Part shown: in pieces, positions 1 through 28,710 of the stretch
Layout of the letters: every line of letters begins with the position of its first letter
Position numbering within the stretch: the first letter of the stretch is position 1
IMG/VR virus record: IMGVR_UViG_3300021373_001072
Coordinates: 1-28,710 of that record
Direction: 5' to 3' (one strand)
Source of the DNA: a virus
Length of the DNA stretch: 28,710 nt
Program-made: the position numbers and the translations under genes
The notes under the pieces: model-generated
What the model was told of the DNA's origin: nothing
What the model saw: only the letters and a program-made list of their open reading frames with translations
The model's database searches: none

Positions 1-1
1 A

Positions 2-246
2 AGGGCAAATACAGATTTTGATACTAGACTTGCAACTAAGTCTACAACTGATTTAGCAGAAGGCACTAATTTATACTATACATCTGCTAGATTTGATTCA
101 GCTTTTACATCTAAAGATACAGATGATTTAAGTGAAGGGTCAACTAATTTATATTACACAACTGCAAGATTTGATTCTGCATTTGGTAATAAAACAACTT
201 CTGATTTAACAGAAGGCACTAATTTATACTATACAGATACAAGAGC
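2..246 (+). repeat. Fiber short-repeat block 1 (DLxEGxNLYYT modules)
   Basis: About three complete modules of 22-23 codons encode variants of TTDLAEGTNLYYTSARFDSA. The same module returns in block 2 at 800-1087. The copies differ at many third codon positions, so they are diverged protein repeats and not a recent tandem duplication. Confidence 0.8.
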
Positions 247-3200
247 AAATTCAGCTATAGATGCAAGAGTTACTAAAGCATTTGTTGATGCATTAGGAAT
301 ACAAGCATCAAGCGTAGATGCTAATTCAGTTGCATTAGGAACTGATACTACAGGTAACTATGTTGCAACGATAACAGGAACAGCTAATAAGATTTCAGTG
401 TCAGGAAGTGGTAGTGAGTCTGCTGATATAACACTATCGCTACCTGATGATGTTCAGATTGCATCTGATTTAACAGTAGCAGGTAATTTAACAGTTAATG
501 GTACTCTTACATCTCTTGATACCACTAACTTAGATATAGAAGATAACTTATTCCAGCTTAATGCAGGATTAACAGGATCACCAGTAAACGATTCAGGTAT
601 GTTGATCAATAGAGGTACTGCTGATAATGGTATCTTTATGTGGGATGAATCAGTTGATAAATTCACATTAGGATTAACAACAGCAGATGGCAGTGCTACA
701 GGTAATATTACTCTTAATTCACTTGGTACTTTAGTTGCTAATATAGAAGGTGATGTTACTGGAGCAGTTACAGGTACAGTTTCTAGCTTATCTAATCACG
801 ATACTGATGATTTAGCTGAAGGTTCTAACCTTTACTATACGCAAGCAAGATTTGATTCTGCTTTTACATCTAAGTCTACAAGTGATCTATCTGAAGGATC
901 AAACCTTTATTATACAGATGCAAGATTTGATACAAGACTTGGAACAAAAGATACTGACGATCTATCTGAAGGATCAAGCAATCTTTACTATACAACAGCT
1001 AGATTTGATTCTGCTTTTGGTGGTAAATCTACATCAGATTTATCAGAAGGCTCTAACCTTTATTACACTGATGCAAGAGTACAAGCTGTTTCTATTAATA
1101 ATGTTGTAGAAGATACAACTCCTCAGCTTGGTGGTGACTTAGCATCTAATGGTAATGACATCTTATTTGCTGATAACGACAAAGCTATCTTTGGAGCAGG
1201 TTCAGATTTACAGATTTATCATGATGGTAGTAATAGTTATATTAGCGACCAAGGCACAGGAAATTTAAGAATTCTTGGAGACGAGGTTCTTATAGCAAAT
1301 GCGGCAAATAACGAATTCAAAGCTGTATTTAATTCTAATGGTGCAGCAACTCTTTACTATGATAGTGCAGCTAAAATATCCACAACCTTAACAGGCATAG
1401 ACGTAACAGGTACAGTAACTGCTGATGGTTTGACTGTTGATGGGACAAGTTCTGCTTTAGTTGCAAGTATAGAAAATGATAGTACTGATGCAGGTTCAGG
1501 TGGTTTAAAAGTAAATACTGCAAGTACAAGTTCTTCCACAATTCCTTTTTATGTTCGTTCTAATAATTTAAACAGATTTAGAGTAAGTGGAAATGGAGAC
1601 ATCTCCTTCTACGAAGATACAGGTACAACAGCTAAGTTCTTTTGGGATGCAAGTGCTGAATCGCTTGGAATTGGGACGACTAGTCCTGCTGCAAATACTG
1701 TGCATATTGCTTCAAATACAAATACAACAGGTTTAAAATTACAAAATACTGCTACCTCAGGTAGAACTTATCAATTAATGGCACATGGCGGTGGGTCGTC
1801 TTTAGCAAGTAAATTATCTATTTATGATGAAACTGCTGGTACACATCGTTTAATCATAGACTCATCAGGCAACGTTGGAATTGGAGCTACCTCCGTTTCT
1901 AACCCTAATGGCTACGGCTCTGTTTTAAATATTGAAGGCTATGCTCCTGCTTTAGTTTTAAGCGAAGACACTGGGCGTGACTACACCATTGGTGTTAATG
2001 GAAATAATCTTAATATCTTTAACGAAACTACCAATGTGCTGACCATTGCCGACAGCGGCAATGTTGGAATTGGAACGACTAGTCCTTCAGCACCTTTAAA
2101 TATTTCTGCTACTTATTCTTCTAATACAACTGAACAATTTAGAATACAAGATAATACAGGTGGTAAATTAGATTTCTTTGGATATGCAAATGGTGGAAAA
2201 GGCATACAAGCATACGCAGATGATGGCTCAACATTTTATAACTTAAATTTACAACCTTTAGGTGGCAACGTTGGAATTGGAACTGATTCACCAATCGCCA
2301 ATTTACAAATTTTAAAAGCAAGTACAGATGCTACTTTTAGAATAGATAGAAGTGGTACAGGTGCTTCAGCTTTACTATTTACTTGTGCTAATGGTGAGAC
2401 ATCAATATCTTCAACAAAAGGCGGTCAAGATTTAATTTTAAAAACACAAAATATTGAAGCAGCCAGAATAGACTCAGCAGGCAACGTTGGAATTGGAACG
2501 ACTAGTCCTGCTGCAAGTTTAGAAATAAATAAAGGTAGTGCAGGTGAATATTTACGAGCTGGTGGTTATTCATCAAACGCACGTTCATTGGTTTTTACAA
2601 GTTCAACATCAAGTGGTGGTAGTGCTAGTGCATTACATACTATAAAAGCTAATAGTACTGCTGGTGAAATTGCTTTTGCGAATGGTGATGGCACTATTAT
2701 GTATCTTAAAGATGGCGGCAATGTTGGAATTGGAACGACTAGTCCAGTAGATAAATTACAAATTACTACATCAGGTTCTGGTAATCCTTATATAGGATTT
2801 GACCATACTGGTGATAATCCATATATGGAAATGCAAAGATGGTCAGGTACAGCATCTAATTATTTTGGAACTAGAATTAAAAGCTATCAAGGAGAATTAG
2901 CTTTTGAAACTACAGGTTCAAGTCCAGCAGCAGTCGGCTCACAAACTTTTAGTGAAGCCATGCGTATTACTAGCGTAGGGGCAATTGAAACTAGTACAAC
3001 AGAAGCTAAGTGTTTACAACTAAACTCAACACACACCAATGGTCCCTATCTTAGTTTTCAAGAAAGTGGGTCTGCTAAATTTTATATTGGAAAAAGAAGT
3101 GCTGTATCAGGCAATTCAGGATTAGGGTATGATTTTTATGCTGCTGGTAACTATGGACTATCTTTTTATGCCAACGCAGGTAGAGCAATGGACATTGCTA

Positions 3201-3796
3201 CTACAGGCAACTTGTTGGTAGGTAATACTTATGATGCTTTTAATGCTAGAGCAAATATATATGCATCAGGTAGTGGTACTAGCACAATTACACTTAATCT
3301 TTGGAATGGTGGTGGTTCAGGATGTATATATGAACGATATGTTAATTCTGGTGGTTCAGCTATTGGTTCAATTACCCAAAATGGAGCAAGTGCAGTATCT
3401 TTCAACACATCTTCAGACTACAGATTAAAAGAAAATGTAGATTATGACTTTAATGCTCTTGATAGAGTTGCACAATTAAAACCAGCTAGATTTAATTTTA
3501 TAGCTGATGCAGATAGAACAGTTGATGGTTTCTTAGCACACGAAGTACAAGATATAGTCCCTGAAGCTATTACTGGTGAAAAAGATGGTGTTAGAGAAGA
3601 AGAATATGAAGTAACTCCAGCAGTATTAGATGATGATGGTAATGTTGTTACTGAAGCTGAAATGGGGACAAGAGAAGTACCTGAATATCAAGGCATTGAC
3701 CAAAGCAAACTTGTACCTCTTTTAACTAAAGCTATACAAGAACAACAAGAACTTATAAATAATTTAACAGCTAGGATAGAACAGCTAGAAAATTAG
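2..3796 (+). CDS. Tail fiber with C-terminal S74-type intramolecular chaperone (5' partial)
   Basis: The frame is open from base 2, so the gene starts outside the window; a GTG at 398 is only an internal valine codon. About 1,264 residues are visible. Order: repeats of the DLSEGxNLYYTxARFD type (2 to about 246 and 800-1087), beta-rich fiber sequence with IYHDGSNSYI, then repeated GNVGIGTTSP motifs (about 1667-2745), and a C-terminal intramolecular chaperone/auto-processing domain (Peptidase S74 family). The chaperone begins near SSDYRLKEN; the Ser codon at 3413 and the Lys codon at 3428 match the known Ser-Lys processing dyad. The C-terminal end (LTKAIQEQQELINNL) looks like the usual coiled coil. 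In this family the chaperone drives trimerisation and then cleaves itself off. The role is host adhesion; the receptor is unknown. Confidence 0.9.
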   Translation, partial: RANTDFDTRLATKSTTDLAEGTNLYYTSARFDSAFTSKDTDDLSEGSTNLYYTTARFDSAFGNKTTSDLTEGTNLYYTDTRANSAIDARVTKAFVDALGIQASSVDANSVALGTDTTGNYVATITGTANKISVSGSGSESADITLSLPDDVQIASDLTVAGNLTVNGTLTSLDTTNLDIEDNLFQLNAGLTGSPVNDSGMLINRGTADNGIFMWDESVDKFTLGLTTADGSATGNITLNSLGTLVANIEGDVTGAVTGTVSSLSNHDTDDLAEGSNLYYTQARFDSAFTSKSTSDLSEGSNLYYTDARFDTRLGTKDTDDLSEGSSNLYYTTARFDSAFGGKSTSDLSEGSNLYYTDARVQAVSINNVVEDTTPQLGGDLASNGNDILFADNDKAIFGAGSDLQIYHDGSNSYISDQGTGNLRILGDEVLIANAANNEFKAVFNSNGAATLYYDSAAKISTTLTGIDVTGTVTADGLTVDGTSSALVASIENDSTDAGSGGLKVNTASTSSSTIPFYVRSNNLNRFRVSGNGDISFYEDTGTTAKFFWDASAESLGIGTTSPAANTVHIASNTNTTGLKLQNTATSGRTYQLMAHGGGSSLASKLSIYDETAGTHRLIIDSSGNVGIGATSVSNPNGYGSVLNIEGYAPALVLSEDTGRDYTIGVNGNNLNIFNETTNVLTIADSGNVGIGTTSPSAPLNISATYSSNTTEQFRIQDNTGGKLDFFGYANGGKGIQAYADDGSTFYNLNLQPLGGNVGIGTDSPIANLQILKASTDATFRIDRSGTGASALLFTCANGETSISSTKGGQDLILKTQNIEAARIDSAGNVGIGTTSPAASLEINKGSAGEYLRAGGYSSNARSLVFTSSTSSGGSASALHTIKANSTAGEIAFANGDGTIMYLKDGGNVGIGTTSPVDKLQITTSGSGNPYIGFDHTGDNPYMEMQRWSGTASNYFGTRIKSYQGELAFETTGSSPAAVGSQTFSEAMRITSVGAIETSTTEAKCLQLNSTHTNGPYLSFQESGSAKFYIGKRSAVSGNSGLGYDFYAAGNYGLSFYANAGRAMDIATTGNLLVGNTYDAFNARANIYASGSGTSTITLNLWNGGGSGCIYERYVNSGGSAIGSITQNGASAVSFNTSSDYRLKENVDYDFNALDRVAQLKPARFNFIADADRTVDGFLAHEVQDIVPEAITGEKDGVREEEYEVTPAVLDDDGNVVTEAEMGTREVPEYQGIDQSKLVPLLTKAIQEQQELINNLTARIEQLEN
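800..1087 (+). repeat. Fiber short-repeat block 2 (DLSEGSNLYYT modules)
   Basis: Four consecutive modules of about 23 codons, each beginning DTDDL or STSDL and ending ARFD or ARVQ. They are homologous to the modules at 2-246. This kind of repeat is common in marine phage fibers and probably forms the shaft; that role is inference. Confidence 0.8.
1667..2745 (+). repeat. Four dispersed 20-nt repeats encoding GIGTTSP
   Basis: GGAATTGGAACGACTAGTCC occurs at 2066-2085, 2489-2508 and 2726-2745, and with one mismatch at 1667-1686. Shorter GGCAAYGTTGGAATTGGA parts occur near 1869 and 2265. The protein motif is GIGTTSP, but codon choice is the same in every copy, unlike the surrounding sequence. Confidence 0.85.
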
Positions 3797-3834
3797 TATA
3801 TAATTTAATTTTAAATAACTTATAGGAGAGTTAA

Positions 3835-4095
3835 ATGAGTAAAGAAGAAAATAAAATGGAAAACCAAGAACCAGTAGTAATCACATTTAATAACGTAGAG
3901 TACAGAGCTTCTGATTTAAACGAAGAGCAAATGGCACTTGCTGCCAAATTAAATGTTGCTGGTAAAAAACTAGCTAGACTTCAAGAGCATTATGATGATT
4001 ATGTGATCACTAACGAATATAAAAACTTAGTGATTGAATCATTTGATAGAGCTATCAATGCTGAAGAAGAAGTTGAGGTAGTAGAGGAAGAATAA
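3835..4095 (+). CDS. Hypothetical acidic protein, 86 aa, downstream of the fiber
   Basis: A strong AGGAG at 3824-3828 lies 6 nt before the ATG. The product has a small beta-type start (VVITFNNVEYRASDLNEEQ), a helical middle, and a very acidic C-terminus (EEEVEVVEEE). The N-terminal phrase 'xxNNVEYxxSDLxxEQ' resembles small phage proteins that follow structural genes in marine phages, but I cannot assign a function. The stop codon overlaps the next start as TAATG, so it is translationally coupled to the lysis-type gene that follows. Confidence 0.75.
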   Translation: MSKEENKMENQEPVVITFNNVEYRASDLNEEQMALAAKLNVAGKKLARLQEHYDDYVITNEYKNLVIESFDRAINAEEEVEVVEEE

Positions 4096-4295
4096 TGCCA
4101 GCTAGAAAGACAGCCAACGATGTACATTCTGATCTAAGAGTTCATGAAAAAATGTGCGAAGAAAGGTGGAAAACTATTTATAAAAAAACCGATGATCTAC
4201 AATCATCAATAAATGGTATGAGACTTTGGTTAGTGGGTGGTCTTACAACAATTATAGCTTCTTTAATTACTATTATTGTTAGAGGTTTACTTTAA
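4095..4295 (+). CDS. XhlA-like small membrane protein of the lysis cassette
   Basis: 66 aa. A charged N-terminal half with a short helical stretch (VHEKMCEERWKTIYKKTDDLQ) is followed by one transmembrane segment at about residues 43-64 (LWLVGGLTTIIASLITIIVRG). This layout matches hemolysin XhlA-type phage proteins that accompany holin and endolysin genes. It overlaps the upstream gene by one base (TAATG) and precedes the 3-TM holin. It probably helps membrane permeabilisation at lysis; the family match is by layout and motif, not by search. Confidence 0.65.
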   Translation: MPARKTANDVHSDLRVHEKMCEERWKTIYKKTDDLQSSINGMRLWLVGGLTTIIASLITIIVRGLL

Positions 4296-4308
4296 CAAAA
4301 AACTATAT

Positions 4309-4680
4309 ATGATAGACAAACTTATTAAGCCCGTAGGCGATATTTTAGATAAATTTGTTGCTGATAAAGATTTAAAAACTAAATTATCGCATGAGCTTGA
4401 AAAAGAAATTATTTCGTTAAACAAAGCACAATTAGAAGTTAATAAAGTTGAAGCACAACACAATAATATATTTGTTTCAGGCTGGCGCCCATTTATTGGT
4501 TGGTGTTGCGGTCTATCACTCGCTTATCATTTTATCTTAGAACCTGTTATACAATATATTCTTATTGTTAACGGTATTCAATATGATACACCTGAATTTG
4601 ATTTTAGCCAGTTATCTACAATCGTTATGGCCATGCTCGGCATGTCAACACTTCGCACATACGAAAAAACAAAAAAGTAA
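4309..4680 (+). CDS. Holin, 3-TM gene-transfer-agent type
   Basis: From the ATG at 4309 the protein has 123 aa (MIDKLIKPVG...). The N-terminal 60 residues are amphipathic and helical. Then follows GWRPFIGWCCGLSLAYHFIL, a second hydrophobic stretch (PVIQYILIVNGI), and the C-terminal signature MLGMSTLRTYEKTKK. The GWRP-IGW and GxxTLRTYEK motifs are typical of the 3-TM holins seen in alphaproteobacterial phages and gene transfer agents. It forms inner-membrane lesions that release the endolysin. A TTG at 4276 would lengthen it by 11 residues into the previous gene. Neither start has a good Shine-Dalgarno; I prefer the ATG. Confidence 0.85.
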   Translation: MIDKLIKPVGDILDKFVADKDLKTKLSHELEKEIISLNKAQLEVNKVEAQHNNIFVSGWRPFIGWCCGLSLAYHFILEPVIQYILIVNGIQYDTPEFDFSQLSTIVMAMLGMSTLRTYEKTKK

Positions 4681-4681
4681 A

Positions 4682-5128
4682 ATGAAAGATCTTGTAAAAG
4701 AACGGTTAATACAATGGGAAGCATTAGTATTAAAGCCGTACGAATGCTCACAAGGTTACACAACAATTGGTGTTGGAAGAAATCTTGAAACAAACGGCAT
4801 ATCAAAAGATGAGGCTATGTATCTTTTAGATAATGATATAGATAGCGTAATAAAAAAATTAGATAAGCACTGGCCAGTATGGGCTACATTTCCAGAAGAA
4901 GCTAAGGCTATTATTATGGATTTAGTATTTAATATGGGAATAAACACATGGCTTTCATTTCGAAAAACCAGAGCTTATATGGAATTAGGAGAATGGGAAA
5001 AAGCGGGTAAAGAATTATTAAATTCTAAATATGCACAACAAGTTGGAAGACGTGCAATATTTAATTCAGAAGAGTTAAAAAAATGCCAACAAAAAGTTCA
5101 GACGAGCACCAGCGAAACTCTAGAGTAG
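4682..5128 (+). CDS. Endolysin, GH24 (T4-lysozyme-type) muramidase
   Basis: 148 aa from the ATG at 4682, one base after the holin stop. Hydrolyses the MurNAc-GlcNAc bond of peptidoglycan. The catalytic region reads WEALVLKPYECSQGYTTIGVG: Glu13, Cys22 and Thr28 fit the GH24 spacing E-8-(D/C)-5-T, with Cys where T4 lysozyme has Asp20. Later motifs (AIIMDLVFNMG, FNSEELKKC) also fit the family. There is no N-terminal signal-anchor segment, so export should depend on the holin next door. The last 46 bases overlap the next gene in another frame. A longer reading from 4565 would run through the holin gene and is not supported. Confidence 0.92.
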   Translation: MKDLVKERLIQWEALVLKPYECSQGYTTIGVGRNLETNGISKDEAMYLLDNDIDSVIKKLDKHWPVWATFPEEAKAIIMDLVFNMGINTWLSFRKTRAYMELGEWEKAGKELLNSKYAQQVGRRAIFNSEELKKCQQKVQTSTSETLE

Positions 5129-5535
5129 GAGCATTTGCTGAATCACTAGTACAGACTTTCTTGCTGGAATACTGCGACTTCTGTTTTCCATGTCAAGATA
5201 AACACCCAGCAGATTTAGTATGCGAGCTTGGACCCGCTATGTATACTGTTCAAGTTAAAGCTAGGAGCAAAACGCCGGAAGGTAAATATGTTTTTGTTTC
5301 TGATAATTCAAGAAATCAAAGCGAGATATATAAAAACTATCATTGTGATATTTTAGCTTTTGTATTTATGCCTGAAAAAAGAATTTTATTTAAAGCTAAT
5401 TCTAGCTCGCAAACATACTTTACTTTTGATCAAAAAATATTTAATGATAAATTAGAAATAGATTCGTTTCATGAAACATTAAAAACTTTATCTGAAGTTC
5501 CAGTCGTCCGACCGATTATAAATGAGGCTGATTAA
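5083..5535 (+). CDS. PD-(D/E)XK superfamily protein
   Basis: 150 aa. The N-terminus (GAFAESLVQTFLLE) supplies the first-helix acidic residue Glu20. HPADLVCELG carries Asp44, and MYTVQVKAR gives Gln57-x-Lys59 on the second core strand. This D...(E/Q)xK arrangement is the nuclease core of the PD-(D/E)XK fold, with Gln replacing the usual Glu. Structure-specific or nicking endonuclease is likely; the substrate is unknown. It overlaps the endolysin by 46 bp and has AGAAGAG before its ATG. Most of these genes lie in replication modules, so its place after lysis is unusual. Confidence 0.65.
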   Translation: MPTKSSDEHQRNSRVGAFAESLVQTFLLEYCDFCFPCQDKHPADLVCELGPAMYTVQVKARSKTPEGKYVFVSDNSRNQSEIYKNYHCDILAFVFMPEKRILFKANSSSQTYFTFDQKIFNDKLEIDSFHETLKTLSEVPVVRPIINEAD

Positions 5536-5585
5536 AAATTATGGAGATATTGAGTAAGGAGTAGTATTATTTTATTATCAGCCTC
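5524..5585 (+). other. 9-bp inverted repeat spanning the end of the preceding gene
   Basis: GAGGCTGAT (5524-5532) and ATCAGCCTC (5577-5585) are perfect complements separated by 44 nt. The left arm includes the last codons of the upstream gene. No long U-run follows, so it is a weak terminator candidate; it could also be an operator pair or an RNA structure before the early promoter. Confidence 0.35.
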
Positions 5586-5631
5586 TTAATTATTCTACTT
5601 TAAACGCTCTTAAGATTATACGAATAAATAC

Positions 5632-5672
5632 ATATAAAAAGGTATACAATTATATATATCCTCAGTATAATT
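5632..5672 (+). promoter_or_regulatory. Putative early promoter A (AAAAAGGTATAC + TATAAT)
   Basis: ATATAAAAAGGTATAC (5632-5647) is followed by an A/T-only stretch and TATAAT (5666-5671). TATACA at 5643-5648 gives a 17-bp spacing but is a poor -35. The same block, at nearly the same spacing, occurs at 15320-15358 before the nucleotide-metabolism cassette. It precedes a long co-directional run of small early genes. Confidence 0.6.
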
Positions 5673-5707
5673 TATTTATGTTAAATAAAATTAAGGAGTT
5701 AAATAAC

Positions 5708-5926
5708 ATGACGCATAAAAAAGAAATATATAAGAAAGCTACTAAATATAACCCAGCAGTCTATAAATACAGAGGATTTAAAATAGACTCACATTGGGAT
5801 TGTGGTAGAAATCATTGGACTGGTTCTTGTATTAGCCCATTAATAAGATTTGGTGGCTGGGGTCACACTATAAAAGACGTGCAAGAAAAAATCGATAACT
5901 ATCTTGATAACGAAGGGAGTAAATAA
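5708..5926 (+). CDS. Hypothetical early protein, 72 aa
   Basis: AAGGAG lies 9 nt before the ATG at 5708, so I choose that start over the ATG at 5678. The protein begins MTHKKEIYKKATKYNPAVYK and is basic. It has a compact middle rich in Trp, Gly and Cys (HWDCGRNHWTGSC, FGGWGHT) and a C-terminal helix (IKDVQEKIDNYLDN). It ends like small phage proteins in which a short beta domain precedes an amphipathic helix, but I do not recognise the family. It is the first gene after promoter A. The stop overlaps the next start (TAATG). Confidence 0.75.
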   Translation: MTHKKEIYKKATKYNPAVYKYRGFKIDSHWDCGRNHWTGSCISPLIRFGGWGHTIKDVQEKIDNYLDNEGSK

Positions 5927-6066
5927 TGAAATACACATTACAAGTTAAATATGATTATGGCTGGATAACAGCTTTAGTAACTAGAAGTTTAGATCTTATG
6001 GCTGTTAAAAAAGTACGGTTAGAACAAGACGGCCATAAAACCAGAGTAATAAGGGAGGCAGTGTAA
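5926..6066 (+). CDS. Hypothetical protein, 46 aa
   Basis: A short reading frame encoding MKYTLQVKYDYGWITALVTR and a basic C-terminus (KTRVIREAV). GGGAG sits about 7 nt upstream. It is joined to both neighbours by TAATG overlaps, which is the main reason to call it real. The alternating hydrophobic pattern suggests a small beta sheet. Function unknown. Confidence 0.6.
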   Translation: MKYTLQVKYDYGWITALVTRSLDLMAVKKVRLEQDGHKTRVIREAV

Positions 6067-6212
6067 TGTCAATTAAAGAAGAACTTAAAAATCAAATTAA
6101 AATTCGTGAAGCTATGAATAAAAAATGGGGCGGCTCAGTTTTTACTGAAAAAGAAATTAAAGAAATAAAACAAAAGCTAAAAGAAATATTTGGTGAGGAG
6201 CGAATGAAATGA
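6066..6212 (+). CDS. Hypothetical basic helical protein, 48 aa
   Basis: GGGAGG at 6053-6058 lies 7 nt before the ATG. The product is lysine/glutamate-rich and almost wholly helical (MSIKEELKNQIKIREAMNKK, then TEKEIKEIKQKLKEIF). It resembles a short coiled-coil or helical hairpin. It overlaps the next gene by 4 bp (ATGA). Function unknown. Confidence 0.65.
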   Translation: MSIKEELKNQIKIREAMNKKWGGSVFTEKEIKEIKQKLKEIFGEERMK

Positions 6213-6304
6213 TAGATATACAATTACTACTAGTATTAATCTTTATGGCATTTTGTTTATATGCAGCAGCTTTAATTATTAACGATAGGGACAATAAAAA
6301 ATGA
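6209..6304 (+). CDS. Single-TM micropeptide, 31 aa
   Basis: GAGGAG at 6195-6200 lies 8 nt before the ATG. The peptide is one hydrophobic segment (LLLVLIFMAFCLYAAALII) with an acidic N-terminus and a charged C-terminus (NDRDNKK), so it should insert in the inner membrane. ATGA overlaps on both sides support translation. Such early membrane peptides can alter host membrane functions or superinfection; that role is conjecture. Confidence 0.6.
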   Translation: MIDIQLLLVLIFMAFCLYAAALIINDRDNKK

Positions 6305-6477
6305 ACGTAACATTTAATTTATTAGGAGGCGGGCAATTACATATTCCAGCTAGGTCAATCAGCGGCTTTTATAAAGATCAATATACAAGCGAGGTTATAG
6401 TTGAAGTTGGAGACCAAGAATATAAAGTAAGGGATTCATTAGATGAAATTAAATATATTTTAGGCATAGCAAGATGA
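6301..6477 (+). CDS. Hypothetical protein, 58 aa
   Basis: Begins MNVTFNLLGGGQLHIPARSI and continues with an alternating beta pattern (EVIVEVGDQEYKVRDSLDEI), ending in a short helix. It is linked to both neighbours by ATGA overlaps. The pattern suggests a small barrel-like beta fold. No family recognised. Confidence 0.65.
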   Translation: MNVTFNLLGGGQLHIPARSISGFYKDQYTSEVIVEVGDQEYKVRDSLDEIKYILGIAR

Positions 6478-6680
6478 ACAAATTAAACTTGAGCCAAAGA
6501 AAACTAAACAAGCAAGAGGTAGAATTTTTAATATGGTTTTTATCTATAAGTCACGAAAATCCAATTGAAAATCCTATTGAAAATACTGTATTCAGTTATG
6601 ATGATGTGCCTCACTCGGCCGTGCAATTTAAGAACTTATTTACAAAACTAAAAGCAATACAAAAATCTTATATATCATGA
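6474..6680 (+). CDS. Hypothetical protein, 68 aa, with ENPI tandem repeat
   Basis: Begins MNKLNLSQRKLNKQEVEFLI, with helices at both ends and a central ENPIENPIEN. The latter comes from a 12-nt tandem repeat at 6555-6587 and may vary in copy number. ATGA overlaps join it to the genes on either side. Function unknown. Confidence 0.65.
   Translation: MNKLNLSQRKLNKQEVEFLIWFLSISHENPIENPIENTVFSYDDVPHSAVQFKNLFTKLKAIQKSYIS
6555..6587 (+). repeat. 12-nt tandem repeat inside a small early gene
   Basis: GAAAATCCAATT (6555-6566), GAAAATCCTATT (6567-6578) and a partial third unit GAAAATACT (6579-6587). It keeps the frame and encodes repeated ENPI. Confidence 0.7.
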
Positions 6681-6904
6681 TACCTATAGAAGACATAGCA
6701 AAAATTACAGAATGGTCTAATAGAATTAAATTACTTGAAATTAATAACTGGGGCGATCATAAATACACAAAAATTATTTATAACGACGGAACTATAAAAG
6801 TTACTGATCGATATATTGGAAAAGATCATGAAACACATATTTATCCTTCAGATCTTTCATTACAAGAATTAGCGGATTTATATTATAGGAGAAATACATG
6901 GTAG
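6677..6904 (+). CDS. Hypothetical protein, 75 aa
   Basis: Starts within the previous stop (ATGA). Sequence has an N-terminal helix (IEDIAKITEWSNRIKLLE), a beta-rich centre (KYTKIIYNDGTIKVTDRY) and a C-terminal helix (LSLQELADLYYRRNTW). It overlaps the YqaJ-type exonuclease start by 7 bp, so it probably belongs to the recombination/replication unit. No family recognised. Confidence 0.7.
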   Translation: MIPIEDIAKITEWSNRIKLLEINNWGDHKYTKIIYNDGTIKVTDRYIGKDHETHIYPSDLSLQELADLYYRRNTW

Positions 6905-7836
6905 GTAAAAAAACACGATACGATCAAGCTAGCTGTTCAACGCTGCCTTATATAAAAGGTATAAGTCAATATCAATCAAGAAACCAATGGCTTGATGTTG
7001 CTATTAAAGCCAGTGAAGGGGAACTGCCAAAACAAACTCCCCAGCTCATGCTTCAACGTATGGGCGATTTATTAGAACCAGTTTTATGTGAAGAGGCTAA
7101 AAATATACTTGGTCTTGAAAGTGTAAAAGTAGACTACGAAGAGCCTGTCCATCATCCGATACTCCCTCTATCAGGCTCTTTGGACGCTACTGGTATAGCA
7201 AAAGGATTAACATTTAAAAATGGAGAACATGATCATATTATTATTCCAGAACAAGAAACAATAGTATTAGATGGGCCAGGTGTTATTGAATGTAAGGCTA
7301 CACGTAATGCACCTACAAATGAGCTAGAAGAATGGCGAGGCGTATTGCAAGCTAAAGGTTTAATGGAATGTACCGGCTATGGCTGGGCAGCCGTTATTGT
7401 GCTTTGGCAATCTACAGATTTCAGAATTTATTTATATTCAAGAAAACCAGAATTTAGTGGAGTATTATCAGCTCTTGTATTAGACTTTGATTATAGAGTT
7501 AAAAATAAAGAATATTATCCACCATCTTCAACTGATGATGCTAATGTTGTATACAAAAATGTTAATAAAGATATAATAACTTTAGGTCGTAGTGCTGATA
7601 TGTATTGCGAAGAAATACTTCAAAAGAAGCAGCATATAAAAGAATTAACAGAAGATATTAATGATCTTGAATTAAAACTTAAAAAACAAATTCAAGATGC
7701 TGATGGAGGTCAAACAAATCAACATACAATAATGTGGCCGATGATAAACTATAAAGCACAACCAGAAAAAGTAACTCCAGCTAAAGAAGCAAGGAGTGTA
7801 AGATCAAAAACATTAAGGATAAAACAACATGGATGA
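6898..7836 (+). CDS. YqaJ-type viral exonuclease/recombinase
   Basis: 312 aa. A PD-(D/E)XK nuclease of the RecB/YqaJ kind, expected to resect double-strand ends for phage recombination. Visible core: Glu60 in MGDLLEPVL, Asp96 in LSGSLDATG, Glu131-x-Lys133 in GVIECKAT, and the family Gln151 in LQAKGLMECTG, followed by a hydrophobic strand (AAVIVLW). The C-terminal third contains a long charged helix (about residues 235-270) and a basic tail. AGGAG at 6887-6891 lies 6 nt before the ATG. Lambda Exo normally works with an annealing protein; none is obvious here, though the SSB-like gene at 8814 might take part. Confidence 0.85.
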   Translation: MVGKKTRYDQASCSTLPYIKGISQYQSRNQWLDVAIKASEGELPKQTPQLMLQRMGDLLEPVLCEEAKNILGLESVKVDYEEPVHHPILPLSGSLDATGIAKGLTFKNGEHDHIIIPEQETIVLDGPGVIECKATRNAPTNELEEWRGVLQAKGLMECTGYGWAAVIVLWQSTDFRIYLYSRKPEFSGVLSALVLDFDYRVKNKEYYPPSSTDDANVVYKNVNKDIITLGRSADMYCEEILQKKQHIKELTEDINDLELKLKKQIQDADGGQTNQHTIMWPMINYKAQPEKVTPAKEARSVRSKTLRIKQHG

Positions 7837-7969
7837 GAATCAAATGAAAGCAGTTTGGGTTAAACCTGAAACGCATAAACTATTAAAAGATTATTGTGAT
7901 AAACACGGTAAAAAAATGATATTTGTTGTTGAGCAATTAATTAACAATAAATTAAAAGATAATGACTAA
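7829..7969 (+). CDS. Ribbon-helix-helix-like small DNA-binding protein
   Basis: 46 aa, starting inside the end of the exonuclease gene. VWVKPETHKLLKDYCDKHGK followed by KMIFVVEQLINNKL has the beta strand-helix-turn-helix pattern of Arc/MetJ-type repressors: a short strand with alternating residues, a helix, a GKK turn and a second helix. It is probably a dimeric repressor of phage promoters; the operator is not known, although the repeated GGTATAC blocks are candidates. The next gene overlaps by 8 bp. Confidence 0.55.
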   Translation: MDENQMKAVWVKPETHKLLKDYCDKHGKKMIFVVEQLINNKLKDND

Positions 7970-8087
7970 ATGGCATGGCGGTAAAGGAAGTAAACGTAGG
8001 CCAGAAGATAAAAAAAAAATAGATAATAATTGGGACAAAATATTTAATGCCGGAAAAAATAAAAAAGTCAGTAAAAACAAGAAATAA
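7962..8087 (+). CDS. Small basic conserved phage protein, 41 aa (GKGSKRRP type)
   Basis: MTKWHGGKGSKRRPEDKKKI followed by NNWDKIFNAG. The pattern GKGSxxRPxDxxxxxxNWDxIF recurs in small proteins of many phages, usually near replication genes, with no known function. The frame overlaps the RHH-like gene by 8 bp and the next gene by 41 bp. The strong lysine bias fits nucleic-acid contact, but that is inference. Confidence 0.6.
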   Translation: MTKWHGGKGSKRRPEDKKKIDNNWDKIFNAGKNKKVSKNKK

Positions 8088-8238
8088 AAATACTGGTAAA
8101 TACGAAGTAGAGCATTACTATTTAAAAAACAGATCTGTTAAAGAACTTGAAACATTAATTAATAATCATAGTACAAAACCAAAAATTAAACTTAAAGCAT
8201 GCAGAGAGTTAGTAAGGAGAAACAAAATTGGTAAATAG
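8047..8238 (+). CDS. Hypothetical basic protein, 63 aa
   Basis: Starts inside the preceding gene. Reads MPEKIKKSVKTRNKNTGKYE, then YYLKNRSVKELETLINN and a C-terminal helix (KPKIKLKACRELVRRNKIG). It is very basic and helical after residue 27, so it may bind nucleic acid. No family recognised. The final 11 bases overlap the nuclease that follows, and its coding sequence contains that gene's Shine-Dalgarno. Confidence 0.6.
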   Translation: MPEKIKKSVKTRNKNTGKYEVEHYYLKNRSVKELETLINNHSTKPKIKLKACRELVRRNKIGK

Positions 8239-8650
8239 CCGAACAAAAGGTGCTGCATTTGAAAGAAAAATAGTTAGTTTATTAAAAGCATTATCTGATG
8301 AGCATAATGCTGATATACACATTACAAGAAACTTTGAACAACTATATAAAAAAGGTGAATGTGATATTAACTTTTTAAATTATGCTATCGAATGTAAATG
8401 CTATGCTGAAGGTAAAGGTTACAAATCTGGTTGGTGGGAACAAGTATGTACAGCAGCAGGTGATTCAAGAATTCCGGTTTTAGTTTATAAATATAATAGA
8501 AGTCCTATTGAAGTGGCTATGCCATTTTGGGCTATTATAAAAGATGAGCCAAAAGATAACGATAAAATATTTACGTGCAAATGGGAAGATTTTGTAGATA
8601 TAATAAAAAAAAATACAATTTTCCAGGCTTATGTCAATAGAGACAAATAA
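8228..8650 (+). CDS. Hjc-like PD-(D/E)XK nuclease, putative Holliday-junction resolvase
   Basis: 140 aa. KGAAFERKIVSLLKAL gives Glu12 on the first helix, KKGECDINFL gives Asp46, and YAIECKCYAE gives Glu55-x-Lys57: the resolvase-type E...D...ExK set. WWEQ at about 69-72 resembles the Gln/Trp-rich helix of phage resolvase-like enzymes. It should cut branched DNA before packaging. The start is a TTG, supported by AAGGAG at 8214-8219 with an 8-nt spacing. It overlaps its upstream neighbour by 11 bp and the next small gene by 20 bp. Confidence 0.75.
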   Translation: MVNSRTKGAAFERKIVSLLKALSDEHNADIHITRNFEQLYKKGECDINFLNYAIECKCYAEGKGYKSGWWEQVCTAAGDSRIPVLVYKYNRSPIEVAMPFWAIIKDEPKDNDKIFTCKWEDFVDIIKKNTIFQAYVNRDK

Positions 8651-8804
8651 AGAATTACGTTTTGCTGAGTTCTGTGTTTTAGAATATTTAGATTATTTAG
8701 AAACAGATCAAAAGCTTAAACTAAGTTTTGATGAGTATGTATCTGAGTTTAGATACATGCTAATTGAAAAATGGCGCAATGAAGCGCAACCTATAATACA
8801 TTAA
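8631..8804 (+). CDS. Hypothetical protein, 57 aa
   Basis: Begins MSIETNKELRFAEFCVLEYL and is acidic and mostly helical throughout (SFDEYVSEFRYMLIEKWRNE). It starts inside the end of the nuclease gene and stops 9 nt before the SSB-like ATG, so it fits the operon exactly. No family recognised. Confidence 0.6.
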   Translation: MSIETNKELRFAEFCVLEYLDYLETDQKLKLSFDEYVSEFRYMLIEKWRNEAQPIIH

Positions 8805-8813
8805 GGAGTAATT

Positions 8814-9431
8814 ATGGATATTTTGGGTATTAATTCGGGCGGTGATAATGTTTACATTAAACACAGTCCAGATAAAGGTTGGATGATTGGAGATGAATCA
8901 TTAAATAACGTGGTTCATATTCTAATTGATCCTGCAACTATACAAACCGGTTGGGGTATATACGAAGGAGCCTACAGTTGGGAATGGGATGATAAACCAG
9001 GACTTTCCAAAGGTCAACCTACACCTGATCATAAACGTGCATTTAGTGTTTGGATTTATACACCTGAACAAGGCAGCAAACTTTGGAGAAGATTTAGCTG
9101 GGGCGAAAGTCAAGGCTTTAACAAAATGTGCGCTTTGTTTTGGAATGATATAAAAGCTAATCCTGGCAAAGTAGTGCATGTTAAATATACTGGTGCTAAA
9201 GTTGAAAAGTTCAAAGTAGGGCAAGCAGCTATACCTGAATTTGAATTTGTTAAATGGGCAGATAGACCAGCTGAGTTTGTAGTTAATGATATAGATGCAC
9301 CATTAGAACAAGCTGCTGCACAAGTTAATAATGATTTTAACTTTGCAATGGAAAATCAAACTCCAGAGTCTGGTGATCCTAGATTTGATCCTGCAGCTAA
9401 ACCTTTAACTGAAGACGAACTGCCGTTTTAA
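8814..9431 (+). CDS. Putative single-stranded-DNA-binding protein (SSB-like)
   Basis: 205 aa. AAGGAG is placed 5-6 nt before the ATG. The body is beta-rich with many aromatics (WGIYEGAYSWEWDDK, VWIYTPEQGSKLWRRFSW), and the tail is disordered and acidic, ending EDELPF. Bacterial SSB ends DDIPF-like and uses that tip to recruit replication proteins, so the ending is a good sign. It lies directly before the primase-helicase and after two recombination nucleases. No canonical OB-fold SSB signature is evident, so the family may be a phage-specific one. Function rests on the tail, location and size. Confidence 0.6.
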   Translation: MDILGINSGGDNVYIKHSPDKGWMIGDESLNNVVHILIDPATIQTGWGIYEGAYSWEWDDKPGLSKGQPTPDHKRAFSVWIYTPEQGSKLWRRFSWGESQGFNKMCALFWNDIKANPGKVVHVKYTGAKVEKFKVGQAAIPEFEFVKWADRPAEFVVNDIDAPLEQAAAQVNNDFNFAMENQTPESGDPRFDPAAKPLTEDELPF

Positions 9432-9433
9432 TC

Positions 9434-11275
9434 ATGCGAGAAGTCAACTTTGTACAGTTGGCTCCTCAAGTTGGCCTTCATTTATTAGGAAAGCCTACTA
9501 AGCAATCAAGTACAGAAATGAGATGGGGTACCAACGGAAGCTGGTGCCTTAATCTCGAAACTGGATTGTTTTTTAGTTTCGAATTAGATGAAGGAGGAGG
9601 AGTTATATGGTTAATCGATCACTTTAATCAGAATCGAAATGATATATTAAATATGTATAGTCCAGAAATTCAACAAGAACAATTTCCTGAAACTAAAACA
9701 TATAAACAATATAATCAAGAACAAATGCGCGCTTTAGCACAAGAAGCGGTTGTATTATTAAAATATACTGATTCATTTGTTGTTATGCGATTTCCAGACA
9801 ATCATGCAATTAAACAAAAGTATGCACCATTTTGTAAACAAAATAATACTTGGCTTTTGAAACGGCCTGAAGGTTTAATGCCCATTTATTATAAAAAAGG
9901 TGAAGGACCAATAATAATAAGCGAAGGCGAGAAAGCTACGTTAGGCGCAAACCGCATTTATGATGGACCTACGGCTACTTGGCATGGAGGTGTTAACAGT
10001 TGGAAGAAAGCTAACTGGGAACCAATATTTGGTAAAGAAGTAATTATATGGCCTGATAATGATGAAGCAGGTTTTAAATGTGCTAATGAATTATCGGAAT
10101 ATTTAGCTGAAAATAAATGTACAGTGCAAATAGCTAAGATACCTGAAGCATTTAACGATAAAGATGATTTATATGATGCATATCATAATAATATTTTTGA
10201 TAAAGAATTATTTAAAGATTATATAAATACTGAAGTTTCTAAGCCTAAAAAGCCGTCATTAGTATTACGAAAGATTTCTGATCTTATAACTAATATTCCT
10301 GAACCTGAATGGGTAATAGAAGATATTATGGAAAAAGATTCAGTTATAGATATTTATGGAGCACCCAAAAGCGGTAAATCATTTGTAGCTATCGATATGG
10401 CTTTATGTTCATCACTTGGTATACCTTGGCAATCACATAAGACTGAACAAACACCTATTATTTATTTAGCAGGTGAAGGTCAACGAGGTATAGCAAGACG
10501 TGTACAAGCTTGGGAACATTATCATGGTCATGACTTAACAAATGCACAAATGTTTGTATCAGATAGAGGTGTACGTTTTTTAGATGAAAAAGATCATCAG
10601 AATTTAATAGATCATATAAAACAAGTAGCTGATGAATTTGGTGATATAGGCTGTTTATATGTTGATACCTTGGCTCGTAATTTTGGTGCTGGAAATGAAA
10701 ACAGTACTGAAGATATGAACAAATTTATTGAACGTGTGGACATGTTAAAGTCTGAGTTCAGCTGTTGTATTGCTTTGATACATCATACAGGGCATGGTAG
10801 TATGGGTAGAGCACGTGGCTCCTCTGTGCTTCCTGCGGCTGTTGATGCTGAATTTGCAGTTAAACGACCTAAAGACGAAGGTGAAGAAATGAAAGTAGAG
10901 TTTACACAAACATTAATTAAAGATGGTAAACCTATGAATCCTAAGTACTTTAAGTTCAGGGAAATAGATTTAATTAATTATCCAGGCATGACTTCAGGTG
11001 TATTAGTTAAAACTGAATACGATGAATTTAAAGAAGAAGACTCTAAAATCGATGAAACAATATTAGTAATAGCTGAAATACAGGCTGAAAAGGCTGCGGC
11101 TGAAAATGTTGATCCTATAAATGTATGGGTAACACAAAAAGAAATTATTAATAAATCAGAAGATTTAAAGGAAAGTACAGTTAAACAACGAGTAAAAAGG
11201 TTAAAAGATGATAACAAAATATATTATGAACAAGGTAAAGGCTATCAAGCTAAAAAGTATGATGCTATTGATTAG
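9434..11275 (+). CDS. Primase-helicase: TOPRIM domain fused to RepA-type ATPase
   Basis: 613 aa. Residues about 1-65 form an N-terminal module with GTNGSWCLNL and a glycine-rich turn (LDEGGGVIWLIDHF). TOPRIM spans about 157-235: IIISEGEKATLG (Glu165) and IIWPDNDEAG (Asp208, Asp210). A RecA-like RepA/AAA_25 helicase follows: Walker A GAPKSGKS at 309-316, Walker B CLYVDTLA with Asp411, and ALIHHTGHG at 447-455. The C-terminal about 70 residues (VTQKEIINKSEDLKESTVKQ) look like a winged helix. The protein should unwind and prime phage DNA. The iteron-like cluster begins within its last codon. The arrangement recalls other phage and plasmid proteins that bind origin repeats through a C-terminal domain. 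Confidence 0.9.
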   Translation: MREVNFVQLAPQVGLHLLGKPTKQSSTEMRWGTNGSWCLNLETGLFFSFELDEGGGVIWLIDHFNQNRNDILNMYSPEIQQEQFPETKTYKQYNQEQMRALAQEAVVLLKYTDSFVVMRFPDNHAIKQKYAPFCKQNNTWLLKRPEGLMPIYYKKGEGPIIISEGEKATLGANRIYDGPTATWHGGVNSWKKANWEPIFGKEVIIWPDNDEAGFKCANELSEYLAENKCTVQIAKIPEAFNDKDDLYDAYHNNIFDKELFKDYINTEVSKPKKPSLVLRKISDLITNIPEPEWVIEDIMEKDSVIDIYGAPKSGKSFVAIDMALCSSLGIPWQSHKTEQTPIIYLAGEGQRGIARRVQAWEHYHGHDLTNAQMFVSDRGVRFLDEKDHQNLIDHIKQVADEFGDIGCLYVDTLARNFGAGNENSTEDMNKFIERVDMLKSEFSCCIALIHHTGHGSMGRARGSSVLPAAVDAEFAVKRPKDEGEEMKVEFTQTLIKDGKPMNPKYFKFREIDLINYPGMTSGVLVKTEYDEFKEEDSKIDETILVIAEIQAEKAAAENVDPINVWVTQKEIINKSEDLKESTVKQRVKRLKDDNKIYYEQGKGYQAKKYDAID

Positions 11276-11438
11276 TTACATAATTAGTTACATTAGTTAC
11301 ATATTAGTTACATTTCTTAGCCAACTTTATGAAAAAAAGAGTTACATTTTGAGTTACATACATATACCTTTAGGTATATGTAACTCATGTAACTATTTTA
11401 AAAGTCCATTCACATTAAAATGTAACCATTGATGTAAC
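11275..11438. other. Iteron-like cluster, candidate replication origin
   Basis: 164 bp without a convincing gene. GTTACAT on the + strand is at 11275, 11287, 11296, 11307, 11341 and 11353; the complement ATGTAAC is at 11378, 11387, 11420 and 11432. Six direct copies lie left and four inverted copies right of a dyad centred near 11370. The first four are embedded in repeated TTAGTTACAT. The cluster directly follows the primase-helicase. It could be a replication origin, an operator array, or both. Open frames through it are translations of the repeats. Confidence 0.7.
11351..11386. repeat. Imperfect palindrome at the centre of the iteron cluster
   Basis: Left arm 11351-11368 (GAGTTACATACATATACC), loop TTTA, right arm 11373-11386 (GGTATATGTAACTC). 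All 14 bases of the right arm pair; the left arm carries an extra four bases from a CATA duplication. It could extrude a cruciform, form an RNA hairpin, or terminate transcription, though no U-run follows. Confidence 0.75.
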
Positions 11439-11439
11439 T

Positions 11440-11961
11440 ATGAATTATAAAGAAAGAAAGATTAAAGAGTTAGAAGCATTACAAAAAAATAAAGTTTTTG
11501 ATGAATCTATACGCAAATTAAACGATATAAAAGAAAAGATTAGGCTCGAGTGGGGTAAAGATCGTATCTTAACGTTAATAAGCCCTGAATTATTATTACG
11601 TTTTAAAAGAGCAGAAAATAAATACAGCATGGACTATCATTCAACATTTAATAAAGTTAAGTTAAATGAAATGATGATTAGAGCATATGAAGCATTAATA
11701 TTAGACGCTATTAACAGAGGTTATAGTACATTATCACCAGAGTTTATATATGCTAAACACCCAGATACAAACGATAATATAATTATTTGTGTAAATGAAG
11801 ACGATGTACCAATAGCATTTGAAAAGTATAAATCAAAAGAAGATGTTATAATTTTTCATATTAATGAAATACTTATATCAATGACTAAAGATTTTATTGA
11901 TATAAAAAAGAAAACACATAAACTTGGAGGCAGAATAAAAAGTTATGTTAATGTCAGTTAA
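11440..11961 (+). CDS. Hypothetical protein, 173 aa
   Basis: The ATG abuts the last iteron and has no Shine-Dalgarno. The protein starts with a long charged helical stretch (MNYKERKIKELEALQKNK ... IRKLNDIKEKIRLEWGKD). The middle has further helices (KLNEMMIRAYEALILDAINR) and the C-terminal part is mixed and basic. No catalytic motif or membrane segment is seen. It heads the group running into the terminase genes and overlaps the next gene by 17 bp. It could be a packaging or structural accessory, but I do not recognise it. Confidence 0.7.
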   Translation: MNYKERKIKELEALQKNKVFDESIRKLNDIKEKIRLEWGKDRILTLISPELLLRFKRAENKYSMDYHSTFNKVKLNEMMIRAYEALILDAINRGYSTLSPEFIYAKHPDTNDNIIICVNEDDVPIAFEKYKSKEDVIIFHINEILISMTKDFIDIKKKTHKLGGRIKSYVNVS

Positions 11962-12535
11962 AAGCAATATAAAACCATTTGTTAAACAACTTAAAAAGTT
12001 TCAGAATGTTGATATACCAAATATAACAAGAATAGCTTTAAATGAAACAGCTACAAGAGTTAAAGAATTAGAACAGGTGCAAATGCGTAAATCATTTGAT
12101 AGACCTAAACCACAGACGGTTAATAGCATATATGTACAATTTGCTAAAAAGAATTATCCAATAGCCCGCATTACATTTAGAGACTGGGCTCAAGAATTTA
12201 TACATAGAAATATAGTAGGTGGTATTCGTAGAGTAAAGAATACCGCTGTTCCTACTGTTAATGCTAGGTTAAATCAATTCGGTAACATACCAGGCAGAAG
12301 ATCAGGAGTTGTAAAAGCAAATCAGTTTAGAGCAACAATTGATGGTATCTACGGTGTATGGCAACGCACAAAAAACGGCGTAAAAATAATTCATAGGTTT
12401 GAAACTAATCCTCGTTACAATCCTATATTTCCATTTTATCGAGTAGCTAATAAAGCTGTTAAATATGTTATGCCACTTAAGTTCGAAAAAGTAGCTAAGT
12501 ATTACATCAAAAAAGCAGGTTATAAGATTAAATGA
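11945..12535 (+). CDS. Putative minor tail/tail-completion protein (gpZ-like)
   Basis: 196 aa, close to lambda gpZ in length. The pattern is that of a family annotated as minor tail proteins: a helical start ending in ALNETATRVKELEQVQMRKS, then FDRPKPQTVNSIYV, GGIRRVK, NQFGNIPG and IDGIYGVWQR. A basic, aromatic-rich C-terminus follows (PIFPFYRVANKAVKYVMP). In lambda such a protein finishes the tail before head joining, but there it lies downstream of the capsid gene; here it lies before the terminase. GGAGG at 11926 is 14 nt before the ATG; a second ATG at 11951 is possible. Family call by pattern only. Confidence 0.5.
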   Translation: MLMSVKSNIKPFVKQLKKFQNVDIPNITRIALNETATRVKELEQVQMRKSFDRPKPQTVNSIYVQFAKKNYPIARITFRDWAQEFIHRNIVGGIRRVKNTAVPTVNARLNQFGNIPGRRSGVVKANQFRATIDGIYGVWQRTKNGVKIIHRFETNPRYNPIFPFYRVANKAVKYVMPLKFEKVAKYYIKKAGYKIK

Positions 12536-12942
12536 AGTTTAGCGATTTATTAAGTATGGGTATATCATATGAAGAAAAAGTATTACATGTATTAAAAAAT
12601 AAATATCCATTAGCTAAACGAATTGAAGGGCAATTTTTAGATTATGACATATGGATTCCTGAACTACATAAAAGTGTAGAAGTTAAATACGATAAGCGAT
12701 CGGAAACAACAGGTAATATTATTATTGAATATGAAAAGAATAATAAACCTGGAGACATACTAACAACTAAAGCAAGTTATTGGTGTATACATACATCAAC
12801 AGGCTTTCTATGGATTAAGCCAATGAAAATAATAGAATGCATTCTTAGAGAAGAATGTAATAAGATAAAGGTAGGGTCAGGCAAATGTTACCTGATACCC
12901 ATATACGTGCTTAAAAGCTATTCTATGGAGCATCTGATATGA
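12532..12942 (+). CDS. PD-(D/E)XK nuclease-like protein
   Basis: 136 aa, ATGA overlap with the previous gene. Glu14/Glu15 lie on the first helix (SYEEKVLHVLKN), Asp39 in FLDYDIWIP, and Glu50-x-Lys52 in KSVEVKYD, a complete E...D...ExK core. NIIIEYE and YWCIHTSTGFLWI follow as core strands. Phages of this kind often have such a small nuclease just before the terminase; it could aid resolution of concatemers or DNA end trimming, but the substrate is unknown. Confidence 0.7.
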   Translation: MKFSDLLSMGISYEEKVLHVLKNKYPLAKRIEGQFLDYDIWIPELHKSVEVKYDKRSETTGNIIIEYEKNNKPGDILTTKASYWCIHTSTGFLWIKPMKIIECILREECNKIKVGSGKCYLIPIYVLKSYSMEHLI

Positions 12943-13046
12943 TATATTCCAAAACAACAGTTACTTTACAGGATATAACCGGCGTGGTTATTCGCTCACG
13001 CCATTCCGTTAGACAGACCTTCGGCACATTGAGTTTAATTTTATAA
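12939..13046 (+). CDS. Possible 35-aa ORF filling the gap before the terminase
   Basis: ATG at 12939 overlaps the stop of the nuclease-like gene (ATGA), and the frame ends 2 nt before the terminase small-subunit ATG. It would encode MIYSKTTVTLQDITGVVIRS and a short C-terminus. The perfect fit to the gap argues for translation, possibly to couple the next gene, which lacks a Shine-Dalgarno. The high GC content and hairpin argue that this is a DNA or RNA site. I lean slightly to the latter. Confidence 0.3.
   Translation: MIYSKTTVTLQDITGVVIRSRHSVRQTFGTLSLIL
12981..13002. other. GC-rich hairpin before the terminase genes, cos/pac candidate
   Basis: GGCGTG (12981-12986) and CACGCC (12997-13002) form a perfect 6-bp stem with a 10-nt loop. 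The segment from about 12979 to 13028 is clearly GC-richer than its neighbours. Terminase recognition and cutting sites of lambda-type phages lie just before the small-subunit gene, and this spot fits. Confidence 0.35.
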
Positions 13047-13048
13047 AT

Positions 13049-13561
13049 ATGGCTACCAGGAAAGAAGTTGCTGAACATTTATTTATGTCGGTCCAAAATG
13101 TAGGTAAATTGGTTGAAAAAGGCGTATTTAAGCCAAAACCAGGCCCAAATCCGCTAGATTTAGACCATTGTAGGCAATCTTATATAGAAGAACTACAACA
13201 AAAGGCCAGATATACGTTAAAAGATGGCACCGGGGACATAACAGAAGAAAAAACTAAGCTAACAGCGGCCCAAGCTAAGAAAGCACAGTTAGATGTGGCA
13301 GTAATTGAAGGAAAATTAATACCAACAGATCAAGTTGAATCAACTTGGATTAATTATGCTGCTAATTGTAGAGGTAAGCTATTAACAATACCTAATAAAG
13401 TTAGTCATTTAGTTTTAGCAAGCAATGATTTTAATGAAGTTGAAAAAATACTTAAAGATGTAATACATGAGGCATTAGAGGAATTAGCAAATGACCCAAT
13501 ACCAAGAGAATATAGAGAAAATACTCTTATCGACAAAGAAGACCTGGACACCACCGCCTAA
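13049..13561 (+). CDS. terS: Terminase small subunit, Nu1-like
   Basis: 170 aa, usual size for lambda Nu1 (181). The N-terminus has a winged-helix start, ATRKEVAEHLFMSVQNVGKL then VEKGVFKPKPG, the DNA-recognition domain of the Nu1 family. The middle helices (TKLTAAQAKKAQLDVAVIEG) and the stretch TWINYAANCRGKLLTIPNKV are typical of the family's self-association region. It recognises the packaging site and recruits the large subunit. Its 3' end overlaps the large-subunit gene by 71 bp, as in many terminase pairs. No Shine-Dalgarno is visible. Confidence 0.85.
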   Translation: MATRKEVAEHLFMSVQNVGKLVEKGVFKPKPGPNPLDLDHCRQSYIEELQQKARYTLKDGTGDITEEKTKLTAAQAKKAQLDVAVIEGKLIPTDQVESTWINYAANCRGKLLTIPNKVSHLVLASNDFNEVEKILKDVIHEALEELANDPIPREYRENTLIDKEDLDTTA

Positions 13562-15317
13562 TTTAACTGTTTCTGAATGGGCTGATAATTATCGTACATT
13601 ATCACCTGAATCATCAGCAGAAGCCGGCATGTGGAAAACATCGCGTGCTCCATATCAGAAAGGTATTATGGATGCTGTTAATGATCCGAAAATTCATACT
13701 ATTGTTTTTATGAAAAGCGCACAAGTTGGCGCCACTGAAATATTAAATAATATAGTTGCTTATTATATCGACCAGGACCCCAGCCCATGCCTAGTATTAC
13801 AGCCAACTTTACAAATGGCTCAAGCATGGAGTAAAGACAGGTTAGCTAATATGATTCGTGATTGTGATCGGTTACGAGCTAAAGTAAAAGACCCGAGAAG
13901 TAAAGATAGTTCGAATACAGTTTTATCAAAACAATTTCCTGGCGGCAATATCAATATTGTTGGATCGAATTCTGCTGCTGGCCTCGCTTCAAGACCTATT
14001 AGAATTTTGCTTTGTGATGAGATTGATCGTTATGATCCGAGTGCAGGAGCTGAAGGTGACCCGATTAATCTAGCAATTAAACGTACAACAACATTTTGGA
14101 ACAGAAAAATATTTATTACTTCTACGCCAACTATAAAAGGTTTATCAAGAATTGAAGTTGCATTTGAAGAATCGGATCAACGTTATTATGAAGTGCCATG
14201 CCCAGAATGTAATGAGTACCAGGTATTAGAATGGGAACAAATTCATTGGGAATCAAAAAAACCAGAAACTGCAGAATATACTTGTAAGCATTGTGAAGTT
14301 GTAATACCTGAAACAAAAAAGATGTGGATGCTATCTAAAGGTAAATGGGTAGCTACAAAAAAAACAAAAAAAACTGCAGGCTTTCATATATCAGAGTTGT
14401 ATTCACCCTGGCGATCATGGAAAGATATGGCTGTAGATTTTTATGCTGTTAAAAGTCAACCTGAAATGTTAAAGACTTGGGTAAATACTGCATTAGGAAA
14501 AACGTTTGATGATCCGGGTGAAAGTATTGAATACAGCTCATTAATGAATCAAAGAGAAGAATACGATTATACAAATATACCAAATAATGTTTTATTAATT
14601 ACAGCAGGTATTGATGTGCAAGGCGATAGATTAGAAGCACAAGTAATTGGTTGGGGTCAAAACAATGAAGCATGGGTTTTAGATTATCGAGTATTCTTTG
14701 GTGATCCGTCAAGTAATTTAGTATGGAAAGATTTAGATAATTATTTAGGCATGACATTTAAACGCGAAGATGAAAAAATTTTAAAAATAGCTTGTGCTTG
14801 TGTTGATTCCGGTGGTCACCACACACAACAAGTTTATGCTTTTACTTCTAAAAGAGTACACCGAAAAGTATTTGCTATTAAAGGTCAATCACAAAGTAAT
14901 AAACCAATTGCCGGCAGGCCGTCGTTTATTGGTAGATCACGGCATATTCTTTATCCTGTTGGAGCTGATACTGCGAAAGAAGCAATATATACACGATTAA
15001 AATCTGAAACTAAAACAATACACTTTCCAGCAACAGTAGATGAAGAATACTTTAGGCAGCTTACATCTGAAAAGCGTGTAATTAAATATGTTAAAGGCGC
15101 TAAAAAGTTTGAATGGGTAAAAAAAACAACAAGAAACGAAGCATTAGATACATTTGTTTATGGATTAGCTGCTTTATACATACTTCAGCCAAATTATAAC
15201 AGATTAGAACAGCTGATCAACAAAAATCAATCTACACAAGCAGAACATACAAAAAACGTTAAAAAAAGCTCATTTAGAGCTAATAATAGGCCAAATTGGG
15301 TAAATAATTGGAAATAA
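13491..15317 (+). CDS. terL: Terminase large subunit, GpA family
   Basis: 608 aa, close to lambda gpA (641). Motor ATPase: P-loop-like KSAQVGAT at 75-82 and Walker B ILLCDEID at 172-179 (Asp176, Glu177). ITSTPT at 210-215 is the coupling motif. Cys pairs CPEC (237-240) and CKHC (265-268) suggest zinc binding, as in many GpA members. The nuclease has AGIDVQGDRLE (Asp375) and CVDSGGHHT (Asp439). It translocates DNA into the prohead and makes the end cuts. A GpA-type enzyme favours cos-type packaging, but this is not proved from sequence. The next gene begins only after a promoter, so this probably ends the packaging unit. Confidence 0.95.
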   Translation: MTQYQENIEKILLSTKKTWTPPPNLTVSEWADNYRTLSPESSAEAGMWKTSRAPYQKGIMDAVNDPKIHTIVFMKSAQVGATEILNNIVAYYIDQDPSPCLVLQPTLQMAQAWSKDRLANMIRDCDRLRAKVKDPRSKDSSNTVLSKQFPGGNINIVGSNSAAGLASRPIRILLCDEIDRYDPSAGAEGDPINLAIKRTTTFWNRKIFITSTPTIKGLSRIEVAFEESDQRYYEVPCPECNEYQVLEWEQIHWESKKPETAEYTCKHCEVVIPETKKMWMLSKGKWVATKKTKKTAGFHISELYSPWRSWKDMAVDFYAVKSQPEMLKTWVNTALGKTFDDPGESIEYSSLMNQREEYDYTNIPNNVLLITAGIDVQGDRLEAQVIGWGQNNEAWVLDYRVFFGDPSSNLVWKDLDNYLGMTFKREDEKILKIACACVDSGGHHTQQVYAFTSKRVHRKVFAIKGQSQSNKPIAGRPSFIGRSRHILYPVGADTAKEAIYTRLKSETKTIHFPATVDEEYFRQLTSEKRVIKYVKGAKKFEWVKKTTRNEALDTFVYGLAALYILQPNYNRLEQLINKNQSTQAEHTKNVKKSSFRANNRPNWVNNWK

Positions 15318-15319
15318 TT

Positions 15320-15360
15320 ATATAAAAAGGTATACTTTTATATATAACTTGGTATAATTA
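15320..15360 (+). promoter_or_regulatory. Putative promoter B, same block as promoter A
   Basis: ATATAAAAAGGTATAC (15320-15335) is identical over 16 bp to 5632-5647, and GGTATAATT follows with TATAAT at 15353-15358. GTATAC at 15330-15335 is 17 bp upstream of it. It drives the nucleotide-metabolism cassette. Confidence 0.6.
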
Positions 15361-15396
15361 TATTATAAACAAACAACATAATTTAAGGAGTTAATT

Positions 15397-15651
15397 ATGA
15401 ATCAAGAAGAAAGAAACAAATTATTAAATAGAATAGAAAACATATCAGAAGGTGTTCAACAAGTTATTAAAATGTTAGATAAAAATCTTGTAGAATCACT
15501 TAATTATGGCACTGATGTTGAAGTTGTTATATTAACAGATATACAAAAAACTTTAATCGTAGAACAAGGATTTAATAGAAAAGAAGCAAATATTGCAATT
15601 CAGTATTTAACAGGTAGATTAACAGCTGAAGACTTTCAACAAGTTGCATAA
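15397..15651 (+). CDS. Hypothetical protein, 84 aa, first gene of the nucleotide cassette
   Basis: AAGGAG at 15385-15390 lies 6 nt before the ATG. Helical throughout: MNQEERNKLLNRIENISEGV, an amphipathic middle with VQQVIKMLDKN, and a C-terminal helical pair (FNRKEANIAIQYLTGRL, TAEDFQQVA). The C-terminal pattern resembles UBA- or HTH-like three-helix domains, which is only an impression. Its stop overlaps the next start (TAATG), so the two are coupled. Confidence 0.7.
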   Translation: MNQEERNKLLNRIENISEGVQQVIKMLDKNLVESLNYGTDVEVVILTDIQKTLIVEQGFNRKEANIAIQYLTGRLTAEDFQQVA

Positions 15652-16052
15652 TGATAGGTGACATAAAAAACTTAAACCGGTATTACAAAATATACCGGTT
15701 TATTGCTAATGCTTCAGATAATGAAAAATTACATTATCTTGAATTTCGAGCTAAGTTTATTCAAGAAGAATTAAATGAATTAATTACAGCAATTGAAAAT
15801 GATGAAGCTGATGAAGTAGTAGATGCTTTTATAGATATTATTGTTATTGCATTGGGAACACTAGATGCATTTGATGTAAATATTAAAAAAGCGTGGAAGC
15901 GAGTACATCATGCAAACATGCAGAAAAAAATAGGTGTTAAAGATACTAGGCCTAATCCGTTAGGGTTGCCTGATCTTATTAAACCAGAAAATTGGCAAGC
16001 ACCTCAACATTTTGATAATGTAGGTAAATTAAATTTTTTAGATAAGGAGTAA
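15651..16052 (+). CDS. MazG-like NTP pyrophosphohydrolase (all-alpha NTP-PPase)
   Basis: 133 aa. The metal-binding pattern is clear: QEELNEL (Glu39, Glu40, Glu43) and EVVDAFIDI (Glu55, Asp58, Asp62), followed by VIALGTLDAF. This is the EExxE...ExxD signature of the MazG/HisE/dUTPase-dimer superfamily. It cleaves (d)NTPs to NMP and PPi; the specificity cannot be read, but next to a dCMP-handling cassette a dCTPase- or dUTPase-like role is attractive. Within the first 20 codons lies an 11-bp inverted repeat (15673-15702). Confidence 0.75.
   Translation: MIGDIKNLNRYYKIYRFIANASDNEKLHYLEFRAKFIQEELNELITAIENDEADEVVDAFIDIIVIALGTLDAFDVNIKKAWKRVHHANMQKKIGVKDTRPNPLGLPDLIKPENWQAPQHFDNVGKLNFLDKE
15673..15702. 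repeat. 11-bp perfect inverted repeat inside the MazG-like gene start
   Basis: TAAACCGGTAT (15673-15683) and ATACCGGTTTA (15692-15702), with an 8-nt loop TACAAAAT. It lies 22 nt after the ATG and encodes NRYYKIYRF. It could act as an operator or as an mRNA hairpin close to the ribosome entry site. Confidence 0.7.
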
Positions 16053-16054
16053 CT

Positions 16055-16318
16055 ATGCATTCAGTATTAAGCGAAGCGGCAGCTTTACAAAAACAAAAAG
16101 CTGAAGATTACAATTCAAATGATTCAGAAGCTAAACAAGAATACTTTCCGTACGGGCATCATTCGTATTTACAAATGATTTCAACAAAAGTTAAACGTTT
16201 AGAATCAATTGCATTTAATGAAAAAAATCCTAACTTTGAATCAGCTTACGATTCAGTATTAGATTTAATTAACTATGCAAGTTTTTATGGAGCTTATTTA
16301 AAAAAACATGGAAAATGA
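16055..16318 (+). CDS. DUF1599-like protein (nucleotide-modification-associated)
   Basis: 87 aa. AAGGAG at 16044-16049, spacing 5. QKAEDYNSND, YFPYGHHSYLQMISTKVKRL and FESAYDSVLDLINYASFYGA match the DUF1599 (Nmad1) layout: a K..DY start, a K..RL helix and ES..D...DLINYA. The family is all-alpha and related to MazG-type enzymes; it is often found near genes for modified nucleotides. It overlaps the ThyA-fold gene by 11 bp. The assignment is by motif memory. Confidence 0.65.
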   Translation: MHSVLSEAAALQKQKAEDYNSNDSEAKQEYFPYGHHSYLQMISTKVKRLESIAFNEKNPNFESAYDSVLDLINYASFYGAYLKKHGK

Positions 16319-17102
16319 AAAACAATACTTTGCATTAGTTAATAAAATATTAACTGAAGGTGTAGCTAGAGATAAAGAACGTACCGGCACTGGTACTAAA
16401 AGTATATTCGGTGCACATTTAGAATTAAATGTAAAAGCTGGCTTTCCATTATTTACACATAGAAAAATATTTTATAAAGGTGTAATTGGCGAGCTAATAT
16501 CATTCTTACGCGGTCATACTAATGTTAATGATTTTAAAACATTAGGTTGTAACTATTGGGACGAATGGGCAGAGCCCGATGGAAATCTAGGGCCGATATA
16601 CGGTTATCAATGGCGTAACTATGCTGGTTTACAAATAGATCAGTTAAAAAATGTAATTGAAGAAGCTAAAGTAAATCCGGAGTCAAGAAGGTTATATGTT
16701 ACAGCCTGGAATCCAATTGATGCTGATAAAATGGCTTTATTACCTTGTTTTCACGGTTTTCAATTATTAATTCATAATAATCATTTGAATTTAGTAGTCA
16801 ATATGCGCTCGTCTGATGTAATGCTTGGATTACCCTCTGATATTTTATTCCATGCATTTTTAATGTTAGTTTTGTCTAATGAATTAGATATAACTCCTCA
16901 TAAACTAATATTTAATTTAGGCGATGCGCATATCTATAACAATCATTTAAGATTTGCTCGTATGGTTCATGAATTACAAATATTTAATCCGCCGCAAGTT
17001 CGATTGCATTATGAAGCAGGCATAAATAATTTATATCCTAACGATTTTATAATTGCAAGTTATAAACACAATGCAGCACAACATTTAAAAATTAATGTCT
17101 AA
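16308..17102 (+). CDS. Thymidylate-synthase-fold enzyme, probable dCMP (hydroxy)methylase
   Basis: 264 aa, same length as E. coli ThyA. Conserved: RTGTGTKSIFG (Arg25), YWDEWAEPDGNLGPIYG, ADKMALLPC with nucleophile Cys147, MRSSDVMLGLPS, GDAHIYNNH (His208, Tyr210) and the C-terminal DFIIASYKHN. The key oddity is Asp178 (codon 16839-16841) in LGLPSD, where ThyA has Asn177 (GLPFN). That Asn selects uracil; Asp at this place is known in T4 dCMP hydroxymethylase and makes Lactobacillus TS accept dCMP. PCFHGFQ also replaces PCHAFFQ, and the folate-side His51 of ThyA is Phe. I infer 5-methyl- or 5-hydroxymethyl-dCMP synthesis using methylene-THF. A plain but divergent ThyA is the alternative. Confidence 0.8.
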   Translation: MENEKQYFALVNKILTEGVARDKERTGTGTKSIFGAHLELNVKAGFPLFTHRKIFYKGVIGELISFLRGHTNVNDFKTLGCNYWDEWAEPDGNLGPIYGYQWRNYAGLQIDQLKNVIEEAKVNPESRRLYVTAWNPIDADKMALLPCFHGFQLLIHNNHLNLVVNMRSSDVMLGLPSDILFHAFLMLVLSNELDITPHKLIFNLGDAHIYNNHLRFARMVHELQIFNPPQVRLHYEAGINNLYPNDFIIASYKHNAAQHLKINV

Positions 17103-17559
17103 TTATTCTCATTCTTGGAATTTAAAATATTTAACACTAGCTAAAAAATTTGCAAGCTGGTCAAAAGACCCTTCAACACAAGTTGGAGCTGTAGCAATAG
17201 GTAATAAAGGCCAGGTATTATCACAAGGTTATAACGGTTTTCCCAGGAGCTTTAATGATTCACCTTTAATATATAAAGATTCTAAATTAAAAAGTAATTA
17301 TATTATTCACGCTGAAATGAATTGTATTTATCATGCAACACTGAATGGTATATCTTTAGAAGGATCAACATTATTTGTATATGGGCTTGATGTATGTCAT
17401 GAATGCGCTAAAGGTATTATTCAAGTAGGTATAAAAGAAATAGTTACTTATTCGCCAAATAAGCCTAAAGAAAAATGGATTAAAAGTTTTGAAATATCAC
17501 AAAAATTATTTAAAGAAAGCGGAATAAATTATATAAAAATAGACCAAAATAAATTTTAG
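17095..17559 (+). CDS. dCMP deaminase
   Basis: 154 aa. Converts dCMP to dUMP. Zinc and catalytic set: IHAEMN (His72, Glu74) and VCHECAKG (Cys101, Cys104), followed by IIQVGIKEIV. The start, KFASWSKDPSTQVGAVAIG, and NGFPRSFND are typical of phage and T4-like dCMP deaminases. The Pro usually before CxxC is Val here. It overlaps the ThyA-fold gene by 8 bp. Together with a dCMP-directed ThyA-fold enzyme it would split the dCMP pool between two fates. Confidence 0.92.
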   Translation: MSNYSHSWNLKYLTLAKKFASWSKDPSTQVGAVAIGNKGQVLSQGYNGFPRSFNDSPLIYKDSKLKSNYIIHAEMNCIYHATLNGISLEGSTLFVYGLDVCHECAKGIIQVGIKEIVTYSPNKPKEKWIKSFEISQKLFKESGINYIKIDQNKF

Positions 17560-17568
17560 CTATAATAT

Positions 17569-17600
17569 AACAAATCTATATAAATATCTGATATAATCGG
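17569..17600 (+). promoter_or_regulatory. Putative promoter C before the head genes
   Basis: TATAAT at 17592-17597, 24 nt before the ATG of the joiner gene, in the 62-bp gap after the deaminase. No good -35 is seen (AACAAA at 17569-17574, 17-bp spacing). It lacks the GGTATAC block, so it may be a different class, for instance late. Confidence 0.4.
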
Positions 17601-17621
17601 GTAAAGATATATTTTAAATTT

Positions 17622-18203
17622 ATGGCCAATAAATTCGATAGCACATACTATTATACAACAGAACCCAATGAATTACAGCTTGGTGATTTTTGGGCATGGA
17701 AAAAAACTGATCTTTCAGATGATTACCCTACTGCATCATATAGCTTATCATACGAATTTAATTTAGTTGATGGTTCAACAGCAGCTAATTTTACATTAAC
17801 AGCTACAGAATCTAATGATGAATATATTATTGAAGCAAGTAATACAACATCATATACTGCTGGAGAATATAATTGGATTTCTTATATTACACGATCAAGT
17901 GATTCAGCACGAATTAAATTATCTGAAGGTTTTACAGAAATACAACAAAACTACGCTACTACAACAAGCTCAGTTAGAAGCCATGCAAAAAAAGTTTTAG
18001 ATGCTATAGAAGCAGTTATTGAAAATCGTGCAACTATGGACCAGTCATCAATGAGTATTGCTGGTAGATCATTATCAAGATTAACAGTTGATGAATTAAT
18101 GACATTTAGAGATAGATATAAAACAGAATACTTAAAAGAAGTTAAACAGGCTAGAATTAAAAATAAAAAAGATTCAGGTAATTCTATCAAAGTGAGGTTT
18201 TAA
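17622..18203 (+). CDS. gpW-like head-tail joining protein with N-terminal beta domain
   Basis: 193 aa; lambda gpW has 68. Residues about 1-110 are beta-rich with an Ig-like spacing (SLSYEFNLVDGSTAANFTLT, TSYTAGEYNWISYI, SSDSARIKL). Residues about 118-180 look like gpW: KVLDAIEAVIENRA, SIAGRSLSRLTVDELMTFRD, then a basic helix. gpW plugs the portal and makes the platform for tail joining. Its position right before the portal equals lambda W-B order. The N-terminal addition could be exposed on the neck; that is inference. Confidence 0.7.
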   Translation: MANKFDSTYYYTTEPNELQLGDFWAWKKTDLSDDYPTASYSLSYEFNLVDGSTAANFTLTATESNDEYIIEASNTTSYTAGEYNWISYITRSSDSARIKLSEGFTEIQQNYATTTSSVRSHAKKVLDAIEAVIENRATMDQSSMSIAGRSLSRLTVDELMTFRDRYKTEYLKEVKQARIKNKKDSGNSIKVRF

Positions 18204-18205
18204 AT

Positions 18206-19717
18206 ATGGCCTGGTATGATCGATTTGTAAATAATAATAAAAAAAATAAAAAAGTTTCTAAAGTAAGAAGATATGCCGGTGCAAATACAGGTAGATTATT
18301 TTCTGATTTTACTGCATCAAGTACATCAGCCGACGCTGAAATTAAAGATCAATTAAGAATATTAAGAGAAAGAAGCCGTGATCTAGCAAGAAATGATTCT
18401 TATGTAACCAGATATTTAAACTTAATGGTTAGTAATATTATTGGCGCTAATGGTATTAGACTAAGCGTTAAAGCGCGTGATTCAAAAGGCGATTTAGATA
18501 TTATCGGCAATCAAACTATTGAGCATGCATTTAAAAATTGGTCAAGAATGGGTAACTGTACATTAAATGGCCGTCAATCATTTTTAGATTGTCAAAAATT
18601 ATTTGTTGAAGCATTAATGAGAGATGGCGAAGTTTTAGTTAGACATGCTACGCCAAGTGATTCAAAATATAAATACAAAATTCAATTTTTAGAAGCAGAT
18701 CATTTAGATGAAACAAAAAATGATTTTAATCCTCAAACTAAAAACAGAATTAAAATGGGCGTTGAAGTTGATAAACATGATAAGCCAGTTGCATATTATT
18801 TATTTAAAAATCATCCATATGATAATACATATCAATCACCTAAAGAGCATATAAGAGTACCGGCTGAAGAAATTATACATGCATATATGCCTACTAGACC
18901 AGAACAAACTAGAGGCGTGCCTATGACTGCATCTGCTATGCCTCAAATAAAAATGTTAAACGGCTATATGGAGGCTGAGATTACAGCGGCTCGTGTATCA
19001 GCTGCAAAAATGGGATTCTTTACTTCGCCAGATGGTGATGGATATGTTGGTGAAGATTTTGAAGATACATATACTCCTATTATGGAAGCACAGGCAGGTT
19101 CATTTGAACAACTTCCTGCTGGAATGGATTTTAAAAGTTTTGATCCAGATCACCCAAGTACAGCATTTGGCCCATTTACAACACAAGTTTTAAGAGGAAT
19201 TGCTTCAGGTTTAAATATTTCATATCATGCTTTAACTAATGATTTAAGTTCTGTTAACTATAGTTCATTAAGAGCTGGGGCATTAGAAGATAGAGAAATG
19301 TATAAGTTATATCAACGTTTTGTTGTTGATCATTTTATGAGGCCGGTATATGAAAAATGGTTAGAAATGTCTATTTCAAGTGGCGCTATAATTATGGACC
19401 CTGATGTTAATATCCCTTTGCCAATGTCTAAATATGAAAAGTTTGCAGCTGATTCAATATTTATTGGCAGATCATTCCAATGGGTAGACCCTCAAAAAGA
19501 AATGAATGCTTCAATTGCTGGTATGCAAGCAGGATTAGTAACATATCAAGATGTTCAATCTAATTATGGAAGAGACGTTGAAGAGTTATATGAACAACAC
19601 GAAAGAGAACAAAAACTAGCTGAACAATATGGCATTAAAACAGCGTTCCAGCCATTTGGTATTAAACTGCCAATAGAGCCTGTAATTAAAGGAGGCAATG
19701 ATGGCGATTCCGAATAA
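18206..19717 (+). CDS. Portal protein, lambda family
   Basis: 503 aa (lambda gpB 533). Starts MAWYDRFVNNNKKNKK; then RSRDLARNDSYVTRYLNLMV and NIIGANGIRLSVKA, the hallmark opening of the lambda-type portal family. IIHAYMPTRPEQTRGVP and DLSSVNYSSLRAGALEDRE are also strongly conserved. It forms the dodecameric ring for DNA entry and exit at one capsid vertex. GTGAGG lies about 10 nt before the ATG. The 3' end overlaps the capsid fusion gene by about 17-20 bp, where the GGAGG for that gene sits. Confidence 0.93.
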   Translation: MAWYDRFVNNNKKNKKVSKVRRYAGANTGRLFSDFTASSTSADAEIKDQLRILRERSRDLARNDSYVTRYLNLMVSNIIGANGIRLSVKARDSKGDLDIIGNQTIEHAFKNWSRMGNCTLNGRQSFLDCQKLFVEALMRDGEVLVRHATPSDSKYKYKIQFLEADHLDETKNDFNPQTKNRIKMGVEVDKHDKPVAYYLFKNHPYDNTYQSPKEHIRVPAEEIIHAYMPTRPEQTRGVPMTASAMPQIKMLNGYMEAEITAARVSAAKMGFFTSPDGDGYVGEDFEDTYTPIMEAQAGSFEQLPAGMDFKSFDPDHPSTAFGPFTTQVLRGIASGLNISYHALTNDLSSVNYSSLRAGALEDREMYKLYQRFVVDHFMRPVYEKWLEMSISSGAIIMDPDVNIPLPMSKYEKFAADSIFIGRSFQWVDPQKEMNASIAGMQAGLVTYQDVQSNYGRDVEELYEQHEREQKLAEQYGIKTAFQPFGIKLPIEPVIKGGNDGDSE

Positions 19718-22496
19718 AGGTATGAAAGCCGAAGCTGAAAAAGGATTAGCTTGGCGTAAAGAATTTGGCAGAGGCGGGACACGTATTGGTGTTACTCGTG
19801 CAAATCAAATTAAAAACGGGGTCGATTTATCGGAGTCAACTATCAAAAGAATGTACAGTTATTTTTCTAGGCATGAGGTTGATAAGCAAGCTAAAGGGTT
19901 TAGACCAGGAGAGGAAGGCTTTCCAAGTAATGGCAGGATTGCGTGGGCATTATGGGGAGGTGATCCAGGTTACACATGGTCAAAAAAAATAGTTGAACAA
20001 ATGAAAAAAGAAGATGAGCGTAAATTAGAAATGCGCCCATATCCTAATGAACATGCTGCTCGTATAGAAGACCCTGAGCAGTTTGATAGTTTTAGAAGAA
20101 AAAATAATGAATTTAAAACTGGTATACATGTAATACATGGTATTAAAGATAATGAAAGATTAGTACAAAGTATAAGATTTGATTCAGATATGTATACTCC
20201 TGAAGAAGCAAAAGCATGGTTAGAAAGAAATGAATTTGAATATATTAAATTTGAAGATGCTATAGAAGAAAGAGCAGTTTCTGAAAAAACTGAAGAAGCA
20301 TTAAAAAATAAATTAACAGAACACCATGAAGAAGTAGGTGATGTTCAAAGTAAAAGAACAACGCTTGCTGTTTTAAAACAAGTTTATGAACGCGGGATTG
20401 GAGCATTTAATACAAATCCAGGCTCTGTTAGACCCCAAGTTAGTAATGCTAATCAATGGGCAATGGCTCGTGTTAATAGTTTCCTGTATGCTTTACGCAA
20501 TGGAAAATATAGAAGTGGGAAGCATGATACTGATTTGCTTCCTAAATCACACCCTTTATCATCGAAAGAGGAAAAAGCTATGAAAGATAAAGAAGATAGA
20601 CATATCCTCAACGTGAATGAAACTGATGATTCTGTAATCATTGAATTTTCAAAGCACCATGAGGATAAAGAAGAGGAAGAAAATGTTGACGCAGTTTCTT
20701 CTTATCATGAAGATGAAGAAGAGGAAAGAAAAGTTGTTGATTTACCATTAAGGTATAGAACAATTGATCTTTCTAAAAATTCATTTATTGATGAAGAAAA
20801 AAGATTAGTTCGTATTGGTGTTTCATCTGAAGAACCAGTTGAACGCTCTTTTGGCATGGAAGTTTTAAGCCATGCAGAAGGTGATGTAGATATGGAATTT
20901 GTATCATCTGGTAGAGCTCCGTTTTTATTAGACCATGACATGTCTAAACAAATTGGAGTGATAGAAGAATTTAAACTTGATGAGGCAGCAAAAAGGACTA
21001 TTGCTGTTGTTAGATTTGGCAGATCAGCACTTGCTCAAGAAGTTTTTCAAGATGTAGTTGACGGAATTCGTATGAATATAAGTGTTGGCTATAAAGTAAA
21101 TAACTTAGAAAGAGTGAAAGATAACGATCAAATGCTTTATAAAGCTCAATGGACTCCGCTTGAAGTATCAAGTGTTTCTGTGCCAGCAGATCAAAGCAGA
21201 TTAGTCGGAGTTGGACGCTCTGCTAAAATTAATAAGGATATTATTATGACTGAAGAAAAAAAAGATATTAATCTTGACGAAGTCAGAACTAAAACTCTTG
21301 AAGATGCTAAAGCTGAATTTAAAAGAAACTCGAAAGAGATTATTGATTTAGCAGTTAAGCATGATAAAAGAGATTTAGCTGATAACGCAATTAAAGAAGG
21401 TCTTTCAGTTGAAGAGTTCAGAGGTGTATTATTAAATGAAATTTGTAATGATAAACCACTTGAAACTGCTGAAATTGGTATGACTCAAAATGAAGTGAGA
21501 GAATTCTCACTAGTTAGAGCAATTAATGCTTTAGCAAATCCAACTGATAGAAAAGCTCAAGAAGCTGCTGCTTTTGAATTTGAATGTTCAAATCAAGCTG
21601 CTAGAGAACAAGGAGCAACAGCTCAAGGAATTATGATTCCAGCTGATGTACTTGGAAACTGGAGCAAAAGAGATATTAATTCATCTGACGACTCAACTTT
21701 AATCCCTCAGGATTATAAAAGTGGGGATTTCATTGATGTCTTACGTAACTCATCTAGTGTTATGCAAGCGGGCGCGACTATGCTAAGAGGACTCTCTGGC
21801 TCGGTCGTAATTCCAAAGAAAACAGCTGCTTCATCAGCTGCTTGGATTGCAACTGAAGGTAATGCTGCTTCTGAAAGTGAATTTACATCAGGTAGTGTAA
21901 CTATGTCTCCTAAAGTAATCGGCGCGTTTACAGATGCTACCAGATTACTTTTACAACAATCTTCATTAGATGTTGAGAACTTAATCAGAGACGACTTAAC
22001 ACAATCTATAGCTACTGCTATTGATTTAGGTGCTTTAGCTGGTTCTGGTTCAAGCGGCCAGCCAACTGGTATTGCTAATACTTCTGGTATTAACACAACT
22101 ACATTTGCTGCTGCTAATCCAACATACGCTGAAATTATTGGTATGGAATCTGCAGTTGCTGCTGATAATGCATTAGTTGGAAACTTAGCTTATATATGTA
22201 AACCAGCTGATTATGGTACATTAAAAACAACTTCAAAAGATAGCGGAAGCGGTCAATTTGTAGTTGAGCCAGATGGAAGAATGAATGGCTATAATGTTAT
22301 CAGATCAAATCAAGTAACTTCAGGTGATTTTTACTTTGGTAATTTCTCTGATTTACTTATTGGTATGTATGGCGGCCTTGATATAACAGTGGACCCATAT
22401 GCGTTAAGCACATCAGGTGGAGTAAGAATTATTGCTTTACAAACTGTTGATGTAGCTGTACGTCATGCGGTATCTTTCTGTAAATCAAGCGACTAA
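19701..22496 (+). CDS. Four-domain fusion: two accessory domains + prohead protease + HK97-fold capsid
   Basis: 931 aa from the ATG at 19701 (GGAGG spacing 5; the ATG at 19698 is too close). Domain 1, about 1-110: EAEKGLAWRKEFGRGGT, FSRHEVDKQAKGFRPGEEGF, IAWALWGGDPG. Domain 2, about 200-290: KQVYERGIGAFNTNPGSVRP, QWAMARVNSFLYALR. Domain 3, about 345-510, S78-type protease: His412 in FLLDHDMSKQIG and Ser461 in NISVGYKV. Domain 4, from about 516, major capsid: delta helix (DEVRTKTLEDAKAEF), GIMIPADVLG, SVVIPKKTAASSAAWIATEG and DDLTQSIATAIDLGALAGSG. A linker rich in Asp/Glu (KHHEDKEEEENVD) lies before the protease. Fused protease-capsids are known; the two extra front domains are common in phage head genes but of unknown function. 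In-frame ATGs with Shine-Dalgarnos at 20580 and 21246 may give separate products. Confidence 0.9.
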   Translation: MAIPNKGMKAEAEKGLAWRKEFGRGGTRIGVTRANQIKNGVDLSESTIKRMYSYFSRHEVDKQAKGFRPGEEGFPSNGRIAWALWGGDPGYTWSKKIVEQMKKEDERKLEMRPYPNEHAARIEDPEQFDSFRRKNNEFKTGIHVIHGIKDNERLVQSIRFDSDMYTPEEAKAWLERNEFEYIKFEDAIEERAVSEKTEEALKNKLTEHHEEVGDVQSKRTTLAVLKQVYERGIGAFNTNPGSVRPQVSNANQWAMARVNSFLYALRNGKYRSGKHDTDLLPKSHPLSSKEEKAMKDKEDRHILNVNETDDSVIIEFSKHHEDKEEEENVDAVSSYHEDEEEERKVVDLPLRYRTIDLSKNSFIDEEKRLVRIGVSSEEPVERSFGMEVLSHAEGDVDMEFVSSGRAPFLLDHDMSKQIGVIEEFKLDEAAKRTIAVVRFGRSALAQEVFQDVVDGIRMNISVGYKVNNLERVKDNDQMLYKAQWTPLEVSSVSVPADQSRLVGVGRSAKINKDIIMTEEKKDINLDEVRTKTLEDAKAEFKRNSKEIIDLAVKHDKRDLADNAIKEGLSVEEFRGVLLNEICNDKPLETAEIGMTQNEVREFSLVRAINALANPTDRKAQEAAAFEFECSNQAAREQGATAQGIMIPADVLGNWSKRDINSSDDSTLIPQDYKSGDFIDVLRNSSSVMQAGATMLRGLSGSVVIPKKTAASSAAWIATEGNAASESEFTSGSVTMSPKVIGAFTDATRLLLQQSSLDVENLIRDDLTQSIATAIDLGALAGSGSSGQPTGIANTSGINTTTFAAANPTYAEIIGMESAVAADNALVGNLAYICKPADYGTLKTTSKDSGSGQFVVEPDGRMNGYNVIRSNQVTSGDFYFGNFSDLLIGMYGGLDITVDPYALSTSGGVRIIALQTVDVAVRHAVSFCKSSD
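20568..20582 (+). promoter_or_regulatory. Internal ribosome binding site before the protease domain
   Basis: GAGG at 20568-20571 (within AAAGAGGA) is 8 nt before the in-frame ATG at 20580. It would start MKDKEDRHILNVNETDD and give a 638-aa protease-capsid product. It falls exactly between accessory domain 2 and the acidic linker. Confidence 0.45.
21234..21248 (+). promoter_or_regulatory. Internal ribosome binding site before the capsid domain
   Basis: AAGGA at 21234-21238 is 7 nt before the in-frame ATG at 21246. The product MTEEKKDINLDEVRTKTLED would be 416 aa, the usual length and start of a free HK97-type capsid protein with its delta domain. Confidence 0.55.
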
Positions 22497-22517
22497 TAAT
22501 CTATGATGAAATGGAAT

Positions 22518-22535
22518 GGCGGAGGAAACTCCGCC
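22518..22535 (+). terminator. Perfect GC hairpin with GAAA loop after the capsid gene
   Basis: GGCGGAG, loop GAAA, CTCCGCC: a 7-bp all-matched stem with a GNRA loop, 22 nt after the capsid stop. Only AACTTTAAT follows, so termination would be weak. It may cut expression of downstream genes relative to capsid or protect the capsid mRNA 3' end. Confidence 0.5.
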
Positions 22536-22544
22536 AACTTTAAT

Positions 22545-22760
22545 ATGAAAAAATTTTTAATAACTAAAGATACAATAGCTAATGGCCAAAAAGTAAGTGC
22601 TGGCGATATTGTAGAATTAAAAGAAGATGTTGGTCATGAGCTTTGTGCTTATGGAAAAGCATCTGTACATATAGAAAAACCTAAAGCTGAAAAAGAAGAT
22701 AGAAGTGTAGGTTTAAAAACTTCAAAAGTAAAAGCTCCAAAAACAAGAGCTAAAAAATAA
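22545..22760 (+). CDS. Small head-region protein, 71 aa
   Basis: Reads MKKFLITKDTIANGQKVSAG, then DIVELKEDVGHELCAYGKAS and a Lys-rich tail (KVKAPKTRAKK). A beta segment with the pattern KxxxxxGxxVxxGDxVEL plus 'YGKA' is common in small proteins that follow capsid genes in lambda-like and Mu-like phages, whose role is unclear. I choose the ATG at 22545 because the hairpin at 22518-22535 lies before it; the ATG at 22503 would read through the stem. Neither has a clear Shine-Dalgarno. Confidence 0.65.
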   Translation: MKKFLITKDTIANGQKVSAGDIVELKEDVGHELCAYGKASVHIEKPKAEKEDRSVGLKTSKVKAPKTRAKK

Positions 22761-22762
22761 GT

Positions 22763-23164
22763 ATGGCTATTGAAAGTGCGGCTGATTTTACTTCATACCT
22801 TGATATTAATACAGGGCATGGAGTAACCGCAACTTTCTTTGAAGTTCAACAATCTTTATGGGATGACTTTCCATTAATAGATACTTTGTTTGATATTGAT
22901 TCAGGGTTTTCAAAAAATATTAATGTAATTATTGATCAAGAATATTTTAATATTGAAGCTGGCACGGTTCCTGTTGCTGGTTATCAACCTCGAGCAATTA
23001 TCAAAGCATCAGATGCCCCTTATATTTCACAACAAGATAGATTAATTATTAACGCAATAACTACAAATAATGGTAATGTTTTAAAACCTGAAACAGCATT
23101 TGTTGTTCGCTCAGTTGAACCTGATAATTTAGGTTTAATTGAATTAGTTTTAGAGGAAGAATAA
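22763..23164 (+). CDS. Head-tail adaptor (gpFII-like), copy 1
   Basis: 133 aa. Beta-rich: SAADFTSYLDINTGHGVTAT, INVIIDQEYFNIEAG, ending in PDNLGLIELVLEEE. It is homologous to the next gene: both have SYLD....GHGV.AT, IN(V/I)I..(Q/N)EY and (V/I)R...PD..G.I.L.LEE. Position after capsid and before the tail terminator, small size and beta character fit lambda FII-type head-tail connection. The role is inferred from position and layout. Confidence 0.6.
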   Translation: MAIESAADFTSYLDINTGHGVTATFFEVQQSLWDDFPLIDTLFDIDSGFSKNINVIIDQEYFNIEAGTVPVAGYQPRAIIKASDAPYISQQDRLIINAITTNNGNVLKPETAFVVRSVEPDNLGLIELVLEEE

Positions 23165-23514
23165 TGTCTCAGTATCGTATGGAAACAGAAGAAGACATGG
23201 CAAGCTACCTCGATCCAACATACGGGCATGGAGTTGGTGCTACATATATTAATAATGGTGTATCTTCGAGTATTAATATTATTTTAAATAATGAATATAT
23301 AGAGCAAGAAGAAGGTATTGGCGTTGAAGCATTACAGCCTGTTGCATATTGTAGAAGTATTGATATACCTTCGGTTGCATATGGTCATTCATTAAATGTT
23401 GATGCTATAAAAGATACAGATGGTAATATAATAAAAGCAGCGACAAATTATACAATAGTTAATATAAGACCAGATAGAACTGGTTTTATTGCATTGGAGT
23501 TAGAAGAAGTATAA
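23164..23514 (+). CDS. Head-tail adaptor (gpFII-like), copy 2
   Basis: 116 aa; TAATG overlap with copy 1. Core: DMASYLDPTYGHGVGATYIN, SINIILNNEYIEQEEG and PDRTGFIALELEEV. It lacks the about 14-residue insertion (SLWDDFPLIDTLFD) of copy 1. Tandem duplication is the simplest origin. The two products could form two stacked neck rings or a hetero-ring. Which one contacts the portal side is not readable. Confidence 0.6.
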   Translation: MSQYRMETEEDMASYLDPTYGHGVGATYINNGVSSSINIILNNEYIEQEEGIGVEALQPVAYCRSIDIPSVAYGHSLNVDAIKDTDGNIIKAATNYTIVNIRPDRTGFIALELEEV

Positions 23515-23960
23515 TGGCAAACCATGTTCGACAACAAATAAGAGAAAAAATAGGTACTACATTAACTGGTTTAACAACAACAGGATCAAATGTATACCAA
23601 TCACGAGTTTATCCTTTAGAAAATATAAATTTACCTGCATTAGTTATTTATACTAAGTCAGAAACATCTGAGCCTATAGTTATAGGAACTAATAGAGTTA
23701 TGAGCAGAGAATTATCTGTAATCGTTGAAGGATATGTTAAAGCAACAAGCAACTTTGATGATACAATTGATACAATAAGTAAAGAAGTTGAAGCGGCAAT
23801 AGCAGCTGATAGAACTTTAGATGGGTTATCTAAAGACTGCTATTTAGAATCAACTGAAATAGAATATACAGGCGAAGGTGAAAAACCACTAGGATATGTG
23901 AGTTTAACCTTTATAACGAATTACTATGTTCAGGAAACTAATCCTGATGTAGCAGTATAG
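23514..23960 (+). CDS. Tail terminator protein (gpU-like)
   Basis: 148 aa (lambda gpU 131). Starts ANHVRQQIREKIGTTLTGLT, then NVYQSRVYPLENINLPALVI and YTKSETSEP, the typical start of tail terminator/HK97 gp10-type proteins: helix, then strand with V....R..PL....LPAL.IY. DTISKEVEAAIAADRTL gives the second helix. It caps the growing tail tube and joins it to the head. TAATG overlap upstream. Confidence 0.8.
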   Translation: MANHVRQQIREKIGTTLTGLTTTGSNVYQSRVYPLENINLPALVIYTKSETSEPIVIGTNRVMSRELSVIVEGYVKATSNFDDTIDTISKEVEAAIAADRTLDGLSKDCYLESTEIEYTGEGEKPLGYVSLTFITNYYVQETNPDVAV

Positions 23961-23969
23961 GAGACAATT

Positions 23970-24128
23970 ATGAAAATGATTAGTCCTGATGGAAAAGTTT
24001 CTATAAATGCTCATCCTTCAAAGATAGAGAGTTTATTGAATAAGGGTTGGAAAGAAGAAGCAGCCCCTGTAATTAAATCTTCTTCTAAGAAAAAGTCGAA
24101 AGACGAGGTAGAAAATGGCAACTCATAA
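23970..24128 (+). CDS. Small hypothetical tail-region protein, 52 aa
   Basis: AGGAG at 23959-23963 precedes the ATG by 6 nt. Starts MKMISPDGKVSINAHPSKIE, followed by SLLNKGWKEE and a Lys/Ser-rich linker. The pattern 'P.G...V.......L...GW' is that of very small proteins often seen between terminator and tail tube genes in phages. The last 14 bp overlap the tail tube start. No function known. Confidence 0.6.
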   Translation: MKMISPDGKVSINAHPSKIESLLNKGWKEEAAPVIKSSSKKKSKDEVENGNS

Positions 24129-24504
24129 AGGAAGTGAAGGGACCGTAAAAGTAGGTTCAAATGCTATTGCTGAAATAAGATCTTATAACATTGATGAAAC
24201 TGCAGATGTGTTAGAGGATACATCTATGGGTGATACAGCCCGTACATATAAATCATCATTGACTTCTTTCTCAGGAAGTATAGATGTATTTTGGGATGAA
24301 ACTGATACAAGTGGACAAGGCGCTTTAGATATAGGTTCTGAAGTTACTTTAAACTTTTATCCAGAAGGCGATGCATCGGGAGATACATATTATAGCGGCT
24401 CAGCAATTGTAACTGGCGTAACTAGAGGCGCATCATTTGATGGCTTAATAGAAGCTAGTATTTCAGTTCAAGGAACTGGTGCTTTAACTGAATCAACTGT
24501 ATAA
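24115..24504 (+). CDS. Major tail tube protein
   Basis: 129 aa. ATHKGSEGTVKVGSNAIAEI, SYNIDETADVLEDTSMGDTA, YKSSLTSFSGSIDVFWDETD and GASFDGLIEASISVQGTG make the alternating beta pattern of siphovirus tail tube proteins (lambda V / phage tail tube family). Short: it lacks the Ig-like C-terminal domain of lambda gpV. It forms stacked hexamers round the tape measure. It is followed by the frameshifted chaperone gene and the tape measure, the universal order. Confidence 0.85.
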   Translation: MATHKGSEGTVKVGSNAIAEIRSYNIDETADVLEDTSMGDTARTYKSSLTSFSGSIDVFWDETDTSGQGALDIGSEVTLNFYPEGDASGDTYYSGSAIVTGVTRGASFDGLIEASISVQGTGALTESTV

Positions 24505-24508
24505 GATT

Positions 24509-24844
24509 ATGAAAGTTATAGATAAGGCTAAAGCACATTTTGATTCTTTAGAAATTAAAGAAATTGAAATACCGGAATGGAGTGATGGAGATGAGGTTCT
24601 TAAAGTATATGCAAAGCCATTAACGCTTGCTGAAATGTCTAAATTGCAAAGATATGCAAAAGATGATGATGTAGCATTGATGGCTTATTGCTTAATATAT
24701 AAAGCCTTAGATTCTGATGGTGAAAAAGTATTTGATCTATCAGATAAACATACACTAATGAATGGCGTAGATAAAGATGTACTTGCAAGAGTAGCAACTG
24801 AAATTATGTCTACTCCAAGTGTAGAACAACAAGCAAAAAAGTAA
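24509..24844 (+). CDS. Tail assembly chaperone, G-like (zero-frame product)
   Basis: 111 aa. IPEWSDGDEVLKVYAKPLTL AEMSKLQRYA is typical of G-like chaperones: a beta part, then a helical core (VALMAYCLIYKALDSDGEKV). It binds the tape measure before tube polymerisation and is absent from virions. The frame ends AAA AAG TAA on a slippery A AAA AAG (24835-24841), which allows a longer G-T product by -1 frameshift. Located between tail tube and tape measure as in lambda. Confidence 0.8.
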   Translation: MKVIDKAKAHFDSLEIKEIEIPEWSDGDEVLKVYAKPLTLAEMSKLQRYAKDDDVALMAYCLIYKALDSDGEKVFDLSDKHTLMNGVDKDVLARVATEIMSTPSVEQQAKK

Positions 24845-24999
24845 TTGAGGATAAGGACTTATTTGCTAAATATTTTTTAGCTGAAATGTTACATTGTACA
24901 CTTCAAGAGCTAGAAGAAAAAATGACCTTATCCGAGTTTACAGGATGGTTAGCATACTTAGAAGAAAAAAATAGGCAAATAAGAGATGGCAAAAAATAA
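24509..24999 (+). CDS. Tail assembly chaperone, G-T fusion by -1 frameshift
   Basis: After slipping on A AAA AAG at 24835-24841, reading continues GTA ATT GAG ... to the TAA at 24997-24999 and adds 52 residues. The T part begins VIEDKDLFAKYFLAEMLHCT, then LQELEEKMTLSEFTGWLAYL EEK; the M-S/T-x-x-E-F-x-x-W-(L/I)-A pattern is that of lambda T-type extensions. The fusion has 163 aa. This extension has no start codon of its own. It overlaps the tape measure start by 14 bp. Confidence 0.82.
24835..24841 (+). promoter_or_regulatory. -1 ribosomal frameshift site A AAA AAG
   Basis: The heptamer A AAA AAG is in the X XXY YYZ phase and is followed at once by the zero-frame stop TAA. E. coli dnaX uses the same heptamer. 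I did not find a strong stem-loop downstream. Confidence 0.85.
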
Positions 25000-26479
25000 A
25001 GTTAAGTTTGATGTAACAGCGCAAAATAAAACACAAGGTGCTTTTACACAAATAAATAGAGACTTAAATAAAACTAGCTCAGCTATGAAAAAAGTAGCTG
25101 CTGCGTTTGCTAGTGCATTTGCTATTCAAAAAATAGTTGCTTTTAGTAATGAGTCATTACAAATGGCGGATGCTATTGGTAAAACGGCTGATTCAATTGG
25201 AGTTGGCGTTGAATTCTTACAACGTTTTCAATTTGTAGCCCAACAAGCTGGATTAAGTACAGAAGAATTTAATAAGTCAATGCAAGTATTTGCAAAAATG
25301 ACTGGTGAAGCTGCTACTGGTACCGGTGAAGCAAAAATGGCATTAGAAGCTTTAGGAGTATCATTAAAAAAATCTGACGGACAATTTAAGACTACTGAAG
25401 AGTTATTTATAGACTTTTTTAGAGCTACTGATGATATTGCCGAAGCAAATAAAAAAGCTGCTTATTTTGCTGATGTATTTGGTCGTGCTGGTGTAAAAAA
25501 TACAGTTATGGCTAAAGAAGGCACAAAAGCTATGTTAGATTTAGCTGATGCGGCTACAGGTGTTTTTGATGAAGAAACTATAAGAAATGCTGAACGATTT
25601 AATGATGAGATGAATCGTTTAAACAGAAAAATTTTAACGCCGTTACGAGGTAAAATAATTGAAATTTTAGGTGCGTATATGGATGTTGCTGAAGGGTTAG
25701 GGTTAATTGAACCTGATCCAGTAGTTGAAACTATAGAAGAAATAAATCAAGCATTTTTAAATTCTCAATCTTTAATTCTTGCTTATATGCATACCCTTCA
25801 GCATAATACTGATCTTACAGTAGATCAACAAGACGAAATTAAAAAGAAACTATTAGAAGAAATAAAAATAAGAGATGAAGCACATAAAAAAATAATAAAA
25901 TATAATGCAGAAAATGCTAATAGTACAAAAGAAAGTATTAGTGTTATTACAGCAGCTATAGATGGATATTTAACTGCATTAGGTAGTGTTGAAGAAAGAT
26001 TAGGTAAAGCAGCAACAACTTCAATGAAAAAATTTGAAGATACGATTGTTAATGGTTTAAAAAATGGCAAATTAGAATTTAAAGATTTTGCTGATTATGT
26101 TATTGAACAATTATTACGAATAGCAATACAAGAAGCAATACTTGCTCCATTAAAAGATGTATTTGGAGGATTTTTTAAATCATTTAATTTTGGTGGTGAC
26201 AAAGCTGAGCCAAGAGCATTAGGAGGCCCTGTAAAAGCAGGTGCACCTTATTTAGTTGGTGAAAAAGGACCTGAATTATTTATGCCTAATTCATCAGGTC
26301 AAATAATTACAAATGAAAATTTACAACAACAATCTGTGCAAGCCGCTCCAGTAGTCAACTTTAATATTTCAACAGTAGATGCTGCTGGATTTGATCAATT
26401 ACTAGCATCAAGAAAAGGATTGATAACATCAATCATAAACAATGCCATGAATAATCAAGGCAAAATGGGAGTGGTATAA
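24986..26479 (+). CDS. Tail tape measure protein
   Basis: 497 aa, which at about 1.5 angstrom per residue predicts a tail around 75 nm. The N-terminus is KNKVKFDVTAQNKTQGAFTQ and a helical region with SAMKKVAAAFASAFAIQKIV. Then comes an all-helix body, with 'GVGVEFLQRFQFVAQQAG' and 'YFADVFGRAG', typical of the lambda-type tape measure family. The C-terminus has the conserved RALGGPVKAGAPYLVGEKGP and ELFMPNSSGQI (about 410-440). It sets tail length, fills the tube and enters the cell at infection. No lytic transglycosylase or peptidase motif was seen. Confidence 0.9.
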   Translation: MAKNKVKFDVTAQNKTQGAFTQINRDLNKTSSAMKKVAAAFASAFAIQKIVAFSNESLQMADAIGKTADSIGVGVEFLQRFQFVAQQAGLSTEEFNKSMQVFAKMTGEAATGTGEAKMALEALGVSLKKSDGQFKTTEELFIDFFRATDDIAEANKKAAYFADVFGRAGVKNTVMAKEGTKAMLDLADAATGVFDEETIRNAERFNDEMNRLNRKILTPLRGKIIEILGAYMDVAEGLGLIEPDPVVETIEEINQAFLNSQSLILAYMHTLQHNTDLTVDQQDEIKKKLLEEIKIRDEAHKKIIKYNAENANSTKESISVITAAIDGYLTALGSVEERLGKAATTSMKKFEDTIVNGLKNGKLEFKDFADYVIEQLLRIAIQEAILAPLKDVFGGFFKSFNFGGDKAEPRALGGPVKAGAPYLVGEKGPELFMPNSSGQIITNENLQQQSVQAAPVVNFNISTVDAAGFDQLLASRKGLITSIINNAMNNQGKMGVV

Positions 26480-27084
26480 TGTCAGGACAATTTCCAACAT
26501 CTCCTAATTTTAGAAGTTTAAATTTTAAAGATAATAGACCTACTTTATTGAATCAGACTTTATCAGGTAAAAAACAAGTCAGACAAATAGGTAGTCAATA
26601 TTTTTCTTTTACAGTGCAAATGCCACCTTTACAACAAGAAAAAGCTCAAGAAGTATTTGCATTTTTACAAAAACAAAAAGGTTCTTTTGAGGACTTTACT
26701 ATAGTTGCACCACTAGATAATTTAGGTGCTGGCAAAGCAGAAACAGATATTCAAGTAGTTGGAGCACATACATCAGGAGATGCTTCTATTGCTTTAGATG
26801 GCTTCTCAGCTAGTCAGACAGGTGCTTTAAAAGCAGGAGATATAATTAAGTTTGCCAATCATAGTAAAGTCTATATGGTTCAATCAGATATTGATTCTGA
26901 TGGTAGTGGAGCATTAACTGTTCTAATATCACCAAATCTAGTAGCATCTCTAGCAGATAATGAAGCTGTTACTGTAAATAAACCTAGTTTCACTGTTTAT
27001 CTTGAAAATAATGAGATTATGTATTCAACAGATGCTAGTGGTTTTTATAGTATTTCATTTGATGTTAGAGAGGTTATAACCTAA
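26479..27084 (+). CDS. Minor tail/distal tail protein
   Basis: 201 aa; TAATG overlap with the tape measure. N-terminal part: FPTSPNFRSLNFKDNRPTLL and QYFSFTVQMPPLQQEKAQEV with FAFLQKQKG. A middle insertion has LKAGDIIKFANHSKVYMVQS, a small beta barrel-like segment. C-terminal part is VYLENNEIMYSTDASGFYSI. This layout is frequent in minor tail proteins that follow the tape measure in marine siphoviruses; it probably starts the tail-tip complex. Name by position and pattern. Confidence 0.6.
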   Translation: MSGQFPTSPNFRSLNFKDNRPTLLNQTLSGKKQVRQIGSQYFSFTVQMPPLQQEKAQEVFAFLQKQKGSFEDFTIVAPLDNLGAGKAETDIQVVGAHTSGDASIALDGFSASQTGALKAGDIIKFANHSKVYMVQSDIDSDGSGALTVLISPNLVASLADNEAVTVNKPSFTVYLENNEIMYSTDASGFYSISFDVREVIT

Positions 27085-27632
27085 TGCCTAGAAGTTTATC
27101 ATCTGATCTACAAACTCAAGTTTCATCAACAGCAACTAAGACAGCTTTTTTAGTTGAGCTTAATTTATCATCTACTATCAGATTAACTGATTGGTATTCT
27201 GATGTAACTTATGATTCTAATAGCTATGAAGCTGGTGGTTCTTTTTTAACAGTTGATTCAACAACTGAAACAGGTCAATTACAAGTTAATGAAATTAATT
27301 TAGGTTTTTCAAATATTACTGACCAAGTTAGGTCTTTGGTTCAAGATGGTTCTTTTACTGACAAAACTGTAGAAATATATTTAGCTTATTTTAATGAAGA
27401 TGAAACCATAATAGGTGCAATAAATTTTTTTACAGGTCAAATAAGAAATGTAGCAATACAAGAAGATATAGATAATTCTACTTTAAATATGACTGTTGCT
27501 TCACATTGGGCAAATTGGAATTTAACTAAGGGCAGACATTTTTCTGATGAATCACAACAATCATTTAGTACAGGTGATAAGGGTATGGAATTTGCTACTC
27601 AAGTTAAAGAAGATGTTAGGTGGGGTGCATAA
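27084..27632 (+). CDS. DUF2163-like tail-tip protein
   Basis: 182 aa; one-base overlap with the previous gene. TKTAFLVELNLSSTIRLTDW, then SNSYEAGGSFLTVDSTTETG, LQVNEINLGFSN and KTVEIYLAYFN, with FFTGQIRNVAIQED: the pattern of baseplate hub-like proteins annotated DUF2163 or alike in alphaproteobacterial phages and gene transfer agents. Lies between the distal tail protein and the J-like tip, so it is expected in the tail tip. The family name is by motif memory. Confidence 0.6.
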   Translation: MPRSLSSDLQTQVSSTATKTAFLVELNLSSTIRLTDWYSDVTYDSNSYEAGGSFLTVDSTTETGQLQVNEINLGFSNITDQVRSLVQDGSFTDKTVEIYLAYFNEDETIIGAINFFTGQIRNVAIQEDIDNSTLNMTVASHWANWNLTKGRHFSDESQQSFSTGDKGMEFATQVKEDVRWGA

Positions 27633-28710
27633 ATGGCATTTTGGTCAGCAGTAGCTTCATTTTTTAAAAGTATTGGAACAGCTTGGAAGGCTGCATCTAC
27701 ATTACAAAAAATTAGTTATGTATTTACTGCTGTTACTGCTGTTGTAGGTGTTAAAGGATTTATGCAAGCTAGACAAATGCTTGCAAAAGGTCAGGATATC
27801 TTAGCTAATAAAACATCTGCTGGTGGAAAAATTCCTGTTATCTATGGAACTAGAAGAGTTGGTGCTCAGATTATCTATATGGATGTATCTGCAAATGATT
27901 CAAGAGATTTATATGTGGTCTATGCTTTATCAGTTGGTGAATGTGATGAAATTTTAGGAAGAACTATTGAACTAGATGGTAATCCTTTAACTGATTCTGC
28001 TAGATTTAGAGATGGTGGTTACATTGGCTCAGATAAAATATCTTCAGGAGCAGGCTCTTTAAATACAGTTTCACAAAATGGTACTGGTATTGATGCTGGT
28101 GCGGGTCAATTTGGTACAAGTCCTACATCTAAATATAGATATGTTATGAACTTGCATCATGGAGCTGCATCACAAACTGCTGATCCTATGCTTGTTGCAT
28201 CTATGCCTAACTGGACTTCAGCACATAGATTAGATGGTATTTGTTATATAGCAGCTCATTATGGTTATGACAAAGAAGGTATTTGGTCAGGAGTTCCACA
28301 ATTAACAGTTCAAGTAAGAGGTAAAAAAGTATTTGACCCAAGAGATAATACACAAACATTTGGAACTGTATCTACTTATAAATATTCTGATAATCCAGCT
28401 TTAACATTTCTTGACTATATTTCTAACAATGAATATGGAAAAGGTTTAACAGCATCACAATTAAATATGTCTACCTTTAGTTCTGCTGCTAATGTTTGTG
28501 ATACTCAAGTTGATCAGCCTTACTTCAATGGAACAGCACAATCACTTACTTGGAGTGGTACTGCTGGTAATGATTTTATAACGATTGGTGGTGCTAGTGC
28601 TAATGATGAGTGGTGGCAAAATAAAATAGGTGAACTTATAGATATCTTTGATTCTAATGGTAATGGTGTTATAGATGGAGCAGAAATAAAAGATATACAA
28701 AGAAATCAAT
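27633..28710 (+). CDS. Lambda-J-like tail tip/host-attachment protein (3' partial)
   Basis: Open from the ATG at 27633 to the last base: 359 codons seen. Starts MAFWSAVASFFKSIGTAWKA; a hydrophobic stretch (YVFTAVTAVVGVKGFMQA) comes next. Then GGKIPVIYGTRRVGAQIIYM, LYVVYALSVGECDEILGRTI and ELDGNPL, the known beginning of J-like/tip attachment proteins. The repeated element LTFLDYISNNEYGKGLTAS also fits tip proteins. Close to the window end DSNGNGVIDGAE (28650-28685) is a full EF-hand/dockerin type calcium loop. AGGTGGGG precedes the ATG. The protein contacts the host surface; the receptor is unknown. Confidence 0.75.
   Translation, partial: MAFWSAVASFFKSIGTAWKAASTLQKISYVFTAVTAVVGVKGFMQARQMLAKGQDILANKTSAGGKIPVIYGTRRVGAQIIYMDVSANDSRDLYVVYALSVGECDEILGRTIELDGNPLTDSARFRDGGYIGSDKISSGAGSLNTVSQNGTGIDAGAGQFGTSPTSKYRYVMNLHHGAASQTADPMLVASMPNWTSAHRLDGICYIAAHYGYDKEGIWSGVPQLTVQVRGKKVFDPRDNTQTFGTVSTYKYSDNPALTFLDYISNNEYGKGLTASQLNMSTFSSAANVCDTQVDQPYFNGTAQSLTWSGTAGNDFITIGGASANDEWWQNKIGELIDIFDSNGNGVIDGAEIKDIQRNQ

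Follow-up and report, generated by a model that had tools for sequence, protein, structure and literature searches.

The gene at positions 16308-17102 of a marine phage sequence probably encodes a dCMP C5-methylase that is derived from thymidylate synthase (TS) ThyA and forms 5-methyl-dCMP; the probability of this reading of the enzyme is estimated at about 0.68. The analysed stretch of DNA as a whole, here called the window, is the IMG/VR virus record IMGVR_UViG_3300021373_001072 (28,710 bp, 33% GC). Directly observed are the residues, the clade, the gene order, the replacement by gp42 in the same slot and the missing decoration genes; from these we infer what the enzyme acts on, what it makes and where the product goes. 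dCMP is the likely substrate over dUMP on the basis of Asp at position 177, the loss of His147, the single D-type clade and the replacement by gp42. The original prediction had named either 5-methyl- or 5-hydroxymethyl-dCMP as product; dCMP as substrate held up, while the even choice did not, since the hydroxymethylase signature is absent, methylase features are present and decoration genes are missing.

The gene is part of a cassette (Table 1) whose MazG-like gene stands upstream in D-type ThyA (D-ThyA) cassettes as well as in gp42 cassettes. The neighbours had been described as MazG-like and DUF1599-like; the first assignment was confirmed, and the second was abandoned as the protein encoded at 16055-16318 had no match in Pfam. 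The earlier listing also overlooked the dCMP deaminase gene that overlaps the 3' end of the D-ThyA gene. This deaminase contains the motifs of Zn-dependent dCMP deaminases, i.e., the allosteric GYNG at 45, HAE at 72 and CHEC (CxxC) at 101, and its Trp128 aligns with Trp128 of the Xp12-group enzyme, which was proposed as contact for the 5-methyl group (PMC12088426). Judged from a reference in the same paper, its best PDB match would be the dCMP/dCTP deaminase of chlorovirus PBCV-1.

Table 1. Features of the nucleotide cassette, with positions in the window.
Feature	Position	Strand	Evidence and remarks
MazG-like (PRA-PH) nucleotide pyrophosphohydrolase	15651..16052	+	Pfam PF01503 E=3e-11; PHROG 671; first gene of the cassette
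Small all-alpha NTP-pyrophosphohydrolase-like protein	16055..16318	+	PHROG 18404 'hydrolase' E=3e-16; 11-bp overlap with next ORF
D-type ThyA, predicted dCMP C5-methylase, 264 aa	16308..17102	+	Pfam Thymidylat_synt PF00303 E=7e-75
Leu144 codon; third residue ahead of the catalytic Cys, where T4 dCMP hydroxymethylase has Asp145	16737..16739	+	Alignment; PMC6400193
Catalytic Cys147 codon and adjacent Phe148 codon (His147 in E. coli)	16746..16751	+	Alignment
Asp178 codon; base-selecting position, Asn177 in E. coli	16839..16841	+	Alignment; invariant in relatives
dCMP-type deaminase	17095..17559	+	Pfam PF00383 E=1e-18; 8-bp overlap with D-ThyA gene; best PDB match 7fh4
62-bp gap ahead of head-tail gene; no decoration genes, unlike gp42-type relatives at the same spot	17560..17621	+

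The enzyme belongs to the ThyA superfamily, as shown by the PF00303 match and by the catalytic Cys, Arg, His and Tyr, and its catalytic and phosphate-binding residues are intact. Bacterial thymidylate synthases are the closest solved structures, and the AlphaFold model (pLDDT 94) gives a TM score of 0.95 to ThyA of both E. coli and M. tuberculosis. The alignment to E. coli ThyA is gap-free from Cys146 to Asn177 and places Asp178 opposite Asn177, Phe148 opposite His147 and Ser177 where E. coli has Phe176. This ungapped alignment puts Asp178 at the predicted base-contacting position, where genuine ThyA carries Asn. Asp178 and Phe148 are kept in 30/30 loci of close relatives (81-99% identity) and are therefore attributable neither to chance nor to sequencing error; farther phage ThyA matches from the same search carry Asn and His at these two positions. 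Arg25, Cys147, His208, Tyr210 and Asp178 are invariant in 17 diverse relatives. The replaced Asn, the changed motif after the catalytic Cys and the retained catalytic residues had all been claimed from the sequence beforehand, and each claim proved correct. In the MetaGPA study residues 177 and 147 were those that best separate the TS of cytosine-modified from those of unmodified virus contigs (PMC8670742), and work from 1992 on Asn177, as cited there, reported that Asp at 177 shifts the preference to dCMP.

The phylogenetic comparison with ThyA, gp42 and Xp12-type enzymes that had been proposed was carried out with a TS tree calculated after removal of columns 143, 147 and 177. The 38 D-ThyA rows form one group (support 91, not starred) beside the 49 rows of N-type ThyA, as a sister group and not inside it, and this group is separate from T4 gp42 and from the Xp12-group enzymes of DoCa6 and PaMx74, which stand in for Xp12 and Bosa and form a separate branch of their own. 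D-ThyA sequences were sampled partly by motif, and the extent of the clade may differ from that seen here. Its cultured members are Edwardsiella phage KF-1, Vibrio phage VPMS1, Pseudoalteromonas phage PH1 and Dickeya phage Amaethon; in three of the four (KF-1, PH1 and Amaethon) a deaminase fused to a dGTP-diphosphohydrolase domain is encoded nearby. The marine relatives L207, L217 and L218 have no deaminase nearby, which led us to drop the assumption of a deaminase requirement for every D-ThyA; these relatives show that a D-ThyA can act without a deamination step.

The search with the deaminase revealed relatives with the gene order MazG-(DUF)-X-deaminase, in which X is a homologue of T4 gp42 (44-54% identity, motif CTNAV...ND). 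Both types occur in closely related phages: L115 carries gp42 in the slot although its terminase is 95% identical to that of the window, and the MazG-like protein of the gp42-type locus L108 is 93% identical to that of the window. The terminase tree requires three or more switches of TS type, located on well-supported branches, whereas the deaminase tree forces just one; the deaminase therefore tends to move with its TS. The AU test for monophyly of the D-ThyA-linked deaminases gave p=0.12. Two distantly related enzymes are swapped within one pathway, and this exchange supports a dCMP-directed function independently of the Asp.

Gp42 is a hydroxymethylase, and the same slot could mean the same product, which counts against the methylase. 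The corresponding alternative, that the D-ThyA is itself a dCMP hydroxymethylase yielding 5-hydroxymethyl-dCMP and naked 5hmC DNA, draws on this common slot and on the Asp177 that is also found in T4 gp42. Hydroxymethylation was described to have a signature composed of Asp (or Glu) three residues before the catalytic Cys (Cys-3; Asp145 in T4), a Ser two residues before a conserved Tyr and the absence of the C-terminal tail, and T4 D145N makes no 5-hydroxymethyl-dCMP (PMC6400193). Among 103 tabulated sequences Cys-3 is Asp in every gp42-type sequence, in SPO1 dUMP hydroxymethylase and in gp28 of phage AXL3, and it is Leu in the window enzyme and in all D-ThyA sequences, as in ThyA. The window enzyme has the Asp at 177/179 in common with the T4 type; besides Leu144 it has Pro in place of Ser94, it keeps Trp84/Trp87 and a full-length C-terminal tail, and it groups with ThyA away from the gp42 clade. 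Hydroxymethylation is thus improbable. In the Xp12-group enzymes Cys-3 is Asn and position 83 is Phe; a dCMP methylase can therefore do without Leu and Trp, which speak only against hydroxymethylation. AXL3 gp28 (L174:1943-2752), which is annotated as thymidylate synthase, has Asp both at 177 and at Cys-3 and is predicted from these residues to be a dCMP hydroxymethylase and not an enzyme of the dTMP pathway.

The genes downstream of the deaminase differ between the two types in the same direction. In the 23 resolvable D-ThyA cassettes the head-tail gene follows the deaminase directly, with gaps of 51-76 bp, and none of them has a gene that could decorate a hydroxyl. All resolvable gp42 cassettes (28/28) have extra genes after the deaminase; these encode a methyltransferase, belong to a module of three or four genes or are other candidates for a role in modification. 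Such a pattern fits a methylase, since a methyl group has no hydroxyl that could be decorated. All three independent swaps agree with this pattern, with p=0.25 in a sign test, in which three pairs cannot reach significance.

In the gp42 cassettes the three- or four-gene module (L107:3918-7758; L119, L122, L124, L131) consists of modA (phrog_13881), modB, the PLP-enzyme-like modC and the all-alpha modD, which are candidate base-hypermodification genes. In Pfam, no match was found for modA, modB and modD, and for modC a sub-threshold PALP match only. A presumed resemblance of modD to thymine pyrophosphorylases was dropped, as it had no Pfam or PDB support and the model was poor. In many marine relatives a SAM methyltransferase follows gp42 and the deaminase (L111:5401-6168 and kin), and gp31 of AXL3 (L174:4261-5085) is a SAM methyltransferase inside the TS cassette; AXL3 DNA was reported to resist enzymes with G/C in their sites (PMC7504290). 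The row at L142:4343-9919 comprises gp42, the deaminase, a UDP-sugar epimerase-like protein, a possible glycosyltransferase, a UDP-galactopyranose mutase and a DNA C5-methylase, which suggests a galactofuranose-type decoration of 5hmC.

In the mechanism proposed for the methylase, Asp178 would bind and protonate N3/N4 of cytosine and Cys147 would attack C6; methylene-THF would be the one-carbon donor, with the same folate giving the hydride as in ThyA, and 5-methyl-dCMP and DHF would be the products, not 5-hydroxymethyl-dCMP. In L226 of the D-ThyA clade TS, deaminase and a DHFR-like gene follow each other in a row, as expected if DHF is released. The MazG-like protein encoded upstream probably feeds dCMP from dCTP. 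In an Xp12-type scheme part of the product would enter the DNA as 5-methylcytosine, and the deaminase of the overlapping gene would convert 5-methyl-dCMP/dCTP to dTMP/dTTP. The virion DNA may carry modified cytosine, and the deaminase allows dTMP as an alternative fate. The missing dNMP kinase leans to the dTMP fate, and the gp42 exchange and the MetaGPA association lean to 5-methylcytosine in DNA. A further point against the methylase is that neither DHFR nor dNMP kinase is encoded in the complete relatives, and host kinases may phosphorylate 5-methyl-dCMP poorly.

A variant that agrees with the methylase reading at the level of the enzyme holds that 5-methyl-dCMP is made solely for deamination to dTMP and that the DNA stays unmodified. 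It concerns the fate of the product, whereas the probability given at the outset concerns the enzyme, and the two estimates overlap. The variant draws on the deaminase, which overlaps or abuts the TS gene in all cassettes of the family, travels with the TS type and retains Trp128, on the Xp12 precedent of 5-methyl-dCTP deamination (PMC12088426) and on the kinase-free phage, whose dTMP would be accepted by the host TMP kinase. Against these points, the partners of gp42 resemble DNA decoration genes and the exchange points to a modified base, Asp177 is tied to modified contigs (MetaGPA, PMC8670742), and the three marine relatives lack a nearby deaminase; we regard it as a minority possibility. 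It is doubtful whether a dUMP-free thymidylate pathway in reversed order, with dCMP methylated first and deaminated second, is the main job of the cassette; by the same logic the sister gp42 cassettes could make 5-hydroxymethyl-dUMP via 5-hydroxymethyl-dCMP, with the decoration modules acting on that base.

A dCMP deaminase followed by a TS is the textbook route to dTMP. The enzyme might accordingly serve ordinary dTMP supply, using dUMP made by the deaminase and merely tolerating Asp178; its fold and most of its residues are those of ThyA, and Wu 2025 (PMC12629253) treats the deaminase of the phage family as dUMP supply. This is highly improbable given the shift toward dCMP reported for Asp at 177 (work cited in PMC8670742), the invariance of the Asp across a deep viral clade and the replacement of the enzyme by gp42. 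The dCMP C5-methylase is the preferred reading.

With 52% identity to that of CRP-821/822, the terminase of the window indicates a position of the phage close to the CRP-822-type roseophages (PMC12629253). Relatives with terminal direct repeats are complete at 33,217 bp (G002, 127-bp repeat) and 32,710 bp (G003, 99-bp repeat), and it is mainly tail genes that the window is missing compared with these. Glycosyltransferase, dNMP kinase, DHFR, ThyX and DNA polymerase were found neither in the window nor in G002, and the first two were also absent from G003, extending to complete genomes the earlier statement that the window has no glucosyltransferase or dNMP kinase. Used as a DNA-level query against isolated phages, the cassette gave no match. 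A scan of a genome collection for cellular relatives gave a single match, a Negativicutes MAG contig, and no host was therefore inferred. The window further encodes a 932-aa capsid ORF (19698-22496), whose counterpart in G006 consists of two separate ORFs (268 and 588 aa), which suggests a fused protease-capsid gene. Similarity to PD-(D/E)XK or Holliday-junction-type nucleases was seen at 5083-5535 and 8228-8650, and a small ORF at 12532-12942, to which no function was assigned, may belong with these. The cassette-free roseobacter phage CRP-821 of the same family has DNA cytosine methyltransferase genes (L156:7224-8983), possibly an alternative route to cytosine modification.

A viral D-type ThyA clade with cultured members, annotated as ordinary thymidylate synthase, is hereby marked as likely dCMP-modifying. 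Two dCMP enzymes that replace each other in a single slot and differ in their downstream genes constitute a natural experiment on 5-methyl- versus 5-hydroxymethyl-cytosine, and the analysis suggests that 'dCMP deaminase + thymidylate synthase' in a phage need not imply dTMP via dUMP. It was already known from MetaGPA (PMC8670742) that residues 177/147 distinguish virus contigs with modified cytosine and that PRA-PH and dCMP deaminase domains accompany them; new are the separate D-ThyA clade, the one-slot exchange with gp42, the way this exchange correlates with decoration genes, and the predicted reaction, a methylation and not a hydroxymethylation.

Compared with E. coli ThyA (PF00303), the window enzyme has the same fold, Arg25, Trp84/87, Leu144, Cys147, His208, Tyr210 and C-terminal tail, and it differs in Phe148, Ser177, Asp178 and its separate viral clade. 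T4 gp42 resembles it in the Asp at the base-selecting position, and gp42 homologues occupy its slot in sister phages; it is unlike gp42 in having no equivalents of Asp145 and Ser94, in its tail, in an identity of about 25% and in its position outside the gp42 clade. The TS of modified contigs in MetaGPA (eLife 2021, PMC8670742), compared by description, are alike in the differential residues and the co-occurring domains and unlike in their carbamoyltransferase and 5hmC product, as no carbamoyltransferase is present here. CRP-822-type roseophages (Wu 2025, PMC12629253) have similar structural genes and genomes of 29-34 kb, with a dCMP deaminase recorded in subgroups III and V, while the isolates CRP-821 and CRP-811 are without the cassette. 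Neither a dCMP-directed TS nor gp42 is discussed in the passages of that paper considered here, and the present analysis suggests a role of the deaminase other than dUMP supply. In Xp12 all cytosine is 5-methylcytosine and a deaminase converts 5-methyl-dCTP to dTTP (Wang and Ehrlich, 1982; Kuo et al., 1982; both as cited in PMC12088426). The Xp12/Bosavirus-Pamexvirus group, seen via DoCa6 and PaMx74, matches the window in Asp177, in a TS gene that overlaps a dCMP-type deaminase gene with a nucleotide hydrolase gene upstream, and in deaminase Trp128; its enzymes differ in Asn at Cys-3, Pro at 147, Phe at 83, an insertion and a separate branch, and PaMx74 and AXL1, unlike the window, have a dihydrofolate reductase gene close by.

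Follow-up and report, generated by a model that had tools for sequence, protein, structure and literature searches.

One capsid fusion gene in the window studied here, a marine phage record analysed over its whole length of 28.7 kb, is annotated as one protein of 931 residues but very probably makes three nested products. Judging from start signals in the DNA and their retention in relatives, we propose with considerable confidence that it works as a nested in-frame cistron with starts at 19701, 20580 and 21246, through which a dose of protease would be built into the procapsid.

Layout of the fusion gene

The gene order of the record is terminase large subunit, thymidylate synthase, head-tail joining protein, portal, fusion gene and tail genes, including that for the tape measure. 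The thymidylate synthase gene (16308–17102) lies between the terminase and portal genes, within the head module. The full-length fusion ORF (19701–22496, 931 aa; the gene, its start signals and its domains are all on the + strand) is an open frame with Pfam and PHROG matches. It is preceded by the Shine–Dalgarno (SD) sequence AGGAGG at 19690–19695, an alternative ATG at 19698 is also possible, and the portal gene, which ends at 19717, overlaps its start. Two more SD elements occur inside the frame: GAGG at 20568–20571, within AAAGAGGAAA and 8 nt before an ATG at 20580–20582 (Met294), and AAGGA at 21234–21238, 7 nt before an ATG at 21246–21248 (Met516). A preliminary description of this DNA had read the gene as such a single frame, with products of 931, 638 and 416 aa; the frame and both in-frame SD–ATG pairs are confirmed on the sequence, and the sizes are correct as predictions. 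It had also described a four-part fusion, of which the protease and major capsid parts stand, while its 'two accessory head domains' are unsupported, the N-terminal 293 residues being modular and carrying no evidence of a head role.

The U35 (HK97-type) prohead protease domain occupies residues 361–505 (20781–21215) by alignment and model. TIGR01543 matches it weakly, alignment identifies it clearly, and the catalytic residues His412, Ser461 and Glu488 do not vary across 15 diverse fusions. PHROG 617 covers residues 351–929 (477 bits) and Phage_capsid (PF05065) residues 667–928. As a single ORF encodes both a protease with a His-Ser-Glu triad and a capsid of HK97 fold, the gene is a U35 protease–HK97 capsid fusion. 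Against NCBIfam NF045541 the protein scores 130.8 bits where the cut-off is 525, being homologous and outside that narrow model, and NF045540 (ClpP-like protease/MCP fusion) has no match in the window, where the protease is U35.

An AlphaFold model of residues 294–931, from an alignment of 51 rows, contains three confident domains: the protease (361–505), a helical scaffold from residue 525 and the HK97 capsid (677–931). The stretches 294–359 and 510–524 are low-confidence linkers (pLDDT<50), each opened by one of the internal starts, so that the placing of the SD–ATG pairs at two domain borders, as in the preliminary description, is borne out by their position in disordered linkers. In a Foldseek search with the model the R4C capsid ranks first, followed by further HK97-fold shells. 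The R4C shell is T=7 with 415 copies, the product of fused gene 006 (PMC10276861), and its deposited capsid chain (PDB 8gta) has only 268 aa, starting at the equivalent of residue 664. By homology to this chain, the mature capsid of the window phage probably begins near residue 664, so that the mature major capsid protein, of HK97 fold, would span about residues 664–931 (21690–22493; PF05065, 8gta_A, Foldseek). The delta-like, helical scaffold domain before it (residues 516 to about 663, 21246–21689) is expected to be cleaved off, given its helices in the model and the start of the mature R4C chain. Because that chain starts at the residue-664 equivalent, a 416-aa product, with its scaffold of ~148 aa, would match an ordinary capsid precursor in size. 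Virion N-termini were rejected as a test of the 516 start: by the R4C homology the scaffold region (516–663) would be removed with either start, and the N-termini are therefore uninformative on this point.

The N-terminal region (19701–20579) is a mosaic of swappable modules, with phrog_2859-like, PYPNEHAAR, DUF5824 and Hva1_TUDOR-like types found among the window, L082, L060, L087 and L084. In the window, module A is phrog_2859-like (residues 4–106, 19710–20018, PHROG match), followed by an optional module B of RPYPNEHAAR type (about residues 105–191, 20013–20273), present or absent and reordered among relatives, and an optional DUF5824-like module C (residues 209–276, 20325–20528, Pfam PF19141). 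Module order varies among relatives, DUF5824 standing before PYPNEHAAR in CRP-821. These modules gave no fold match in the PDB, and their AlphaFold model is poor (pLDDT 69). Compared with CRP-821 (L087), the isolated roseophage CRP-823 (L083, about 4700) has one inserted T within a T run of an accessory module, and its capsid gene thus consists of two overlapping frames, each deposited as 'major capsid protein'. The first start is thereby cut off from the reading frame of protease and capsid, while both internal starts are left intact; the insertion could be a sequencing error, and we give it little weight. In L048 (about 1344) an in-frame TAA stands 12 codons past the equivalent of site 294 in an otherwise intact fusion gene; a 638-aa product is therefore impossible for some sequenced copies, although this is possibly an assembly error and likewise carries little weight.

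Conservation of the internal start signals

We measured SD strength as anti-SD pairing energy, strong in close relatives meaning −5 kcal/mol or better; these relatives comprised 80 viral contigs plus named roseophages and cyanophages. Residues 294 and 516 score best of all in-frame ATG, GTG and TTG codons in the ORF (both −6.0 kcal/mol), but an accidental ATG comes next at −5.9. As this is within 0.1 kcal/mol, a single sequence is weak evidence and relatives are needed. A strong SD is present at site 294 in 46 of 46 non-redundant relatives, the Met itself being kept in all 45 that could be aligned from the close clade, and at site 516 in 71% of 51; in the same comparison other in-frame ATGs have one in 6% of cases. 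When synonymous codons are resampled with the peptide unchanged, mean SD energy weakens from −8.5 to −3.2 at site 294 and from −6.2 to −1.9 at site 516. SD-to-ATG spacing is 6–8 nt at both sites, and local RNA structure is lower than elsewhere. Around site 516 the peptide varies (KDII, EVKL, KVKI, QVRN, RSDP) and indels occur, with SD and ATG retained. Both sites thus pair an internal SD with an in-frame start codon under selection, a feature of the nested in-frame start class (lambda C/Nu3, Mu I/Z type).

Two other origins were tried and rejected. Chance is excluded by several comparisons, namely those with the remaining ATGs, with control windows, with resampled synonymous codons, with shuffled codons and with a permuted anti-SD; pure peptide conservation fails for 516, where the peptide varies, and largely for 294, where there is a GAG bias.

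A narrower reading, in which only the protease/capsid start (516) functions and the Met294 signal is a coincidence of the linker peptide, seems to us unlikely. It draws on the far wider occurrence of the second border and on the peptide KEEK at 294, which is itself conserved and favours GAGGAG. Codon choice speaks against it: over the 7 codons just upstream of site 294, Glu is encoded by GAG 72 times and GAA 10 times as opposed to 690 and 2937 elsewhere (88% versus 19% GAG), as does the much weaker SD on synonymous resampling. So does the recurrence of SD–ATG before the protease, with different peptides, after modules have been swapped, reordered or lost among relatives. Site 1 is retained where the accessory modules are absent (L070, L071, L077), and a strong SD–ATG precedes the protease in 76% of 59 fusions with N-terminal extensions, versus 19% of control windows.

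At the second border, between protease and scaffold–capsid, sequence comparison indicates that the arrangement is common to protease–capsid fusion genes generally and not peculiar to the window phage. Three sets of protease–capsid fusions, about 180 different phage genes in all, were compared with equal-length control windows and codon shuffles. A strong SD was found in 68% of 72 non-redundant U35 fusions from viral contigs and named phages (9% of control windows, 17% of shuffles), with an ATG present in all 72 of their protease–capsid linkers. The figure was 81% (controls 11%, shuffles 20%) in an independent 47 U35 fusions found on contigs of bacterial genomes, many phyla being represented, and 93% (18% and 19%) in 60 non-redundant Gifsy-2-type fusions, which carry an unrelated, ClpP-like protease. 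This last set (L334–L420) includes coliphage mEp213 and Pseudomonas phage F10, where the gene goes under the name head maturation protease or Clp protease. In both families the anti-SD energy at the first linker ATG, unselected for SD, peaks sharply at −4 to −8 nt and is near-flat on either side. The ClpP set shows this less strongly (47% strong), since the ATG that bears the SD is often not the first one in those linkers. On the U35 tree the SD-less linkers cluster, the main exception being a clade with cyanophages S-CBS3 and S-LBS1; in this cyanophage-like clade (L084, L085, L174, L178, L195, L256) the linker ATG is kept and the SD lost. Xanthomonas FoX3 has a weak linker SD signal. The preliminary description had named relatives without the pairs as evidence that would count against it; instead, the close clade keeps them under nucleotide-level selection, and at the protease/capsid border they are kept across hundreds of divergent loci.

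Predicted products and procapsid assembly

Could the internal signals be fossils of once-separate genes, with only the full-length fusion made and protease cleavage freeing capsid and protease 1:1? Capsid N-termini are cleaved by HK97-type proteases, about 360 N-terminal residues of the R4C ORF are missing from its mature capsid, and protease and capsid are encoded by split genes in phi39:1, the sole case found; its host presumably makes little use of SD, and phi39:1 is therefore uninformative about SD. Fossils would be expected to decay, yet the signals persist between proteins that are 23–45% identical and carry indels, they show a synonymous bias and peak sharply in position, and they are also found in the unrelated ClpP-type fusions. 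Packing weighs against this explanation as well. If the inner radius is HK97-like and the interior 41,600 nm3, as we assume, the non-shell protein of 415 copies of the 931-aa form would come to about 36,600 nm3; this is nearly 90% of that space and would overfill an HK97-sized procapsid. At the same copy number and radius, the 638-aa form would fill half and the 416-aa form a fifth. We therefore hold it improbable that the signals are fossils. It is more improbable still that the SD-like elements slow the elongating ribosome and aid co-translational folding with no initiation: their position, exactly at the domain borders and within disordered linkers, would fit, but pausing needs no ATG, and yet an ATG is kept at 6–8 nt spacing, occurs in 72 of 72 linkers and is conserved even without an SD.

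If the gene is a nested cistron, ribosomes starting at 19701 would make the 931-aa protein, those starting at 20580 a 638-aa protease–scaffold–capsid and those starting at 21246 a 416-aa scaffold–capsid, the counterpart of the free-standing HK97 capsid precursor. Most of the roughly 415 subunits in the shell would come from the 416-aa form. The longer forms would be fewer and would co-assemble through the shared capsid domain, carrying the protease inside the procapsid in a limited, built-in dose, with the 19701 product bringing the accessory modules too. The protease could next cut the scaffold domain near residue 664 and free itself. We infer this use of the internal starts, the ratio of many capsids to few proteases and the self-delivery of the protease from the signals and domains described above.

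It also seems likely that U35 and ClpP-like fusions have each, independently, retained a ribosome start inside the gene at the protease border, so that a single gene gives capsid precursor in bulk along with a minor form bearing the protease. Tailed-phage fusion genes in general would then not be single cistrons, and capsid maturation would follow a rule of translational stoichiometry. A 600–950-aa product named 'major capsid protein' or 'Clp protease' is annotated in many phage genomes. Should the internal start be real, then in these phages the annotated start of the main virion protein is wrong, leaky in-frame starts explain how a 1:1 fusion yields few proteases and hundreds of capsids, and unrelated protease families have converged on one solution.

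Comparison with known systems

Internal starts in protease genes are already known, as are protease–scaffold–capsid fusions (Gifsy-2; NF045540, NF045541). What appears to be new is the combination, in which the internal start would give the capsid precursor itself and is conserved by two fusion classes that are unrelated; we found no prior report of it in the open-access literature searched. In lambda, the protease and scaffold genes C and Nu3 are nested in frame, and Mu and Mu-like phages have an in-frame internal start within the protease gene (I/Z; PMC4378225). As in these systems, an in-frame internal SD and start in the protease gene is predicted here to give a shorter assembly protein. 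Their internal product, however, is the scaffold only and their capsid gene is separate, whereas the internal frame of the window gene runs through the capsid to 22496, and a second nested start stands before the protease. HK97 shares with the window the protease family, a scaffold (delta) domain in the capsid precursor and the capsid fold, but its protease (gp4) and capsid (gp5) are separate genes where those of the window are fused.

The 'tripartite capsid gene' of Gifsy-2, as later papers cite it (Effantin et al., 2010, in PMC8814770 and PMC3121763), likewise combines protease, scaffold and capsid in one gene. So described, Gifsy-2 and the NF045540 fusions resemble the window gene, with an internal SD–ATG at the protease/scaffold border in relatives, and differ from it in their ClpP-like protease, which belongs to a fold family unrelated to U35. 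In the U35 fusions (NF045541, PHROG 617; ep3, VP882, R4C, RcCronus, CRP-8xx), protease and capsid are homologous to those of the window, and gene order and linker signal are alike; most of these lack accessory N-terminal modules and hence the first border, whereas the window gene has both.
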